The position numbers and the translations under genes are program-made. A stretch of DNA of 64,000 bases from the NCBI GenBank assembly GCA_020849615.1, contig JADLFW010000017.1:62001-126000 (forward strand), written 5' to 3'. The notes under the pieces were generated by a model. The model saw only the letters and a program-made list of their open reading frames with translations, was not told the DNA's origin and ran no database searches. Source of the DNA: Phycisphaerales bacterium (GTDB lineage: Bacteria; Planctomycetota; Phycisphaerae; Phycisphaerales; UBA1924). Positions 1 to 64,000 of the stretch are shown here, one piece after another (position 1 is the first letter of the stretch; every line of letters begins with the position of its first letter).

Positions 1-132
1 GGGCCCGACCGCCGCTGCATCCACCAGCTTGCGGATCAGGTTGTGATCGATGAGAAAGTTCTGGCCGAGGGATTTCTTCGGGGCCAGCCCGTGCGAAGCG
101 AGCAGCTCGCGGATTTCAGTGAGGGATTGCAC
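1..132 (-). CDS. rsmA: 16S rRNA dimethyladenosine transferase RsmA/KsgA, N-terminus only
   Basis: Only the first 44 codons lie in the window; the gene runs off the left edge. From a GTG at 130-132 the translation contains G-L-A-P-K-K-S-L-G-Q-N-F-L-I-D, the conserved RsmA start that precedes the SAM-binding fold (family knowledge: dimethylates two adjacent adenosines in the 3' helix of 16S rRNA during 30S maturation). An in-frame TTG lies three codons upstream, so the exact start is open. It is downstream of the HAD gene on the same strand, separated by a repeat. Identification is strong for such a short piece because the K-x-L-G-Q-N-F signature is diagnostic. Confidence 0.88.
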   Translation of the reverse strand, partial: MQSLTEIRELLASHGLAPKKSLGQNFLIDHNLIRKLVDAAAVGP

Positions 133-136
133 GGGT

Positions 137-264
137 GTCAAATGGCAAATCGCAAATGGCAAATGACAAACTCGGTCCGTGGATCGGTCGTCCAATTCCT
201 CCCGCATCGCGGACCTTCGCGCGGCAACATTTGCCGTTTGCTATTTGCCATTTGCAATTTCCCT
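137..264. repeat. Imperfect inverted repeat of TTTGCC-type units
   Basis: Two A/T-rich arms of about 28 bases (about 141-170 and 233-261) are built from the units ATTTGCC and GTTTGC. They are nearly reverse complements of each other, with a few mismatches, around a GC-rich middle of about 60 bases. A related run of the same units lies at 42322-42356 just after ssb. The element fills the gap between the HAD gene and rsmA. It could fold as a long hairpin in the transcript or be a small dispersed repeat. Confidence 0.65.
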
Positions 265-268
265 CCCC

Positions 269-1165
269 TCACCATTCGCCATCGAGAATCTTCCCCACCG
301 CCCACGCCACCCCATCCTCCGCGTTCGATTTCGTCTGCCGCTTCGCGGCGGCCCGCGCCGCCGGCACCGCGTTGCCCATCGCGATCCCCAGCCCGGCGCC
401 CTTCAGCATCGCGATGTCGTTCACCTCATCCCCGATCGCCGCGATCCGTGATGGCTCAATCCCCCACTGCCGGGCCAGCCTCGACACCGCCGACCACTTG
501 GTCGCATCCTTGTCGAAGACCTCCAGCACGTGCAGCGTTTGCCCATCTCCGCTCCGGCGCTCGTGCTCGGGCGCAACCACCGCCGGGAAGTGATGCACCA
601 CCGCCCGCTCGCCGAGCTCACGATCCAGATCGCCCTTGATCCCCGCGAGCGTCCCCGACAGGCCGCACACTCCGGCCCGGACCGTGTGTTCCGGGTGGCC
701 ATCATCCGCAAGGGAGGGCACGAACCGCACCTCAACCTTCATCTTTGAGAACCACCAGAGCGTCACGGGGTCGAGGTCGAGCTTTTCCTCCCCCACCACC
801 ACGAGGTAGTCAAACCCCGCATCCAGCGGGTCCTTCAGCACCAGCGCCGGGTGCCCGTGGCGGATGAACAGCTCCACCGCGCGGGAGACGATCGCCGAAT
901 CCATCGCGAAGCGATGCAGCGTCCGCCGGGTGACAGGGCACGCGGTGATGGAACCGCCCGCGACGACCACCGGGTCGGTTTGCCCGATGCGCCCGAGAGC
1001 ATCCTCGCACTCGACAAGGCCCCGCCCCGTGCACACGGTGATGCGCACGCCGGCCGCGCGGGCCCGGCTGATCGCGGCGATGGTCGCTTGCGTGATCCGG
1101 CCCGCCGGGTCGAACGTGGTGCCGTCAAGGTCCAGCGCCAGGAGGTCGTAGCGGCGTTCAGGCAT
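269..1165 (-). CDS. Cof-type HAD-IIB family hydrolase
   Basis: This is a 298-residue cytosolic haloacid-dehalogenase-fold phosphatase. Motif I, D-L-D-G-T, is at residues 12-16, and T-G-R-G follows near residues 46-49. A conserved lysine lies in the segment F-D-K-D-A-T-K, and motif IV reads G-D-E-V-N-D about 50 residues before the end, followed by G-I-A-M-G-N. This order and the large cap between motifs II and III are typical of the Cof/IIB subfamily, which dephosphorylates sugar phosphates, nucleotides or FMN. The substrate cannot be told from sequence. The ATG at 1163-1165 gives the usual family length. It is followed by the repeat and then rsmA on the same strand. Confidence 0.87.
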   Translation of the reverse strand: MPERRYDLLALDLDGTTFDPAGRITQATIAAISRARAAGVRITVCTGRGLVECEDALGRIGQTDPVVVAGGSITACPVTRRTLHRFAMDSAIVSRAVELFIRHGHPALVLKDPLDAGFDYLVVVGEEKLDLDPVTLWWFSKMKVEVRFVPSLADDGHPEHTVRAGVCGLSGTLAGIKGDLDRELGERAVVHHFPAVVAPEHERRSGDGQTLHVLEVFDKDATKWSAVSRLARQWGIEPSRIAAIGDEVNDIAMLKGAGLGIAMGNAVPAARAAAKRQTKSNAEDGVAWAVGKILDGEW

Positions 1166-1193
1166 GCCGGGCCGAGTGTAGCGCGCGGGCCCG

Positions 1194-2588
1194 TCAGACC
1201 GCGCCGGCCTCCGGCCCCAGCATGATCGCGTTCTTGCCCTGCCGCTTGCAGGTCAGCGACAGCTCATCGGCCTTGCGCATCAGCTCCTCGACCGTCGAGC
1301 CGTCCCAGGGGTAGGTGGCCAGCCCGCCGGAGATGGTGAGCGGGCCCGGCGCGCCCTGGCCCAGCTTCGGGAAGCGGTGGGCCCGGATCTGCTCCTGGAA
1401 CCGGTGCGCGATCTGGCAGACATCGGTCGGGTGCTTGCTGGTCGAGTGGCGCGGGCCTTCGGGCTCGAAGAAGATCACGGCGAACTCATCGCCGCCGATG
1501 CGGCAGACGCGGTCGGTGGGCCGCACCACGCTCCGCAGCAGCTTGATCGTCTCGGTCAGGATCTCATCGCCGGCCTCGTGCCCGTGGCGGTCGTTGAACT
1601 GCTTGAAGTCGTCGATGTCGAAGAAAAGCACCGTCACGCTGCGGCGGTGCAGCCGGGCCTGCTCGATCGCCGCGTGCAGGAACCGCTCGAAGTACCGGCG
1701 GTTCCAGGCCCCTGTCAGTGAATCGGTGAACGCCGCCTCGCGCAGCTGCTCCTGCTGGTCGCGCAGCCGCAGCCAGCCCGCCAGCCACGCGGCTTGGATC
1801 GACAGCGACCCACCCGCCCCGGTTCCCGCCGCCGATCGCAAGAGTCCGAGCGTCCGCCCTTCCCACCGCACGGGCGTGCCGGTCGTGGCGGCGGATTCCG
1901 GAGCGGAGGCCGGGATGAACTCGACCGTCGGGTCGCCGCTCCGCTCGCGCAGCAGACGCACCGCCGCCTCGGTGATGTCGCGGCCCCGAAGCAGCAGACC
2001 GACCAGCACATCATCGCCGACGCCCGATGCCGGCTCGCCGGGCGGTTCGGCCTCGAACGGACGCGGCGGCGTGGTGGTCACGACCACGGGCGTCATCGGC
2101 TCGGCCGGGCCTGACAAGGTCGCGGAAGAATCGGAGCTGAGCGTGCTCGATACGGGCGGGCCCGAACGCGGCCGCCGTAGTTTCGCCACATCGCGGACGA
2201 GCGTGCGCACCAGCTCGGCCGGCGCATCGGCCGGCACCACGGCATCAAACTCGGATTCCGCGGAGACGTGGCAGGTGCTCAGGCCCACCACGCCCACCGC
2301 GGGGTCAACCAGCCGGAGACCCTTGAGCACCGCGTCGCGGGGGTCGGGATCATCCTGCGAATCATCGCCGAAGATCACGACACAGGCCCGCGGAGACTGC
2401 TCATCGATCGGATCCGAGAGCTCGCCGATCGCTTCCAGGGGTGTGCGGACCCGGACCAGCTCCAGCCCCGGATCGAGGCGCAGCTTGGCATCCAGCCCCG
2501 TGCGGCCGACGAGGATCACGCGAACTTCGAGTTCAGCCGCGGCCCCGGACACGTGGTCCCCGTTTCTCGATCTGGCTGCGGAATCCAT
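1194..2588 (-). CDS. Diguanylate cyclase (GGDEF) with receiver-like N-terminus
   Basis: The C-terminal third is a GGDEF domain, which makes cyclic di-GMP from two GTP. The active-site loop reads R-I-G-G-D-E-F, and an inhibitory-site motif R-P-T-D ends exactly five residues before it, so product inhibition is likely. A typical D-x-L-T-G-x-x-N-R-R entry helix precedes it. The N-terminal 110 residues look like a degenerate receiver-type alpha/beta domain; I see no clear phospho-acceptor context. A linker of unknown fold lies between. The open frame extends upstream, but the ATG at 2586-2588 follows GGAGAGGGAGAGGA and is the preferred start (464 residues). It sits 79 bases after the next gene upstream and may form a unit with it. 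Confidence 0.88.
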   Translation of the reverse strand: MDSAARSRNGDHVSGAAAELEVRVILVGRTGLDAKLRLDPGLELVRVRTPLEAIGELSDPIDEQSPRACVVIFGDDSQDDPDPRDAVLKGLRLVDPAVGVVGLSTCHVSAESEFDAVVPADAPAELVRTLVRDVAKLRRPRSGPPVSSTLSSDSSATLSGPAEPMTPVVVTTTPPRPFEAEPPGEPASGVGDDVLVGLLLRGRDITEAAVRLLRERSGDPTVEFIPASAPESAATTGTPVRWEGRTLGLLRSAAGTGAGGSLSIQAAWLAGWLRLRDQQEQLREAAFTDSLTGAWNRRYFERFLHAAIEQARLHRRSVTVLFFDIDDFKQFNDRHGHEAGDEILTETIKLLRSVVRPTDRVCRIGGDEFAVIFFEPEGPRHSTSKHPTDVCQIAHRFQEQIRAHRFPKLGQGAPGPLTISGGLATYPWDGSTVEELMRKADELSLTCKRQGKNAIMLGPEAGAV

Positions 2589-2667
2589 TCCTCTCCCTCT
2601 CCCCGCTCCTCCATACGAGCGGGCCGGGGCTGTGGGTCGTCCCCCCTGTGCCCCTTCAACTCCTAAC

Positions 2668-3417
2668 TTATACCTGACTCGGCCGGCTCTCCCCGGCGAG
2701 CAGCATGGCAAGTTCCTCTTCGCTCAACAGCCCTCGCAGGTCCATCGGCCCGATCGCGGCGGCCGCCGGAGGCTTGGCCTCGATCGCCCCCCCCGGTTCC
2801 TGGGCCACAGGGTTGGGTTCGACAGGGGCCGCCGATGGCGGCTGGGCAGACGGCGCACCGGGCCGCACTTCTCCCGCTAGACGGAGCCTGGGCCCCACGA
2901 TCACCGGAGCGACCGGGGGCGCGGTGACCTTGCGGGCTGTCTTGGCTTCCGCCCACACCGATGGCGACTTGATGCTGGCCGCGACACGGGGCTGCGGCAC
3001 GGGACGCTGAGCCCGCCACCGCTGTACATCCTGGTCGTTGACCGCCCTCAACTGGGGATTGCCGGCGGAACGGTAGAGCCACATCGCCGTCTTTGGCGCG
3101 TACCGCTCGATGACCTCCTTCATCTCGTCGGGGCGCAGCAGACGGTCCGGCTCCACGAACACCAGGATCAGCGCGCGGGGTGATGGCACTTCGGCGTTCA
3201 CGCGCGGGCCGCGGAGGCTGCACAGCTCCGCCAGCGCCGTCGCCCGCTGGTCGTGCGCGTGCATGATCATCCCGCGGCGATCGAGGGCGGCGCAAAGCTC
3301 GGACGAAGCCGGCAAATTTTGCGCGTGCCACAGGACACAGTGGGCTTCCCGCAGGGCCGGGCCCTGCCTGTCAACAACCTGTTCGCGCTGATCCCCCATC
3401 ATCAGTCCATTGTACAA
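2668..3417 (-). CDS. Hypothetical protein with receiver-like N-terminal domain
   Basis: This is a 249-residue protein with no function I can name. Residues about 20-125 alternate hydrophobic strands and helices (for example A-L-I-L-V-F-V-E-P) like a response-regulator receiver, but the acidic pocket is not convincing. The remainder is a Pro/Ala-rich linker ending in a short conserved-looking segment, M-D-L-R-G-L-L-S-E-E-E-L-A-M-L-L-A-G-E, which could be a docking helix. A second Met at 3402 is an alternative start. It lies upstream of the diguanylate cyclase on the same strand, whose N-terminus has a similar degenerate receiver-like look, so the two may work together. Confidence 0.6.
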   Translation of the reverse strand: MYNGLMMGDQREQVVDRQGPALREAHCVLWHAQNLPASSELCAALDRRGMIMHAHDQRATALAELCSLRGPRVNAEVPSPRALILVFVEPDRLLRPDEMKEVIERYAPKTAMWLYRSAGNPQLRAVNDQDVQRWRAQRPVPQPRVAASIKSPSVWAEAKTARKVTAPPVAPVIVGPRLRLAGEVRPGAPSAQPPSAAPVEPNPVAQEPGGAIEAKPPAAAAIGPMDLRGLLSEEELAMLLAGESRPSQV

Positions 3418-3489
3418 AGCCCGGGGACTGCCCCAAAGCGACTTCGATCCGGGGAAAGCCCCTTTCCCTATCGGACAGCCGAATAACCG

Positions 3490-4641
3490 TTATAAGCCAA
3501 TCAAGCGACCGGCCACGATTTCTGCGCCGTTCGCCGGGCCGAGCTTCCGGAACGCGCTTCGCATCGCCCCCCGCCGGGCCGGATCCCGCAGCAACGCGAT
3601 GATCTCCCGCCCCGGGCCCGCCGCGTTGGCCGCGGGTTCGATCAGGTCGCGGGAAAGGATGCAGCAACCGGCCGATTCAAGCCGCTCCGCGTTGCGCCGC
3701 TGATGCTCATCCTTGTGGTACGGATACGGCAGGAAAACGCACGGCGTGGCGCTCGCCCAGGCCTCCGCGACGTTGCCCGCGCCCGACCGGGCCACCGCGA
3801 AATCCGCAGCGCCCCAGTACGGGCCCATGGGATCGAAGAACGCTTCGACCTGCGCGGTGATACCCGCGGCGGAGTACACCGCGCGGAGTTCCTCGATCTG
3901 CGACTGGCCCGCCTGGTGCAGGATCTGCCACTGGTGCTCGGTGAACGCGCCGGGGTCGATCCTGACGAGCTCCATCAATAGTTGATTGATCGACTTGGCG
4001 CCCTGGCTGCCGCCGGTGATGAGCAGAGTCGGACGCAGCGGGTGGAGGTTCAGCAACCGTCTGCAGTGTTCGAGTCCGCCCGGCGGACGCGCCGCGCTGC
4101 GGACGATCGGCGCGATGCGCTGCCACGAGGGGCGCCCCTGGACTTCGGCCGCGGTGAACGTGGCCCGGGCGTGCCGGGCGATCCAGCGGTTGGCCAGGCC
4201 CGGCACGGCGTCGAGGTTGACCAGCGTGACCGGGCATCGCTCGGCGCGGGCCGCCTGCACAACGGGGGCTGCGACGAATCCGCCCATGGCGACAACGTGG
4301 ACGGTGGCGCCGGCAGCGCGGGCCTGTCGGATGATGGCCCGGCCCTGGCGGACCGCGCCGCCCCACGAGCCCAGGAACCTGACCAGCCCGCGCGGGCGGG
4401 CCGAAAACGGCGCTGCGCGGATGGGCTCGAACGCAGCGCCCGCGGTCTTGAGGATCTCGGCATCGAGCGGCCGGGGTGAGCAGGCGAAGATGGCCCGGAT
4501 GGACGGGTCGATGGCGCGGAGCTGCTCGGTGATGGCCAGGCCCGGGAAGAGGTGTCCGCCGGTGCCGCCGCCCGCGAAGATGAACACACGGCTGGGGGGA
4601 GACGAGGGCATCGGGGGTCGGGGGCTCGGGGTCGGAATCAC
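3490..4641 (-). CDS. murG: UDP-N-acetylglucosamine transferase MurG
   Basis: MurG transfers GlcNAc from UDP-GlcNAc onto lipid I at the inner membrane, giving lipid II. The N-terminal glycine loop F-A-G-G-G-T-G-G-H, the second-domain motif T-G-G-S-Q-G-A-K-S-I-N and the late segment S-G-A-G-N-V-A-E with H-Q-R-R-N-A-E are classical MurG signatures. The GTG at 4639-4641 overlaps the TGA of ftsW (shared GTGA), which suggests coupled translation. An internal ATG ten codons in is an alternative. Length (383) is slightly above the norm because of a Pro/Ser-rich leader. Together with ftsW it is a remnant of a division/cell-wall cluster. Confidence 0.95.
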   Translation of the reverse strand: MIPTPSPRPPMPSSPPSRVFIFAGGGTGGHLFPGLAITEQLRAIDPSIRAIFACSPRPLDAEILKTAGAAFEPIRAAPFSARPRGLVRFLGSWGGAVRQGRAIIRQARAAGATVHVVAMGGFVAAPVVQAARAERCPVTLVNLDAVPGLANRWIARHARATFTAAEVQGRPSWQRIAPIVRSAARPPGGLEHCRRLLNLHPLRPTLLITGGSQGAKSINQLLMELVRIDPGAFTEHQWQILHQAGQSQIEELRAVYSAAGITAQVEAFFDPMGPYWGAADFAVARSGAGNVAEAWASATPCVFLPYPYHKDEHQRRNAERLESAGCCILSRDLIEPAANAAGPGREIIALLRDPARRGAMRSAFRKLGPANGAEIVAGRLIGL

Positions 4642-5924
4642 GCCACCTGTGCGGATTCAACGGCTGCCGATGCGGCCTGCACATCGCCGCGCGGTTCGAT
4701 GAGCACGTGCCGGCTGTCAAAGAGGTGGGCCTGCGTGCGGTCCACGGCGATGACGAGGCCAAGGCAGAAGGCGGTGAGGATCCACCCCGTGCCGCCGGAG
4801 CTGACGAGCGGGAGGGCGATGCCCTTGGTCGGGCCCAGGCCCGTCACCACCGCGAGGTTGATCAGCGCCTGCAGGCCGACGGTGACGATGACGCCGGAGA
4901 CGAAGAGCTTGAGGATGGGGCGGGGCTCGCGCTTCACGATGAGATAGCCGGCCCAGATGAGGCCGATGAAGAGCGCGATGATGATGGCGGCGCCGGCGAT
5001 GCCGAGTTCTTCGCAGATGACGGCGAAGAGGAAGTCGGTCTTGTCCTCAGGAAGGTAGCCGAACTTCTGGAGGCCGTGGCCCAGCCCCCGGCCCGGGCCT
5101 TCGCCGCCGTGGACGGCGAGCATGGACTGGATCATGTGGTAGCCGGTCTTCTCGGGATCGGCATAGGGATCAAGGAAGGCGGTGAGCCGTTTCACGCGGT
5201 ACGGGCTGGTGATGACGGCGGCGGCGAGCAGGGCCGCGGCGGCGGGCACCATCATCGCGAACTGCCAGATCCGCGCCCCCGCGGCGACGAGCACGAAGCA
5301 AGCCGCGCAGGCGATCAGGACTCCCGTGCCCAGGTCCTCGAGCACGATGAAGCCCGCGACGGCGCCGACGCCGATCAGGGCGGGGACGAGACCCCTCCAG
5401 AACTTGTGGAGGACGCTGGCCCGGGTGATGCCGTACCAGGCGGCGAGGCCGATGAGCACCCACTTGGCGATCTCGGAGGGCTGGACGGAGAGGGCATCGG
5501 AGAGCCCCGGAATGGGCAGGGAGATCCAGCGGTGCGAGCCGTTCTTCACGCGGCTGACGCCCGGGACATACACCAGCGCCATCAGGATCAGCAGCCCGGC
5601 GATGATGATGCCGGGCCCGACCAGCCCGGCGAAGGGGTCCGGGCGTGCGGGGGGCTCGCGCAGCAGGCCATCAGGCCCGGCCTTGTCGAACGACCGGGCG
5701 AGCCGGCGGATGGGGAGGAAGGCGGCGGCGGCCATGGCGATGACGGCCATCCCCATGTAGGCGGTGGGACGGGAGAAGATGATGTCGCGCGGCGTGAGGA
5801 TCGCATCCTGCGGGGTAGGCCCGGCTACCGGCGTGACGCGCATGCCCGCCGAGTTCACCATGATGACGCCGATGGTGAGGAGCGCGAGCGCACAGAGAGC
5901 GATGGTCTGGCCGGGGCGGAGCAT
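4638..5924 (-). CDS. ftsW: Lipid II polymerase FtsW (SEDS family)
   Basis: This is a polytopic membrane protein of 428 residues and about ten hydrophobic segments. SEDS signatures are present: Q-P-S-E-I-A-K-W, the loop G-H-G-L-Q-K-F-G-Y-L-P-E-D-K-T-D-F-L-F-A-V, and the late motif G-L-G-P-T-K-G-I-A-L-P followed by S-S-G-G-T. SEDS proteins polymerise peptidoglycan glycan strands from lipid II; the pairing with murG favours FtsW over RodA. It is preceded by a 51-base gap after rimO on the same strand. Planctomycetes generally lack FtsZ but many keep parts of the peptidoglycan machinery, so its role here may be growth as well as division. Confidence 0.92.
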   Translation of the reverse strand: MLRPGQTIALCALALLTIGVIMVNSAGMRVTPVAGPTPQDAILTPRDIIFSRPTAYMGMAVIAMAAAAFLPIRRLARSFDKAGPDGLLREPPARPDPFAGLVGPGIIIAGLLILMALVYVPGVSRVKNGSHRWISLPIPGLSDALSVQPSEIAKWVLIGLAAWYGITRASVLHKFWRGLVPALIGVGAVAGFIVLEDLGTGVLIACAACFVLVAAGARIWQFAMMVPAAAALLAAAVITSPYRVKRLTAFLDPYADPEKTGYHMIQSMLAVHGGEGPGRGLGHGLQKFGYLPEDKTDFLFAVICEELGIAGAAIIIALFIGLIWAGYLIVKREPRPILKLFVSGVIVTVGLQALINLAVVTGLGPTKGIALPLVSSGGTGWILTAFCLGLVIAVDRTQAHLFDSRHVLIEPRGDVQAASAAVESAQVA

Positions 5925-5975
5925 AATCCGGACAGTATCGGCCGGCGAACGCAGATTTCTCGACTTTACCTGGGC

Positions 5976-7631
5976 CTACCGCAGCACCTTCAGGCCGACC
6001 TTCTTCTCCACCTCGCTCGCCGGGCGGGCGATGAGGTCGTACCCATCGCTGCCCACGACGACGCAGGGGAGCACCTCGCCGGGGGCGAGCTTGTCGCGCG
6101 ACTGCACGAACGTGACCGAATCGATTTGAGGAGCCTGGAAGTAGGCCCGGCCGCGGTAGAGGCGGCCGCCATCGCCGACGCCCGACGTCTTCCGCCCGGC
6201 CGACCGCAGCGGCTCATCGATCACCACATCGAAACGGGCGCCGCTTCCCGCCGGGTTCTTCTCATCAAACCGCCGGGCCAAGGACGCCGCCTGCTCGAAG
6301 GCGAGGCGCTGCTGCAGTTCCATGATCTCGCCGCGGCGCCGGGCCTTGACCTCGGCCGGCACCGCCAGCGCGGGGTCTTCTTCCATCGTCCCCGCCACCG
6401 TGCCGGGCTCCTTGGAGTACTCGAAGACGCCCACCGCATCGAACCGCATCTCTTCGACGAACTCGAGAAGCTGGCGGTGGTCCTCCTCGGTCTCGCCGGG
6501 GAAACCGGAGATGAACGTCGTGCGGATCGCCATGCCCGGGATGCGGTCGCGGAGCGTGTGGATCAGTTCGGCTTGCCGCTGGCGGGTGACGTGCCGACGC
6601 ATCGAGGCGAGCGTGCGGTCGCTGGCGTGCTGGAGAGGGATGTCCAGGTACTTCAGCAGCCGCCCGCGCGAGGAAAGCTCGGCGAAGGCATCGACGATCG
6701 GCCCGGAAAAGTTGGAGGGGTAGGCGTACATCAGTCGCAGCCATCCGCGGCAGCCCTCATCATCCATGGTCTTTGACAGGGCGCGGAGCAGCGCGGGGAG
6801 GCCCTGGCCCTGCGCCAGCCCCATCCCGATGTCATCCCCGTAGCTCGTCGTGTCCTGCCCGATCAGCAGCAGCTCGAACGCGCCATCGTTGATCAGCTCA
6901 CGGGCCTCCGCGCAGATGCGGTCGATGGGCTTGCTGCGCATTTTGCCACGGATCGAGGGGATCGTGCAGAACGCGCAGTTCTGGTTGCACCCCTCGCTGA
7001 CGCGGAGGTACGCGTAGTGGCGCGGCGTGAGGCGCAGCCGGGCCGAGTCATCCTCGAAGTACCCGACGCCCTGCCCATCCTTGCCGTTGACGGTGAGGCC
7101 CGTCGTCGCCATGCCGCGGGCCTTGGCGGCCTGGAGCGCGTTGCCGGCGATCCAGTAGGCGGGCTGATCTGAAGCCTCGATGGCGTTCGCCGGCCGGGAG
7201 GCCCGCGGTGTTTCGGGGCCGCGCACGGCGTCGACGATCTTGTCGCGGTCAAAGACGCCGACCATCGCGTCGATCCCGGGGGCCCACTCCAGCATCTTGG
7301 CCCGGTGACGCTGGACGAGACACCCGGCGACGATGACTCGCTTGAGGTTGCCCTTCTCCTTTTCGGCGATGGCTTCCTTGATGACGCCGAGGGATTCATC
7401 CTTGGAGGCCTCGAGGAACCCGCAGGTGTTCACGACCACCGCATCGGCGCCATCGAAGCCGCCGGATTCCGGGTTGATAGAGACGGGGGTGATCCCCGAC
7501 TCGGCCAGCAGGCCCAGCATCTTCTCGGAGTCCACGAGGTTCTTCGGGCAGCCGAGGCTGACGAAGGCGACGGTGTTGACCGCTTCGCCCGCGGGAGGGC
7601 GGTGGCTGGATTTCTTGGGGTTTTTGGGCAC
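5976..7631 (-). CDS. rimO: Ribosomal protein S12 methylthiotransferase RimO
   Basis: This radical-SAM enzyme adds a beta-methylthio group to an aspartate of ribosomal protein S12. The N-terminal domain carries the three auxiliary-cluster cysteines in S-L-G-C-P-K-N, V-N-T-C-G-F and V-A-G-C-L-V. The radical-SAM motif is C-N-Q-N-C-A-F-C, and a TRAM-like domain closes the protein. The S-L-G-C-P-K-N start and the text around the SAM motif point to RimO rather than MiaB. At 551 residues it is about 100 longer than usual. Extra sequence lies between the first domain and the SAM motif (roughly residues 135-195) and in the C-terminal half before the TRAM part. Confidence 0.93.
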   Translation of the reverse strand: MPKNPKKSSHRPPAGEAVNTVAFVSLGCPKNLVDSEKMLGLLAESGITPVSINPESGGFDGADAVVVNTCGFLEASKDESLGVIKEAIAEKEKGNLKRVIVAGCLVQRHRAKMLEWAPGIDAMVGVFDRDKIVDAVRGPETPRASRPANAIEASDQPAYWIAGNALQAAKARGMATTGLTVNGKDGQGVGYFEDDSARLRLTPRHYAYLRVSEGCNQNCAFCTIPSIRGKMRSKPIDRICAEARELINDGAFELLLIGQDTTSYGDDIGMGLAQGQGLPALLRALSKTMDDEGCRGWLRLMYAYPSNFSGPIVDAFAELSSRGRLLKYLDIPLQHASDRTLASMRRHVTRQRQAELIHTLRDRIPGMAIRTTFISGFPGETEEDHRQLLEFVEEMRFDAVGVFEYSKEPGTVAGTMEEDPALAVPAEVKARRRGEIMELQQRLAFEQAASLARRFDEKNPAGSGARFDVVIDEPLRSAGRKTSGVGDGGRLYRGRAYFQAPQIDSVTFVQSRDKLAPGEVLPCVVVGSDGYDLIARPASEVEKKVGLKVLR

Positions 7632-7644
7632 CGGCGGACTATAG

Positions 7645-7664
7645 GGTGGCCCGCCTCTCCGGGC
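7645..7664. repeat. Half copy of a GGTGGC REP-like repeat
   Basis: GGTGGCCCGCCTCTCCGGGC matches the left half of the longer elements at 26095-26159 and 32424-32495 but lacks the second hairpin. It lies between rimO and the next minus-strand gene and looks like a decayed or partial copy. Confidence 0.5.
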
Positions 7665-7715
7665 CCGGCGGCGTGGACCAAGGCACGCATCGCAAGACGC
7701 ATGCTCACCAGGCGA

Positions 7716-8927
7716 TTACCGCCCTTCCGCCCGCTGCAGGGCCCACAGGGCGTAGGCGGTGATGAGCACCTTGTTGTCCTCCATCCAGCGGTCATCGACG
7801 GACTTGAACGAGCCATCGGGCTCCTGGAGTTCGGCGAGGCGCTTCACGAGATCGGCCCGCCAGTCGCGGGTCTCCTTCGTGCCATCGGGCTTGATAGTGT
7901 CGATGGTCGGCTCGCCCCACGCGGCCAGGCCCGAGGAGAAGACGACGAAGTAGTAGTACAGGCCATCGGTGCCGACGCCCGGGTTCTCCTCGAGCGTGTA
8001 GTTGCGCTGCATCCAGTCGAGCGCCGTGGTGACGCGGGGGTCGTTGCGGGGAAGCTGGGCGTAGAGATAGCTCTTGAAGCCCGAGTAGCTCATGGAGCCG
8101 TAGGCCCGGAGACGACTGACCTTGGTCCCGTCGTCGAGGGTCTCCTCGATCATCGCGGCGTTGGTCTGGCCGATGCCCACCTGGTCCTTGTTGACGCTCG
8201 TGGCGTAGATGAACCCCCCCTGCTTCGAGCCCCTGGCGTAGTCCATGTCGTTGATGGGGGTGCCATCGCGGGACCTCTCGGCCATCTGGACACGCTGGAG
8301 GAAGATGATGGCCCGCTGCATGGCCTCATCGCTGCCTTCGATCCCCGAATCGTGCAGGCCCTGCATGGCGATGCCGGTGTTGGAGAGGTCGGGCCGGCCG
8401 TGCTTGCCGTAGCCCCACCCGCCGTAGAACGGATCGGCCTTCGTCACCGGCTTGGCTGTCTCGCCCAGGCCATCGTGCACCACCGCGGCCTCGGAGAACT
8501 GCAGGCTCTTGAGGAACTCCTGCGCGGACTTGATCGCGGCCCGGGCTTCGGGGGTGTCGATCTTCGCGAGCGCCGAGAGCGAGATGGCGGTGTTGTAGCT
8601 GGGAAGGACCTTGTCATAGATGCCGCCATCGGGCTGGCGGTGCTTGAGGATGAACGCGACGCCCTTGGCGATCGCCTCATCCTTGGGGGTTGCGCCGGGC
8701 TCGCTGATGAGGCCGCGGATGACAAGCGCGGAGATGGCGGGGAAGCTGGGCCCGTCGGGATTGACGGACCAGCCGCCGGTGGCGGGGTCCTGCTGCGCCT
8801 TGAGGTAGGCGGCCGCCTTGGAAGCCATTTCGCGGGCGCGGTCATCGGCGCGGGCGGCGCCCGGGGACAGGCCCGCCGTGATCGCCACCAGCAGCACCGC
8901 GAACGCCGATCGCCGTGTCATGTTCAT
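7716..8927 (-). CDS. Secreted prenyltransferase/squalene-oxidase-repeat protein
   Basis: This 403-residue exported protein begins with a signal peptide (M-N-M-T-R-R then a hydrophobic run ending A-R-A-D-D). The mature part is built of repeats with G-G-W and G-G-I-Y motifs followed by helical pairs, the alpha/alpha-barrel seen in terpene cyclases and prenyltransferase beta subunits. Planctomycetes have many secreted copies of this fold of unknown function. I see no D-x-D-D cyclase motif, so cyclase activity is not claimed. The ATG at 8925-8927 overlaps the TGA of rsmE (ATGA) and has GGGGAGGAGAG upstream, which fixes the start well inside the longer open frame. Confidence 0.8.
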   Translation of the reverse strand: MNMTRRSAFAVLLVAITAGLSPGAARADDRAREMASKAAAYLKAQQDPATGGWSVNPDGPSFPAISALVIRGLISEPGATPKDEAIAKGVAFILKHRQPDGGIYDKVLPSYNTAISLSALAKIDTPEARAAIKSAQEFLKSLQFSEAAVVHDGLGETAKPVTKADPFYGGWGYGKHGRPDLSNTGIAMQGLHDSGIEGSDEAMQRAIIFLQRVQMAERSRDGTPINDMDYARGSKQGGFIYATSVNKDQVGIGQTNAAMIEETLDDGTKVSRLRAYGSMSYSGFKSYLYAQLPRNDPRVTTALDWMQRNYTLEENPGVGTDGLYYYFVVFSSGLAAWGEPTIDTIKPDGTKETRDWRADLVKRLAELQEPDGSFKSVDDRWMEDNKVLITAYALWALQRAEGR

Positions 8928-9766
8928 GACGGTCGCTCTCCTCCCCGAAAGCGAAGCTCCTGGTCCAGTACGATACCCGACGCGATGACCGCGGCGGTCT
9001 CGATTCTCATGATGTGCGGGCCGAACGAGGCGATCTGCGCCCCGGCGGCCCGGGCCGCCGAGAGTTCCTCTGGTGTCCAGCCCCCCTCGGGCCCGATCAG
9101 CAGACGGACGAGCGGCCTGCCGGTGGCGTGATAGGGCGCGCCGGAGGCATCGGCGAAGATGGCGCCCGGGATGGCGAGCGCGGCGGCAAGGTCGCCGCCC
9201 TCGAGAACCTCGAGGTGCCAGGCCCGGCCGGATTGCTTGGAGGCTTCCGCGGCGAGGCGGTGCATGCGGTCGAGCTTGCCTTCGCGGGGGTCGACGACCG
9301 TGCGGGTGGTGTGCAGCGGAGCCCACGCGGCGGCGCCGGCCTGGCAGAGACCGTCGATCATCGATTCAAGGCGCGGGCCTTTCGGCGAGCTGGCCCACAC
9401 TTCCAGGCGTGGTGAAAGGGGCTCCTCGCGGCGGATGGCCGTGATGGCGACGTGAAGGCTCCATTCACCGGAGCGGGCCTTGATGACCCCGGTGATGGAG
9501 GCATCGGCGACCGCGCCGCGGCCGTCGAGGAGCTGGACGGGCTCGCCGGGCCCGGCGCGCTTCACGCGGGCGGCGTGGTGGGCCTCCTCGCCGGTGATGA
9601 CGATCGCCGCGCCGGGCTGGGTCGGAAGGTCTGGGTAGTGGATTCGGTGCAGGGTCGGCTCCCGCCTGTACAGTCGGAACAGTCGGCCTGAGCGTAGAGC
9701 ATTATCCTCGTTCTCGGACGGGCCGGGCCGGGCGCCCTTGAGTCCACCCGCCCGGAGGCCGATCAT
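8924..9766 (-). CDS. rsmE: 16S rRNA m3U1498 methyltransferase RsmE
   Basis: RsmE methylates N3 of U1498 in 16S rRNA. It is a SPOUT-class enzyme with a PUA-like N-terminus. The conserved beginning H-R-I-H-Y-P-D then G-E-E-A-H-H-A-A-R-V-K-R is present. The knotted C-terminal part shows L-L-I-G-P-E-G-G-W-T-P-E-E and later L-G-x-x-I-L-R-type text written here as F-G-P-H-I-M-R-I-E-T-A. The family normally begins only a few residues before H-R-I-H-Y, at about 9650. No ATG/GTG/TTG is found there, so either the ATG at 9764-9766 or a rare CTG is used. The stop overlaps the next gene. Confidence 0.88.
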   Translation of the reverse strand: MIGLRAGGLKGARPGPSENEDNALRSGRLFRLYRREPTLHRIHYPDLPTQPGAAIVITGEEAHHAARVKRAGPGEPVQLLDGRGAVADASITGVIKARSGEWSLHVAITAIRREEPLSPRLEVWASSPKGPRLESMIDGLCQAGAAAWAPLHTTRTVVDPREGKLDRMHRLAAEASKQSGRAWHLEVLEGGDLAAALAIPGAIFADASGAPYHATGRPLVRLLIGPEGGWTPEELSAARAAGAQIASFGPHIMRIETAAVIASGIVLDQELRFRGGERPS

Positions 9767-9858
9767 GGGCTCGGCTCGTGGTGCGCACCCGGGGAGCATC
9801 CGGGGCGGCCTGCCTCGTTCAACGTCGGCGCGTGATGCAGGTCCCAACTCGGCTTGAA

Positions 9859-11220
9859 ATGGCGGAACCGGCTCGCTCCAACCCCGGGATGGATCTCGAC
9901 CGCAACGTCGATGAGCTGCTGCATGAGCTGGAGACCTCCGGCCTACCGATGCCCCCCGGTCAGCAACCGGGCCCGAGTATCGAGGGCGCCGCGCCGCTGG
10001 GCGATGACAGTCCCGTGCCGGCGGCCGCCGCGGCGGTGCCCGAAGATGAAGCGCTCCTGGCGGATCTGACGCAGCAGGTGGATGCCCTGATCGCGGAGTC
10101 GCAGGCCCGGCCGACGGGAGCCCCTCCGCCCGTTGAGCCGACGGCGGCGGCCGCGGAGAACACGGTCGCAGAAGTGGAAATCCCTGCGGAATCGCCGGCC
10201 GAAATCAACCCGCCCGCGCAGCCGGCGGCGATCACAGAGATGCCGCCGGTGACGACGGAGCCCGCGGCGCCGACGGCCGAAGTCACCGCCGCGCCGGCGC
10301 CCCAGATCGCCCCTCCGCCGGGCCCGGCTGCGCCGCCGGTGCCCGATGGCCCGACGATCGATGCGCTCGATGCCGAGCTTGCCAACCTGGCCGCGGGGCT
10401 GATGAACGACCCTGCGGCCGACCCGACGGTGGCGCCGGCCGCCGCGCAACCGACCACCGTGCCCGGGCCGACGGCTTCAGAGCCGCCTGCCCCCGCGATT
10501 CCGGCCGCAGCAGCGGCGCCCCCCCCGAAACCGGCAGATGTCGCGGCGGCCGAGGCCAAGCCCTCAGAGGCCAAGCCTGCGGATGCCCCGGCTCCGCAGG
10601 CCAAGCCGGCAGCGCCGGAACCTCGCAAACCCGAGCCCGCGGCCGCGGCGGTCGAATCGCAGGCAGTTCCGGCTCCGCCCGCGGAAGCCGGCGAACCCAA
10701 GCCCGCCAAGCCCCGGGCCGGATTCGGAACTGTCCTGAGCCTGGCCGGCCGGCTTGCAGCGCCGGTGTCGAACCAGGCCGTGACGATTCTCTCCACGCCG
10801 CTGCGCAACAAGCCCAAGATCATCCGCGATTCGGTGGGCTGGGTTGCGATCTTCACGCTGTTCAACGCGACCGGGCTGTGGGGCTACATCCTGCTGGTCC
10901 GCAAGCCCGCGATCCCCGCAGCCACGATCGCCGCCGCCAGCGCGCACGGCGCTGCGGAATCCGGGCACAGCGGGACGGCCGGGGGAGCGGGCCACGGCGA
11001 TGCCAAGGCGGAGTCGGGCCACAGCGCTGCGAAGGAAACGGCCAAGAAGGATGCCGGGCACGGCGCTGCCAAGGCCGATGCCGGTCACGGCGCGAAGAAG
11101 GAACCCGCCAAGAAGGATGCGGGCCACGGCTCAGCGAAGAAGGCGCCCGCCAAGAAGGATGCCCACGCGTCGGCCAAGAAACCCGCGAAGAAAGAAGCCG
11201 CTCACGGCTCGGCCCACTAG
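9859..11220 (+). CDS. Membrane protein with Ala/Pro-rich domain and His/Lys repeat tail
   Basis: I do not recognise a family. After a short acidic start (M-D-L-D-R-N-V-D-E-L-L-H-E-L-E) come about 280 residues very rich in Ala, Pro and Glu. A conserved-looking basic stretch follows, then one hydrophobic segment (V-G-W-V-A-I-F-T-L-F-N-A-T-G-L-W-G-Y-I-L-L-V), then about 95 residues of repeats such as K-K-D-A-G-H-G and A-K-K. The tail is strongly basic and holds about ten histidines. It could bind nucleic acid, metal or polyanions; none is shown. ATG starts at 9859 and 9889 are both possible, and neither has a strong ribosome-binding site. The stop codon lies in a CTAG shared with the convergent gene. 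Confidence 0.62.
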   Translation: MAEPARSNPGMDLDRNVDELLHELETSGLPMPPGQQPGPSIEGAAPLGDDSPVPAAAAAVPEDEALLADLTQQVDALIAESQARPTGAPPPVEPTAAAAENTVAEVEIPAESPAEINPPAQPAAITEMPPVTTEPAAPTAEVTAAPAPQIAPPPGPAAPPVPDGPTIDALDAELANLAAGLMNDPAADPTVAPAAAQPTTVPGPTASEPPAPAIPAAAAAPPPKPADVAAAEAKPSEAKPADAPAPQAKPAAPEPRKPEPAAAAVESQAVPAPPAEAGEPKPAKPRAGFGTVLSLAGRLAAPVSNQAVTILSTPLRNKPKIIRDSVGWVAIFTLFNATGLWGYILLVRKPAIPAATIAAASAHGAAESGHSGTAGGAGHGDAKAESGHSAAKETAKKDAGHGAAKADAGHGAKKEPAKKDAGHGSAKKAPAKKDAHASAKKPAKKEAAHGSAH

Positions 11221-12473
11221 CGCGACGGGCCGCCCGGCGCGGATTCGGTCTTCGGCGGCTCGGCCTTCTGCTCAGCACTCGATGATGGCTCGGCCGCCTT
11301 GGCCTCCTTCGCCGTATCGGGCTTCGGCGCTTCGGCGGTTTCCTTCTTGGGGGGCTCGGGCGGGTTCTCCATCAGCGAACCGCGCCACTGCTCATCGAGC
11401 GTGGCGAAGGACATGCCGAAGACCTCGCTGGTTGCCTGGTCGAGGCTCTCGCCGTTCGACATGCGGGCCATCCAGTTCAGCCGGGCGGCCCGGCCGAACC
11501 GCTCGGAGACATAGCCCAGGAACTGATGGCCCTGGGTGTAGACGTGGCCCATCAGCGATGAATCGAAGTTGTTGAAATCGGAGAGCGCGAGCCAATCGGC
11601 GAGCTTTCCATCCCGGGCCCAGCGGCGCACGGCCGCATCGGCCCGGCCCGCCGAGCCCGCGTAGTGCTCAGCGCTCAGCTCCGCGACGCCTTCGAGGATC
11701 CACCACGGCATGTGATTGGAGCGCGGGCCCAGCTCGAAGGTCGCGACGTGCCCGTACTCGTGGGCCAGCAGGTTCTTCAGCCCGGCCGCATCACGGCGGC
11801 GGTTGACAAGGAGCTTGATGGCCTCTCCCGGCTCGTTCCAGCCGCCGAGCCCATCGCGGTAGGAGAGCGTGATCGAGGCCTGCAGATGCTTCATGTTCGG
11901 GTAGAGCTTGATCTGCTGGGTGCGGTGGGCGAGGGGAGAGGCATCGGTGAACCCGAACCCCTGGTGCACGTGGGCCCGGACCTCGGGGAGGACTTCGGCG
12001 ACGGTCTTGGCGACCTCCTCGAAGCCGGGGTCGAAGAAGACGATGCAGCGATCGCTGTCGAAGTGCTCCCAGACCTCACCCGCGAAGCGCCAGCGTCCAT
12101 CCTGCAGGATGAACTGGGCCGCGTGGGAGACCGAGCGCGGCTTGTCGCCATCGCCCTCCATGCGCCACGTCATGGTCAGATCGCCCGCGACGCGGCCATC
12201 GCCGACCTCGAACTTGTCCTCGGCGAGGGAGTACTCGAACTCCAGCGGCTTCTTCTTGCGGAGGTCGTTGGCCCAGTACTTCTGCTCGTTGACAAAGTTG
12301 GGATCGCCCGTCCAGACATGCCCGAGGTACGCCTCGGCATCCCCGGCCAGGACGGTCGCCGCCATGTCCTGGAGGACCAGCTCGATCTCGCGACGGATGG
12401 CGGGGTCCTGCGGATCGCCCGCGCGGGCCAGGCCCGCGGACAGGCACACAACGGCGGCAAGGAGGACTCGCAT
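11217..12473 (-). CDS. Secreted gluzincin-type metallopeptidase-like protein
   Basis: A signal peptide (M-R-V-L-L-A-A-V-V-C-L-S-A-G-L-A-R-A) is followed by an NTF2-like region (about residues 20-140) with a W-x-F-x-x-E-V-W type end. The peptidase-like domain has H-E-Y-G-H as the zinc site and a glutamate about 20 residues later in L-E-G-V-A-E-L, which matches the gluzincin (MA) arrangement. The last 50 residues are a Pro/Glu/Lys-rich tail. It is likely periplasmic. The natural substrate is unknown. It ends in the same CTAG as the gene on the other strand, and the Fpg-like gene lies 12 bases upstream. Confidence 0.75.
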   Translation of the reverse strand: MRVLLAAVVCLSAGLARAGDPQDPAIRREIELVLQDMAATVLAGDAEAYLGHVWTGDPNFVNEQKYWANDLRKKKPLEFEYSLAEDKFEVGDGRVAGDLTMTWRMEGDGDKPRSVSHAAQFILQDGRWRFAGEVWEHFDSDRCIVFFDPGFEEVAKTVAEVLPEVRAHVHQGFGFTDASPLAHRTQQIKLYPNMKHLQASITLSYRDGLGGWNEPGEAIKLLVNRRRDAAGLKNLLAHEYGHVATFELGPRSNHMPWWILEGVAELSAEHYAGSAGRADAAVRRWARDGKLADWLALSDFNNFDSSLMGHVYTQGHQFLGYVSERFGRAARLNWMARMSNGESLDQATSEVFGMSFATLDEQWRGSLMENPPEPPKKETAEAPKPDTAKEAKAAEPSSSAEQKAEPPKTESAPGGPSR

Positions 12474-12485
12474 CCGCGCATGGTA

Positions 12486-13439
12486 TCAGCCCGGGCGGCG
12501 CCGTTGAACACCCGGCGCTGGTGGGAGCCCCGCGCCGCCCCGGAACGTCTCCTCCCACTCCTCGATCGTCGCGGGCCAGTCATCCTTGAGGAGGCGGGAG
12601 AGCGAGCGGTCGGCGAGGAGTTTGCCGCCCGTCTGGCAGGCGGCGCAGTAGTTGGTCTCGTGGTCGCCGCGGACGATCCGCTGGATGGGCGAGCCGCAGG
12701 CCCGGCAGGGCTTTCCGAAGCGGCCGTGCACGTTGAAATCCGGGCGGAAGGCGGTGATGTCGCCCGGGCCGGGGAAGCGGCCCGCGAACTCGGCTTGGAG
12801 CGTGGCGATCCAGTGGTTGAGCACGGCGGCCGTCTGCTCATGCAGCCGGGCCATCTCCTCTGCGCTCAGCGACCGGGTCAACTTCACCGGGCTCAGCCGG
12901 GCCGCGAACAGGATCTCATCCGAGAACGCGTTGCCGACGCCGCTGAGGATCGATGGGTCGGTCAAGGCCCGCTTCAACGTCCGGTTCTCGCGCATCAGCA
13001 CCGCGGAGAAGTCGGCGAGGGAGCAGCCGAGGGGCTCGAGCCCGGCGGGGTCGTGGTCCCGCAGCGCCTCGGCGCCGCGCACAATGTGGAGCGAAGCCCG
13101 TTTCTTGGGGCTGGCCTCGGTGAGCATGAGCGTGCCATCTTCGAAGTTGAAGGCGGCGAGATCGATCCTGCCGCCCGGGCGCGCATCTGGGCCCTTCCAG
13201 AGCAGCCGCCCGGCGATCATGAGGTGCAGGACGGCGTGCAGCTCGTTGTCAAAGGACAGCACGATGCGCTTGCCGAGGCGCCGGAGCTCGCGGACTGGCG
13301 GGCCGATGAGGGCTTCGGGCGCAGGCTCGAACGTGCGGAGGAGGAACGGGCTCTTGATACGGATGTCGGTCAGCGGCTTGCCGAGGATGCGCGGGCCCAG
13401 CGCGTGGATGTAGAGCGCGATGTCGGGGAGTTCGGGCAC
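12486..13439 (-). CDS. Fpg/Nei-family DNA glycosylase (MutM-like)
   Basis: This is a base-excision repair enzyme of the Fpg/Nei family, a bifunctional glycosylase/AP lyase. The catalytic N-terminus must be Pro after Met removal: starting at the GTG at 13437-13439 gives M-P-E-L-P-D, so this start is chosen over the longer open frame. A helix-two-turn-helix segment contains S-I-L-S-G-V-G-N-A-F-S-D-E-I-L. The C-terminal zinc finger has C-R-A-C and C-A-A-C. Length, about 317, is slightly above family average because of a C-terminal extension after the finger. It could be MutM (8-oxoG) or a Nei-type enzyme; sequence alone does not decide. Confidence 0.88.
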   Translation of the reverse strand: MPELPDIALYIHALGPRILGKPLTDIRIKSPFLLRTFEPAPEALIGPPVRELRRLGKRIVLSFDNELHAVLHLMIAGRLLWKGPDARPGGRIDLAAFNFEDGTLMLTEASPKKRASLHIVRGAEALRDHDPAGLEPLGCSLADFSAVLMRENRTLKRALTDPSILSGVGNAFSDEILFAARLSPVKLTRSLSAEEMARLHEQTAAVLNHWIATLQAEFAGRFPGPGDITAFRPDFNVHGRFGKPCRACGSPIQRIVRGDHETNYCAACQTGGKLLADRSLSRLLKDDWPATIEEWEETFRGGAGLPPAPGVQRRRPG

Positions 13440-13491
13440 GGCGGATTGTTGCGGGCCCCGCGTGATGAAGTTGTTCACGCGAACGGGACGG

Positions 13492-14112
13492 CTATTTCAT
13501 CTCCAGCCCCAGGATCTCGCGCTCGATGTTGGCCCGGGCCTTGGATTCGCAGCGGACTCTGAATATGTCGGTGCGGTAGATCTCGGGCTTTGCAAGCAAA
13601 GCACGGAGGAAGGCCTCGCGCCCCTTGCGGTAGTCCTCATCCGGCGCAAAGCCGAACTCGACGCGGATGGCCGCCGCGTAGCGGTCGTAGGCTTCGGGCG
13701 GCGCTGCGAGGATGGACAGGTCGATGTCGGCGATCAACCCAGCATCGCCGGTCCCTGGCTCGCTCTCGGCCGTGTGGCGGGTGGCGAGGATGAGATCCTG
13801 GACGCGGGCGACGACGGCCGGGCTCAGGCCCAGCTCGCGGCCGAACATGACGGCGACCTCGGCGCTCATGGATTCGTTGTCGGGCCGGCCCGGCTCGTAG
13901 ATGCAATCGTGCAGCCAGATGGCGAGTTCGAGGCTGATGGGCTCTTCAGCGCCGCCGACATCATCGAACACATCGAGGCAGTCGCGGATGTGGTCCAGGT
14001 TGTGGTACATCCGGCGCGGATGGGCGTACATCGCTTCGATGGTCTCGAACAGGGCCCGCGCGGGCCCGTCGGCGCCGATGGCCCGGCAGAACGTCAGCCA
14101 GCGCTCCCTCAT
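13492..14112 (-). CDS. HD-superfamily predicted metal-dependent hydrolase
   Basis: This 206-residue soluble protein has the HD-hydrolase signature of the COG4339-type group: R-M-Y-H-N-L-D-H-I near residue 40 and A-I-W-L-H-D-C-I-Y about 30 residues later, with a later D-x-D (I-A-D-I-D-L-S). These His/Asp residues bind metal. Members are predicted phosphohydrolases with unknown substrate. The longer frame upstream is not conserved in appearance. The ATG at 14110-14112 gives M-R-E-R-W-L-T-F-C, the expected start. It is divergent from the M14 peptidase gene, so the intergenic region is short. Confidence 0.78.
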   Translation of the reverse strand: MRERWLTFCRAIGADGPARALFETIEAMYAHPRRMYHNLDHIRDCLDVFDDVGGAEEPISLELAIWLHDCIYEPGRPDNESMSAEVAVMFGRELGLSPAVVARVQDLILATRHTAESEPGTGDAGLIADIDLSILAAPPEAYDRYAAAIRVEFGFAPDEDYRKGREAFLRALLAKPEIYRTDIFRVRCESKARANIEREILGLEMK

Positions 14113-14181
14113 TCCGCACCACGCTCCACCCCCGGACTTCAGTAGGCTACCCGCCGCCGATTCCCAGATTGGAACACCCGC

Positions 14182-15945
14182 ATGCCGCATGACCACCTCA
14201 CCAAGGCTGAACCCCGGGCCGCGCGGCCCGGGAGCGTACAACGCTGTCCGCTACGGGGGCGATTCGCCCGCCGGGCCGGGCGGGCCCATGAAAGTCCTTT
14301 CATTCTGGCGGGAATCGTGGCCGGCGTTCTAGGTCTGTCGGGGTGCGGGGCGACCCCGGGAGTCGGGGATCGGGGGCCGAGCCCATCACTGATGGGGCTG
14401 GTGACGGTGGCGGAGCGGAGCGACTACCGAGCCACGGCCCGGCACGCGAAGGTGGTCGAACTGCTCGATCAACTGGCGGCCGCGAGCCCCCTGGCCCGGC
14501 GATCGAGCCTGGGCTTGAGCGGCGAGGGACGGGAGATTCCGCTGCTGATTCTGGCCGATCCTCCGGTGGCGACGGCGGCCGAGGCGCGGGCCCGGGCCGC
14601 GGAGGGCGCCCTGGTGGTGCTGGCGATCGGCAACATCCACGCGGGCGAGGTGGATGGGAAGGAAGCGCTGCCGATGCTGGCGCGGGAGATCCTGAGCGAG
14701 CGCCGCCCGGCGCTGCTGCGCGACCTGGTGCTGGTGATCGCGCCGATCTACAACGCCGATGGCAACGAGCAGGTCTCGAAGGACAACCGCCCCGGGCAGA
14801 ACGGGCCCGAGGAGGGGATGGGCCGGCGGGAGAACGCCGCGGGGCTCGACCTGAACCGGGATGGGATCAAGGCGGAGGCGGCGGAGACGGCCGGGCTGCT
14901 GAAGTTCTTCAACGAGTGGGATCCGGACCTGTTCATCGACACCCACACGACCAACGGGTCGTACCACCGGTACATCCTGACGTACTCGGGCGTGAAGAGC
15001 CCGGCGGGCGATGCCGCGATGCTGGAGCACACGCGCGAACGGATGATGCCCGAAATCGCGGCCGCGTTCAGGGCCCGGACGGGCTGGGAGAGCTTCTGGT
15101 ACGGCAACTTCGAAGGCGAGTTCGGGGATGCGCAGCGCGGGCATTCCCGCTGGGAGAGCTTCCCTGCCGAGGGCCGGTTCCTGACGACCTACGCCGGGCT
15201 GCGCGGCACCTTCAGCCTGCTGACCGAGGCCTACAGCTACGCGCCGTTCAGGGACCGGGTCGTCGCCACCAAGGAGTTCGTGCGCTGCGCCCTGGAGTGC
15301 GCGGCCGCGAACCGGCGCGAGATCCGGCGGCTGATCGAGGAGGCCGAGCAGCAGGCCCGGCGCGGGGCGGGCGGCGCGGTCGCGATCCGGTCCAAGATGG
15401 TCGCCCGCGATGGGAAGTTCACGCTGCTGGGGTACGAGGAAGAAACGGTGGATGGGCGGAGCCGCTCGACGGGGGTCATCAAGGACTACCAGGTCGAGCT
15501 ATGGGACCGGTTCATCGCGGAGAAGGAAGTCGCGCGGCCCCAGGCCTACGCGATCCGGCCCGACCCTGCGCGGAGCGCGGAAACTGCGGCCGTGATCGCG
15601 AAGCTGCGACAGCACGGGATCCGCGTCGAGCAACTTGCCGCGGAGCGGAGGGTGCGGGCCGAGGTATACACCATCCGGAGCGCCCAATCCGCGAGCCGGA
15701 AGTTCCAGAACCACGTGCTGGTGCGGGTTAGGGCAGATGCGGCCCGGCGGGAAGAAGTGCTGCCGGGCGGGACGTGGATCATCCCGACGGGGCAGCCGCT
15801 GGGAAGGCTGGCGGTGTACCTGCTCGAGCCTGAAAGCGAGGATGGGCTGGCGGTGTGGAACTACTTCGACCCGTGGCTGACCGTGGGTGGGGAGTTCCCG
15901 GTCTACCGCGTGATGGAGGAGGTCGGCGGCGCGGCGGGGTCCTGA
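14182..15945 (+). CDS. Zinc carboxypeptidase (M14 family), probable lipoprotein; start region unclear
   Basis: M14 metallocarboxypeptidase domain: the zinc motif H-A-G-E lies in G-N-I-H-A-G-E-V-D-G-K-E-A, and a later T-H-T-T-N-G-S-Y-H region supplies further histidines. A glutamate in L-L-T-E-A-Y-S is the likely catalytic base. A hydrophobic run ending L-G-L-S-G-C-G looks like a lipobox, but in the annotated frame it is preceded by about 40 unlikely residues back to the only ATG (14182). An out-of-frame ATG-AAA at 14288 would give a textbook lipoprotein signal if one more A were present, so a frameshift or sequence error is possible there. The C-terminal third is an extra domain. The end overlaps the convergent MFS gene by 43 bases. 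Confidence 0.82.
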   Translation: MPHDHLTKAEPRAARPGSVQRCPLRGRFARRAGRAHESPFILAGIVAGVLGLSGCGATPGVGDRGPSPSLMGLVTVAERSDYRATARHAKVVELLDQLAAASPLARRSSLGLSGEGREIPLLILADPPVATAAEARARAAEGALVVLAIGNIHAGEVDGKEALPMLAREILSERRPALLRDLVLVIAPIYNADGNEQVSKDNRPGQNGPEEGMGRRENAAGLDLNRDGIKAEAAETAGLLKFFNEWDPDLFIDTHTTNGSYHRYILTYSGVKSPAGDAAMLEHTRERMMPEIAAAFRARTGWESFWYGNFEGEFGDAQRGHSRWESFPAEGRFLTTYAGLRGTFSLLTEAYSYAPFRDRVVATKEFVRCALECAAANRREIRRLIEEAEQQARRGAGGAVAIRSKMVARDGKFTLLGYEEETVDGRSRSTGVIKDYQVELWDRFIAEKEVARPQAYAIRPDPARSAETAAVIAKLRQHGIRVEQLAAERRVRAEVYTIRSAQSASRKFQNHVLVRVRADAARREEVLPGGTWIIPTGQPLGRLAVYLLEPESEDGLAVWNYFDPWLTVGGEFPVYRVMEEVGGAAGS

Positions 15946-17045
15946 TCGAAGTCCTGATCGCGGGATTCATCGGGCGGCGCATCGAACTCGGCGGCTTGTT
16001 CGAGGCCGCGATGGGGGATTTCGGGCGTTTCGGGGGTAACGGGGGTTTCTGGAGAAGCACCGCCGCGGCCCGCGGCGCGGACCTGCCCGTGCAGGGTCCA
16101 CATCTGCGCGGCTGACCACAGGTAGGCGGCGGCGGCGAGGATGAGGGGCCAGGTGAAGCTGTCGGTCATGCGGTAGAGGGCCATGCCCAGGCCCTGGAAG
16201 ACGGTGCCGCGGAGGCCGACGAGGGTGGCGTGGATGGCGACATATTGCGGGACCCGTGCCTGGTCGGGGGCGAGCGCGACGGGCCCGAGCATCCAGCCGA
16301 CGCTGGCGCCGGCGTGGGCGATGCCGTAGATGACGCTGACGAGCATGAGCTGGTCGGCATCGCGGGCGACGATGAGGCCCAGCGGGTACAGCGCCAGCAG
16401 GCCGAAGGAGAGGCCGACGCTGCGCATCGCGCCCAGGCGGTCCAGGAGCCAGCCGGCCGGGCCGATCATGGCGACGATGGCGACCTGGTAGGCGACCTGG
16501 GTGGACTGGGTGTACTGGTCGTAGCCGAGCTTGAGCTTGTCGGTGCCGATGAGGGGGAGGAGGGCGTACGCGATCATCCAGCCGATGCCGTAGGTCATGT
16601 AAGCGGCTTCATACCGGAAGAACACGGGGTCGGCGCGGAGGACCTCGCGCATGTGGAGGATGGGCTCGAACGCGCAGGCGAAGGGATGGCCCTCGGGGTC
16701 GCGCTCGCGGGCGGCGGCCCGGGCATCGCGCGCGGCCGAGATGCCGGTGGCCCGGGAGAGCCGGGCCAGGATGTACACGCCGATGAGCTGCAGGCCCGCC
16801 GCGATGGGCATGAGGAAGCGGAAGGCCTCGCCGTTGTGAGCGAGCCACCGGCCCGCGCCCAGGCCGCAGAGGATCCCCCCCACCATCGAGGCGCCCCAGA
16901 CGATGGCGTAGACGCGTCCGCGGGAGCGCTCGGGGTAGAGGTGCCGAAAGAGTTCACCGGCGATGGGGAAGTACCCGGGCGCGCCGATGCTGGCGATGAC
17001 CTGCGCGGCGAGGACCATCCAGTACCCCTGCGCGAGGGCAACCAT
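15903..17045 (-). CDS. MFS transporter lacking its first transmembrane helices
   Basis: This is a major-facilitator-like protein of 380 residues with about nine membrane segments. A long charged central loop (A-R-A-A-A-R-E-R-D-P-E-G-H) separates the halves. The first ATG starts in what should be helix 3 or 4. The same frame continues upstream for about 20 codons with a clear hydrophobic segment (Y-L-A-L-F-W-L-L-A-S-A-P-I-A) but no ATG, GTG or TTG before non-membrane-like sequence. Helices 1-2, with the usual motif A, are therefore missing. The gene is probably 5'-truncated, or uses a non-standard start. The substrate is unknown. Confidence 0.65.
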   Translation of the reverse strand: MVALAQGYWMVLAAQVIASIGAPGYFPIAGELFRHLYPERSRGRVYAIVWGASMVGGILCGLGAGRWLAHNGEAFRFLMPIAAGLQLIGVYILARLSRATGISAARDARAAARERDPEGHPFACAFEPILHMREVLRADPVFFRYEAAYMTYGIGWMIAYALLPLIGTDKLKLGYDQYTQSTQVAYQVAIVAMIGPAGWLLDRLGAMRSVGLSFGLLALYPLGLIVARDADQLMLVSVIYGIAHAGASVGWMLGPVALAPDQARVPQYVAIHATLVGLRGTVFQGLGMALYRMTDSFTWPLILAAAAYLWSAAQMWTLHGQVRAAGRGGASPETPVTPETPEIPHRGLEQAAEFDAPPDESRDQDFDQDPAAPPTSSITR

Positions 17046-17235
17046 CGCGATCGGCGCGGACGCCAGCAGCCAGAAGAGCGCGAGGTAACGCGATACGCGG
17101 CTGAAAGGCCGGGCGGGCCGCCGCGGACATCGCGGCAGGGGCTGGAGGGGTCGCGGCCAAGTCGGCGAGCGTAGCGCGGCCGGGTGAACTTCCGGCCGGG
17201 CCGGCCAAGGCTGGGTCAGCGAGGACAGGATTTGA

Positions 17236-17284
17236 TTGATTTTTCGAAAATCAACTTGACGAATATGAAAGCCGTAGTTACGTT
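17236..17284 (+). promoter_or_regulatory. Palindromic operator and promoter of the DUF2089 gene
   Basis: TTGATTTT (17236-17243) and AAAATCAA (17247-17254) are perfect reverse complements around a 3-base centre. Directly after it come a -35-like TTGACG (17256-17261), a 17-base spacer and a -10-like TACGTT (17279-17284). The predicted transcript would start only a few bases before the GTG at 17294, so the mRNA may be leaderless. The setting suggests control by a small dimeric DNA-binding protein, perhaps the DUF2089 product itself. Confidence 0.55.
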
Positions 17285-17293
17285 TTATTCAAC

Positions 17294-17638
17294 GTGACTT
17301 TCGAAGATCGAAACACTGTTGTGAATCATCCGCTTGGCCGGCTGCCCAAGGAGGACCTGGACCTGATTGTCGAGCTGGTCCTGCGGTCGGGGTCGCTGAA
17401 GGACTTGGCGACGGCCTACGGCGTCAGCTACCCGACGATCCGGCTTCGGCTCGACCGGGTGATCGAGCGGCTTCGGGGGGTGATCGAGGGACGCCCGCGG
17501 GATCCGCTCAGCGAACTGCTGGCCTCGATGGTCGAGCGTGGCGAGGTGACGGCGTCAGCGGCGAGGTCGATCCGGGAGGTGGCGCGGGCCGCGGCGAACT
17601 CATCGCCGGGCCCGGCGAGCGAAGGAGGTGCACGATGA
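17294..17638 (+). CDS. DUF2089-family HTH regulator
   Basis: This 114-residue protein matches the DUF2089 pattern: H-P-L-G-R-L-P-K-E-D-L-D-L-I then S-G-S-L-K-D-L-A-T-A-Y-G-V-S-Y-P-T-I-R, a helix-turn-helix whose recognition helix is V-S-Y-P-T-I-R-L-R-L. The family is thought to act as transcriptional regulators and commonly sits beside a small membrane protein gene, as here (stop and next start overlap, ATGA at 17635-17638). GTG at 17294 is the listed start; a second GTG nine codons on is equally near the conserved region. Autoregulation through the palindrome just upstream is likely but inferred. Confidence 0.82.
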   Translation: MTFEDRNTVVNHPLGRLPKEDLDLIVELVLRSGSLKDLATAYGVSYPTIRLRLDRVIERLRGVIEGRPRDPLSELLASMVERGEVTASAARSIREVARAAANSSPGPASEGGAR

Positions 17639-17991
17639 GCGCGTGGTTGACGATGCAGGAGGCCAACGTGCTGGGCGCGGTGGCGGGCGGCGTGTTCGGG
17701 GTGCTGGGCGGGGGCGTGACGGGCCCTCTCATCGGGTGGCTGGCCCCCCAAGGCCGGGCCAAGGGCCTGGTGCTCGGCCTGCAGCTGTTCTGGATCGCGG
17801 TCGGGCTCGCGATGCTGCTGACCGGCGTGACCGCGGGGCTGATCGGACAGCCCGGGTACGTAATCAAGCCGTTCGTGCTGGTCGGTCTCATCGCGACGGT
17901 GGTGATGGGCGGGCTGCTGCCGGTGACGCTGGCCCGGTATCGGCAGGCGGACCGGAGACGGCTGGAGGCCGAGGAACTGCGGCGGGGCTGA
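17635..17991 (+). CDS. Small membrane protein paired with the DUF2089 regulator
   Basis: This 118-residue protein has three hydrophobic segments (about residues 10-35, 44-70 and 78-100) and a charged, Arg/Glu-rich C-terminal tail that should face the cytoplasm. It is translationally coupled to the DUF2089 gene through ATGA. No enzymatic motif is visible. By analogy with other DUF2089 neighbourhoods it may be the target or sensor partner of the regulator; this is inference only. Confidence 0.7.
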   Translation: MSAWLTMQEANVLGAVAGGVFGVLGGGVTGPLIGWLAPQGRAKGLVLGLQLFWIAVGLAMLLTGVTAGLIGQPGYVIKPFVLVGLIATVVMGGLLPVTLARYRQADRRRLEAEELRRG

Positions 17992-17997
17992 GATGGA

Positions 17998-18777
17998 TCA
18001 GACCCGCGTGCGGTCGGCATCGCGGAGCGTGAGCCCGGCCCGGCGGGCGACTTCGGCGAGCTGAACGCGGTCTTCGAGGTTGAGCTTGGCGCCGATGGAC
18101 TGCCGGTGATTGTCGACGGTCTTGAAGGAACGGTGCAGGACGGAAGCGATTTCCTTGAGCGTCAGGCCCTGGCCGACGAGGGCGAGCACCTCGAGTTCGC
18201 GGCCCGACAACGGTTCGAGCGGCCCGAGGTCGGCGACTTTGGACTCCACGAGTTCGTACTTGCCGGAGGCGATGGGCTCTTCGCCATCCTCGGAGGGAAC
18301 GCGGCGGGTGATGGTGAGGAAGCGTTCGGGAAGAGCGGCGCCATCGGCCCCTTCAAGATCGGGAGGCTCGGGGGTCTCCGCTTCGATGTAATGAATCCAG
18401 GTGTGGAGCTGGTAGCCGCGCCAGATGGTACGCATCAGCACCGGCTTGCCGGTGAGCCGGACGCGCTGCAGCACGCGCAGGCGTTCCTCGACCCACTCGG
18501 GCGCGTGCAGATCGCGCCAGAACTTCCCGATGAACTCGGCCGGCCCGGCATCCGGGCCGTGGTAGATCTGCGCTGCCTGCTTGTTCAGGTACAGCACCTG
18601 GCCGTCGATGGAGACGATGCCGACCCCGGTGTCGGGCTCGGAGGTGATGGCCTGCCAGATGACATCCGAGGGAACTCCCTCCGCGGGGAGCGGCGGCGGG
18701 CCAGCCCCGCCCGGCGGCGGCGGTTCGCCGTCGGCCCGGCTATCCAACCCGCCATGCTCCGGCAATCGGTGGTCCAC
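17998..18777 (-). CDS. PAS domain - LuxR-type HTH regulator (copy 1)
   Basis: A PAS domain (about residues 40-165: V-I-W-Q-A-I-T-S-E-P then G-I-V-S-I-D-G-Q-V-L-Y-L-N-K-Q-A-A) is followed by a LuxR/GerE helix-turn-helix with L-S-G-R-E-L-E-V-L-A-L-V-G-Q-G and K-E-I-A-S-V-L-H-R-S-F-K-T-V-D-N-H. It should be a cytosolic transcription factor sensing a ligand or redox state through PAS. A second protein of the same architecture is encoded at 51717-52421. The start is GTG (18775-18777), with AGGGG six bases ahead. It is convergent with the DUF2089 pair. Confidence 0.84.
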   Translation of the reverse strand: MDHRLPEHGGLDSRADGEPPPPGGAGPPPLPAEGVPSDVIWQAITSEPDTGVGIVSIDGQVLYLNKQAAQIYHGPDAGPAEFIGKFWRDLHAPEWVEERLRVLQRVRLTGKPVLMRTIWRGYQLHTWIHYIEAETPEPPDLEGADGAALPERFLTITRRVPSEDGEEPIASGKYELVESKVADLGPLEPLSGRELEVLALVGQGLTLKEIASVLHRSFKTVDNHRQSIGAKLNLEDRVQLAEVARRAGLTLRDADRTRV

Positions 18778-18845
18778 TCTTCACCCCTATCCGGCTCGGT
18801 TCCGGATGAGTCTACCGGCGAGCGACAGCGGGCGGAAGCGTCACA

Positions 18846-19955
18846 TCACTCGGGGGGAAGGGCGCAGGATCCGCCGTGCCGTTCGTGATAGTCCTGGTGG
18901 TAGCCCTCCGCCTCCCAGAACCGGCCCGCCTCCTTGACGGACTGGACCTGCGTGACGATCTTGCGGGCCTTGAACTTGTCGGACTGCTGGAGCTCGGCGA
19001 TGTACGCGTTGGCCTCGCGCAGCTGGGTGTCATCGGCGGCGAAGATCGCGGAGCGGTAGTTGTCGCCGACATCCGGGCCCTGGCGGTTGAGCTGGGTGGG
19101 GTCGTGGATCTTGAAGAACCACTTGAGCAGTTCGTTGTAGGAGATGCGGGCGGGGTCGTAGTCGACGCGCACGACCTCGGCGTGGCCCGTTGTGTGGCGG
19201 CAGACATCCTCGTAGCTGGGGTTGTCGAGCTTGCCGCCCATGTAGCCGCTGACGGCGTTGACGACGCCGGGGATCTGCTGGAACCGGTCTTCAACACCCC
19301 AGAAGCAGCCGCCGCCGAAGTAGGCGGAGGTGGTGGCGATGGGCCGGGCGGCGTCGGGCCAGGGCATGGGGCCATCGGCGGCCTTCTCGACGAACTCGAG
19401 GGAGGCCGAGTTGAGGCAGTAGCGCAGGCCCGTCGGCTCGGGACCGTCGTCGAAGACGTGGCCCAGGTGGGCCCCGCAGCGGGTGCACTCGATCTCGATG
19501 CGCTGCATGCCGTGGGAGTTGTCCTTGATGTAGTGGATGTGGTCGCGGTCGAAGGGCTGGAAGAAGCTGGGCCAGCCGGTGCCGGAGTTGAACTTGTGGT
19601 CGGAGCTGAAGAGGGGGAGGGAGCAGAGGCGGCAGATGTACGCGCCCTCTTTGTGGTTATCGAGGAGGTTGCCGCAGAACGCGGGCTCGGTGCCCTGGTT
19701 CAGGATGATCTTGGCTTCTTCCGGCGTGAGCTTCCTCGCCAGCTCGGCGATGCGGTCGGGCGCGAGCGGGGTGATGTCGAAGGCGGAACGGGAGTAGACG
19801 GGCCCGTCCTTTCCGGTGGCGGCGGGTTTGGCGGTGGGCATGATGGTCCTCAGGGCGTCCTGTCCGGGCTGGCCCGCGCGGGCCGCGGTGTAGACCACGG
19901 CGGCGGCGGCGAGGGCCGCGGAGAGGAACAGGAGCGCAAAGATGGCGGGTTTCAT
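18846..19955 (-). CDS. msrBA: Exported MsrB-MsrA fusion, methionine sulfoxide reductase
   Basis: An N-terminal signal or anchor segment (M-K-P-A-I-F-A-L-L-F-L-S-A-A-L) leads into an MsrB domain with two zinc C-x-x-C pairs (C-R-L-C and C-T-R-C) and the catalytic Cys in R-Y-C-L-N-S. An MsrA domain follows, whose catalytic Cys is in G-G-G-C-F-W-G. Together they reduce both R and S methionine sulfoxides in envelope proteins. The order MsrB then MsrA is the reverse of the Neisseria PilB arrangement, and no thioredoxin domain is present. The ATG at 19953-19955 follows GGAG at a good distance. The last residues, G-S-C-A-L, may hold a resolving Cys. Confidence 0.92.
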   Translation of the reverse strand: MKPAIFALLFLSAALAAAAVVYTAARAGQPGQDALRTIMPTAKPAATGKDGPVYSRSAFDITPLAPDRIAELARKLTPEEAKIILNQGTEPAFCGNLLDNHKEGAYICRLCSLPLFSSDHKFNSGTGWPSFFQPFDRDHIHYIKDNSHGMQRIEIECTRCGAHLGHVFDDGPEPTGLRYCLNSASLEFVEKAADGPMPWPDAARPIATTSAYFGGGCFWGVEDRFQQIPGVVNAVSGYMGGKLDNPSYEDVCRHTTGHAEVVRVDYDPARISYNELLKWFFKIHDPTQLNRQGPDVGDNYRSAIFAADDTQLREANAYIAELQQSDKFKARKIVTQVQSVKEAGRFWEAEGYHQDYHERHGGSCALPPE

Positions 19956-20075
19956 GGAGCGGACTCCGGAACGTGGAATCATCCTAGATTCGATGCCGGA
20001 AGGTGGGTGGATGTTTCCAAGAGGTATTCACGGGTTCTTCCGACGCGCGGCCCGGCGGCAGGTATCCTGCGGCCC

Positions 20076-21452
20076 ATGACCGACCGGCAGCCTTCTGATG
20101 GGAGCCCGCAGAACCCGACCCGAGTGCTGGGCCCGTTCGATGCGGGGTGCATCGTGGTCGGGGCGATCATCGGGGTGGGGATCTTCTTCACACCTTCGCG
20201 GGTGGCGGCGCTGACGGGGACGGGGAATCTGGCGCTGGCGGCGTGGACGCTGGCGGGGTTCATCGCGATGTGCGGCGCGCTGACGTTCGCGCAGCTTGGG
20301 GCGCGGTACCACGCGGCGGGGGCGCAGTACGAGATCCTGCGGGATGCGTACGGGCCGCTGCCGGGGTTCGTGTTCGTCTTCTGCAACGCCACCGCGATCC
20401 AAGCCGGCGCTACGGGCATCATCGCGATCATCTGCATCCGAAACATCGCGGCCGCGGCCGGGCGGGGCGAGCCGGAAGGCGCGGTGCTGCTCTCGCTGTC
20501 GATCGCCCTGATCTCGGTGCTGATGGCGGCGAACATCATCGGCGTGAAGGCGGGCTCGGCGATCCAGAACATCACGGTCGCGGCCAAGGTGATCGCGCTG
20601 CTGGCGGTGACGGGGTTGGCGGTGCTGTACTCGCCGCCGGCGGGGCGGGCGGCCACCGGGCCCGTCGCGGGCTCGCTGTCGCCGGTGGCGGGGGTGATGG
20701 CGGCGCTGGTGCCCGCGTTCTTCTCCTACGGCGGCTGGCAGCACGCGCTGTGGATCTCGGGCGAGGTGAAGGACCCGCGGAGGAACCTGCCGCGGTCGAT
20801 CGTCGGCGGCGTTCTGCTGGTGGTCATCGTGTACGTGCTGGCGAACTGGGCCTACCTGCGGCTGCTGGGGGTCGATCGCGTCGCGGCCAGCGGGGCGCTG
20901 GCGGCGGATGCCGTGGGAGTGGTCTACCCGGGCACGGGGGCGCGCGTGATCGCCGCCGCGGTGGCGGTGTCGGCGCTGGGGGTGCTGAACGCGCAGCTGC
21001 TGTCGGGCCCGCGGCTGGTGTACGGGATGGCGCGGGATGGACGGTTCTTTTCGCCGTTTGCGAAGCTCTCCCGGACGGGGACGCCATGGGCGGCCATTCT
21101 GCTGATCGGAGCGATGGCGATCGTGCTCCTGCTGGTGGCGGGGCAGCAGGGTGTGGACCGGCTGACCACGGGCGTGGTCTTCATCGATGGTGTGTTCTTC
21201 GCGATGACAGGCGCGGCGGTGTTCCTGCGGCGGGTCGGCGGCGTGCCGGAGGATGGCGCGTTCCGCGCGCCGGGCTTCCCGGTCGTGCCCGCGCTGTTCG
21301 TGATCGGCGAAGCGGGCGTGGTCATCGGGGCCTACCTCGCGGAGGACACCCGCCACGCGGCCGTGCTCGGGGTCGCGTGGATCGCGGCGGCGGTGGTGCT
21401 GTACCTGGTGTTCTTCCGCAGCGGGAAGGCCGGGCCCGGCGTCAGGGAATGA
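20076..21452 (+). CDS. APC-superfamily amino acid permease
   Basis: This 458-residue inner-membrane transporter has about 12 hydrophobic segments. The first helix carries the APC substrate loop, I-V-V-G-A-I-I-G-V-G-I-F-F-T-P. The family segments S-Y-G-G-W-Q-H-A-L-W-I-S-G-E-V-K-D-P-R-R-N-L-P and G-P-R-L-V-Y-G-M-A-R-D-G are also present. These place it in the amino acid/polyamine/organocation family, LAT-like; the substrate is not predictable. The start ATG at 20076 is chosen because upstream sequence in this frame is the antisense of msrBA. Its end overlaps the convergent UbiA-like gene by 11 bases. Confidence 0.88.
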   Translation: MTDRQPSDGSPQNPTRVLGPFDAGCIVVGAIIGVGIFFTPSRVAALTGTGNLALAAWTLAGFIAMCGALTFAQLGARYHAAGAQYEILRDAYGPLPGFVFVFCNATAIQAGATGIIAIICIRNIAAAAGRGEPEGAVLLSLSIALISVLMAANIIGVKAGSAIQNITVAAKVIALLAVTGLAVLYSPPAGRAATGPVAGSLSPVAGVMAALVPAFFSYGGWQHALWISGEVKDPRRNLPRSIVGGVLLVVIVYVLANWAYLRLLGVDRVAASGALAADAVGVVYPGTGARVIAAAVAVSALGVLNAQLLSGPRLVYGMARDGRFFSPFAKLSRTGTPWAAILLIGAMAIVLLLVAGQQGVDRLTTGVVFIDGVFFAMTGAAVFLRRVGGVPEDGAFRAPGFPVVPALFVIGEAGVVIGAYLAEDTRHAAVLGVAWIAAAVVLYLVFFRSGKAGPGVRE

Positions 21453-22371
21453 TGTGAACTACCGCCCAGACGGCAAGGGCCTCGGCGGCAAAGCGGGCAT
21501 CAACCCACTCGCGAACGCGGCTGGGCTGGGCGAGGCGCAGGGCCACGGATGACACCGCGGTCACGATGGCCCAGGCGATGCAGGATCGGCGCGGCCCGGG
21601 GATGATCGTGATCAGGGCGAGGGCGAGCAGCAGGCGGACCGACATGGCGGTGTTCCAGGCGCGGGCCCGGCCAAGACCTGTGGCGAGGGTGGCGGTGCCG
21701 AAGGCGCGGTCTGCGGCTTCATCATCGAGGTCGCAGAGGGCGGCATCGGCCCAGACGCGGACGATCAGGTGCGCTGCGGAAGCGGCGATCGCCGCCGCGT
21801 GCGACCGGATCGAGCCGAGGGGGTCAGCGCTTTGCGAGAGGATCGTGATGAGGGCGGCGAAGCCGGTGATTCCGGCGGCGACGTAGAAGTTCTTGAGGAG
21901 GAACACATCCTTGATGCGCGGGCGGGCCCGGCGCGGGCGGCCCGCGTAGGCGATCACGCCCGTTGCGGCGGCGAGAACGAGGGCCGGCGCCAAGGGGGAG
22001 ATGAAGAAGCCCAGGACCGCGGCGACCAGCAGCAGGAGGCCCGACAGGATGCGGACGGCGCGGGAGCGGCGGGCGAGGAAGCGAAAGCGATGGGGATGCG
22101 CGGCATCATCGGCGGGGTCGAGCCAGCGGTCGGCGAGCTTGACGCGGTCGAGTAGGTAGACGGCGGCGGCGGTGCAGAAGGCGAAGGCGAGGAGGTGGGC
22201 CCGGCGCCCCGGCGTGGTGGAGGGCCACAGCCGGGCGAGGTCGGCGAAGCAGTAGACGCCGGCGGCGATGTAGAGGCCCGACCAGACCGCCAGGTGCGAG
22301 GCGGCGGTGAGCAGGACCGGGCCCGCCGGGGCGCGGGAGGGTCCGGCGGCGGATGGGGCGGTGGGGTTCAC
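21442..22371 (-). CDS. UbiA-superfamily prenyltransferase-like membrane protein
   Basis: This is a 309-residue polytopic protein with about eight membrane helices. Two aspartate-rich loops fit the UbiA superfamily: L-L-D-R-V-K-L-A-D-R-W-L-D near residue 75 and C-D-L-D-D-E-A-A-D-R-A-F-G-T-A-T-L-A-T-G-L-G near residue 215, equivalent to the two Mg-prenyl-diphosphate sites. The acceptor (quinone, chlorophyll, lipid) is unknown. It starts with a GTG that overlaps the TGA of the DinB-like gene (GTGA), so the two are translationally coupled. Confidence 0.75.
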   Translation of the reverse strand: MNPTAPSAAGPSRAPAGPVLLTAASHLAVWSGLYIAAGVYCFADLARLWPSTTPGRRAHLLAFAFCTAAAVYLLDRVKLADRWLDPADDAAHPHRFRFLARRSRAVRILSGLLLLVAAVLGFFISPLAPALVLAAATGVIAYAGRPRRARPRIKDVFLLKNFYVAAGITGFAALITILSQSADPLGSIRSHAAAIAASAAHLIVRVWADAALCDLDDEAADRAFGTATLATGLGRARAWNTAMSVRLLLALALITIIPGPRRSCIAWAIVTAVSSVALRLAQPSRVREWVDARFAAEALAVWAVVHIIP

Positions 22372-22817
22372 TCGATAGGCTTGAGGCCCTGGAGCGCGCG
22401 CAGGTAGTTGATCTGCCCGAAGTGGTAGCAGTCGTGCGGGAGCACATAGGTGAAGGCATCGGCATCGGCGGCGAAGTTGCGCAGGCCCTGGGCGGTGCGG
22501 GTCTGCGTCTCGACGAAGCGGCGGCGGGTTTCGGCCCAGGCCTCCTCGGTCGGCTCGCGGATTTCAGGGAAGTTCAGGCGGGCCAGCTGTTCGGGGGTGG
22601 GCTTCTCGCCGGTCGCGATGCGGTGGAGCCAGCTCTCACGCCAGAACATCATGTGCAGGACGATCTGCCAGATGGAGTGCCGGCCCGGCGCCGGCGACCA
22701 GGCGGCCTGCGCGGCGCTCAGGCCGTCGAGCGACTTGCTCCACGAAGCAGCCCAGAGGCCATCATCCCAGGCCTCTTCCCACCAGGTCGCAACCCACTCC
22801 CGGGCGTCCTTCTGCAT
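22368..22817 (-). CDS. DinB-like four-helix protein (copy 1)
   Basis: This 149-residue protein resembles the DinB/YfiT-like metalloenzyme fold: W-Q-I-V-L-H-M-M-F-W-R-E-S in the second helix and H-D-C-Y-H-F-G-Q-I-N-Y-L-R in the last helix give the three-histidine metal site. Members include thiol-dependent S-transferases, but most are uncharacterised. The ATG at 22815-22817 has GGAG eight bases ahead; the longer frame upstream is non-conserved Pro/Arg-rich text. It is coupled to the UbiA-like gene. Confidence 0.8.
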   Translation of the reverse strand: MQKDAREWVATWWEEAWDDGLWAASWSKSLDGLSAAQAAWSPAPGRHSIWQIVLHMMFWRESWLHRIATGEKPTPEQLARLNFPEIREPTEEAWAETRRRFVETQTRTAQGLRNFAADADAFTYVLPHDCYHFGQINYLRALQGLKPIE

Positions 22818-22981
22818 GGGTGTCTCCAGCGTGAACTTGGACAGGCTAGGCGGCCCGCCGGGCCCGCGGGGGCGAAGTTCATCGGCCGCGCGGGGGCCGG
22901 ATGGCGCATGACATCGGGCGGGACGCGATCCGCGGCCCGCCAGCACTATGAGGAGATCGGGATGAAGGAGCGGGTGAGGCG

Positions 22982-23437
22982 ATGCTGAAGTTTCTGTTCG
23001 GCGGCGGATGGTGGACGGCGTGGTACGCGGTCGTGTGGCTGGGCGGGCTGGCGTTCGTCGGGGTGCCGGTGTTTGCGCTCATCCGGGATGCGGTGCCCAA
23101 GCCGGCGGGCCCGGCATCGCTGGGATCGGTGGTGTTCGCGATGGCGGTGGCGGTGTACTTCGGCGCGGTGACGCCGATCAACACGGCGGTCGCGGCCCGG
23201 ATGGCCGGGCTGAACTGGCTTCTCGTGTTCCTGGTCGCGGGCGCCGCGTGCGCCGGGGCGACGGTTGCGAGCTACATGGTGCTGGCGATGGTGTGCGAGA
23301 AGGGCGGGTACGCGAGGTCGGCCGCGGCCGCGGGCCTGTGCATCGCGCTGTTCATGGCGAACCTCGCGGCGCTGGGTCACGCCCGCGGATCGGTGGACAG
23401 CGGGGCGCTCCCCGACGCGCCAGTGGTTCCCGAGTAG
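22982..23437 (+). CDS. Four-helix membrane protein of unknown function
   Basis: This 151-residue hydrophobic protein has four predicted membrane segments (about residues 10-35, 45-68, 76-100 and 110-130) and short loops. No recognised motif is present. ATG at 22982 is preceded by GGAGCGGGTGAGGCG. It lies divergent from the DinB-like gene and convergent with the methyltransferase gene, so it appears to be a single-gene unit. Confidence 0.7.
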   Translation: MLKFLFGGGWWTAWYAVVWLGGLAFVGVPVFALIRDAVPKPAGPASLGSVVFAMAVAVYFGAVTPINTAVAARMAGLNWLLVFLVAGAACAGATVASYMVLAMVCEKGGYARSAAAAGLCIALFMANLAALGHARGSVDSGALPDAPVVPE

Positions 23438-23443
23438 CGGACT

Positions 23444-24298
23444 TCAGTCGCGGGTGGGTTTGGCCTCATCAGCAGCGGGCCTGCGCGCGACGGCGTAGAT
23501 CGCGCTGAGCTGGATGGAGGTGATGGACGTGAGGCGGCCCGTGACTTCATCGCGGAGCCACTGCTGATCCTCGGGGCTGAGGCGGTCGATCGTCCAGCGG
23601 AAGCCCGAGCCCATCGCGATGGTCCAGAAATCCTGCGGTGAGGCGACCGGGTGCTCGCGGGCCTCCTGCTCGATGCTCACTTCCGGAATCCCCGCCTGCT
23701 CGAAGACGGTGCGGAGCGAGTCGGGGTCGGCGATGCGGTCCCACGGGTTGAACGCGGCCCGGAGTTCAGGGCGGCGGTTGCCCACCGCATCCCAGAACAC
23801 CGATGCGGCGGGCTCGAAGGATCGAGCGCCCCACGTCGTGACGGCGAGCACACCGCCGGGGCGCAGCAGGCTCCAGAGCATGCGCAGCTGGCCCGCCATG
23901 TCGTCGACCAGGAAGATGCCGAACGTGCAGATGACCGCGTCGAAGGAGGCCCCCGCACCCCCCAGCGAGGTCATGTCCGCCGCGCGTGTGCGGAAGTTGC
24001 TCAGGCTGCGGGCCGCCGCCTTCTGCTCCGCCAGTTCGAGCAGTCGCTCGGCCAGGTCCACCGCCAGCACCGAGCCCGTCGGCCCGACCCGCTCCGCCGC
24101 GGCGATCGCCGAGGCCCCGCTGCCGGCGCAGACATCCAGCACGTGCGCCCCCGCGGGCAGGTCCAGACGCTCGATCGTCCGACGCCCGAACCACTCCCAG
24201 AACGACAGCGCCGGGTCGTCGTAGGTGTCGGCGGCGGCGTTGTACGCATCGCGGGCCCGCTCGGCCGAGCTCGATGCGCCATCGCGGGGGGTGGTCAT
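23444..24298 (-). CDS. Class I SAM-dependent methyltransferase
   Basis: This is a 284-residue Rossmann-type methyltransferase. Motif I is V-L-D-V-C-A-G-S-G-A-S (residues about 53-63), motif II L-A-V-D-L-A, and motif IV F-D-A-V-I-C-T-F-G. L-L-R-P-G-G-V-L-A-V comes at the expected place. The pattern resembles UbiE/COQ5-like and arsenite-type small-molecule methyltransferases, but no acceptor can be assigned. It is separated from the oxidoreductase gene on the same strand by 66 bases. Confidence 0.84.
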   Translation of the reverse strand: MTTPRDGASSSAERARDAYNAAADTYDDPALSFWEWFGRRTIERLDLPAGAHVLDVCAGSGASAIAAAERVGPTGSVLAVDLAERLLELAEQKAAARSLSNFRTRAADMTSLGGAGASFDAVICTFGIFLVDDMAGQLRMLWSLLRPGGVLAVTTWGARSFEPAASVFWDAVGNRRPELRAAFNPWDRIADPDSLRTVFEQAGIPEVSIEQEAREHPVASPQDFWTIAMGSGFRWTIDRLSPEDQQWLRDEVTGRLTSITSIQLSAIYAVARRPAADEAKPTRD

Positions 24299-24364
24299 GG
24301 ACCGATCCTATTGCCCGTCGCCGGACCAGGGGGTGGAGCCGCCCTCGCGACATCGGCGGGCCGA

Positions 24365-25456
24365 TTACGGCGCGGCCGGCGATTCCGCAATGACCTCAAG
24401 CACGATCTTGCCGCGGGTGTGGCGCGTCGCGATCAGTTCATGGGCCTCCGCGGCCCGGGCCAGTGGCAGGACCTTCGACACCACGGGCCTGATCTTGCCG
24501 TCATCGATGAGCCCGCCGATCTGGGCCAGCTCATCCGCATTCGGTCGGACCAGGATGACGACGCCCTTGGCCTCGGCCTTGGACGCCTTGGCCTGTTCGG
24601 GCGGCTGAACGATCGAGACCAGGATTCCACCCTTCTTCAGCACCGACCACGATCGCTCCTGCGTATCGCCGCCGATGGGGTCGAGGACGACATCGACATC
24701 CCTGGCGATGTCCTCGAACTTCTGGGCCCGGTAGTCGATGGCGACATCGGCGCCCAGGTCCACGAGCGTCTGCTGGTTTTCGGCGGAGGCGGTGGCGATG
24801 ACCTTGGCGCCCCTGGCCTTGGCGATCTGCACCGCGAAAGAGCCGACGCCGCCGGAGCCGCCGTGGATGAGCACGGTCTGCCCGGCCTCGAGCTTGGCGG
24901 TGTCGATGAGGGCCTGCCACGCGGTGAGGGCGGCGAGCGGGACGGCGGCGGCCTCGGTGAAGCTCAGTTTCGCCGGCTTGAGGGCGACTTCGCCTTCCTT
25001 GGCGATCAGGTATTCGGCGTAGGCGCCGCCGCGCTGCAGGTTGATGTACGTGAACACCGCATCGCCCGGCTTGAACTTCGTGATGTTCTTCCCGACCTTC
25101 TCGACCACGCCCGACGCGTCGAATCCCGGGATGTAGGGCGGCTTGACCATCGGGCCCAGGGCCCCCGCGCGGATCTTGTCATCGACCGGGTTTACGCCCG
25201 CCGCGTGCACGCGGATGAGGATGTCATCATCGCCGGGCACGGGCCGGGGGACACCCTCGTACTTCAGCTCGGACGCCGCGCCGAACTTGTACATCCGGAT
25301 GGCCTTCATCGTGAACTGCGCGGGATTGGGCGGCGCCGGGAGCTGGACCGGTGTCTGGACCGGGCTCTGGGCTGGGGGCTGGGCCGGGGGTTGGGCCCGG
25401 CCCATCGAGACCATGAGCAGCGCGAAGAACGGCAGCAGCAATCGCGGCGCGAACAT
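24365..25456 (-). CDS. Exported zinc-independent quinone oxidoreductase-like MDR protein
   Basis: A signal peptide (M-F-A-P-R-L-L-L-P-F-F-A-L-L-M-V-S-M-G-R) and a Pro/Gln repeat linker (P-P-A-Q type) precede a full medium-chain dehydrogenase/reductase domain. The nucleotide-binding motif is H-G-G-S-G-G-V-G. The GroES-like part has P-G-F-D-A-S-G-V-V, and D-P-I-G-G-D-T comes later. The catalytic zinc ligands of alcohol dehydrogenases are absent, as in NADPH:quinone reductases. An exported enzyme needing NADPH is odd unless it is folded with cofactor before export, or the leader is an anchor. The ATG at 25454-25456 has GGAG nine bases ahead. Confidence 0.85.
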   Translation of the reverse strand: MFAPRLLLPFFALLMVSMGRAQPPAQPPAQSPVQTPVQLPAPPNPAQFTMKAIRMYKFGAASELKYEGVPRPVPGDDDILIRVHAAGVNPVDDKIRAGALGPMVKPPYIPGFDASGVVEKVGKNITKFKPGDAVFTYINLQRGGAYAEYLIAKEGEVALKPAKLSFTEAAAVPLAALTAWQALIDTAKLEAGQTVLIHGGSGGVGSFAVQIAKARGAKVIATASAENQQTLVDLGADVAIDYRAQKFEDIARDVDVVLDPIGGDTQERSWSVLKKGGILVSIVQPPEQAKASKAEAKGVVILVRPNADELAQIGGLIDDGKIRPVVSKVLPLARAAEAHELIATRHTRGKIVLEVIAESPAAP

Positions 25457-25522
25457 GCGGGATTTCTCCGTGCGCCCGGCGCGGGCGGACAATGGTACCC
25501 CGTGCCGGCGTACGCTCGGGGC

Positions 25523-26095
25523 ATGATGAGCCCGGCCCGGCCGACCAAGGCGCAGCTCGCGGCGGCGCGAGATTCCGAGACCGTCCCCGACATCATCGGG
25601 CCGGGGCTGGCGATCCTCTTCATCGGGATCAACCCGGGCCTGTACTCGGGAGCGACGGGGCACCACTTCGCGAGGCCCGGCAATCGGTTCTGGCCCGCGC
25701 TCTTCCGGGCCGGGCTGACGCCGCGGCAGCTTCACCCCTCCGAGGAAATGGAGCTGCTGGAGTACGGCATCGGCCTGACCAAGTTCGTGCACCGGGCCAC
25801 GGCGACAGCGGCCGAGCTGACCGATGAGGAAGTGCGCAAGGGCGGCGCCCGGGTGAAGCGGATGGCGGCGCGGTACAGGCCGAAGGTGGCGTGCTTCCTG
25901 GGTGTGGGGGCGTACAACCAGGCGTACGGGCTGAAGGGAACGGCGGTGGGGTTGCAGACGGATCGGCTGGGCCCGGCCGAGCTGTGGGTGCTGCCGAATC
26001 CGAGCGGATTGAACGCGAACTACCAGATGCCGGACTTTGTGCGGCTGTTCACGCGGGTCCGGGAAGCGGCGGGGTTGCCGAGTCTGAGGGGTTGA
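25523..26095 (+). CDS. mug: G/U mismatch-specific DNA glycosylase (Mug-like)
   Basis: This is a 190-residue member of the Mug/TDG branch of uracil-DNA glycosylases, removing uracil or thymine from G mismatches. The catalytic/recognition motif reads G-I-N-P-G-L-Y-S-G-A-T-G-H-H-F, followed by A-R-P-G-N-R-F-W-P-A-L. The late loop is N-P-S-G-L-N-A-N, which inserts into the helix. The long open frame upstream is antisense to neighbouring genes, so the ATG pair at 25523/25526 is taken as start. Its stop abuts a REP-like element. Confidence 0.92.
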   Translation: MMSPARPTKAQLAAARDSETVPDIIGPGLAILFIGINPGLYSGATGHHFARPGNRFWPALFRAGLTPRQLHPSEEMELLEYGIGLTKFVHRATATAAELTDEEVRKGGARVKRMAARYRPKVACFLGVGAYNQAYGLKGTAVGLQTDRLGPAELWVLPNPSGLNANYQMPDFVRLFTRVREAAGLPSLRG

Positions 26096-26159
26096 GGTGG
26101 CCCGCCTCTCCGAGGCGGGGGACGGGGACTTTGTGCACGCCACGGAGTGGCGTGCCACC
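26095..26159. repeat. REP-like element with outer stem and two hairpins
   Basis: GGTGGC (26096-26101) and GCCACC (26154-26159) form an outer inverted repeat. Inside are two hairpins, CCCGCCTC/GAGGCGGG and CACGCCAC/GTGGCGTG, separated by a short purine-rich spacer. The same plan occurs at 32424-32495. It lies between mug and the DUF1801 gene. It may work as a transcript stabiliser or terminator. Confidence 0.75.
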
Positions 26160-26184
26160 GGGGTGGATCAGTAAACTCCGGGCC

Positions 26185-26727
26185 ATGCAATCCAAAGCCG
26201 CCACCGTCGAGCAGTACCTCGCCGAGCTTCCGCAAGACCGCCGGGCCGCGCTGCAGGCCGTCCGCGAGGTGATCCTGAAGAATCTGGACAAGGGCTACAC
26301 CGAGGGCATGGGCTACGGCATGATGGGCTACTCCGTGCCGCACTCGATTTACCCGCCCGGCTATCACTGCGATCCGAAGCAGCCACTGCCCTTCGCCGGG
26401 ATGGCCTCGCAGAAGGGGCACATGTCGCTGTATCTGATGTGCACCTACATGAACTCGGGCGAGGACCAGTGGTTCCGCAAGGCATGGGCCAAGACGGGCA
26501 AGAAGCTCGACATGGGCAAATCGTGCATCCGGTTCAAGAAGGTCGAGGACCTGGCGCTGGAGGTGATCGGCGAGGCGATCCGGCGCGTGCCGGTGAAGAA
26601 GTACATCGAGCTCTACGAGTCGATCCTCAAGAACCGCAAGCCGACGCCGAGGGCGGAGATCGCGAAGAAGACGGCGGCGAAGAAGGCGGGGAAGAAGAAG
26701 GCAGGGAAGAAGACAGCGAAGAGATGA
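26185..26727 (+). CDS. DUF1801-like protein with lysine-rich tail
   Basis: This 180-residue protein starts M-Q-S-K-A-A-T-V-E-Q-Y-L-A-E-L-P. It carries M-G-Y-G-M-M-G-Y-S-V-P and L-P-F-A-G-M-A-S-Q-K-G-H-M-S-L-Y-L, which place it in the DUF1801 (YdhG-like) fold. Its function is unknown; some relatives are linked to iron or stress. The last 30 residues are almost only Lys and Ala (K-K-T-A-A-K-K-A-G-K-K-K), a histone-H1-like tail that suggests nucleic acid binding. ATG at 26185 is chosen because upstream is the repeat. Confidence 0.8.
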   Translation: MQSKAATVEQYLAELPQDRRAALQAVREVILKNLDKGYTEGMGYGMMGYSVPHSIYPPGYHCDPKQPLPFAGMASQKGHMSLYLMCTYMNSGEDQWFRKAWAKTGKKLDMGKSCIRFKKVEDLALEVIGEAIRRVPVKKYIELYESILKNRKPTPRAEIAKKTAAKKAGKKKAGKKTAKR

Positions 26728-26738
26728 GGCGGCCCGGC

Positions 26739-27092
26739 TCAGCCGTAGTGCGAGACCGATCGCTCGATGAGCCCGCGGGGCGAGAGGAAGAAGATTTCGG
26801 CCGCGAGGTCACCCGTCATGCGCTTGTAAACGAGGATGACACTTTCGAGGCCCGTCGTCATGTGCAGCGGATCGAAGCGTAGCGTGGGGTTGCGCTCCAG
26901 GGCCCGGCCGAAGTAGTCGCGGACCGCGCCGATACCGTCGAGGAAAGTGTCATCGGTCCCGTTGTAGCGCTTGATGAAGGGGGAGCTGTGGCGGATGGTG
27001 GGCTCATAGCACGCCATGATGGCATCCAGGTCGTGGGCGTTCCACGCGGCGTACCAGCGGTCGGCGAAGGCGCGGGTCTGGTCGGGAGTCAC
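26739..27092 (-). CDS. SnoaL/NTF2-like protein
   Basis: This 117-residue alpha+beta cone-fold protein opens with R-W-Y-A-A-W-N-A-H-D-L-D-A-I-M-A-C-Y, typical of SnoaL-like ketosteroid-isomerase relatives. F-L-D-G-I-G-A-V-R-D-Y-F-G-R follows. Function is not predictable. It begins with a GTG sharing four bases (GTGA) with the stop of the FRG gene, so it can be translated from the same message although its base composition is like the rest of the chromosome. Confidence 0.78.
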   Translation of the reverse strand: MTPDQTRAFADRWYAAWNAHDLDAIMACYEPTIRHSSPFIKRYNGTDDTFLDGIGAVRDYFGRALERNPTLRFDPLHMTTGLESVILVYKRMTGDLAAEIFFLSPRGLIERSVSHYG

Positions 27093-27970
27093 TGGTTCTC
27101 CTCAACTCGCCCGTCAATCTCGACCGACGCCTTGTCGGCAACTGCCCCGTCCGAACGGCCAAGCATCAGGCCCGTTCCCGAATGGAACTGCTCAAACGCT
27201 TCATGCATCAATCCACCTAACCATATAATGCCGGACGTATTTACGTGTCGTGCCACCCCATCGGCGTCAGGAAACAGCGTGCTAAACGTTATGTTCATTC
27301 TTTGCAAATCGGCCAATGCCCTCCATATGTCGTTACACTGTATCTCAAATTTCCTGAGGACGGCACCCCCGCCCTTCGTCACCAAGAACTTCTCCAAGTC
27401 CATTTCCGAGCCATTGAGCATCCTCGTAAAGACGCCGGCCTGCGCTCGCTGACGATGGCTGCGATCGATCGGGCCCACTATAACCTGAATGTCCGACAAC
27501 TTCGGCCACAGTTCATCAATCAACGCCATTTCCCACACAGCGACAGAACCCGGGATACTGACGCCCCCGTCTAGCGCATTCCGATAGAAACCCGGCGACT
27601 TTGCTGCCACCGCATCCACCAGTGCGAAAAATGCCGCAATGAACGGACTTCTCGTCCAGTCAAGCAGCGGCGTCAAGAGCCCGTGGTGCTGAGCTTTCGC
27701 CCACCACTCATTCTCGCTCCACGCCCTAGACTGTTCGAACCCCGGCAAGCCCATGCAGCCGTCTTTGAATCGCTCGAGCCACTTAGATTCCGACGGGCAA
27801 TCGACAGACTTGTTGCAATCCTCTAACGTCCTGTGAAAACTTGCGACAAGTCCCCAAGACAAATCCCGTTGTCCGCGGAATATCCGGTTTCCTAGATATC
27901 GCTCTGCGCGCACCGACGACACGAAGCTATCCCACGAAATGCACCTTACCTGCGTTGTGCTCTTTGTCAT
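27089..27970 (-). CDS. FRG-domain protein of low GC
   Basis: This 293-residue protein has the FRG-domain pattern: I-F-R-G-Q at about residue 30, then A-Q-H-H-G-L-L-T-P-L-L-D-W-T-R-S-P-F with A-A-F-F-A. The family is found in many bacteria and phages, its biochemical role is unknown, and members occur near defence genes. Two sampled 60-base lines are 55% and 50% G+C, well below the neighbours, which points to recent acquisition. It sits 12 bases after thiC on the same strand and overlaps the SnoaL-like start, so it may be co-transcribed from the riboswitch-controlled operon. AGGA lies just ahead of the ATG at 27968-27970. Confidence 0.85.
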   Translation of the reverse strand: MTKSTTQVRCISWDSFVSSVRAERYLGNRIFRGQRDLSWGLVASFHRTLEDCNKSVDCPSESKWLERFKDGCMGLPGFEQSRAWSENEWWAKAQHHGLLTPLLDWTRSPFIAAFFALVDAVAAKSPGFYRNALDGGVSIPGSVAVWEMALIDELWPKLSDIQVIVGPIDRSHRQRAQAGVFTRMLNGSEMDLEKFLVTKGGGAVLRKFEIQCNDIWRALADLQRMNITFSTLFPDADGVARHVNTSGIIWLGGLMHEAFEQFHSGTGLMLGRSDGAVADKASVEIDGRVEENQ

Positions 27971-27982
27971 TGTTCCTATCCA

Positions 27983-30004
27983 TCAGATCACCCGATCTTC
28001 CTTCGCGATCCCCAGCGCCGGGCGGACATCAAGCGGGACAAGGACCTCCCGGCCCGCCTTGGTCGCCTGCAGTCGCTTGGCTTCCTCGGGGTCCACGTAG
28101 TCGGAGTGGCAGGAAAGTTTCGAGGTCGATGACTGACCTCCGTCCGGAGAGCCCTCCCTCACGGTCGGGCTGCTTGCCCGCCCGGCCATCGCCGTCTTCG
28201 TTTTCGTCGCCAGCTTGTGGATCTCATCCGGGCTCAGCACGCCGCGCTTGGCGAGGATCTCCTGCTGCTCCGTGGTCAGCGCTGCCGACTTGACGGGCCG
28301 CCCGCGCTCGAAGCCCTCCGCCTTGCCGCTGGCGAACTCCTGGATCTCCTTGCTGATCCGCACGCTGCACCAGTCGTGCCCGCACATGGCGCAGAAGTCA
28401 GTGTCAACATCCAGGTCCTCATCGTGGTACGCCCGGGCCGTGTCGGGGTCGAACGACAACTCGAAGTGCTTCTCCCAGTTGAGCGCAGCGCGGGCCTGGG
28501 TCAGGTCATCATCGCGGTCGCGCGCTCCCGGGATGCCCAGCGCGACATCCGCTGCGTGGGCCGCGATGCGGTAGGCGATGCACCCCTGCTTCACATCATC
28601 CTTCTTGGGCAGCCCGAGGTGCTCCTTGGGCGTCACGTAGCAGAGCATCGCCGCGCCGTGGTAGGCCATCGCCGTGGCGCCGATGCACGAGGTGATGTGG
28701 TCGTAGCCCGGGAACATGTCGGTGACGAGCGGGCCCAGCACGTAGAAGGGCGCGCCGTGGCAGATCGTGCGCTGGATCTTGGCGTTCCACTCGATCTGGT
28801 CGAAGGGGATGTGGCCCGGGCCCTCGATCATCACCTGCACGCCGTGCCGCCAGGCCCGCTCGGTGAGCTCGCCCAACGTCTCGAGCTCCGCGATCTGCGC
28901 CTCATCCGTCGCATCGGCCAGCCCGCCCGGGCGGAGCCCATCGCCGATCGAGAACGTGACGTCATATTGCCGCAGGATCTCGCAGATGTCCTCCCAGCGC
29001 TCGTACATGATGTTCTCGCGGCTATGCACGAGCATCCACTTGGCGAGCAGGCTGCCGCCGCGGCTGACGATGCCTATGAGGCGGTTCTTCACGTACTTCA
29101 GGTGCCCGCGGCGCACGCCCGCGTGGATCGTGAAGTAGTCCACACCCTGCCGGGCCTGGTGGTGCAGGCTCGCCTCGATGGTCGGCCAGTCGAGGTCTTC
29201 GATCTTCTTGCCGATGATCATCGAATAGATGGGCACGGTGCCGATGGGCACGGTGCTCGACTTGATGATCGCCTCGCGGCACTCATCGAGGTCGCCGCCG
29301 GTGGACAGGTCCATGACCGTGTCGGCCCCCCACTTCTCGGCCCACTTGAGCTTCTCGACTTCCTCATCGGTGCCGCTGGAGACGGGCGAGGCGCCCATGT
29401 TGGCGTTGACCTTGGTGCGGCTGGCCCGGCCGATGGCCATGGGGTCGAGGTTGTATTTCAGGTGGTTGATGTTGGCGGGGATGACCAGCCGCCCGGCGGC
29501 GACCTCATCGCGAACGGCCTCGGGCCCGCGCCCGCCGGAGAGCTCGCCGAAATGCGGCTCTCGCTGCGCAACACGAGCCATCTGCGGCGTGATGATCCCC
29601 AGCCGCGCGTGCTCCAGCTGCGTGACAGGCGTGAAGCCGGGCGGGGGTGTGACCTTGCGGGTAATGCCGCACAGATCGGTGAACGTGAAGGACTCGCAGG
29701 CAGTGCAGGGGGAAGATGAGACGGTGAGGCGGTGAGATGATGAGACGGTGAGAGGAGAACCCTCGGCTCGGCGAGCCGAGGTACCCAGGACCTCGACCTC
29801 CCAGTCCGGCGGCATGAAATCCCAGGCGGTCTTGCCGCTCACCGGCGGCATGCCGGGGGTGTCCGGGCTCGCGAACATCAGCGGCCCGCCCAGGTCGGGG
29901 GCCAGCGCGAATGAGCCGGGCGTGGTGACATCGGGCGTGCGGCCCGGATTGCGGGCGCCGTGGTGCGGGACGCGGAAACGGGAGAGCGGGCTGGGCTGGG
30001 TCAT
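27983..30004 (-). CDS. thiC: Phosphomethylpyrimidine synthase ThiC
   Basis: ThiC converts aminoimidazole ribotide to HMP-phosphate, the pyrimidine of thiamine, by radical-SAM chemistry. The [4Fe-4S] motif C-A-M-C-G-H-D-W-C near the end is diagnostic. Core signatures such as [17 protein letters not shown] and E-G-P-G-H-I-P are present. The start is the ATG at 30002-30004, with AGAGGA six bases upstream; an ATG two codons earlier touches the ribosome-binding site. At 673 residues it is longer than usual. The excess includes two segments encoded by palindromic repeats, near residues 75-97 and after the FeS motif. It is the second gene of a TPP-riboswitch operon. Confidence 0.95.
28150..28171. 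repeat. Palindromic repeat inside the 3' part of thiC
   Basis: AGCCC (28150-28154) pairs with GGGCT (28167-28171) around TCCCTCACGGTC, and a second small palindrome CTCCGTCCGGAG lies just before it. In the thiC frame this stretch encodes a non-conserved Ser/Gly/Pro-rich insert ([13 protein letters not shown]), so the element is translated in-frame. Confidence 0.55.
29716..29781. repeat. Direct repeats and a perfect palindrome inside the 5' part of thiC
   Basis: Units like GATGAGACGGTGAG occur twice, with a related GCGGTGAG between them (29716-29751). They are followed by the perfect 10-bp palindrome CCTCGGCTCG-G-CGAGCCGAGG (29761-29781). The region is in frame in thiC and encodes a variable insert ([20 protein letters not shown]), ahead of the conserved C-T-A-C-E-S-F-T segment. 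Confidence 0.65.
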
Positions 30005-30014
30005 GGACATTCCT

Positions 30015-30617
30015 CTATCGCGCTGCGCCGGCGTTGCGGCGCGTGTAAGGCTTGAGCTGCCTGGTCTCGACCTCGGCCTGCCAGTCGACGACGCCGACCT
30101 CGGGCAGGTCATCGGGGGATGGCTCGATCTCCAGGCGGCGGAGCATGTTCAGGCACTGGGCCCGGTGGTGCATGCCGTGGGTGGCGATGTGCACCAGCGC
30201 GGCGGCCTTGGTGAACGTGTAATCGGTGCTGCCGAAGCGAACGATGATCGTCTCATCCAGCCCGCCATCGGCGGCCGCCTCCGCGACAGCGGCGAGATCT
30301 TCGGCGGCCACATCGAGCAGGTCGATCAGCTCGCGCGGTGTGCGCTGGCGATAGTCGCTGGGCATCTCGGGGTGCCGCGAGGGCTCATCGATGACGGGCC
30401 GGAGGGGCCGCTCATCCACTCGGTCGGCCCAGCGCTGCATCGCCCCGATGATGTGCGTCAGCGTGGCGTGCAGCGAGCCGGGCCCGATGTCGAACTTGCG
30501 GTGGAACTGCTCGGGGGTCAACCCCTCGCAGACCTCCAGCAGCCGCCTTGTTCCCCAGTGATCGTGCTTGAGCAGGATGTCGAGCGGGTCGGATGACAAC
30601 CCCAAAAACTGATCCAT
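30015..30617 (-). CDS. DinB-like protein in the thiamine operon (copy 2)
   Basis: This 200-residue four-helix protein of the DinB type carries metal-site histidines in [21 protein letters not shown] and [13 protein letters not shown]. It is the first gene after the TPP riboswitch and ends ten bases before thiC, so it is very likely regulated by thiamine pyrophosphate. No DinB-family step is known in thiamine synthesis; a thiol-transfer or detoxification role could be imagined but is not shown. The ATG at 30615-30617 follows GGAGGG, which lies inside the aptamer. Confidence 0.82.
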
Positions 30618-30621
30618 CGAT

Positions 30622-30715
30622 CGCTTCCCTCCGCCGGTCCGAACCGGGTCAGGTTCTACGGGTGCTTCTCAGCGGCCCGGCCTCCTGTCCTGGAAGCCCG
30701 GCCGCGCCCCGAGCG
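30622..30715 (-). promoter_or_regulatory. TPP riboswitch (THI element)
   Basis: Read on the minus strand, the RNA runs CGCUCGGGGCGC ... GCUGAGA-AGCACCCG ... GAACCUGACCCGGUU ... GGCGGAGGGAAGCG, the conserved TPP aptamer in the right order: P1, P2 with CUGAGA, the ACCCG junction, the P4 side GAACCUGA, and the 3' closing strand. CGCUC pairs with the 3' AAGCG region. The GGAGGG of the 3' strand is also the Shine-Dalgarno of the DinB-like gene nine bases further on. TPP binding should therefore hide the ribosome-binding site directly. Confidence 0.93.
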
Positions 30716-30770
30716 AAACCGCGTTAAGGTTAGCCCCGCGGGCCCGGCCCCGCAGAGAGGATCTCCGTCC

Positions 30771-31592
30771 GTGCAAACGCCGAACACACCGGGCCGACTC
30801 GCGGCGAAGATCGCGCTCATCACGGGCGCGGGCCGGGGGATCGGCGCCGCCACCGCCCGCGCGTTCGCCCGCGAGGGCGCGGTCGTCTGGGCCACCGATC
30901 TCGATGAGGCGGCCGCGGCCCGGACGGCCCGTGAAATCAACGGTCACGCCGCACTGCTCGACGTGCGAGAGGAGTCCCACTGGGTCCGGGCGACCGAAGC
31001 CATCATGGCGGCGCACGGGCGGTTGGACATCCTGGTGAACAACGCCGGCATCACGGGGTTTGTCCCGCCGATGGGCCCGCAGGACCCCGAGCACGTCTCG
31101 CTCGAATCGTGGCGGGCCGTTCACGCGACCAACCTCGAAGGTGTCTTCCTGGGCTGCAAGCACGGCATCCGGGCCATGAAGACCTCGGGCGGCTCGATCA
31201 TCAACATCTCCTCCCGCTCCGGGCAGGTCGGGATTGCCGGCGCGGCCGCGTACGCCGCGAGCAAGGCGGGCGTGCGCAACCACACCAAATCGGTCGCGCT
31301 CTACTGCGCGCAGCAGGGGTACGGCATCCGCTGCAACTCCATCCATCCCGGCGCGATCCTGACGCCGATGTGGGATCCGCTGTTGGGCCCGGCCGGGCCA
31401 GCGCGGGAGGCGGCCATCGCCGAGATCGCCGCCGGTGTCCCGCTGGGCCGCATGGGCGCTGCGGAAGATGTTGCGGCGACGGCGGTGTACCTGGCGAGCG
31501 ATGAGTCGGCGTATGTCACGGGCGCTGAGTTCGTGATCGACGGCGGGATTCTGGCCGGGGCGGAGGCGGCGCCGAAGCCGCGGGGATCCTGA
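30771..31592 (+). CDS. Short-chain dehydrogenase/reductase (SDR)
   Basis: This is a 273-residue classical SDR. The cofactor loop is T-G-A-G-R-G-I-G, followed by a conserved acidic residue (A-T-D-L-D, favouring NAD). N-N-A-G and the catalytic Ser-Tyr-Lys set (I-S-S-R-S-G then A-Y-A-A-S-K) come next, and a C-terminal [14 protein letters not shown] ends the domain. The substrate is unknown. It starts at GTG 30771, preceded by AGAGAGG, and is divergent from the riboswitch operon. It is followed 14 bases later by the GNAT gene. Confidence 0.87.
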
Positions 31593-31606
31593 GGTAGACT
31601 GGGGTC

Positions 31607-32425
31607 ATGGACGCCCCGGAGCGACGCGACGTTGCCGCGCACATCGAACGCATCCGCCGCGGCCACATCCTGCGGCAGAAGGACCGCGTGATGCGCGAGT
31701 TTGAGGGCGGGTGGCTGACGGCCCGGCCGGGCGGAGACGGCGTCGAGTTCGCCTCGATGAGCCTGGACCGCGTTTTCTGGCTGACGCTCGACCGCCTGCT
31801 GACCGCGCGGGATCTGGATGCGGCCCGCGCGGCGCTGGAGGGTCTCAACCTGCCGCGCGTGTTCATCTGGCTCGCGCCGTGTGCGTGGGATGAAGCGGTC
31901 GCAACGCTGCTCGAAGCCGCGGGCGCTCGGGCGATTCCCATCATGCACTACCTGACCCTGGCCCGGGCTGCGCGGGCCATCGCGAAAACCCGCCCATCGC
32001 TCCTGACCTTCCGCCGCATCGATCCGGGCGAGGCCCGCCAGGTGCTCGAGGCGGTCCGCGAGTGGTACACGGTCGAGGAGGCGGTGGGCCCGGCCGAGCG
32101 CGGCGAGATCGAGTTCTTTGCGGCGTTCGATGGCGGCCGGCCCGTCGCCATGTCGCAGTTCAAGCGCGATGGCGACTTCGCGTATCTGGGGGGCGCCGGG
32201 ACCCACGCTGATTTCCGCGGCCGCGGGGCGCAGACGGGGCTGATCGCGGCCCGCGCGGGCCGGGCCGAGGAACTCGGCATCCGGTGGTGCATCAGCGAGA
32301 CCAACACGGCTGTGCCGATCTCGCTGAACAACCTCATCCGGTGCGGGTTCCGCCCGGTGGTGGATTGGAAGGTCTACGAATGGAAGCTGACGCCCGGCTA
32401 CGTTCTGTTTGACGGATGCCTCTAG
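31607..32425 (+). CDS. GNAT-like acetyltransferase family protein
   Basis: This 272-residue protein has a GNAT-like C-terminal half. F-A-Y-L-G-G-A-G-T-H-A-D-F-R-G-R-G-A-Q-T-G-L contains the acetyl-CoA loop R-G-R-G-A, and S-E-T-N-T-A-V-P-I-S-L-N-N-L-I-R-C-G-F corresponds to the conserved final strands and helix. The N-terminal half has no recognised domain. The substrate is unknown. It lies 14 bases after the SDR gene, so the two may be co-transcribed. The TAG stop is the first part of a REP-like repeat. Confidence 0.8.
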   Translation: MDAPERRDVAAHIERIRRGHILRQKDRVMREFEGGWLTARPGGDGVEFASMSLDRVFWLTLDRLLTARDLDAARAALEGLNLPRVFIWLAPCAWDEAVATLLEAAGARAIPIMHYLTLARAARAIAKTRPSLLTFRRIDPGEARQVLEAVREWYTVEEAVGPAERGEIEFFAAFDGGRPVAMSQFKRDGDFAYLGGAGTHADFRGRGAQTGLIAARAGRAEELGIRWCISETNTAVPISLNNLIRCGFRPVVDWKVYEWKLTPGYVLFDGCL

Positions 32426-32495
32426 GTGGCCCGGCTCTCCGAGCCGGGCGAAGAAACACAGACGGAAATGCACGGTTCGGAGAACCGTGCCACCT
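32424..32495. repeat. REP-like element with outer stem and two hairpins
   Basis: AGGTGGC (32424-32430) and GCCACCT (32489-32495) are perfect outer arms. Inside are CCGGCTC-TCC-GAGCCGG and CACGGTT-CGGAG-AACCGTG, joined by an A-rich spacer. The design matches the element at 26095-26159 although the hairpin arms differ in sequence, which shows compensatory change. It starts within the stop codon of the GNAT gene. Confidence 0.78.
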
Positions 32496-32623
32496 TGGAA
32501 TCGATCCATCAAACACGCCCTAACCCGCGCCGCCGCCGGACCGCGAGCGGTGACGTGATCGCAGGAACCAGGGGAACACCCGTTTCACGTTCGCTTCATG
32601 ACGGGCCCGGATATCGGGTTCCG

Positions 32624-33376
32624 GTGCGCATCCTCATCACCAACGACGACGGCATCCACAGCCCGGGCCTGCTCACCCTCGCCCGGGCCGCCTCCCGCTT
32701 TGGCGACGTCCGCATCGTCGCGCCGCACGTCGAGCAGTCCTCGATGGGCCACGCCATCACCTCGGCCCGCCCGCTCTCGTGGCGCAAGACGGTCGTCGAG
32801 TCCTTCGAGGCCTACCGCGTCGATGGCACCCCCGCCGACTGCGTCGCCCTGGGCGCCTCGCAGTGGGACGGCGTCAACACCGTGCTCTCCGGCATCAACC
32901 TCGGGCCCAACCTCGGCAACGCTATGTGGCACTCGGGCACCCTCGCCGGCGCCAAGCAGGCCGCCCTGCTGGGCCTGCGCGGGATCGCGCTGAGCACCTC
33001 CATGATCGGCGAAGACCCCGCGCCGGGGCATCTCGAGCCCTTCCTCTCGCAGGTGCTCGAACTCCTCCTGCACGCCGAGGCCGACCTGCCCCTGGTCAAC
33101 GTCAACTTCCCCCGCGAGCCCAAGGGCATCATGTGGACCCGCCAGGCCGTCCGTCACTACGACGGCCACGTCGTGCCGGGCCAGGACCCGATGGGCCGCC
33201 GCCACTTCTGGTTCATCGTCAAGCCGATCGAACAGGTCGAGGAGGGCACCGATCTGTGGGCCGTGCAGCGTGGAATGGTCTCCATGACGCCGCTCCGACT
33301 CGACCTCACCGATCACGCCCGGCTCGCCGAAGCCCGGGCCCGTCACCCCCGCGAAGGCGATGCGCCGCGCTCCTGA
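32624..33376 (+). CDS. surE: 5'/3'-nucleotidase SurE
   Basis: This is a 250-residue stationary-phase survival nucleotidase hydrolysing nucleoside monophosphates. The N-terminal metal motif I-L-I-T-N-D-D-G-I-H-S-P-G is diagnostic. V-L-S-G-I-N-L-G-P-N-L-G supplies the conserved Asn/Gly loop, and H-S-G-T-L-A-G-A-K-Q-A follows. The GTG at 32624-32626 directly before R-I-L-I-T-N is the family start. The upstream open frame begins inside a repeat and is not conserved. It is convergent with the lipid-kinase-like gene. Confidence 0.94.
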   Translation: MRILITNDDGIHSPGLLTLARAASRFGDVRIVAPHVEQSSMGHAITSARPLSWRKTVVESFEAYRVDGTPADCVALGASQWDGVNTVLSGINLGPNLGNAMWHSGTLAGAKQAALLGLRGIALSTSMIGEDPAPGHLEPFLSQVLELLLHAEADLPLVNVNFPREPKGIMWTRQAVRHYDGHVVPGQDPMGRRHFWFIVKPIEQVEEGTDLWAVQRGMVSMTPLRLDLTDHARLAEARARHPREGDAPRS

Positions 33377-33384
33377 TCACGCGA

Positions 33385-34311
33385 TCACCGCGACAAGCGC
33401 AGCACCTGCACCGCGCCGGGCTGGATCTCCAGTTCCGCCGTGCGCTGGCCCGGCTTCTCGCCGGGCTTCTCGGCCGGGCCCGGCAGCAGCCGCCCGTCGA
33501 TGTGCCCCTCGCACCCCGACCATGTGATGGTCAGGCGCTCGGCCCGCCCGGTGATCAGGCCCGTCCTGCGCGGCGCACTGCCGAGCTGACGGTGCTCAAG
33601 ATACGTGTCGAGCGTTTCCCGCTCCTCGACCGGCAGCAGGGCGTAGGCCAGCAGGCCATCGCCGGGATCATCGTTCTCCAGGATCGGCATGCGCGGGCCG
33701 ACCAGGCCGACGGTGGACACTTCGGCCCACAGGAACTTGCCCTCGTGGGTGCCGTCGGGCGCCCGCAGCGAGATCTTCGCGGGCTTGAGGTCCTTCAGCC
33801 GCCTGCGGAGCACCTTGATGCCCGCCTCGAGGCGCTCCGCGACTGTCTTGAACTTGGCCCGGGCCTTCTCCTCGTTGCCCTTGTCGGCCATCACGATGGT
33901 CTCGGCCATCAGGCCGACGCCGAAGGACTCCGCAAACCGGCTGCGGCCCCAGTCGCCAATCGCCATCCCCATGTCGACGGGGCGGCGTGACTGCGGATCC
34001 CAGGCGTTGATCAGATCCTCGAGCGCCCCGGTGTGACCGATCGCCGTCGCCACGTTGTTGGCGGTCCCCACCGGCAGCACCGCCATGGCGGCGGGCCGGT
34101 CCGCGCACAGCTTCATGACCCGCGTGACGGTGCCATCGCCGCCCGCGACCACGACCGCATCCCACCGCTCCTCGAAGTGCGCAGCGAAGTCATCGACCTC
34201 CGTCGACTGGTAGACGGCCTCGTGCCCGGCATCCCCGATGAGCCTGAGGATCTCCGGCCCGTCCGCCTGCTCGTAGCCCGCCTTGGGATTGTGGACCAGC
34301 AGCACCCGCAT
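33385..34311 (-). CDS. Diacylglycerol kinase-like (DagK/YegS) lipid kinase
   Basis: This 308-residue DAGK-catalytic-domain protein begins R-V-L-L-V-H-N-P-K-A-G, has the nucleotide loop V-V-A-G-G-D-G-T-V and then L-P-V-G-T-A-N-N-V-A. The C-terminal beta-sandwich ends in G-H-I-D-G-R-L-L-P. The family phosphorylates diacylglycerol, ceramide-like lipids or sphingoid bases, or makes related lipid precursors at the inner membrane. Which lipid is not clear. The ATG is supported by the family start. Confidence 0.88.
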   Translation of the reverse strand: MRVLLVHNPKAGYEQADGPEILRLIGDAGHEAVYQSTEVDDFAAHFEERWDAVVVAGGDGTVTRVMKLCADRPAAMAVLPVGTANNVATAIGHTGALEDLINAWDPQSRRPVDMGMAIGDWGRSRFAESFGVGLMAETIVMADKGNEEKARAKFKTVAERLEAGIKVLRRRLKDLKPAKISLRAPDGTHEGKFLWAEVSTVGLVGPRMPILENDDPGDGLLAYALLPVEERETLDTYLEHRQLGSAPRRTGLITGRAERLTITWSGCEGHIDGRLLPGPAEKPGEKPGQRTAELEIQPGAVQVLRLSR

Positions 34312-34359
34312 CGGCCCGTAGCGTAGCCCCCGGGGCTTGTCGCGCGGATGAAGCCGATT

Positions 34360-35310
34360 TCAATACGTGAAGTTGGCCCACGGGTGGTTGTTGTTGGTGA
34401 TCCCCGTCCAGCCCAGCCCGCTCTGCCACTTCACCGACACCACGGGGCCCGCCGCGGTGGTCGAGTTGAAGAAGTAGCTGTTGGAGGAGCCCGTGCCGTT
34501 CATGACGAAGTTGCCCACGATGATGTCATCGCTCCCGGTGGCGTTGATGCCGTAGGAGTTGACCGCCTTGGTGATCGAGTTGCCCTGCACGCGGGCCCCG
34601 AAGCCGTCGACGTGGATCCCCGCGCTGTTGGTGACCAGGCGGCCGTTGGCCCGGCAGAAGTTGTCGGCGACGGTCGAGCCGCCGGTGATCTCGATCCCAT
34701 CCTGCCCGTTGTTGTCGCAGACGTTGTCGCGCACGATGAAGGTGCCGGCCACCACCATGCCGTTCTCATCGTTGTCCGACGCGTTGCACCCGCGGATCAG
34801 ACCGCGGCCCACGACGCGAAGCCCGGTGCCGATGTTGTCGGAGGAAGTGATGTTCTCGATGCGGACGTAGTCGGCGCCGGTGGCGTCGATCCCGTCGCCG
34901 CCCCAGAAGCGGATGAGCCCGTTCGTGACCGTCAGCCCGGCGTTGGCGGTCGAGGCGACGACGATCCCGTCGAGCGACCCCGTGACGCCCTCGAAGCGGA
35001 AGCCGTTCAGGTCAATCGTCACGTTCACCGCGGTGACCTCGATCCCCGACTTCCCCGATGTCCCGAAGACGTTGCCCGTGAGGTAGTAGGACCCGGAGGC
35101 CGGGATCCGGTACAGGCTGTCGGCATCGCCGGGCGTGGTCGTCGCGCTGATCGGCGTGCGCGGCTCGATGTCGCCGAGGGTCTTGTACGTAGAGCTCACC
35201 GCCCCGCCGGGAGGATCGAGCGGCCCGGCGCTCGACAGAATCGCCCCGACCACCAGCGACACACCACAGAGCACCCCCGCCGGCAGCCAGTAGGAACCCC
35301 GATGACTCAC
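34360..35310 (-). CDS. Secreted right-handed beta-helix repeat protein
   Basis: A 316-residue exported protein with an N-terminal hydrophobic leader (W-L-P-A-G-V-L-C-G-V-S-L-V-V-G-A-I-L) then R-I-P-A-S-G-S-Y-Y-L-T-G-N. A run of short strands follows, rich in Asn, Gly and Ile/Val (G-I-E-I-T-G-G-S-T-V, N-G-M-V-V-A-G-T-F-I-V), the parallel beta-helix of the pectin-lyase type. No catalytic residues can be assigned. Similar proteins are numerous in planctomycetes and may bind or cut polysaccharides. Confidence 0.8.
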   Translation of the reverse strand: MSHRGSYWLPAGVLCGVSLVVGAILSSAGPLDPPGGAVSSTYKTLGDIEPRTPISATTTPGDADSLYRIPASGSYYLTGNVFGTSGKSGIEVTAVNVTIDLNGFRFEGVTGSLDGIVVASTANAGLTVTNGLIRFWGGDGIDATGADYVRIENITSSDNIGTGLRVVGRGLIRGCNASDNDENGMVVAGTFIVRDNVCDNNGQDGIEITGGSTVADNFCRANGRLVTNSAGIHVDGFGARVQGNSITKAVNSYGINATGSDDIIVGNFVMNGTGSSNSYFFNSTTAAGPVVSVKWQSGLGWTGITNNNHPWANFTY

Positions 35311-35591
35311 AGTTCACCCCCCCGGGAAAAGCACCGTACTCCCGCGTTTCCACAGCGTTGTGGTTTCAGACTACCACGGTGCCCCCGCCAACCGACCTCA
35401 AAACTGCGGGGATCACCCTCGAGTTGGTGACGATCCAGCCCTTGGTCCAGCCCCAGAACCCCCGATAACAACCGGGGAGACGATTCCTCAAACAGTTCGG
35501 CCAAGGTTGCCCCCGGGCCGCCGGCAACTTAGTCTCATATCAGGCATAACTGCCTGCATTCGTTGGGTTTTGGGGAGCGGAGAGGACCGGA

Positions 35592-37895
35592 ATGATCAAC
35601 GCGAAGCCCGGCGGGGGCCATCCGCATGATGCGGCATCTCTGCTGACGGACCTTCCTGCGCCCTGCGCGCTGCTCGACGCCGAGGGCAAGGTTGAGGCCG
35701 TCAACGAGGCCTGGCGGGCCAACGCCGGTTCGGACTCCATCCACGTTTCCGTCGGCCAGAGCCTCATTGAGATGCTCGCCACCCACACCCGCAGCGCCCG
35801 CATCACCGAGGGCCTGAGCGCCGTCCTCAGCGGCCGGGCCGAGACCTTCATCTTCGACCTCGCCACCGCCGGGGCCTCGGGCCGCCGCTGGTTCCGTGTA
35901 CTGGCCGCCCGCCGTTCGCGCGGCGCCGCTGTCCTGCTCGTCGACATCACCGACCGCCACGAGACGGAGCAGGCCCTCCGAGAGAGCGAATCCCGGTTCC
36001 GCCAGATGGTTGAGTCTCTCCAGGACTACGCCGTCCACACGCTCGACGCCGCCGGGCTCATCCAGACCTGGAACGCCGGCGCCGAACGGCTGACCGGCTA
36101 CACCGCCGAGGAGGTCATCGGCCGGCCATGGTCGGGCTTTTACACCGAGGAGGACCGCGCCGCCGGCAAGCCCGAGCAGCACCTCCGGGCGGCCGAATCG
36201 GTCAGCCGCATCGAGTTCGAGCTCTGGCGCCTCCGCCGCGATGGCTCGCGATTCTGGGCCGGCGTGACGATGACCTGCCTCCGCGACGAGGCGGGCCGCC
36301 CGCGCGGCTTCTCCACCGCCACCCGCGACCTCACCGAATCCCGCCGCTCCGAGGGCGCCCTGCGCGAGAGCCAGACCCGCCTCTCCCAGATCATCGACTC
36401 GGCGATGGATGCCATCATCACCGTGGATGAGACGCAGCACATCGTCATGTTCAACCACGCCGCCGAACGCATCTTCGGCGTCACCGCCACCGAGGCCATC
36501 GGCGGCCCGCTCGACCGCCTGATCCCCAACCGCTTCCGCCGGGCCCACGGCGAGCACATCCGCTCGTTCGGCCGCACCGGCGTCACCACCCGCGGCATGG
36601 GCCGCCTCCAGACCCTCAGCGGGCTCCGCGCCGATGGCAAGGAGTTCCCCATCGAGGCCTCCATTTCCCAGGCGGTCGCCGGCGGTCAGCGCTTCTTCAC
36701 CGTCATCCTCCGCGATGTCTCCGAACGCCGGGCTCTCGAAGAGCAGCTGCTGCAGTCCCAGAAGATGGAGGGCATCGGCCGCCTCGCCGGCGGTGTCGCC
36801 CACGACTTCAACAACCTCCTCATGGCGATCTTCAACTACGTCGCCCTCGCCTCCAACAAGGTCGAGCCGTCTCACCCCGCGCAGGCCTACCTCGCCCAAG
36901 TCCACGAGGCCGCCGAACGGGCCGCGACGCTCACCCGCCAGCTCCTGGCCTTCGCCCGCAAGCAGGTCGTCAGCCCGCGCGTGCTCTGCCCCTCCGAGGT
37001 CGTGTCGGGCCTCGAGCCCTTGCTCCGCCGGCTGCTGGGCGAGAACCTGCTCCTCCGGACCGCGATCGACGACATCACCGGCAATGTCCGGGCCGACCGC
37101 ACCCAGCTCGAGCAGGTCATCATGAACCTCGCGGTCAACGCCCGCGACGCCATGCCCCGCGGCGGCACCCTCACCATCGAGACCGGCAATGTCACCCTCG
37201 ATGATGAGTACTGCCGCACCCGCGTCGGCGCCAGCCCCGGCGAGCACGTCATGCTCGCCGTCACCGACACCGGCGAAGGCATGTCCCCCGACGTCCTCAA
37301 CCGCCTCTTCGAACCGTTCTTCACCACCAAGCCCCCCGGCAAGGGCACGGGCCTGGGCCTCGCGACCTGCCACGGCATCGTCAAGCAGAGCGGCGGCCAC
37401 ATCGCCGTCTACAGCGAGCCGGGCCGGGGCACCAGCGTCAAGGTCTTCCTCCCCCGCGTCACCGAGGCCGGCGCCGCCGCCGAAGCCTCCCCCGTCCCCT
37501 CCGCTCCCATCGGCGGCACCGAGACCATCCTGCTCGCCGAGGACAGCGAGATGGTCCGCGCCCTCACGCTCGAAGCCCTCCGCAACGCCGGGTACACCGT
37601 CATCTCCGGCGCCAACGGCCCCGACGCCCTCCGCGCCGTCGGCGATCGCACGATCGACCTGCTCATCACCGATGTCGTCATGCCCGAGATGAGCGGCGTC
37701 GAGCTCGCCGCCACCCTCGCCCGGCAGCGGCCGGGCCTGCGCGTGATCTACATCTCCGGCTACACCGAGGAGACCGTCGTCCACCACGGCGTCGAGGACC
37801 GCGCGGGCGCGTTCCTCGCCAAGCCCTTCATGACCACCATGCTCCTCCGCAAGGTCCGGGAGGTCCTCGACGGGCCGGGGCCCGACATCTCCTGA
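35592..37895 (+). CDS. Hybrid sensor histidine kinase with three PAS domains and a receiver
   Basis: This is a 767-residue cytosolic protein; no membrane segment is visible. PAS domains lie at about 15-120, 130-250 and 260-375. A dimerisation helix carries the phospho-acceptor His in [11 protein letters not shown] (near residue 404). A HATPase domain follows with N-A-R-D-A-M-P and [10 protein letters not shown]-terminal receiver domain carries its Asp in L-L-I-T-D-V-V-M-P near residue 694 and the Lys in L-A-K-P-F. It would sense an internal signal and pass phosphate within the molecule or to an unlinked partner. AGAGGA precedes ATG 35592. An antisense frame of over 1,100 codons covers it and is a composition artefact. 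Confidence 0.93.
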
Positions 37896-37937
37896 GCGGC
37901 CCGGCGGCCCGCGCCCGGCGCCGTTACGCTTCGGACG

Positions 37938-39158
37938 ATGTCCCAGCCCGCCGCCCCCCGCTCGGCCTCCATCATCATCTTCCTCATCGTCTTCCTCGAC
38001 CTCCTGGGCGTCGGCATCATCGCGCCCCTCACGCCTTACATCGTCCGCGACTTCGACAGCAGCGGCACCGCCGTCGCCATCCTCACCCTCAGCTATTCGG
38101 CCGCCCAGTTCCTCGCCACGCCCATCCTCGGCGTCCTCTCCGACCGGCTGGGCCGGCGCCGCGTGCTCATCGCCAGCATCCTCGGCTCCGCCGGCGGCTA
38201 CGTGCTCTTCGCCACCGCCGGCTCCCTGCACCTGCTCTTCCTCTCCCGCATCATCGACGGCTTCACCGGCGGCAACATCTCCACCGCCCAGGCCGCCATC
38301 GCCGATGTCACCCCGCCCAAGGACCGGGCCAAGGCCTACGGGCTCGTCGGCGCCGCCTTCGGCCTGGGATTCCTGCTCGGCCCGACGTTCAGCGCGGTTC
38401 TCTCCGTGTGGGGCAAGTACACGCCGATCTGGGCCGCCGCCGGGCTCTCGCTCTTCACAGCCGGGCTCGTCTGGTTCGCCCTCCCCGAGACCCTCCCCCC
38501 CGAGCGCCGCCGCCGCGAGCCCATCGGCCCGCGAGACATCAATCCGCTCGCCGTGCTGCTCCGGGCCTGGGTCGTCCCGGGCGCCGCGATCATCCTGGTC
38601 GCCATCTTCGCCATGGGATTCGCGCACGCCGAACTCCGCGCCAGCTTCGGCGTTCTCATGCGCGACCGCTTCGAGTACACCGAGCGCGATGCCGGCTGGC
38701 TCTTCGCCTTCATGGGCCTGGTCGCCATCATCGTCCAGGGCGGCCTCGTCCGCCGTATCGCCCCCGTGCTGGGCGACCGCCGCACCGCGCTGCTGGGCCT
38801 GCCCATCGGCGCCGTCGGCTACGCCCTCATCCCGCTGGCCCCCACCGCGCCCTGGGTCTACCCCGCCATCGGGCTCTGCGGCCTGGGCATGGGCCTCGCC
38901 GGGCCGCCCCTCTCGGGCATGCTCTCCCGCACCGCGCCCCACGACGCCCGCGGCGAAGTCATGGGCGCTTCACAGTCCGCCAGCAGCCTGGCGCTGGTGA
39001 TCGGGCCGCTCCTCGCCGGCACGCTCTACGACAATCTCGGCGTCGGCTGGCCCTTCTGGACAGCCGGCGGCTTCATCCTTATCGCCATGGCCATCGTGAG
39101 CGCCATCCGCGCCGGCTCGGGCCACGAGGACGCTCCCGAACCCACGCCCGTCGCCTAG
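37938..39158 (+). CDS. MFS efflux pump of the TetA/multidrug type
   Basis: This 406-residue protein has 12 predicted helices. Motif A, G-V-L-S-D-R-L-G-R-R-R-V, lies between helices 2 and 3. The first helix D-L-L-G-V-G-I-I-A-P-L-T-P-Y and the helix-5 region G-A-A-F-G-L-G-F-L-L-G-P are typical of the TetA-like drug:H+ antiporters. It starts 42 bases after the histidine kinase on the same strand, so the kinase might control or be co-transcribed with it. The drug or metabolite exported is unknown. Confidence 0.88.
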   Translation: MSQPAAPRSASIIIFLIVFLDLLGVGIIAPLTPYIVRDFDSSGTAVAILTLSYSAAQFLATPILGVLSDRLGRRRVLIASILGSAGGYVLFATAGSLHLLFLSRIIDGFTGGNISTAQAAIADVTPPKDRAKAYGLVGAAFGLGFLLGPTFSAVLSVWGKYTPIWAAAGLSLFTAGLVWFALPETLPPERRRREPIGPRDINPLAVLLRAWVVPGAAIILVAIFAMGFAHAELRASFGVLMRDRFEYTERDAGWLFAFMGLVAIIVQGGLVRRIAPVLGDRRTALLGLPIGAVGYALIPLAPTAPWVYPAIGLCGLGMGLAGPPLSGMLSRTAPHDARGEVMGASQSASSLALVIGPLLAGTLYDNLGVGWPFWTAGGFILIAMAIVSAIRAGSGHEDAPEPTPVA

Positions 39159-39356
39159 CCGCCTCACGCCTCCAGCAACGCCCGCACCCGGTCCGAATCC
39201 GGGCCATCGCCCATCCGGACCGGGGCTGCCGCGGCCGGGCCCGGGCCAGCAAGACCCTGTCCACGCGAACTCCCCGCGGGGCCCGCTGATTTCCTGTGCC
39301 TTGCCCGCGAAAGGTGGTAACCTCGCCGATCAGCGTGGGGAAACAGGAGCCACAAT

Positions 39357-40145
39357 ATGAAGCTTGCGATGATGACGCTTCTCGCGCTGATGGCCGGCAC
39401 GGCCCACGCGGACGTGATCTACGTGTCGCAGAACCGCTTCGTCAAGGCCGATCGCCTCGGCGTGCCGGGCGTTGATTTCCTGGTGAGCGCTGACGACTTC
39501 GGCGTCTTCAGCGCGATTGTCGATACTCCGTATGACCCGGAGTGCGACTGCGGCGGCGTTGGCGAGCAGCTTTCCGACACGACGTCTCTCGGCATGTTCG
39601 CCGGCGGGAGAGGACGGGCCGAAGACGGGCGGCAGATCTACGGTGGCGAGGGCGAGAGCGTCTTCGACGTGGTCTTCGAGGTGACCAGCCCGACGCCGTA
39701 CAGGCTGGGGGGCTACTGGGCCATCGTCTGGCCCGATACGTTCGAGCCGCAGGCCCGCATCACGCTCTCCGATGAGGCCACCGCGGCGACGATCTTCGAG
39801 AGCAAGTACGTGATCAGCGGCGGCCCGACCGCCTCGACCGACGAGTTCGACGTCGGGGGTGTGCTTCCCGCGGGCCATTACCGCATGTTCGCGCGCGGCC
39901 AGGCCTCGTACGCATCGATGTCGGCGGGCACCGGCGGATACCGGATCGGCATCTACAGCTTCTCGCTCACCTTCCCCGGCTGCCTCGCCGACCTCAATGT
40001 TGACGGCCAGGTTGACTTCTCCGACTATCTCGAGTTCCTCAACTACTACGACCGGGCCGACCCGCGCGTTGACTTCAGCGGCGATGGCCAGGTCGATTTC
40101 GTTGATTACCTCGAATACCTGAACCTGTACGAAGCCGGCTGCTGA
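39357..40145 (+). CDS. Secreted protein with C-terminal dockerin-like repeats
   Basis: This 262-residue protein has a signal peptide (M-K-L-A-M-M-T-L-L-A-L-M-A-G-T-A-H-A). An unassigned beta-rich domain follows, then two calcium-binding dockerin-like repeats: A-D-L-N-V-D-G-Q-V-D-F-S-D-Y-L-E-F-L-N and D-F-S-G-D-G-Q-V-D-F-V-D-Y-L-E-Y-L-N, ending L-Y-E-A-G-C. The same C-terminal module ends the protein at 49381-50175, so it is a shared sorting or anchoring tag in this organism. AGGAG-like CAGGAGCC precedes the ATG. Confidence 0.85.
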   Translation: MKLAMMTLLALMAGTAHADVIYVSQNRFVKADRLGVPGVDFLVSADDFGVFSAIVDTPYDPECDCGGVGEQLSDTTSLGMFAGGRGRAEDGRQIYGGEGESVFDVVFEVTSPTPYRLGGYWAIVWPDTFEPQARITLSDEATAATIFESKYVISGGPTASTDEFDVGGVLPAGHYRMFARGQASYASMSAGTGGYRIGIYSFSLTFPGCLADLNVDGQVDFSDYLEFLNYYDRADPRVDFSGDGQVDFVDYLEYLNLYEAGC

Positions 40146-40172
40146 ACCCGCAGCGGTGTGCAAAAGGACAAC

Positions 40173-40192
40173 GGCGGGCCCGGAGGCCCGCC
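40173..40192. terminator. Likely bidirectional terminator hairpin
   Basis: GGCGGGCC-CGGA-GGCCCGCC is a perfect 8-bp stem with a 4-base loop, flanked by CAGCGG/CCGCTG that can extend it. It lies between the convergent dockerin-type gene and rplI. It has no T-run, so termination is plausible but not certain. Confidence 0.6.
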
Positions 40193-40224
40193 GCTGCGCG
40201 TTCAATCGATGATCCGGGGCGAAG

Positions 40225-40965
40225 TTACTTGGCCTTCTTGGCCTTCTTCTCGCCATCGCCCTTCTCGGCCTTCTCCGCCTTGGGGGCCTTGTCGGCCTTG
40301 ACCTTCTTCTCGCCATCGCCCTTGTCGGCGTGGGTCTCATCGCCCTTGGCCTTCTTGGGCTTCTTGTGCTCGCCGTCGCCGGCGTCGGCCTTGGGGCCCC
40401 ATTCCCCCTTCACGACTTCCGGCTTGGCGGGCTTGGCATCCTTGGCCTCGGCGCCCTCGGCGGCGGCCGCGGCGGGCTCGGGCTCGTGGTGGCGCTCAAG
40501 GTCGAGCTTGCGGTCGGCGACGACCCACAGCTTGATGATGGTGTCGAGGTCGGAATCGAGCTTGACGTGGATGTCGTAGGTGTCGATGCGCTTGATGACT
40601 TGGCTGAGGCGGATGTCGCGCGGCTTGACGCCGTGGCCCATCTTGCCCAGCTCGGTCGCGATGTCCTGCTGCGTGATCGCCCCGTACAGGATGCCCTGGT
40701 CGTTGCACGAGCGGATGAGGTGCACCTCGACGCCCTCGAGCTTCTGGCTCAACTCCTCGCGCTGCTTGCGCTGCTCGGCGAGCATGCGCTGGGCCTCGGC
40801 CCGCTTGGCCGAGAGCTCCTTGATCTTCTCCTCGCTGGGCTTGGTCGCCATGTCGCGGGGGAGAAGGAAGTTGCGGGCGTAACCGGTGCGGACCTTGACG
40901 ACATCGCCGACGATGCCCAGGGCCTCGACGTTCTCGGTGAGCAGGAGTTCGATGTTCTTGGCCAT
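40225..40965 (-). CDS. rplI: Ribosomal protein bL9 with long charged C-terminal tail
   Basis: The first 160 residues are a normal bL9, starting M-A-K-N-I-E-L-L-L-T-E-N-V. The rRNA-binding loop V-K-V-R-T-G-Y-A-R-N-F-L-L-P is present, then the long connecting helix, then the C-terminal domain with L-S-Q-V-I-K-R-I-D-T-Y-D. It binds 23S rRNA at the base of the L1 stalk. Residues about 160-246 are an extra Lys/Glu/Ala-rich tail (K-K-P-K-K-A-K-G-D, K-A-E-K-A-E-K-G-D-G-E-K-K) not found in typical bL9 of about 148 residues. ATG 40963-40965 is the family start. It is separated from ssb by two zinc-ribbon genes. Confidence 0.95.
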   Translation of the reverse strand: MAKNIELLLTENVEALGIVGDVVKVRTGYARNFLLPRDMATKPSEEKIKELSAKRAEAQRMLAEQRKQREELSQKLEGVEVHLIRSCNDQGILYGAITQQDIATELGKMGHGVKPRDIRLSQVIKRIDTYDIHVKLDSDLDTIIKLWVVADRKLDLERHHEPEPAAAAAEGAEAKDAKPAKPEVVKGEWGPKADAGDGEHKKPKKAKGDETHADKGDGEKKVKADKAPKAEKAEKGDGEKKAKKAK

Positions 40966-41049
40966 TGCTGTCCTTTCGGGCATGCTCCACGAAAACGGAA
41001 CAGGCCGAGAAGTTAGGAGCCGGACAGGAACCGACCTGGGCGGCCCCAA

Positions 41050-41363
41050 CTGGGGGGAGGGAAGGATAGAAGGGTCAGAGGCCGGGGGCCAGCGACCGCA
41101 GCCCGAAGGGCTTCAAGGAGACAGCCGGGGGCGAGCGCAGCGACGCCCCCGGTCGCGGCATCAGCACACATCGCAGCGTGGAAGGCTGCAAGAGGTGGCC
41201 GCGGGGGTGACCCACGACGCTGGCCCTGCTCATGGCCATGAACTCGCGCGGCGGCCCGTCTTCGACCCCTGCGGGGTCGGGCCCATCATCCATCCGCCGA
41301 TCGGGAGGGCGTCGTTTCCCGGGGGCGGCGTCCGCCGTCGGCGGACTTGCCCCCGGCTGTCCC
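41050..41363. other. Hairpin-rich non-coding stretch
   Basis: I find no credible gene here. The stretch holds several strong palindromes, including CCGGGGGCG ... CGCCCCCGG near 41132-41160 and CGGGGGCGGCG ... GCCCCCGG near 41319-41356, and the hairpin CGACCCCTGCGGGGTCG. It may be an accumulation of repeat elements or a decayed gene between rplI and the zinc-ribbon genes. Confidence 0.5.
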
Positions 41364-41855
41364 CTACCGGCCCTTCGGGCTCGGAATCTGAGTGCCGATG
41401 GTGCTGACACTGGCGCCGCATTCGGGACATGGCGCGTTCTTGGGTAAGCCCGAGCGGTCGTACGAGCAGTTCGGACAAACGCCCATGGATGGTAACGTCC
41501 GGAGATGCCGGCGCCACAGCCCCGCGGCGAGCGCGCCGACCAGCAACGTCGGAAGCCAGAGGGGGATGGATACCCAGCACGCGGTTGCCGACTGAACACC
41601 CGAGAACCACCAAGTCAACAACGGGCGACGGCCTGGCTGACCGAATCGAACGTACAAGTCGTTTGGTTGGTAGGTATCCGTCGTCCAGTACGTGGTCAGT
41701 TGGCCGTGGCTGATGCCCAAATCAAATCCAACAACCGGAGTCATGCCCGAGCATTCAACTGCTACCCAAGCGCTCGTGATCCACGCCGCTATCAACAGGA
41801 TGAGTATGACCGACGCCGACCACCGCGCAAGACCTCTTATCCGCCGTCGCTTCAT
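41364..41855 (-). CDS. Zinc-ribbon membrane protein (copy A)
   Basis: This 163-residue protein has a hydrophobic N-terminal segment (V-I-L-I-L-L-I-A-A-W-I-T-S-A-W-V-A-V) and a second membrane helix near residue 100. The C-terminal zinc ribbon is C-P-N-C-S-Y-D-R-S-G-L ... C-P-E-C-G, a very common small-protein module in Phycisphaerae. Its function is unknown. One sampled 60-base line is 52% G+C, below the chromosome. It starts by overlapping the stop of its paralogue (ATGA). Confidence 0.78.
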   Translation of the reverse strand: MKRRRIRGLARWSASVILILLIAAWITSAWVAVECSGMTPVVGFDLGISHGQLTTYWTTDTYQPNDLYVRFGQPGRRPLLTWWFSGVQSATACWVSIPLWLPTLLVGALAAGLWRRHLRTLPSMGVCPNCSYDRSGLPKNAPCPECGASVSTIGTQIPSPKGR

Positions 41856-42352
41856 CTTGGTGCGCCCCGGACATCAACGTCGGGCTTGGCACCGCATTCG
41901 GGACACTTCGCGTCAGCCGCCAGCCCGGAACGGGGATACCCGCAACTTGAACACAGGTAGCGTCCGGATCGGCCGCTGATGAAGATCCTCGCGACGGCCG
42001 CGGTGGCCGCAACTAGGCAAAGCGGCCAGATGGGAATAGCGATGAAAGCGCTCTTCGCACTGACGTACCACCAATCGAACCACCACGTGACCGGGCCGTG
42101 CGACTTCGCGTAAGTTGAACCCAGGTCAAACTCGATGACACCATTGCTGATTTGAGCTTCAAGGGCACCATGTCCTAGGGCGATTCGAATCCAACGCTCG
42201 CCGCCGACGAGCCCACTCCAGCTCAACTCCCAGCGCAAACTCACAAGCCAAGCGAACAGCATGGCAACCGCGACGACAGTCCAGGCGCGATTGATGGCTA
42301 CCCGCCCACCAAGGCCGCGCCCATTTGCCCTTTGCGATTTGCTCTTTGCCAT
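41852..42352 (-). CDS. Zinc-ribbon membrane protein (copy B)
   Basis: This 166-residue paralogue of the next gene downstream has the same plan: an N-terminal helix (A-W-T-V-V-A-V-A-M-L-F-A-W-L), a predicted extracytoplasmic domain containing V-T-W-W-F-D-W-W-Y, a second helix, then C-S-S-C-G-Y-P-R-S-G-L ... C-P-E-C-G. The first codons (M-A-K-S-K-S-Q-R-A-N-G) are encoded by the TTTGCC-type repeat just after ssb, so the repeat supplies the start codon in this reading. If that is wrong, the start lies further in. Confidence 0.72.
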   Translation of the reverse strand: MAKSKSQRANGRGLGGRVAINRAWTVVAVAMLFAWLVSLRWELSWSGLVGGERWIRIALGHGALEAQISNGVIEFDLGSTYAKSHGPVTWWFDWWYVSAKSAFIAIPIWPLCLVAATAAVARIFISGRSGRYLCSSCGYPRSGLAADAKCPECGAKPDVDVRGAPR

Positions 42353-42356
42353 TTCC
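42322..42356. repeat. TTTGCC-type repeat after ssb
   Basis: The run CATTTGCCCTTTGCGATTTG followed by CTCTTTGCCATTTCC is built from the same units as the inverted repeat at 137-264. It fills the few bases between the ssb stop and the next gene and overlaps that gene's start. Confidence 0.6.
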
Positions 42357-42357
42357 G

Positions 42358-42858
42358 TCAGAACGGAATGTCATCTTCCTGGATCGGCTCGTGCCCCCCA
42401 CCGCCCCCGCCGTTCGCCGGCTGCGGCGCGGGCCGCCCGCCCTGCGGCCGGGTCTGCACGGCCGGGCGGCGCTGACCGCCCCCGCCCCCGCCGCCGCCTT
42501 CATCACCACCGCCCTGGCCCGGCTTGCTGTCCACGAAGTGAAAGTTGTCGATCACGACCTTGAGCTTGGACCGGTTGGCCCCCGACTCCTTGTCCTGCCA
42601 CTGGTCGAGCTTGAGGCGCCCCTCGATCAGGATGGGCCGGCCCTTGGCGAAGTACTGGCTGATCATCTCGGCCGTCTTGCCCCACGCCTCGCAGTCGACA
42701 AACGTCGTCTCCTCGCGCTGCTCACCCTCGGGCGTGCGCCAGCGGCGGTTCATGGCCATGCCCACCTGCGCCACGGCCTGGTTCGTCTGCGTGTAGCGCA
42801 GCTCGATGTCGCGCGTGATGTTTCCCATCAGGATCACTTTGTTCAGGCTACCGGCCAT
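42358..42858 (-). CDS. ssb: Single-stranded DNA-binding protein
   Basis: This 166-residue SSB has an OB-fold starting M-A-G-S-L-N-K-V-I-L-M-G-N-I-T-R-D-I-E-L-R. The conserved W-R-T-P-E-G-E and F-V-D-C-E-A-W-G-K-T-A segments follow, then a Gly/Gln/Pro-rich flexible linker. The acidic tip E-D-D-I-P-F recruits repair and replication partners. It is essential for replication. It normally neighbours rpsF and rpsR; here neither is next to it, and two zinc-ribbon genes separate it from rplI. Confidence 0.96.
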   Translation of the reverse strand: MAGSLNKVILMGNITRDIELRYTQTNQAVAQVGMAMNRRWRTPEGEQREETTFVDCEAWGKTAEMISQYFAKGRPILIEGRLKLDQWQDKESGANRSKLKVVIDNFHFVDSKPGQGGGDEGGGGGGGGQRRPAVQTRPQGGRPAPQPANGGGGGGHEPIQEDDIPF

Positions 42859-43058
42859 GGTTCAGACTCCGTTTCAGGCGGTGAATCGCGTCGCGGGACT
42901 GATTGACAACTTCCGAATCATACCCGAGCAAAACCCGGCCAAGCAAGCCGGCCTCGGGGCGAATTCTGCGCTCCGGTTGTACCGCGCTGAGAAGCTCCCG
43001 GACGGCAATCGACAGGATTCGCCCCCATCACCCGGCGCGCCCATCCGCGGCCGCCGGC

Positions 43059-43604
43059 TCACATGGGCTTCTTGCCGATCGTGACGTCGTACACGTGCAG
43101 GAGCTTCTCCTTGTCGAAGACCATCTCCTGTCGCGTCATGCCGACGATGTCGTACTCGGTCGTCAGCTCGATGGCATCGACCGGGCAGGCCTCCTCGCAC
43201 ATCCCGCAGAAGATGCACCGCAGCTCATCGATCTCGAACTTCTTGGGGTACTTCTCGCGGTCATCCCACGGGCTCTCGGCCGCCGTGATGTGGATGCACC
43301 GCGCCGGGCAGATCGTCGGGCACATCATGCACGCCACGCACTTGACGCGCCCCTGCTCATCGCGGTTCAGCCGGTGCACCCCGCGGTAGTTCCCCGCGTA
43401 CTGCCCGCCCTGCTCGACCCCGAGCTGCTCCTTGCGCTCCTCGGGGTACTGCATCGTCCGCGAGGTCTTCCCCTGACCGAAGGAGGTGAAGAAGTGGCGC
43501 ATGGTGGCGCCGAAGCCCCTGATCACCTCGGGCAGGTAGATGCTCTCGCTCCGGTTGATGGGGCGGGGCTTGATCTGGATGATGTCCTCGTCGCGGATGG
43601 CCAT
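43059..43604 (-). CDS. nuoI: NADH-quinone oxidoreductase subunit I (NuoI), isolated gene
   Basis: This 181-residue 8Fe ferredoxin-type subunit of complex I has two cluster motifs, C-V-A-C-M-M-C-P-T-I-C-P and C-I-F-C-G-M-C-E-E-A-C-P. The NuoI start contains L-P-E-V-I-R-G-F-G-A-T-M-R-H-F-F, which lies at the membrane arm junction. It relays electrons to the quinone site. No other nuo gene is in the window, so it is either an orphan copy or the complex I genes are scattered. The ATG at 43602-43604 gives M-A-I-R-D-E-D, preferred to the longer frame. Confidence 0.9.
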   Translation of the reverse strand: MAIRDEDIIQIKPRPINRSESIYLPEVIRGFGATMRHFFTSFGQGKTSRTMQYPEERKEQLGVEQGGQYAGNYRGVHRLNRDEQGRVKCVACMMCPTICPARCIHITAAESPWDDREKYPKKFEIDELRCIFCGMCEEACPVDAIELTTEYDIVGMTRQEMVFDKEKLLHVYDVTIGKKPM

Positions 43605-43738
43605 GGCCCGGCAGTATAGGGATCGGCCGGGCCGCTTCCCGCCGGGTTTGGCTTCCCCTTCCCTCCGTTCCTTCTCCCCCATCCCCTATTCCCTTCCCTT
43701 TCTGCACCCCCGGCCCGGCGGTGTACGATTGCAGTGCC

Positions 43739-44545
43739 ATGTCAGGCCGACCCAACAGGCCGCTCTTCGAACTGCTGCGCGATTCAGCCCGCGAGGCCCC
43801 CGCGCGCCCCATCCCACCCCTGAAGATCGACGCTCCCATCCCGCCCCGCCCGGTGCGCGAGGATGCCGCGCCGGCCCGGGCCGCGGCGGCCCGGCAGTAC
43901 ATCCCCGTCTCCCAGAACGCCATCTACATCGGGATCGCGGTCGGGCTGGTCCTGCTGGTCATCACGTACGCCGCCGGGTTCACCGTCGGCAAGAACCGGG
44001 CCGGGGCGGACTACCGCCAGCGGCTCAGCACCCAGACCCCCGCCCCCGGCGTCTCCGAGCCGCCCATATCCGCCCCTGGCGGACCGACCTCCTCCAACCA
44101 GCCTGCCAACCGTACCCAGAACCCCCCCGCCGCCGATCCGGGCCGGGCCCCACGCCCATCCACCCCGGTTATGGTGCCCTCAGCCGACGGCCGTATCCTG
44201 TCCTCCCAGGGCAACCTGGCCGCCGACCCGCGCCAGCCCGGGCTGAACTACCTCTCCCTTGCCATCCTGAACGCGCAGGACACCCAGGCGGCCATCGCCT
44301 TCCTTTCCCAGAACGGGCTTGAGACCATCGGAGTCCCCCTGGTTGATCCCAAGGCCTCCAAGGGCAACAATCCACCCCTCTACCAACTGGTGGCGGTGCA
44401 GGGCATTACATCGGCGGAGTACCGGGATCGTGCCCCGGCCCGGGCCACGCTCGAGGAGGCGGTCGAACGCCTCGGACGGGCCTGGCAGAAGGATTTCAAG
44501 GGCACCTCGAACTTCGCCAAGCACGGATGGGCCAAGCTGGACTGA
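43739..44545 (+). CDS. Single-pass membrane protein with SPOR-like C-terminal domain
   Basis: This 268-residue protein has a Pro/Arg-rich N-terminal segment, one membrane helix (A-I-Y-I-G-I-A-V-G-L-V-L-L-V-I-T-Y-A) and a Pro-rich linker. The C-terminal 90 residues are an alpha/beta domain containing A-I-L-N-A-Q-D-T-Q-A-A-I-A-F-L and Y-Q-L-V-A-V-Q-G-I. The last part has the size and pattern of a SPOR peptidoglycan-binding domain, but the match is by eye. The ATG at 43739 is chosen over a GTG six codons upstream. It is divergent from nuoI. Confidence 0.65.
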   Translation: MSGRPNRPLFELLRDSAREAPARPIPPLKIDAPIPPRPVREDAAPARAAAARQYIPVSQNAIYIGIAVGLVLLVITYAAGFTVGKNRAGADYRQRLSTQTPAPGVSEPPISAPGGPTSSNQPANRTQNPPAADPGRAPRPSTPVMVPSADGRILSSQGNLAADPRQPGLNYLSLAILNAQDTQAAIAFLSQNGLETIGVPLVDPKASKGNNPPLYQLVAVQGITSAEYRDRAPARATLEEAVERLGRAWQKDFKGTSNFAKHGWAKLD

Positions 44546-44589
44546 TCCCAACCCGGTCCGGCAGTTGAGCAGCAGACAGGAACACGACC

Positions 44590-44751
44590 ATGAGCCTCGA
44601 CCGTTCTCTCAAAGTCTCCGCCCAGATGGCCGGCAAGCGCAGCGTGATGAAGCGCTCCGAGCGCATCGCCAAGATGGTCGCCGACAAGAAGTACGACCCC
44701 GCCAAGGACAAGGCGCTGGGCCTGCCCAAGACGCTGTTGCCCAAGGCGTAA
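44590..44751 (+). CDS. Small basic protein of the PVC superphylum (TIGR04137-like)
   Basis: This 53-residue protein reads M-S-L-D-R-S-L-K-V-S then R-S-V-M-K-R-S-E-R-I and ends with G-L-P-K-T-L. This matches the small basic protein conserved in Planctomycetes, Verrucomicrobia and Chlamydiae. Its role is unknown; its size and charge suggest ribosome or RNA association. AGGA sits about nine bases before the ATG. It lies between a SPOR-like gene and an aminotransferase on the same strand and is shorter than usual gene-finding cutoffs. Confidence 0.85.
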   Translation: MSLDRSLKVSAQMAGKRSVMKRSERIAKMVADKKYDPAKDKALGLPKTLLPKA

Positions 44752-44856
44752 GCGCCGGGAATCGGGCGCCGGGAATCGGGAGTCGGCGTCGGCGTGATCA
44801 CGCTGCACATCCGCGATCCGCCCGACACCCCACCCCCCACACCCGAAACCCGCCTC

Positions 44857-46053
44857 ATGACCCACAACCCGCTGATCTCCCGCCGGGCCTCGACCATCAA
44901 CGGGTCGGGTATCCGCCGCGTCTTTGACCTGGGCGCCAAGCTCAAGGATCCGGTCAACCTCTCGATCGGGCAACCCGACTTCCCCGTCCCCACCGCCATC
45001 AAGCAGGCGGCCATCCGGGCCATCGACGCCGACAGGAACGGCTACACCCTCACCCAGGGGATTGCGCCCCTCCTCGACCGGATCGGCGTCTACTGCCACC
45101 GCGACCTGGGATGGAACTTCGACGGGCCCGACTCGCCCTCGCGGGTCATGATCACCTCTGGCACCTCCGGGGCGATCCTGCTGGCCTGCCTCGCGATGCT
45201 CGATCCCGGCGATGAGTTCATCATCCCCGACCCCTGGTTCGTGCTCTACCCGCACCTGGGGGAGATCTGCCACGCCACCGCCATCGCCTGCGACACCTAC
45301 CCCGATTTCAAGCTCACCGCCGCGCGCGTCGAGAAGCTGATCACCCCCAAAACCAAGGCGGTGATCCTGTGCTCGCCCGGCAACCCCTCGGGCGTCGTGC
45401 ACACAGAGAAGGAAGTCGCCGACCTGCTGGAACTGTGCCGGCGGAAGAACATCATCCTCATCAGCGATGAGATTTACGATGAGTTCTGCTACGAGGAGTC
45501 CCGCACGCAGGGCCGGGCCGGCGCTCCCGCCGAGCTCCGCTGCCCCAGCCCGGCCAGGCTCAAGGACAGCGCGGGCCAGGTGCTGGTCGTCCGCGGCTTC
45601 GGCAAGACCTACGGCGTGACGGGCTGGCGGCTGGGCTACGCGGCGGGCCCGCGCTGGCTCATCGACCAGATGATCAAGCTGCAGCAGTACATCTACGTCT
45701 GCGCCCCAGCGCCGCTGCAGTGGGCCGCCATCGAGGCCTTCGATGTGGACATGGCCCCGCACCTCAAGGAATACACGCGGCGCCGCGACCTGGTGGTGGA
45801 GCGGCTGGGCAAGGCGACCGAGGTCGTGCGGCCCGGCGGCGCGTTCTACGCGTTCGTGAAGGTCCCCGATCGCCTGGGCTACCCCGCCGACGCCGCGGGT
45901 GAGCACTTCTTCCAGCTCTGCGCCAAGTCGAACGTGCTGATCGTGCCGGGCAAGACCTTCTCGGCCCGTGATTCACACTTCCGCCTCAGCTACGCGACGC
46001 CGCTGTCGAGCCTGGAACGCGGGCTGGAAGTCATCGCCGGGCTGATGAAGTAG
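44857..46053 (+). CDS. Class I/II pyridoxal-phosphate aminotransferase
   Basis: This 398-residue fold-type I aminotransferase starts near S-R-R-A-S-T-I-N-G-S-G-I-R-R. It carries L-S-I-G-Q-P-D-F (substrate-side loop), S-P-G-N-P-S-G, S-D-E-I-Y-D-E and the PLP lysine in F-G-K-T-Y-G-V-T-G-W-R-L-G-Y. The C-terminal R-L-S-Y-A-T-P-L supplies the carboxylate Arg. This is the AspC/PatA-like subgroup, acting on aspartate, aromatic or alanine-type amino acids. The ATG at 44857 fits the family start. Confidence 0.9.
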   Translation: MTHNPLISRRASTINGSGIRRVFDLGAKLKDPVNLSIGQPDFPVPTAIKQAAIRAIDADRNGYTLTQGIAPLLDRIGVYCHRDLGWNFDGPDSPSRVMITSGTSGAILLACLAMLDPGDEFIIPDPWFVLYPHLGEICHATAIACDTYPDFKLTAARVEKLITPKTKAVILCSPGNPSGVVHTEKEVADLLELCRRKNIILISDEIYDEFCYEESRTQGRAGAPAELRCPSPARLKDSAGQVLVVRGFGKTYGVTGWRLGYAAGPRWLIDQMIKLQQYIYVCAPAPLQWAAIEAFDVDMAPHLKEYTRRRDLVVERLGKATEVVRPGGAFYAFVKVPDRLGYPADAAGEHFFQLCAKSNVLIVPGKTFSARDSHFRLSYATPLSSLERGLEVIAGLMK

Positions 46054-46074
46054 GTCCGCACGCCCCGCCGGGCC

Positions 46075-47211
46075 TCAACTCCCCGTGAACACCTTCGCGT
46101 TGAACTTGGCATCGTCCATCGTGTACAGCCCGACCAGCCAGTCCCCCACCACGTACGGCTTCACGCCGAAGCGGCCCTCCACCGTGCCGAAGGTCGCGAA
46201 ACGCTCGGGCCCGGTCACCGCATCCTTCAGCCGCACCTCGATCGCATCGTACGGCGTCGGCGGCACACCGATGCAGCAGCCATCCCACTGGTTCAGCATG
46301 CTGAGCATCTCCCGGGCCTCCTGCACGTACAGCGGGAACGCGATGTAGCCCGTCACCCGCACGTGCTTGTTGTCCAGCATCGCCAGCCGCCCCGGGATGA
46401 GCTTCTTTCCCTCTTTGGGCTGGTAGGTCTCCTGCGCTGAGATCAGCATCTCCCACGTCACCTCGTAGGGCTTCTCCGCCGAACCATCCCCTTTCACCTC
46501 GTACTTGCCATCCACCAGCATCGACCCATCCTCGCGCTTCTCGATCACGGGCGGGCCATCGCTGGGCGGCGCCGCATCCGTCGGCTTCGCGGCGGGGGCC
46601 GGAGCAGGAGCCGGCGCCGCAACAGGCGGCGATTCACTCTTCACCTCTACCGGCGCGGGCGGGATCAGCGGCTCCGGAGTCTGCAGCGCGGGGGGAGCCG
46701 GTGCGGGCGCGGGGCTGGCCTCAACCGGCTTTACATCCTCGACCGGCGGGGGAACTGGCTCAGGCTGGACCGGCCTGGTCTCCGGCGGCTTGATTTCCGC
46801 CGGCCCGACGTCGAAGGGCTTGGTCTCGACGGGCTTGGACTCGGCAGGCTTGGTCTCAACCGGCTTGATGTCGACGGGCTTCGTCTCGGCAGGCTTCGTC
46901 GTCTTGGACTGCTCCACCGGCGCGGGCGGGATCAAAGGCTCTGATGTCTGCACCGCGGGCGGCTCCACCTTGGGAGCGGCCGGCGGCTGGAGCGGTTGAG
47001 ATGTCGCCGGCTCCACCTTCGCCGGCTCCGCGGGCGCGGGCCTGTATTCCACCGGGCCGGGCCCGGCTTCGGTGACGGGCTTCTGGTCCCCCATCACAAT
47101 TCGCGTCGGCTCGCCCACCGGGATCGGCTTGGGAGCGCGGCCGCCCCGCAGCAGGAACGCGCCCGCCGCCAGCCCCACCACCACGACGATCACGACCCAG
47201 AACGTCTTCAT
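46075..47211 (-). CDS. Membrane-anchored DUF3299-like protein with Pro/Lys-rich linker
   Basis: This 378-residue protein has an N-terminal membrane anchor (W-V-V-I-V-V-V-V-G-L-A-A-G-A-F-L-L). About 200 residues of Pro/Glu/Lys repeats follow (E-T-K-P-V-E, P-L-I-P-P-A-P-V-E), then a C-terminal domain with V-R-V-T-G-Y-I-A-F-P-L-Y-V and W-D-G-C-C-I-G-V-P-P-T-P-Y-D-A-I-E-V, the signature of DUF3299 as I know it. Such proteins accompany ABC exporter-type operons. The linker would let the domain reach across the envelope. It lies 21 bases after the permease gene and is the last gene of the proposed metal-responsive operon. Confidence 0.8.
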   Translation of the reverse strand: MKTFWVVIVVVVGLAAGAFLLRGGRAPKPIPVGEPTRIVMGDQKPVTEAGPGPVEYRPAPAEPAKVEPATSQPLQPPAAPKVEPPAVQTSEPLIPPAPVEQSKTTKPAETKPVDIKPVETKPAESKPVETKPFDVGPAEIKPPETRPVQPEPVPPPVEDVKPVEASPAPAPAPPALQTPEPLIPPAPVEVKSESPPVAAPAPAPAPAAKPTDAAPPSDGPPVIEKREDGSMLVDGKYEVKGDGSAEKPYEVTWEMLISAQETYQPKEGKKLIPGRLAMLDNKHVRVTGYIAFPLYVQEAREMLSMLNQWDGCCIGVPPTPYDAIEVRLKDAVTGPERFATFGTVEGRFGVKPYVVGDWLVGLYTMDDAKFNAKVFTGS

Positions 47212-47232
47212 GCCGCCTCCCGCATCAGCCCA

Positions 47233-48612
47233 TCACCCCATGGGCTTCAGATTCTTGGCCACCGCCGTCCGGTACGCCATCGCCGCCGGAATGATCCCCG
47301 CCAGGCTCGCCAGCACGATCGTCAGCGACATCACGATCATCGCGACATCCGGCGCCAGGCCCGCATCAATCACGAGCCCCACGCTCCGCTTCATCACCCG
47401 CGCGACGACCACCAGCCCGCCCGCCGCGATCGCCACCCCGGCGATCGCGCCCAAGAACCCGATCACGGCCGATTCGGTGATGACCAGATTGAACACCCGG
47501 GCCCGGCTGGCCCCCAGCACGCGCAGCACCGCGATCTGCCGGCGCCGCTGCTCCATCGAGTTGTACAGGGCGAGCATGATCGCGATGCCGCTCGAGATCA
47601 TCACAACCACGGCCATCCCCAGCAGGATCTTGTCCACGCTCGAGACGATCCCGAAGAGCTTGCCAATTTCCTGCTGCGGCTGGGCCACCGTGATCGAGGT
47701 GTCCCGCCGGAGCTGGTCGAACACCTGGGGCAGGTTGGCGGGCGCATCCGAGCCGGCCCGCGCGATCAGCCGCAGGTAGATCCCGGTGATGAGCCGGTCG
47801 CCCTCAACGAGATCCGCCGCTGTCGTCCGGGCCTCGTGCTCGTGATCGTGCGTATCGGCGTGGGCGGCGTGCTCCTCCGCGGTCTCGTGCTCGTGGCCCG
47901 CCGGGCGCTCGCCGGCCCGCCCGGCCTCGGCCATCTCCTCGCGCTCGCGGCGGTCGTGAGCGTGGATGATCCAGGCGCTCTGGAGGCTGGTGAACAGCGC
48001 CCGGTCGTGGGCGCTGCCGGTAGGCTCGAGGATGCCGACCACCTCGTACTTGAACTGCTGGTGCTCGTGCGGCGCGGGCCCGGCCCGACCGTCGCCGGCC
48101 GCGGCCGCGCCGTGGGTCAGCGAGATCTTGTCCCCGAGCCTGAGCCCCGTGGCCCGGGCCGCCTGGGCGCCCAGCACGACCTCCCAGTCCTTGTCGAAGG
48201 CCCGGCCCTGCGCGAAGGCCCACGGCCGCTTGTCGACCGGCTGGAACCTGGTGAAGAACTCCGGCGTGGTGCCGAGCACGGGGTTGCCGCGGTAGTTGTC
48301 GCCGATCTGCGTCGGCACCGCGAACTCAAACGGCGCCGACCGGGCCAGCTGCTCGTACTTGCTCCATTCGATCGGCCGGCGCGGGCTGCCCGCGTAGAAC
48401 ACGCCGTTGAGCACGCTGACCAGCGGGCTGGCATCGCGGCTGACCAGGAGGTGCATGTTCCCGCTGCCCCGGTCGAAGGCCCGCCGCCCGGCATCGCGCA
48501 TCGTGAGCAGCGTCAGCAGCAGCGCCACCGCGACCGCGACGGTGATGACCGTCGTCACCGTCGAGAAGAGCCGGGCCGTCAGGCTCCGCGTGATGATCGT
48601 CCAGTCCGTCAT
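47233..48612 (-). CDS. FtsX/MacB-type ABC permease with His-rich insert
   Basis: This 459-residue permease has one N-terminal membrane helix, a large extracytoplasmic domain and three C-terminal helices with the FtsX-like segment (V-L-R-V-L-G-A-S-R-A-R-V-F-N-L-V-I-T-E-S). The extracytoplasmic domain carries an insert around residues 235-270 with G-H-E-H-E-T-A-E-E-H-A-A-H-A and H-D-H-E-H-E, a likely metal-binding loop. The start overlaps the stop of the ATPase gene (ATGA), so the two form one transporter of the LolCD/MacB class, which extract or move substrates across the periplasm rather than importing by channel. Confidence 0.87.
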   Translation of the reverse strand: MTDWTIITRSLTARLFSTVTTVITVAVAVALLLTLLTMRDAGRRAFDRGSGNMHLLVSRDASPLVSVLNGVFYAGSPRRPIEWSKYEQLARSAPFEFAVPTQIGDNYRGNPVLGTTPEFFTRFQPVDKRPWAFAQGRAFDKDWEVVLGAQAARATGLRLGDKISLTHGAAAAGDGRAGPAPHEHQQFKYEVVGILEPTGSAHDRALFTSLQSAWIIHAHDRREREEMAEAGRAGERPAGHEHETAEEHAAHADTHDHEHEARTTAADLVEGDRLITGIYLRLIARAGSDAPANLPQVFDQLRRDTSITVAQPQQEIGKLFGIVSSVDKILLGMAVVVMISSGIAIMLALYNSMEQRRRQIAVLRVLGASRARVFNLVITESAVIGFLGAIAGVAIAAGGLVVVARVMKRSVGLVIDAGLAPDVAMIVMSLTIVLASLAGIIPAAMAYRTAVAKNLKPMG

Positions 48613-49316
48613 GCGCGCAGCTCCTCCAGCGTCACCCGCCGCTCGAACCGGTCCGCCATCGCCGGGTCATGGCTCGTGCACAGGAGCGCGGCGTTCTTCT
48701 CGCGGGCGATCTGCTGGATCAGCTCCATCGCGGTCGCCGAGTTCTCGGGGTCAAGGCTCGCGGTCGGCTCATCGGCCAGGACCAGGACGGGGTCGCACGC
48801 CACGGCGCGGGCCACCGCGACCCGCTGCTGCTGCCCCACGCTCAGCCGGTCCGGGTCGGCATCGGCCCGCTCGATGCCCAGGTGGTGCAGCAGTTCCGCG
48901 GCCCGCCTGCGGTGCTCACCGCGCGGGATGCTCGAAAACATCAGGGCCGCCATCACGTTCTCGAGCGCCGAGAACCCGTGGAGCAGGTTGAACGTCTGGA
49001 AGATCATCCCGATGTGCCGGCCGCGGAACAGATCCCGCGCAGCGCCCCGCAGCCCGTGCATCGCCTGCCCTTCGACCCGCACGCTGCCCGAGGTGGGCTC
49101 CAGCAGCCCGGCGATGAGCTGGAGCAGCGTGCTCTTGCCGCGCCCCGAGCCGCCCGTCAACAGCACCTGCTCACCGCGCGCCAACCGCAGGCCGCCGATG
49201 TCGATGATCCACGGGCCATCCGCCCCGTATCGGAACCTCAGCCCCTCGATCGCCAGCGCGGGCCGCTCGCCCCCGCCCGCCGCCGGTCCCGCCGTTGCCG
49301 TTGCGTCGTTCACCAT
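48609..49316 (-). CDS. ABC transporter ATP-binding protein (LolD/MacB type)
   Basis: This 235-residue ATPase has Walker A G-G-S-G-R-G-K-S-T, the Q-loop in I-F-Q-T-F-N-L-L, and signature L-S-V-G-Q-Q-Q-R-V-A-V-A-R-A. Walker B is V-L-V-L-A-D-E-P-T, with a switch His in C-T-S-H-D. The sequence type goes with FtsX-like permeases, and the permease gene overlaps its 3' end by four bases. ATG 49314-49316 is just after GGGAG; the next codon, a GTG, is at better spacing and may be the true start. Confidence 0.93.
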   Translation of the reverse strand: MVNDATATAGPAAGGGERPALAIEGLRFRYGADGPWIIDIGGLRLARGEQVLLTGGSGRGKSTLLQLIAGLLEPTSGSVRVEGQAMHGLRGAARDLFRGRHIGMIFQTFNLLHGFSALENVMAALMFSSIPRGEHRRRAAELLHHLGIERADADPDRLSVGQQQRVAVARAVACDPVLVLADEPTASLDPENSATAMELIQQIAREKNAALLCTSHDPAMADRFERRVTLEELRA

Positions 49317-49380
49317 AACTCCCTGAAAGGCCGCGCCGCCCGACTTCGGGCCGGCCCGGCGTAAGCATAACGGGGCGGCC

Positions 49381-50175
49381 TCAGTGGCAGCCCGCCTCGT
49401 ACAGGTTGAGGAACTCCAGATAGTCGCCGAAGTCGATCACGCCGTCCCCGGTGAAATCCACCGAGGCATCGAGCGCGTCGTAGCGGTTCAGGAACTCCAG
49501 ATAATCGGCGAAGTCGACGACGCCGTCCCCGTTGAGGTCGGGCCGGCAGGCCGGGCCCACCTGGCTCTTCAACCAGGCGATCGCCGCATCATGCTCCGCT
49601 TCGCTCATGCCCTGGTTGAACACGATCCAGAACGGCTCGGACCGCCCAGCGCCGGGCGCCGTGCTCCACATCCGCATCTCGAGCAGGTAGATCCCCGGAT
49701 CGGCCGGCCCCAGCAGCGTGTAGCCGAGATGATGGTGCCACCGCCCGTCCGCGCCGACCGCCACCGCGAAGCCGGGGGTGACCTCGTCGGTCAGCGGCGT
49801 GAGCACCGGGCCAAGCGGACCCAGCCGCACCTGCACCCGCTCATCGGGGATGGTGTCGAAGCCGGGTGTACCCGCATCCCACAGGCGCATGGCCGCGGTC
49901 AGGTCGAAGCCGATCTGCGACCCCGCCGGGAAAGCGCCTTCGAACGAGTCAAAGCCCGGCTCGTTGGCGAACGACTCGATGAACTCAGCGCCGAACACAC
50001 GCACGCCCGGTTCGACCAGCCCGGTGTCGGCATCGAACAGCCCCGTCGTGATCCGCCCGCCCGACTGCTCCAGCAGGATGTCCCCGGCGTGCTGGGCCGA
50101 GGCCTGTGAAGCCAGAACGCCGACCGCCGCCATCCACAGTCCGGCGACAAGCACGGGCCGATTGATGAGATCCAT
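49381..50175 (-). CDS. all3515-like (Zur-repressed family) secreted protein with dockerin-like tail
   Basis: This 264-residue exported protein has a signal peptide then H-A-G-D-I-L-L-E-Q-S-G-G-R-I-T-T-G-L, F-G-A-E-F, L-G-Y-T-L-L-G, W-H-H-H-L-G-Y, I-Y-L-L-E-M-R-M-W and P-F-W-I-V-F-N-Q-G-M-S-E-A-E-H-D-A-A-I. By memory this resembles the cyanobacterial all3515 family, which is repressed by Zur and ends in PEP-CTERM. Here the C-terminus is instead two dockerin-like repeats (D-Y-L-E-F-L-N) ending E-A-G-C-H. The H-H-H cluster could bind zinc. The ATG at 50173-50175 has AGGAG at ideal spacing. Confidence 0.75.
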   Translation of the reverse strand: MDLINRPVLVAGLWMAAVGVLASQASAQHAGDILLEQSGGRITTGLFDADTGLVEPGVRVFGAEFIESFANEPGFDSFEGAFPAGSQIGFDLTAAMRLWDAGTPGFDTIPDERVQVRLGPLGPVLTPLTDEVTPGFAVAVGADGRWHHHLGYTLLGPADPGIYLLEMRMWSTAPGAGRSEPFWIVFNQGMSEAEHDAAIAWLKSQVGPACRPDLNGDGVVDFADYLEFLNRYDALDASVDFTGDGVIDFGDYLEFLNLYEAGCH

Positions 50176-50179
50176 GGTC

Positions 50180-50230
50180 ACTCCTTTTCACTCCGCCACT
50201 TTGCCACTTTGTCACTCTGCCACTTCTTCA
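50180..50230. repeat. Short tandem GTGGCAAA-type repeats upstream of the all3515-like gene
   Basis: On the plus strand the units CACTCCG, CCACTTTG, CCACTTTG, TCACTCTG and CCACTT follow each other between the prepilin stop and the all3515-like gene. They supply part of its 5' untranslated region on the minus strand, ending with AAAGGAG as ribosome-binding site. Confidence 0.55.
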
Positions 50231-51028
50231 ATGGGCGACCGCCGGATAGAACCGGTTCCGGTCGTACGCCCGGTATACCTTCTCGAACTTCAGCGTCTCC
50301 GCGTGCCCATCCAGGAAGCCGTAGCTGGAACGTGAGCCCCAGGCGGCGCGCGAGCCGCCGTGCGCGGCGATGTCGATCTCCCGGGCCGCGATCGCCGGCT
50401 GCGACCCCTCCGGCCCGTCGCTCCACCCTTCCGCGTGGATGTGGTCGCTCAGCGCGTATTCGCTGCCGTCAAAGCCCTGGGTCATCATGAGGAAGTGCAC
50501 CGTCGCCGACGGCATCGGCACTTTGCCCAGGCGGTCAAACGGCTCCCGGGGATCGAACCCCGGGTTAAGCGTGCGGCTCGTGTAGTTGTTGAGCCCGTAG
50601 CTGGTCCACCGCGTCAGCCTCCGCGTGTCGGGCATCAGCCCGTCGGCCAGCTGCTGGACCAGGTCATCCAGCCGCAGGCCCTCGCGCTCGCCCCCATCCA
50701 GCGGGTGCCAGAAGGGGCTGCGGTCCACGGGCGACCGCAGGATGAGCCGGGCCCCGTAGTACTCCGACAGCGCGAAGGGCCAGGCCCTCTTCACTGAGGC
50801 CAGGGTCACGGCGCCACCGTGCGCCAGCCCGGCGTCGATGAACAACTCCCGGTGCTGGTCCATGTACATCGCGTGGGCCAGTTCGAGCTGCCGCACCTGC
50901 GACAGGCACTTGACCGCCCGGGCGCTGGCCCGCGCTGACCCCAGCGCGGGCAGCAGCACCCCGATCAGCACCGCGATGATCGCGACCACCACCAGGAGCT
51001 CGATGAGCGTGAACGCGCGGGCCCGCAT
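50228..51028 (-). CDS. Prepilin-type N-terminal methylation protein
   Basis: This 266-residue type II pseudopilin-like protein starts M-R-A-R-A-F-T-L-I-E-L-L-V-V-V-A-I-I-A-V. The prepilin peptidase cuts before F-T-L-I-E and the hydrophobic helix follows. The C-terminal half contains Y-G-F-L-D-G-H-A-E-T-L, the DGH end motif common in planctomycete prepilin families. It is located inside the proposed metal-responsive operon rather than beside other pilus genes. The ATG at 51026-51028 is fixed by the prepilin leader. Confidence 0.87.
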   Translation of the reverse strand: MRARAFTLIELLVVVAIIAVLIGVLLPALGSARASARAVKCLSQVRQLELAHAMYMDQHRELFIDAGLAHGGAVTLASVKRAWPFALSEYYGARLILRSPVDRSPFWHPLDGGEREGLRLDDLVQQLADGLMPDTRRLTRWTSYGLNNYTSRTLNPGFDPREPFDRLGKVPMPSATVHFLMMTQGFDGSEYALSDHIHAEGWSDGPEGSQPAIAAREIDIAAHGGSRAAWGSRSSYGFLDGHAETLKFEKVYRAYDRNRFYPAVAH

Positions 51029-51154
51029 CGCGGAACTCCGAGCCGGGCCACCCGCGACCCTCCGCCGCCGTGCGCTGCACGCACACGACCGCGCGGAGGC
51101 GCCCAAGCGCCCGCAGGTTTCACCTTGGATGGAAGGGGAGTACGCCCGACGGCT

Positions 51155-51553
51155 TCAGGCCGCGGGCGGGCCGCGGGGCGCTGTGGAGGCCAAGTGGCAC
51201 TCGATCGCCCGCTCTGCCCGGGACACGCTCACGCCCGATGGCGCCTCGGCCGCCTCGGCCACCACAGCCGGGCCCGGCGATGCCCAGCCCAGCTTGCCCG
51301 CGGCAATCCCCGCGCACAGACGGCATCCATCATCCGAACGGCCGGGCCGGTGGTCACCATGCCCGTGACCGGGACGGGGGTGGCCGCCGTCATGGTGGTG
51401 GGCAAGCGCCCCAGCGGCCCCGGGAAGCTGGAGGGTGTGCGATTCCGCGTGCACCACCGCCAGCCAGGCCTGCGAGAGCAGCCCGATCGCCAGCACCAGC
51501 GCGGGCCAAGCGGCCACGCGCGGGCGCGAGGCCCGGCGGAGATGGCGGATCAT
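51155..51553 (-). CDS. Secreted His-rich DUF2946-like protein
   Basis: This 132-residue exported protein has a signal sequence (W-P-A-L-V-L-A-I-G-L-L-S-Q-A-W-L-A-V-V-H-A). A His cluster follows, L-A-H-H-H-D-G-G-H and G-H-G-H-G-D-H, then C-R-L-C. This layout resembles DUF2946 proteins, small secreted metal-linked proteins. Its ATG (51551-51553) is 18 bases downstream of a palindromic operator on the minus strand, and it is the first gene of the cluster. Family assignment is moderate because the rest is divergent. Confidence 0.62.
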   Translation of the reverse strand: MIRHLRRASRPRVAAWPALVLAIGLLSQAWLAVVHAESHTLQLPGAAGALAHHHDGGHPRPGHGHGDHRPGRSDDGCRLCAGIAAGKLGWASPGPAVVAEAAEAPSGVSVSRAERAIECHLASTAPRGPPAA

Positions 51554-51571
51554 GCGCGGACGAGATTGCAC

Positions 51572-51628
51572 TTGAGAATCGCCTCTCAATAACCCGCTGG
51601 AGTATACAGCGCGGGCCGGGCCGGGCAA
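51572..51628 (-). promoter_or_regulatory. Promoter with Fur/Zur-like palindromic operator
   Basis: Minus strand: -35 TTGCCC (51623-51628), 16-base spacer, -10 TATACT (51601-51606). Just downstream of the expected start lies TTGAGA-GGCGAT-TCTCAA (51572-51589), perfect 6-bp arms. The position would block transcription when a dimer binds. The A/T-rich arms with TGAGA/TCTCA recall Fur-family boxes, but the 6-base centre is not the canonical 7-1-7 spacing, so Zur is a proposal. Confidence 0.55.
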
Positions 51629-51664
51629 GGCGTTCGGACCGCCGTACCCCGCAACTCCAAAGAA

Positions 51665-51694
51665 AGAGCCCGGGCGCGGGCCCGGGCTCTTTGG
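51665..51694 (-). terminator. Strong terminator of the PAS-LuxR gene
   Basis: AAAGAGCCCGGGC-GCGG-GCCCGGGCTCTTT is a perfect 13-bp stem with a 4-base loop, followed on the minus strand by a U-rich run (CUUUCUUU). It lies 22 bases after the stop of the PAS-LuxR gene and before the metal-responsive promoter, insulating the two. It can work in both directions. Confidence 0.85.
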
Positions 51695-51716
51695 TGCATC
51701 AAAGTTGAACGATCGG

Positions 51717-52421
51717 TCAGGAAGGCTGGGCCGCGGCGGCCGGCTCCGCGGCGTCGTTCAGGTCGGTCAGGCCCGCCCGCAGGGCGATTCGGGCCAGCTC
51801 GACGCGGTTGGTCACGCCCAGCTTGCTACCCAGCGACACGCGGTGCCATTCGATCGTCTTCACGCTGCGGTGCAGGCGACGGGCGATGTCCGCGGTGGAG
51901 AGGCCCTCGCCGATCAGCTTGAGGATCTCCATTTCACGGTTAGTCAGCGTGCCCAGCACGCCCAGATCGTCGATCTTGGCCCGGACCACCGACTCGTTGG
52001 CCGGCGCGTTGACCGTCTTGGTCCCGGGCGGGCCGCCCGAGGTCGTCACGATCAGAACATTCACGCGTCCCTTGTCATCCGCCGGCAGGGCGCGCATGGA
52101 GGTGCGCTGCCAGATGCCCTTGAACATGCCGACCAGGGTCACGGGCTTGCCGGTCTCGATCACCCGCCGGACGAGCGAAAGGCGCTCATCGGCGAACTCC
52201 GAGGTCACGAACTCCGCAAAACGCCGCCCGGTCACGGTGTGCCCGTTGCCCGTGAGAGTCGACGCCGCCGCCTTGTTGGCGAACTGGATCGTTCCCTCCT
52301 GGTCAATCACCAGCACGGCGCTCTCGGTATCGCTCACCAACGCTTCCCAGCAGGGGGAACCCCCACCGGGGAACGCTGACATCGTGGAACTGACTTTGGA
52401 ATCCATCTGCGCGTTATTCAT
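51717..52421 (-). CDS. PAS domain - LuxR-type HTH regulator (copy 2)
   Basis: This 234-residue protein has the same plan as the protein at 17998-18777. A PAS domain (A-V-L-V-I-D-Q-E-G-T-I-Q-F-A-N-K-A-A, residues about 30-125) is followed by a LuxR helix-turn-helix with L-T-N-R-E-M-E-I-L-K-L-I-G-E-G-L and A-R-R-L-H-R-S-V-K-T-I-E-W-H-R. It is likely cytosolic. The ATG at 52419-52421 has GGGAG nine bases ahead. It ends in a strong terminator. Confidence 0.86.
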   Translation of the reverse strand: MNNAQMDSKVSSTMSAFPGGGSPCWEALVSDTESAVLVIDQEGTIQFANKAAASTLTGNGHTVTGRRFAEFVTSEFADERLSLVRRVIETGKPVTLVGMFKGIWQRTSMRALPADDKGRVNVLIVTTSGGPPGTKTVNAPANESVVRAKIDDLGVLGTLTNREMEILKLIGEGLSTADIARRLHRSVKTIEWHRVSLGSKLGVTNRVELARIALRAGLTDLNDAAEPAAAAQPS

Positions 52422-52852
52422 GGCATAGCTCTCCCGCCGGCGGGCTCCCTCCGCCCGGCGCACTCGTTTGCTCCCTCCGAACCTGTACGCACTTCAGTCA
52501 CGCTGGTATCCGTTCCAGTTGCCCTCAAATACCCCAGGGTTTTGAGTTTCCACCCCGCGGTTATCGGGCACGTGGTCCTCCTCCCCGGATACTCCCCAAG
52601 ATCATAACGGTATCTCGCTCTCTGTGGCCAGCAATCAGGTGAAATCCCCAATGTTAAGAGGATCCCCTGCCCAAGCTTCCCACACGCTTTCCGCCCTGAC
52701 CGTCGTACTTCTTTTTCGGCAGGAATGTCCCAATCCCCCAGGACAGGGGAATTTCCGAGCGGTGACCCACCTTCAGAAAGCCCGCCAGATCCCTTAGGAT
52801 GCGCGCCTGTTCAACCCCAATCTCCACCGACAGGCGTGCAGAGCCCGAACAC
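52422..52852. other. Long intergenic region between divergent genes
   Basis: This stretch of 431 bases, less GC-rich than its surroundings, separates the divergent PAS-LuxR and LOG genes. It must hold both promoters. I see no convincing gene. A short dyad CCCCAGGACAGGGG lies near 52736-52750. No clear -35/-10 pair can be fixed by eye. Confidence 0.5.
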
Positions 52853-53686
52853 ATGCCCACAACCCCGCAGGCGTACGACGGCCGAATCCACCCGGGATCC
52901 CCTGAGCCGCTCCCCCCGGAACCCACCGATCGGCCGGGGCCGGGCTCGCTCTCCTGGGATGTCGCCGCCACGCACCCCGAGGAACGCCGCTTCCTGCAGG
53001 GCCCGCGCAAGCGCACCGAGGAGTTCCTGCGCGCCTGCCGCATCTTCGGGGAGTTCGTCAAGGGCTTCCGGGCCCTGCACTTCGTCGGCCCGTGCGTCAC
53101 CGTCTTCGGCTCGGCCCGGTTTAAGGAAGACCACGCCTACTACGCCATGGCCCGTGACATGGGGCAGCGGATCGCCGGGCTGGGACTCACCGTGATGACC
53201 GGTGGCGGGCCCGGCGTGATGGAGGCCGCCAACCGCGGCGCCCGCGAGGCGGGCGGGCGATCCCTGGGGTGCAACATCCAGCTGCCCATGGAGCAGCACC
53301 CCAACCGCTACCTCGACAAGTGGGTGGAGTTCCGCTACTTCTTCGTCCGCAAGGTCATGCTGGTGAAGTACTCGTACGCCTTCGTCGTCATGCCGGGGGG
53401 GTTCGGCACGCTCGATGAAGTCTTCGAAACCGCGACGCTCGTGCAGACCGGCAAGATCCACCACTTCCCCATCATCATGATGGGCGTCGACTTCTGGCTC
53501 CCGATGTTCGATTTCTTCCGCGACCGCATGCTGGCGAACGGCACCATCAGCCCGGGCGATGTGAACCTGCTCACGCTGACCGATTCCCCGGAAGAGGCGA
53601 TCGAGCGCATCAAGTCCGGGATCGCCGAGAACTACGGCACGATCGCGCGGCGGCCCAGGCGGTCCTGGCTGCTGGGCGAGCGTTAG
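52853..53686 (+). CDS. LOG-family (TIGR00730-type) nucleotide phosphoribohydrolase-like protein
   Basis: This 277-residue Rossmann-like protein has V-F-G-S-A-R-F then G-L-G-L-T-V-M-T-G-G-G-P-G-V-M-E-A-A-N-R-G-A. The LOG motif is P-G-G-F-G-T-L-D-E. LOG enzymes cut cytokinin or other nucleoside 5'-monophosphates into base and ribose-5-phosphate. The bacterial role is often purine or pyrimidine monophosphate breakdown. About 70 N-terminal residues before the fold are an extra segment. The ATG at 52853 is preferred. Confidence 0.87.
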   Translation: MPTTPQAYDGRIHPGSPEPLPPEPTDRPGPGSLSWDVAATHPEERRFLQGPRKRTEEFLRACRIFGEFVKGFRALHFVGPCVTVFGSARFKEDHAYYAMARDMGQRIAGLGLTVMTGGGPGVMEAANRGAREAGGRSLGCNIQLPMEQHPNRYLDKWVEFRYFFVRKVMLVKYSYAFVVMPGGFGTLDEVFETATLVQTGKIHHFPIIMMGVDFWLPMFDFFRDRMLANGTISPGDVNLLTLTDSPEEAIERIKSGIAENYGTIARRPRRSWLLGER

Positions 53687-53702
53687 ACCCGCAGGCGGGC
53701 GT

Positions 53703-54680
53703 CTACCAGTTGTCGTCCTTCTCGTACCCCAGCTCGATGAGCCAGCGACCCGCGACTTCCTTGAACACCTTCTTGTCGCCCGGGCTGAAGTACTGGCGCC
53801 ACTCGCCGGAGACTCCCTTGCGGATGAACTCCGCCCGGGATTCCTGGCCCGGCTTGCGGCCCGTGAGCTGCTCAAACTGGTTGCGGTTGACGCACTCTGC
53901 GATGAGTCGCGGATCGGACTGGATGTCGAGGGCCGTGAAGACCCGGGCCATGACGGCGTGCGGGTCCTTGAGCATGTCCTCGTAGCGGATCTCGATGTAC
54001 GAGTCGCCGTACAGCTCGCGGGCCGCGACCCGCTTGCCCGCGCAGAGACCCCACTCGTGGGCCGCGGCCCAGAGGCCCGGCCCGGCGAAGAGCGGCACCG
54101 GCTCGCCCTCGCCGCGCTTCCAGTACGCGACCGCGCGGTTCATCTCCTCATCGGACTTGAACGCCCAGCGGTCGGGGGCCCGGAAGTGGTGGAACATGGC
54201 CGAGACGGCGACATCGCGGCCGTCGCGGATGATGTGGACCAGCTTGGCATCCGGGAAGATTTCGTGGAGCTGCTCGACGTGCTCCATGTACTTGGCGGGC
54301 GTCTTGTCGCCGATGAGCTTGGCCCCGGGGCGGGCCCGGACTTTCATGACCGACTCGATCATGCCGCGCTTAGCCGCGGCGATCAGGGCCCGGTCCTCGA
54401 GCCCGTTGGTCCAGTTGACCCTGGCGTCGGGGCTGTTGACCCAGGAGAGGAAGCCGGGCTCGTTGAGCCACGTGTTGACGGAGAACTCGCGGCCGATGAA
54501 GTACGCCTCGTCGGTGCAGAAGACCTCGGGGTGGCTGGTCAGGATCCAATACGTCCAGCTCGTGCCCGATTTGTGCGCCCCGGTGACAAAGAAGAAGCGC
54601 TGGGCCGGCTTCCAGGGAGATTCGGCTGGCATCAACTCCGGAATGTCGACGGGCGGGCGGGCGATCTCTTCGAACTTCAT
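53703..54680 (-). CDS. Sulfotransferase family protein
   Basis: This 325-residue cytosolic or membrane-associated enzyme uses PAPS. The 5'-phosphosulfate loop is G-A-H-K-S-G-T-S-W (near residues 35-45), and the 3'-phosphate-binding strand is H-I-I-R-D-G-R-D-V-A-V-S. The acceptor is unknown and may be a polysaccharide, lipid or small molecule. The ATG at 54678-54680 is chosen because upstream residues are low-complexity. A methyltransferase gene on the same strand lies upstream; together they may modify one surface product. Confidence 0.84.
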   Translation of the reverse strand: MKFEEIARPPVDIPELMPAESPWKPAQRFFFVTGAHKSGTSWTYWILTSHPEVFCTDEAYFIGREFSVNTWLNEPGFLSWVNSPDARVNWTNGLEDRALIAAAKRGMIESVMKVRARPGAKLIGDKTPAKYMEHVEQLHEIFPDAKLVHIIRDGRDVAVSAMFHHFRAPDRWAFKSDEEMNRAVAYWKRGEGEPVPLFAGPGLWAAAHEWGLCAGKRVAARELYGDSYIEIRYEDMLKDPHAVMARVFTALDIQSDPRLIAECVNRNQFEQLTGRKPGQESRAEFIRKGVSGEWRQYFSPGDKKVFKEVAGRWLIELGYEKDDNW

Positions 54681-54817
54681 CAGCGGCAGGCTCCCTGGAC
54701 CAAGACCGCCCCGGGCGTCCTGACGGGGCACCCGCGGGGCGGTTCTGGAGTACCGCCCACAATAGCGACCAACCGCTGGCCGGGGGCTCCCGGAACCGCC
54801 CCCGATCCGGCCCTCGC

Positions 54818-55909
54818 TCAGGGAGCAACGCCCAGCCCCCGGATCCATTGCCGGGCCCGCGAGAGGATCCCGCCCCGCTGCGCCCGGGCCTGGGCCAGCC
54901 GCTCCCGCACCAGTTCCTCAACCTGCGACCGCCGCATCAGCCCCTCCACCGGCGCGGGCCTGCGCGGCGGCGGCGGCTCATCCGGGTGCATCGGCTTGCG
55001 GAGGATCACCTCCAGCGAGGGTCTCAGGAACCCCCGGGGCACGCGGATGTCGTGCGCCGCGGCGAACGTCTGGATCAGCTCATCCAGCAGAGTCACCCCG
55101 CGGTGCGGCTGATCGACCATCCCCTCATCGAATGAGTCGCCCACGACCAATCGATCCAGCGGCCCCAGCGCCAGCTCGAACTCCTCGTACCCCGCGGCCC
55201 GTCCGCACCGCCAGATGTACTCGATCGCCGCCGGCATCCCGCGCTTCAGGCTCGCCGCCACGCCATCGCGGAAATCGGCCCGCGGCGAGCGGTGCGCGTA
55301 CAGGACCGCCAGTTCCTCGGGCAGCCACTGGTAGAAAGGCATCAATGAAGTGTGGTAATCCATCATCGCGAACCGCGTCGGGGTGTCGCCCAGCACCAGC
55401 ACGCCGCCGGGCCTGAGCAGGGCCCACGCCGCTCGCAGCGTGTCGATCCGCTCCCGCACCATCTGATGTTCCAGCACCGCGTACATGACGATTGCGTCCG
55501 CCCCGTCGGCGAGATCACGCTTGAACGCCGCGATCAGCCCCTCGGCCGTGACCGTCTGGCACGTCACGTTTGTCAGGCCCATGATGCGCATCCGGCCCAC
55601 CGCCGCCTCGACGGACGGGCCATGGATGTCGTAGCCCAGCACGCGCCGGGCCTTGAGGGCCCACGCCGCCGTGCTCGCGCCGGTCCCGCAGCCGATGTCC
55701 GCCACCGTCTTCCCTTCGAACGGCAGGTATCGCTCGATCCAGGGCATGATGATGTCCCGGCACTCTTCGAATCGCCTGGTCGTGTGGGCGTGCATGTCGG
55801 ATTCGAAGCTCGGGCCGGCGAAATACGCCTCATTCCATCCCCGGTAGAACGTGCCCATCATCAGCTCGCGCAGGCTCTTGACCTGCTCGGGCGTCATTGC
55901 TGCGCTCAT
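54818..55909 (-). CDS. SAM-dependent methyltransferase with C-terminal helical extension
   Basis: This 363-residue protein has motif I V-A-D-I-G-C-G-T-G-A-S-T (near residue 62). L-G-Y-D-I-H-G and L-L-R-P-G-G-V-L-V-L-G-D-T-P follow. The C-terminal 100 residues carry Arg/Pro-rich helices (R-S-Q-V-E-E-L-V-R-E-R) not typical of the family. The acceptor is unknown. GGAGGATCGGA precedes the ATG at 55907-55909. It is likely co-oriented with the sulfotransferase. Confidence 0.82.
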   Translation of the reverse strand: MSAAMTPEQVKSLRELMMGTFYRGWNEAYFAGPSFESDMHAHTTRRFEECRDIIMPWIERYLPFEGKTVADIGCGTGASTAAWALKARRVLGYDIHGPSVEAAVGRMRIMGLTNVTCQTVTAEGLIAAFKRDLADGADAIVMYAVLEHQMVRERIDTLRAAWALLRPGGVLVLGDTPTRFAMMDYHTSLMPFYQWLPEELAVLYAHRSPRADFRDGVAASLKRGMPAAIEYIWRCGRAAGYEEFELALGPLDRLVVGDSFDEGMVDQPHRGVTLLDELIQTFAAAHDIRVPRGFLRPSLEVILRKPMHPDEPPPPRRPAPVEGLMRRSQVEELVRERLAQARAQRGGILSRARQWIRGLGVAP

Positions 55910-56137
55910 TCCGATCCTCCTGGGTGCGGGCCGCTGACGATCCCGCCATCGGCATCCGGGCGCCCAGAAATCGCCCGCACGGACTGATCCAAGCATACCC
56001 ATCACCAGATCGACGGGGACCAAGGCCTACAGGCCGAAAAACATGAAAGTTGCCTCTACGGCCCCGCCGCGCTCCGATTACACTCGGTCCGGACCTCGAT
56101 CGCATCGCCATCCGCCGGGAGCCCCAGGAGGTGCTGC

Positions 56138-56479
56138 ATGAGAATCGAAGGCGAGGGCCAGCTGCTGCGGATCTTCATCGGCGAATCCGACCGCTGGGAG
56201 GGTCGGCCGCTCTACGAGGCCCTGGTCCAGCAGGCCCGGGGCGAGGGGCTGGCGGGGGCCACCGTGCTCCGCGGCATGATGGGCTACGGCGCCCACTCGC
56301 TCATCCACTCGGCCCGGGCGGTCGCGGGAATCCCAGACGAGATGCCCGTGGTGGTCGAGATCGTGGACAAGGCCGACAAGATCAAGCGATTTCTCCCCTC
56401 GCTCGACCGCATGGTCCGCGAGGGATTGATCACGCTGGAGAAAGCCACCGTCATCGCCTACCGCACCAAGGATGCGTGA
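56138..56479 (+). CDS. DUF190-family protein
   Basis: This 113-residue alpha/beta (PII-like, DUF190) protein reads M-R-I-E-G-E-G-Q-L-L-R-I-F-I-G-E-S-D with P-L-Y-E-A-L-V-Q-Q-A-R-G-E-G-L-A-G-A-T-V. M-M-G-Y-G-A and D-E-M-P-V-V-V-E-I-V-D come further on. Many members sit beside fluoride channels (CrcB) or act as ligand-binding regulators; no crcB is nearby. AGGAGG is seven bases before the ATG, a strong ribosome-binding site. It is followed 40 bases later by a DinB-like gene. Confidence 0.87.
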   Translation: MRIEGEGQLLRIFIGESDRWEGRPLYEALVQQARGEGLAGATVLRGMMGYGAHSLIHSARAVAGIPDEMPVVVEIVDKADKIKRFLPSLDRMVREGLITLEKATVIAYRTKDA

Positions 56480-56519
56480 CGCCGCATCAAGGATGCCCGG
56501 GCCGCGGCTACAGTCCCTT

Positions 56520-57038
56520 ATGCAAGCCCAGGAAATCCTCGCGCAGGCGGTCGAAGCCACCAAGATGCTCACGGCCCGGTATGTCTCGGGCTTCGAGGAA
56601 TCCACCCGCACCAGGCAGGCCCAGCACCTGCCCAACCACGTCGCGTGGAACCTGGGGCACCTGGCGCTGACGATGCACCGGATCGCGGAGAAGTACGACG
56701 GCGGACCCGCGCCCGAGCGCGACTTCTCGCCGGGCCCGCGCGGCAACTCCGACCATTTCGGGCTGGAATCGGTGGCGTTCGGCTCGGTCCCTGTCGATGA
56801 CCCCACGGTGTACCCGGCGCTGGCCCGGTGCGTGCAGGTGTACGATGCGGCGTGCGACCGGCTGGCCCGGGCGCTGCGGGCCGCGCCGGAATCGAAGCTG
56901 TCGGAGGTTGTGAAGTGGGGCGCGGGGGAATCGACGCTGGGGATGCTGGCGGCGCGGATGGTGTTCCACAACGGCTTCCACACCGGGCAGATCGCGGACC
57001 TGCGGCGGGCGACAGGGATGAGGTCGATCTTCAGTTGA
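56520..57038 (+). CDS. DinB-like four-helix protein (copy 3)
   Basis: This 172-residue DinB-type protein has N-H-V-A-W-N-L-G-H-L-A-L-T-M-H-R-I-A and F-H-N-G-F-H-T-G-Q-I-A-D-L-R, which give the likely metal-binding histidines. Its function is unknown. ATG 56520 is preferred; another ATG at 56472 overlaps the end of DUF190 and would couple translation. It is convergent with the CvpA-like gene. Confidence 0.82.
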   Translation: MQAQEILAQAVEATKMLTARYVSGFEESTRTRQAQHLPNHVAWNLGHLALTMHRIAEKYDGGPAPERDFSPGPRGNSDHFGLESVAFGSVPVDDPTVYPALARCVQVYDAACDRLARALRAAPESKLSEVVKWGAGESTLGMLAARMVFHNGFHTGQIADLRRATGMRSIFS

Positions 57039-57064
57039 GACGGCGGCGCTGCGATGCCGTGATA

Positions 57065-57083
57065 CGGTGAAACGCAATCACCG
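57065..57083. terminator. Small hairpin between convergent genes
   Basis: CGGTGA-AACGCAA-TCACCG forms a 6-bp perfect stem that can extend outward through GATGC/GCATC. It lies between the DinB-like and CvpA-like stops. Terminator function is plausible; the T-run is short. Confidence 0.4.
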
Positions 57084-57093
57084 CATCAGCTTT

Positions 57094-58878
57094 TCAGCGC
57101 TGCTTCTCTGTCAGCTTGACCGGCTTGAGCGGGGCCTTGGTCCAGTCGGTGATGACCTCCGGGCCGATCTGGAAGCGCTCGATGGTGACGCCCCAGCTGA
57201 CCATGAACACCAGCTTGACCTTCTGATCCGGGCGGCTCTTGGAGAGGGCCGCGGGGAGCTCGGTCAGCCCGCGCATCGGCTGCTGCGGGGTGAAGCGGAT
57301 CTTGATCATCTGGTTGTCTTCGTAGACGTAGCCGACGGGCTCGTACTGCTGGCCGTTGGAGTCGATCAGGACGGGCGGGACGACGGTGAGGGCGGTGTCG
57401 AGCGACCGGCCCAGCAGGCTGGTGCGGTTGCCGCCCGAGACCTCGACCTGGCAGACGACGGTGTCATCACGCGTGGTGAACTTGTCCACGCGGAGGGCCC
57501 GGTCGACGGCGTTGCCGCGCTTGATGTCCTCGGGGGCGAAGGCCGCCTCGCCGTCGATGACGCTGTTGTTCTCGTTGAGCTGGAGCCCGCGCTCGTTGCC
57601 GCGCTGGAGCGTGTAGCCGATGGAGCGGGAGATCATCAGCCCGCCGTTCTCGGTCTCGAACGTGGACTGGCCCGCGGGCGCTGCGCCGCCGCCGGAGCGG
57701 ATCGCCGCGCCGGTGATGCCCTTGATCACGCGGCCGTCGTTGATCGCCGCATCGCGGTCGGCGATCGAGGCGAACTTGAACTTGGGGTTCTCATCGCCCA
57801 CCTCGTGGCGGACGTTCTTGACGTAGAGGTACTTGGACTTGTACCCCTTGGGGACCGCGAACTCGAAGGCCATGGTGGACTCCGAGGCGCCGCCCACGGA
57901 GGCGATGAAGACGTTGGTCGAGTCGAAGCGGAACCGGGCCGCGGCGGGGTTGGCCGAATCGGCCTGGCAGACCACCGCGAAGGGATAGACCGTCTGGTAC
58001 TTGCCGTCGGCCTCGTCCTCGCACACCAGGCGGATCTGGGCGTTGCCGACCACGACCTGCCCGCCCTTTTCCTTGGCGCCCGAGAGGAAAGTGACGGTGT
58101 AGCCCTCGACGTGGCCCGGGCCGACGGGGTTGCCATCGACGTCCTGCACCACCTGCGGGTTGCCATCCCACTGGTCGGTGACCAGCTGGCCGATCGAGCT
58201 CTTGTCGGCATCACCGAGGAAGTAGCGGCCCTCGTACTGGAAGTCGGTGGGCTTGTAGGTATTGCGGGCCTTGCCCTCGGCGAAACTGGTGCGCATGCCG
58301 CCGCCGGCCTCGTGCAGGTCGGGGTAGAGGTCGGCCAGCGGGGTGCCGGTCTTCAGCGAGGCCAGCGAGAAGTGGCCGTAGAGCTGGGAGGTGAGCTTGT
58401 CGGCGGGGAGCCAGAGCTTGTCCTGCCGGGCGATGTTGCCGGCGCTGCCGTAGGCGATCGGCGAGTACCCGAACTGGTCCGGCGGGAGCCGCAGGAAGCT
58501 GATCGAGAGCGCGACGAAGCCCGCGATGATGAGGCCCGAGCAGGCGCCGGTGATGGCCCCGCCCGCGTAGTCAACGGCGGGCTCGACCTGGGCGTTGCCG
58601 GGGAGGGCGGCGTCGGTCGCCACGCGCAGCAGGGCCAGGGCGGCGGCGAACGGGAGGCCCAGAGCGATGGCCCACGCCGTGCCGCCCAGGAACGACAGGA
58701 AGCCGCGGTCGGGCGCCGCCTTGAGCAGCGCGTAGGCGAGCTGCTCCCAGAATGCGAACGCGATGGCGCCGGCCACCAGCACGCAGGCCAGGTTGATCAG
58801 CCCGGAGAAGAACCCCCGGGACATCCACACCCAGGCACACCCGAGCACGATCGCGATCACCAGCAGGCTAAGCATCAT
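57094..58878 (-). CDS. CvpA-like membrane protein with large extracytoplasmic domain
   Basis: This 594-residue protein has four N-terminal membrane segments within the first 140 residues in a CvpA-like arrangement (G-F-F-S-G-L-I-N-L-A-C-V-L, A-V-D-Y-A-G-G-A-I-T-G-A). A large soluble domain of about 440 residues without recognised motif follows; it would lie outside the membrane. CvpA proteins are tied to colicin V production and envelope stability. The fusion is unusual. GGAG precedes the ATG at 58876-58878. The next gene upstream, a GspE-like ATPase, is 46 bases away on the same strand. Confidence 0.72.
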   Translation of the reverse strand: MMLSLLVIAIVLGCAWVWMSRGFFSGLINLACVLVAGAIAFAFWEQLAYALLKAAPDRGFLSFLGGTAWAIALGLPFAAALALLRVATDAALPGNAQVEPAVDYAGGAITGACSGLIIAGFVALSISFLRLPPDQFGYSPIAYGSAGNIARQDKLWLPADKLTSQLYGHFSLASLKTGTPLADLYPDLHEAGGGMRTSFAEGKARNTYKPTDFQYEGRYFLGDADKSSIGQLVTDQWDGNPQVVQDVDGNPVGPGHVEGYTVTFLSGAKEKGGQVVVGNAQIRLVCEDEADGKYQTVYPFAVVCQADSANPAAARFRFDSTNVFIASVGGASESTMAFEFAVPKGYKSKYLYVKNVRHEVGDENPKFKFASIADRDAAINDGRVIKGITGAAIRSGGGAAPAGQSTFETENGGLMISRSIGYTLQRGNERGLQLNENNSVIDGEAAFAPEDIKRGNAVDRALRVDKFTTRDDTVVCQVEVSGGNRTSLLGRSLDTALTVVPPVLIDSNGQQYEPVGYVYEDNQMIKIRFTPQQPMRGLTELPAALSKSRPDQKVKLVFMVSWGVTIERFQIGPEVITDWTKAPLKPVKLTEKQR

Positions 58879-58924
58879 GACTCGAACTCCGGCAGGACAG
58901 GACGGGGTCTGCTACTGCTTGCGC

Positions 58925-60724
58925 TTACGACTTGGGCTTGGCGGGCGTCGCGGGCTGGCCCGGCGCTGCGGGCTTGGCCGCGGGGGGTTTGAGCTGGGGG
59001 GCGGCGGCGGGCCCGGCCGGCCTGGGCGCGGCGGGCTTGGCGGGTGAAGAGCCGCCTCCATCGCCGCCCTCGCCGCCGATGCGTCCGACTTCCTCGAGGC
59101 TGGTGGTGCCATCCACGGCCTTCTTGAGGGCGGCCTGGAGCAGGCCCGGCAGCTGCTTCTTGCGCAGCTCGGTCCGCAGCCCGTTCCAGTTGCCTTCTTT
59201 GATCATGTCGCGTTCGGCCTGCCCGAGGAGGTAGACCTCAAAGACGCCCTCCTGCCCGGTGTACCCCGTGCCCTGGCAGACGTTGCAGACTTCGGGCTTG
59301 TTCTTGACGAGGACCTGGCCGCCCTTCTTGAAGAGCTGCTTCACCTTGTCGGCGGGCAGGCCCAGCTTCTTGAGCTGGTCGCCCGTGGGCTGGTAGGGCA
59401 TGCGGCAGTTGATGCACAGCTTGCGGACGAGCTTCTGGGCCACCACGCCGTGCAGGCACTTGGAGCCCAGCTCGGCATCGCCGATCGTCTTCATCCACAT
59501 CTGGATCGCGGGCAGGGCCCCGTCGGCCCGGAGCGAGACGTAGATCCGCGTGCGCTCCTGGTCGGCCTTGGCGACCTCCTTCGCTGTGGCCTGGTCGGGA
59601 AGATCCGCCAGCGCCACGACGTTGGGGTCGCGGCGGAGGATCGAGCGGACGAGCGTGCTGAAGTCCGGGCCTTCGGCCTGCGGGTCCCACTTGTTCTGCC
59701 GGACACCCTCGGGGGCATCCTGGATGTCCGTCTCGATCGTCTGCACGTTGCTGGTGTACGCATCGTGCATCTTGACGAGCGTGTACATGGTGGTCGTCCG
59801 GCCGCCATCGGGCGGGGCCGCCAGCAGCACGACGCCGAGACCCTCCTGGACGATCGACTTCAGCTCGGCCAGCTGCGGCTCGAGCAGGCCCATCGCGTCG
59901 GGCTTGCGGCGGACCGACTCCTCGGGGTCCATGAGCATGGTCAGGCGCATCCCGCCCTGGGTCCCGCTGCTCATGATGCGGACCTTCTTGCGGTCCACAC
60001 CCCGCTCGACGTTGATGTCCCCCGACAGCTTGCGCCGCCGGTCAGCGAGGTCGAGCTTGGCGGCGCCCTTCCAGAAGTCGATGACCTTGAACGCCTCCGC
60101 CGCGGGCATCTGCTCCCCGGCCTGCTTCACACCGTCGATCAGCAGCACCGAGCCGTAGGTCGTGTCCTTGCCGGTCGGGCCGAGGTCCACCTGCGCGGCC
60201 CGGTTCTCCAGGGCGCGGATGAACAGCTGTTCGGCGACCACGCGGGTCTGAAACTCGGGCGACTCGGGCCCCGGGGGCATGACGAGCCCCTTGTCCGGGC
60301 CCTTGATCTGCAGCTCCGACTTGCCGGCCTTCTTGGCGATGGCCTTCTCGGCCCGCTTGGCGGCCAGCTCCTGGAACATGTTGAAGCGGAGCTTGTGGCC
60401 CTCGGGGACGCGCTCATCGCGGCTCTGGGCGAACCAGTAGGCGCCGACATCGGCGCACAGGATGAGGATCATGGCCCCCAGCCCGGCCCAGAACCCGCCC
60501 TCGCCGGGCACCGGCATCAGGAACGCCGCCGCCAGGGCGACGAACCCGACGATCAGGTGGGCCAGGTTCCACCGCTTCTGCGGCAGGTAGAACCGCGCCG
60601 CGTGCTTGTCCAGCACCCGCGACACCACCCACGCCCACCCCACCAGCGGCAGCAGCAGGACGACCGGCTTCCACCACGACACCAGCGTCGCCGGGCCCGC
60701 CACCAACAAGAGTTCGCCGTTCAC
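58925..60724 (-). CDS. Membrane-anchored GspE/PilB-like ATPase with altered Walker A
   Basis: Two or three N-terminal membrane helices (about residues 10-35, 50-70 and 80-100) precede a type II secretion/IV pilus ATPase-like domain. The nucleotide loop reads A-A-P-P-D-G-G-R-T-T-T instead of G-P-T-G-S-G-K-T-T-T, with Arg replacing the catalytic Lys. A tetracysteine zinc site is kept (C-I-N-C and C-N-V-C). The last 40 residues are Pro/Ala/Gly-rich. It may bind but poorly hydrolyse ATP, or act as a scaffold. The GTG at 60722-60724 has GGAGG at good spacing; a TTG three codons earlier is too close. Confidence 0.82.
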   Translation of the reverse strand: MNGELLLVAGPATLVSWWKPVVLLLPLVGWAWVVSRVLDKHAARFYLPQKRWNLAHLIVGFVALAAAFLMPVPGEGGFWAGLGAMILILCADVGAYWFAQSRDERVPEGHKLRFNMFQELAAKRAEKAIAKKAGKSELQIKGPDKGLVMPPGPESPEFQTRVVAEQLFIRALENRAAQVDLGPTGKDTTYGSVLLIDGVKQAGEQMPAAEAFKVIDFWKGAAKLDLADRRRKLSGDINVERGVDRKKVRIMSSGTQGGMRLTMLMDPEESVRRKPDAMGLLEPQLAELKSIVQEGLGVVLLAAPPDGGRTTTMYTLVKMHDAYTSNVQTIETDIQDAPEGVRQNKWDPQAEGPDFSTLVRSILRRDPNVVALADLPDQATAKEVAKADQERTRIYVSLRADGALPAIQMWMKTIGDAELGSKCLHGVVAQKLVRKLCINCRMPYQPTGDQLKKLGLPADKVKQLFKKGGQVLVKNKPEVCNVCQGTGYTGQEGVFEVYLLGQAERDMIKEGNWNGLRTELRKKQLPGLLQAALKKAVDGTTSLEEVGRIGGEGGDGGGSSPAKPAAPRPAGPAAAPQLKPPAAKPAAPGQPATPAKPKS

Positions 60725-61073
60725 AGCGCCCAATCCTCCGCGTCAGATCACCGGGCCACGCAGCGCCCGGCGCGAACGAATCCGACCACCATGGGTCCGC
60801 GCGGGCCCGGCGTCAATCGACGCCCCGGGCCGTGCTCCTGCGAGACACCGGCCCGCCCGTCCGCCACCCTGGCTCACGAGACCGGGCCCGGCGGCCGCCG
60901 ATCAGCCGCCCACCGCCCGATGTAACCCCGCCCAAGGGTAGCAAACTCCCCGCCCCGGCGGTCGGGCCCGGCTTCCGCGGCGGGCCGGCCGTCCCCGGGC
61001 ATCCCCGGACCCCGGATTCCAAACCCGGGCCGGGGCCAGAGCCCGGCCCGGCGGGCCCGATCAGCCCAAGCTA
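60725..61073. other. GC-rich intergenic region
   Basis: These 349 bases lie between the GspE-like start and the pilT-like stop on the same strand. They are strongly G/C-biased with short GGGCCC-type dyads. I see no coding potential or conserved RNA. The region must contain the promoter of the GspE-like gene. Confidence 0.45.
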
Positions 61074-62342
61074 TCAGCCCAGCTTCTTGAGCCGCATCAT
61101 CAGTTCATCGGCGTTGGGGGTGCTCTCCATCGCCGTCCGCATGTGGATGTATTCCTTCTCGACCAGCTGCACGAGGCTCTCGTTGAAGTCCATCATGCCG
61201 GTCTGCCGGGCCTCGATGCTCTTGAGGTACTCGCGGAGCTCGCCCTCCCGGGCCTCGAGGATGTGCTTGCGCACGACCGAGTTGTTGATCAGGATCTCCA
61301 GCGCGGGGATGCGGTGGATCTTCTCGTGCAGGGTGGGCAGCAGCTTCTGGTAGACAAAGGCCCGCATCTGGTAGGCCAGGATGCGGCGCACCCCCTCGAC
61401 CTCCTCGGCCTCGAAGAGGCCGTAGATGCGGCTGAAGGTCTGGGTGGTGCTGGAGGCGTGGATGGTGCCGTAGACCAGGTGGCCCGTCTCCGCGGCGTGC
61501 AGGGCGGCCTCGAAGGTCTCCTTGTCGCGCATCTCGCCGACGAGCACGATGTCGGGGTTCTCGCGGACCAGGGCCCGCAGCGCGATCTTGAAGTCCAGGC
61601 AGTCGATGCCGATCTCGCGCTGGTTGATGGTCGCCTTGCGGTCGGTGAAGATGTACTCGATCGGGTCCTCGATGGTCACGATGTGCACGGGCTTGCGCTC
61701 GTTCACGTAGTCGAGCATCGCCGCGATCGTGGTGGACTTGCCCGAGCCGGTGACGCCGCACAGCAGCACGATGCCGTTGGGCTGCAGCGCGATGTCCGCC
61801 ATCGCCTGCGGCAGGTACAGCTCCTCGAACTTGCGGATGTGGCTGGAGATGCGCCGGGCCGCCACCGCCAGCTTGCCGCGGGCCTGGAACAGGTTCACGC
61901 GGAAGCGCGTCGTGTCGTCGTAGTCGTACGCGAAGTCGACCGAGCCGAACTTGTGAAGGTCCTCGAACTGCTCATCGGTGAGGATCGCCCTGGCGATCGA
62001 CATGAACTCATCCGCCGACACCGGCTCGGTGTCCAGCGGCTTGAGCGCGCCGCGGATGCGGAGCTTGGGCGTCTGCCCCGACTTCATGATCAGGTCGGAG
62101 GCCTCCAGCTTCATCGAGGCCAGCAGGAACTTGCCCCACCGCGTCTCGTGCGGATCGCCCTTGCGCTTGCCGGGCAGCGCGATGTGCCCCACGTGCTTGG
62201 CATCGCTGTGAACTTCGGTTTCCACACTCATCGCCGGCCTGCCCCCTGATGGCTTGGTTCCAGATTCCTTCGCACGCGGCGATGCCCCGGCCCCAGCGCC
62301 CGCGACCCCGCCGCCTTCCATCACCGTCGTTTCAAGGCTCAA
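61074..62342 (-). CDS. PilT/PilU-like twitching motility ATPase
   Basis: This 422-residue type IV pilus retraction ATPase relative has an N-terminal PAS-like region A-S-D-L-I-M-K-S-G-Q-T-P. A canonical Walker A, G-V-T-G-S-G-K-S-T-T, follows. The Asp box is I-V-T-I-E-D-P-I-E-Y, Walker B lies in L-V-G-E-M-R-D, and the His box is T-G-H-L-V-Y-G-T-I-H-A. The AIRNLIRE signature of PilT is replaced by a different C-terminal text, so PilU or a planctomycete subtype is possible. It begins with a TTG (62340-62342), supported by GGGAGG six bases before. It is intact, unlike the GspE-like neighbour. Confidence 0.9.
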   Translation of the reverse strand: MSLETTVMEGGGVAGAGAGASPRAKESGTKPSGGRPAMSVETEVHSDAKHVGHIALPGKRKGDPHETRWGKFLLASMKLEASDLIMKSGQTPKLRIRGALKPLDTEPVSADEFMSIARAILTDEQFEDLHKFGSVDFAYDYDDTTRFRVNLFQARGKLAVAARRISSHIRKFEELYLPQAMADIALQPNGIVLLCGVTGSGKSTTIAAMLDYVNERKPVHIVTIEDPIEYIFTDRKATINQREIGIDCLDFKIALRALVRENPDIVLVGEMRDKETFEAALHAAETGHLVYGTIHASSTTQTFSRIYGLFEAEEVEGVRRILAYQMRAFVYQKLLPTLHEKIHRIPALEILINNSVVRKHILEAREGELREYLKSIEARQTGMMDFNESLVQLVEKEYIHMRTAMESTPNADELMMRLKKLG

Positions 62343-62626
62343 GCGTAACCTCCCACACGCCCCGATGCGATAGCCCGGGCCGCGAACCCTTCACACAACC
62401 CAAACCCACGGGACCGCCCGCGCACAGGCGCTACCCCGAAACCCCGAATTCCCCGAAACGCCGAAACCAATCCCAGCCCCCGGCGCGCACTCCGCGCGCC
62501 CGGGCACCCTCGGTTCGCACCCCGGCCTTCCCCTGTTGCACCCTCAACTACGATCCCGCTCCAAACCCCGGGGAGTTCTCGGACGGGCCCGGCATCATGG
62601 AGCCCGGAACTCGGGGCGCGGGCCGC

Positions 62627-64000
62627 CTAGCGCTCCAACTCCTGCTTCACCTTCGCCGCCTCGCCCGTCTTCCCCGCCGCCTCCAGCTTCTTGATGTACC
62701 GCACACCGAGCCGGTACCAGTTGCTCTGCCGCCTGAACTCCGGCGCCGCCGAGCCGGGCTTCTCCGCGGCCCGCCACGCCGACTGGTACAGGTCCACCAC
62801 AGCGCCGGGCGTGTTCCTGCGGTCCGCCAGCAGGCCCTCGCACCGCTCGACCGCATCCACCACGAACGGCCCGGCGTTGACGTACTTCTTGATGACATCC
62901 TGGTAGCAGCCCCAGGCCCGCTTGTTGTCGCCCGCATTCTCCCACATGCGCCCCTGCGCCAGGCGGATCTCCGAGACCAGGTCCGCCTTCGCGGCAAACA
63001 GCGCCGCCGTTCGGGTCCACAGCCCATCCTGCTCGTTGAGATCCCCCACCGTCAGGATCATGGGCTTGAGGATCTCGAAGCTGAAGTACGGGTAGTCCTT
63101 GCCGCACAGGTTGCACAGCACCTCGGCCCAGCGCTTCTTGTCATCCAGCGTCAGCCGGCCCGTCTCGGCCAGGTCGCCGATCAGGCGCCACCCGCGCGCG
63201 GCCGAGGGTGTGCGCCGCAGCCCGGCCTCGATGAGCTCCTGCTGCTCGGCCAGCCCGGCCCGGCGCACTCTCCCCTTCCTGAACTTCGGGCCTTCGGGAT
63301 CCTCCGCGGGCGGGAACCCCGCCCCGCCCGCCCGCTCGAGCTCCATCATCCGCACCGCGGCGTCGAACAGCGCCTCGCTGTCCTGCCGATCCTGCGGCTT
63401 CTGCACCATGCCCCTCGCCATCACCGCCACGCTCGCATCCGACACCCGTTCGCGCGTCTGCGGATCGACCAGGTTGCCCCGCACCACCAGGTACGGGCCG
63501 AACCTCCCGGCATCGAAGTTCCACGCCGCCGACTTCCCGTTCGCCTCCAGGTACCCCACCCAAGCGTGCCCCACCTCGCCGCTCTGCGCGGTGACGTACG
63601 CCGCGGGGATCCCCATCGACTGCGCCACCGTCATCGCGAAATACGCCTGGTCCGCGCACACCCCGCCGTTGGCCACGATCCCCTTGAGCGACCATCCCGC
63701 CGCCGTCACCTTCTTCACGCCGCCGCTGTTGAAGTACGCGTAGTCGTACTTGATCTCCCGGTAGCGGTTCTCGATCCGCCGGTCCGCCTTGTACCGGGCC
63801 CTCGCCCAGTTCAGGTCCTCGATCGGCGCCGCGGCCGCGATGACGTGCACCAGCAGCTCGACGGGCATCCCCCGGATGCCGTAGGCCATCTCTCCCTCGT
63901 TCCCGGCGTAGTAATCAAACAGCGCCTCCGGGCCCGGCGAGTTCGCCTTATTCTCGTTCACCTGAACCCACCACGGCCGGTCGAGCACCACGCACAGCGC
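62627..64000 (-). CDS. Transglutaminase-like protein, 5' end beyond the window
   Basis: Only part of the gene is present; the frame is open to the right edge (458 codons visible). A transglutaminase-like triad is visible: Cys in N-G-G-V-C-A-D-Q-A-Y-F, His in V-G-H-A-W-V-G-Y and Asp in W-N-F-D-A-G-R-F. The C-terminal 230 residues look helical, TPR-like (W-R-L-I-G-D-L-A, W-G-C-Y-Q-D-V-I-K-K-Y). It is probably secreted, acting on peptides or as a cysteine protease-like enzyme; the signal would be outside the window. The GTG near 63991 is internal. Confidence 0.72.
   Translation of the reverse strand, partial: ALCVVLDRPWWVQVNENKANSPGPEALFDYYAGNEGEMAYGIRGMPVELLVHVIAAAAPIEDLNWARARYKADRRIENRYREIKYDYAYFNSGGVKKVTAAGWSLKGIVANGGVCADQAYFAMTVAQSMGIPAAYVTAQSGEVGHAWVGYLEANGKSAAWNFDAGRFGPYLVVRGNLVDPQTRERVSDASVAVMARGMVQKPQDRQDSEALFDAAVRMMELERAGGAGFPPAEDPEGPKFRKGRVRRAGLAEQQELIEAGLRRTPSAARGWRLIGDLAETGRLTLDDKKRWAEVLCNLCGKDYPYFSFEILKPMILTVGDLNEQDGLWTRTAALFAAKADLVSEIRLAQGRMWENAGDNKRAWGCYQDVIKKYVNAGPFVVDAVERCEGLLADRRNTPGAVVDLYQSAWRAAEKPGSAAPEFRRQSNWYRLGVRYIKKLEAAGKTGEAAKVKQELER

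Follow-up and report, generated by a model that had tools for sequence, protein, structure and literature searches.

A foreign FRG-domain gene behind thiC in a Phycisphaerales genome, and the recurrence of its homologues at core-gene stop codons

Introduction

How does a single gene of foreign composition come to stand, tightly packed, behind thiC, and what might it do there? This question is raised by an FRG-domain gene in a 64-kb stretch of DNA from a Phycisphaerales bacterium, hereafter the window. The original prediction, made from the letters of the window, described a single low-GC, cargo-like gene that seemed to have landed in a conserved operon. The joining of existing operons by horizontally acquired genes is a general concept, and the window resembles it in that a foreign gene is appended behind a native operon gene. 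What differs here is that a single defence-like family recurs in this position, next to the stop codons of core genes that are unrelated to one another, and that genus mates lack the FRG gene.

Results

The genes around the insertion form a compact run, all on the minus strand, in which a TPP riboswitch is followed by dinB, thiC, the FRG gene and a SnoaL-like gene (Table 1). The end of the riboswitch aptamer coincides with the start of dinB, and thiC, for which the start at 30010 was chosen by ORF scoring, begins 4 bp after the dinB stop. Between the end of the thiC stop at 27983 and the beginning of the FRG start codon at 27970 lie 12 bp. This spacer, TGGATAGGAACA, includes an AGGA stretch resembling a Shine-Dalgarno motif ahead of the FRG start codon, and, judging from the sequence, the FRG gene's own ribosome-binding site probably sits there. 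At the other end, the FRG stop codon TGA (27091-27089) overlaps the SnoaL start codon GTG (27092-27090) as GTGA, and a Shine-Dalgarno-like GAGGAG for SnoaL lies inside the final FRG codons. Both elements of the tight packing that had been predicted, the 12 bp to thiC and the GTGA common to FRG and SnoaL, can thus be read directly from the sequence.

Table 1. Features of the thiC run in the window
Feature	Coordinates	Strand	Evidence and remarks
SnoaL-like gene	26739..27092	-	Pfam SnoaL_2, E 2.1e-12; the run ends with this gene
FRG-domain gene, 293 aa	27089..27970	-	ORF intact, start ATG; Pfam and PADLOC profile matches
GTGA overlap, FRG stop/SnoaL start	27089..27092	-	sequence
12-bp thiC-FRG spacer, TGGATAGGAACA	27971..27982	-	sequence; proposed left edge of the insertion
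thiC	27983..30010	-	Pfam ThiC_Rad_SAM, E 2.5e-177; immediately upstream of the insertion
DinB-family gene	30015..30617	-	Pfam DinB, E 2.3e-18; first gene of the operon
TPP riboswitch RF00059	30609..30721	-	cmscan 61.6 bits vs gathering score 54.3; 5' leader of the operon

No mobility gene is present among the 14 annotated genes at 21.4-33.4 kb, there is no tRNA in the 64-kb window, and no integrase, transposase or attachment-site repeats were found among the annotated neighbours or in a repeat search around the FRG gene. The sole direct repeat that spans the FRG gene measures 25 nt at 72% identity and lies within coding sequence, and the repeats at the FRG junctions of the window look like chance. 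A scan for promoters of the sigma-70-like type only yielded no such site at 26.5-31 kb. Nor is there an adjacent antitoxin gene, for example of the Xre-RES type, the neighbours of the FRG gene being thiC and the SnoaL-like gene. The region also contains two separate DinB-family genes in a span of about 8 kb (22368-22817 and 30015-30617), the latter of which lies directly behind the TPP riboswitch.

The FRG gene has a GC content of 55.2% vs 68.6% for the whole window. Its GC3 is 65% vs 87-90% in the five neighbours measured, a gap of at least 22 points, and is the lowest among the 57 window genes called (z = -7.9; next lowest 83%), all neighbour statistics being based on our own gene caller. 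The source genome carries one FRG copy. Some FRG match was detected in 23 of the 163 genomes of the family, and in none of the 163 was there a match at thiC, with the thiC loci themselves inspected in a subset of these genomes. The two nearest relatives in the family, at 39-40% identity, belong to genomes G102, where the gene is located behind speA, and G125, and neither is at thiC. (The G125 gene, L139:7231-9234, is arranged head to head with a low-GC gene of 324 aa that has no Pfam match and is a possible partner.) A phage carrier of the FRG gene is unsupported by the phage collection and the viral contigs searched, neither of which held any FRG relative; distant relatives, with 28-35% identity, occur in 11 plasmid records. 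Because of its composition, its single copy in the genome, the lack of FRG at thiC in the family and the location of its nearest relatives at other loci, the FRG gene is horizontally acquired. The low GC content and the description as a single cargo-like gene with no mobility gene among the annotated neighbours were therefore correct, and relatives with an FRG gene of normal composition at the same place, which had been named beforehand as the sign of old vertical inheritance, did not turn up in the family survey.

The prediction placed this insertion in a conserved operon, and this part of it held up only to a degree. The thiC orthologues of the family share 73-89% identity, and the combination of thiC with a TPP riboswitch does recur (G046 and several other relatives have the riboswitch), but the gene that follows thiC is not constant across the family loci examined: it is FRG in the window, a UDG-like gene in G004, a HEC-01 pair in G046, a DUF6891 gene in G175, and others elsewhere. 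In G046, the complete HEC-01A and HEC-01B defence pair lies 21 bp behind thiC and has a GC3 below that of thiC (L149:5994-7756), and in G004 a diverged gene of the UDG superfamily, of about 260 aa, occupies the interval between thiC and SnoaL (L015/L140:6487-7266). Low-GC3 genes without a Pfam match, which are candidate cargo, are also found 51 bp behind thiC in G054 (L027:3256-3807) and 30 bp behind it in G079 (L144:1314-1895). SnoaL orthologues are present in 30 of the 163 family genomes, and several of these genomes have the orthologue and thiC on one contig, 1-6 kb apart. A conserved thiC-SnoaL pair is rejected, given that 1-6 kb of varying genes separate the two in other genomes and that thiC directly adjoining SnoaL was never seen in the family loci examined. 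Thus, the proposed comparison of the thiC-SnoaL junction with relatives lacking FRG revealed varying genes behind thiC but no direct thiC-SnoaL contact. An empty thiC-SnoaL junction was not found in any of the relatives, all of them from other genera, and we therefore infer the insertion point behind thiC by analogy with other FRG loci.

These loci show that the insertion is not an isolated event but one of many FRG insertions next to the stop codon of a core gene, with homologues standing tight behind core genes of 12 unrelated kinds. Counted over 62 FRG homologue loci with a called upstream gene, the upstream gene is on the same strand in 47, and in 22 of the 62 the FRG gene is co-oriented and at most 40 bp from the upstream stop codon. 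According to Pfam, the upstream gene encodes a core enzyme in 13 of those 22 cases, namely, thiC, speA, aroA, leuC (twice), lysS, gatB, nuoB, hppD, mcm, lepA, pdxJ and sucC, where the names hppD, leuC and lysS are sequence-based readings within broad Pfam families (hppD-like, aconitase-family leuC-like in both cases, and class II lysyl-type tRNA synthetase, respectively). Other FRG homologues are located behind or beside restriction-modification genes (HsdS twice, HsdM, an N6/N4 methylase) or HepT. In 58 of the 62 loci, the GC3 of the FRG gene is below that of the upstream gene (Wilcoxon test on GC, p 2e-10). Two other families of single defence genes served as controls. Abi_2 genes are tight in 1 of 10 usable loci, a number that makes Abi_2 alone too small a control, and SIR2_2 genes are tight in 8 of 17, yet behind accessory genes of similar composition. 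Tight co-orientation alone is thus rejected as a hallmark of FRG genes, the SIR2_2 genes being equally tight. When a tight, co-oriented arrangement is combined with a fall in GC3 of 0.15 or more, the counts are 16 of 62 for FRG vs 0 of 27 for Abi_2 and SIR2_2 together (Fisher p 0.002); since the 0.15 criterion was set after the data had been seen, and one of the 16 cases is HsdM, this excess of FRG genes over the controls is a suggestive result that falls short of a clean test. Genome G102 harbors two diverged FRG genes, behind speA and pdxJ (L086 and L111), as well as an Abi_2 gene (L230).

Genus mates without the FRG gene were available at seven loci, speA, lepA, lysS, mcm, gatB, hppD and pdxJ. 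The comparisons comprised lysS in G035 vs G031, mcm in G143 vs G142, gatB in G360 vs G302 and hppD in G061 vs G060, together with lepA in G112 vs its mates and pdxJ in G102 vs G103 and G104. At lysS, mcm, gatB, hppD, lepA and pdxJ, homology breaks at the upstream stop codon or a few codons from it, and at lysS, mcm, gatB and lepA it picks up again behind the FRG gene. The speA proteins of G102 and G103 are 99% identical, with homology reaching the speA TGA; the FRG gene and its flanking bases then take up about 946 bp in G102 vs 46-48 bp in G103 before homology resumes at CACGGCAACG, about 46 bp after the FRG stop in G102. Behind speA, G103 has a hairpin, CACTGGTTG-CTTGC-CAACCAGTG (L156), which from its sequence is a possible terminator and is absent in G102, where the FRG gene sits (L138:7729-8700). 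The lepA locus of genus g24 provides a series of states. The distance from lepA to a glyoxalase-like gene is only 11 bp in G114, and the same interval contains the FRG gene in G112 (with an ATGA overlap), a 175-aa uncharacterised gene in G023 and G115, a HEPN-like gene of 267 aa in G110 and, in G113, a gene on the opposite strand. All the inserted genes behind lepA are lower in GC (L200, L203, L206, L207, L208, L218). The lepA stop codon in this genus is a small exchange site for alternative cargo.

The protein itself belongs to the family that had been proposed. It matches Pfam FRG (PF08867) with 76.3 bits vs a cut-off of 25 (E 3.7e-21), and the PADLOC profile PDC-S15 over the full length (E 2.5e-52; residues 3-245 on profile positions 10-246 of 254), which bears out the predicted association with defence. 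The F/Y-R-G motif of the family is present as FRG at residues 31-33, as is the H-G...LDW motif of FRG/PDC-S15 relatives, and R32, G33, D104, F115, R173 and Q177 are invariant in 36 aligned homologues. What sets the window protein apart within the family is the mere 39-40% identity to the nearest homologues found, a C-terminal helical extension (helix 236-263 in the model) that is alignable in the G102 homologue, and the place of its gene behind thiC under a TPP riboswitch.

The predicted structure (pLDDT 86, pTM 0.85) gave weak Foldseek matches, with E 0.2 at best, of which the top ten in the PDB are ART-type toxins; with VIA-align, 50 of the 50 matches listed are ART-fold proteins, at Z scores of only 3.0-5.6. 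No true relative emerged from sequence searches of solved structures with the protein and the profile, and a Foldseek search against viral models returned nothing useful. The model suggests that R32 occupies the position of the NAD-binding arginine on the first core strand, a placement derived from offsets of alignment ranges and not residue by residue. A canonical R-S-E mono-ADP-ribosyltransferase is rejected: R32 is present but the catalytic glutamate is missing, there being no invariant or near-invariant glutamate in the 36 homologues. To our knowledge, no FRG protein of this branch has been assayed, and we know of no measured activity in the FRG family. In a published sequence analysis, Frg is a clade of the ART superfamily in prokaryotic immunity and a possible NADase effector (PMC9503650), whereas PDC-S15 is a candidate described as uncharacterised (PMC12482510). 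The activity of FRG proteins is accordingly less obscure than originally stated with respect to superfamily and predicted function. The best reading of the window protein is a PDC-S15 defence candidate with an ART-like predicted fold and a predicted NAD-consuming activity.

Among known systems, the RES NADase toxins, which are non-canonical ARTs, resemble this protein in the predicted fold, the putative first-strand arginine and the nature of a small single-domain enzyme of a conflict system. The window protein differs from the ART/RES enzymes in lacking an invariant glutamate, with invariant D104, R173 and Q177 instead, and its use of NAD is a prediction; moreover, RES toxins have an Xre antitoxin as their partner, and no partner gene is visible for FRG.

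Discussion

The explanation that we favor, with moderate confidence, is that a horizontally acquired single-gene FRG (PDC-S15) immunity module, predicted to be directed at NAD, landed directly behind the thiC stop codon and is expressed by read-through. A single FRG unit would have arrived just behind the stop codon, and, because no promoter-like site of its own was detected, the gene would be transcribed by read-through from the thiC operon and retained owing to this expression. Read-through under a TPP riboswitch would be expected to raise the FRG level whenever thiamine pyrophosphate runs short. Infection would then trigger the enzyme, NAD+ would be hydrolysed or modified, or another NAD-linked target affected, and the loss of NAD+ or modification of the target would stop the growth of the infected cell. 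As for the route, cargo exchange by recombination between flanking core genes would be the simplest one that leaves no mobility gene, and such a swap fits the lepA series.

The FRG gene could instead be what is left of a mobile or defence island that was once larger and later lost its other cargo and an integrase. The homologues beside HsdS, HsdM, the N6/N4 methylase and HepT are compatible with such an origin, as are the roughly 46 bp between the FRG stop of G102 and the resumed homology with G103. However, no leftover DNA is present in the window, where the gene is separated from thiC by 12 bp and overlaps SnoaL, and at lepA, lysS, mcm and gatB the FRG gene stands right at the stop codon, while genus mates without it have nothing or a different single gene in its place; we regard an eroded island as unlikely. 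An artefact of assembly or binning deserves mention because the source genome, which is metagenome-derived, consists of 47 contigs at 92.6% completeness. The contig that carries the gene is 164 kb long, however, and the gene is internal to it, the reading frames are unbroken and the junction with the SnoaL start is a clean overlap; similar FRG arrangements also recur across many genomes, which makes an artefact extremely improbable.

A different possibility is that the FRG/ART enzyme has a host role, in stress regulation or in NAD- or thiamine-linked metabolism, and is kept because the control of the operon suits it. A site behind core enzymes with a TPP riboswitch upstream would fit a metabolic or stress function, and the defence labels derive from homology alone, PDC-S15 being a candidate (PMC12482510). 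Against this stand the patchy occurrence of FRG in the family, its foreign composition, the variety of upstream neighbours across genomes, and the complete HEC-01 pair in the equivalent place behind thiC in G046, so that a host role has perhaps a slightly better claim than an eroded island but is still doubtful. Long-standing vertical inheritance within the thiC operon, with a composition that has drifted, might be suggested by the packing of the gene, which overlaps its neighbour on one side as native operon genes do; yet the family survey already contradicts vertical inheritance, the GC3 is far under that of the neighbours, and the nearest relatives stand behind speA or elsewhere, which leaves this reading very little probability.

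The preferred explanation, an acquired immunity module behind thiC, can be set beside the core-gene hotspots cDHS1 and cDHS2 of Pseudomonas aeruginosa, where defence cargo is likewise swapped between fixed core genes (PMC10250203). cDHS1 is not clearly tied to one class of mobile elements, and recombination in the flanks has been proposed (PMC10250203). It differs in being an island of 1-224 kb, with a median of 26 kb, at one site (PMC10250203), whereas the FRG loci comprise one or two co-oriented genes at many core-gene stops. The repeated settling of single genes at these stops is a less common variant of the known hotspots. A more far-reaching proposal is that solitary FRG genes are operon-tail immunity units, either targeted to core-gene stops or kept by selection for read-through, with expression that depends on the host operon. 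We consider this a tentative and rather improbable extension; if true, an NAD-directed effector would here be under vitamin-B1 control through the TPP riboswitch, and the 3' ends of lepA and thiC would be small sites of exchange at which one single defence gene takes the place of another.

Taken together, the window gene adds a member to a candidate defence family that was already known. The repeated occurrence of FRG relatives behind other essential genes hints that genes of this type persist on expression borrowed from core genes. The genus mates with and without FRG at speA (G102/G103), lysS (G035/G031) and mcm (G143/G142) and in the lepA series make both arrival and expression testable. 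The search for defence genes usually concentrates on islands close to integrases, and if single defence genes also settle at the ends of core operons under host promoters or riboswitches, they would be missed by island-based searches.
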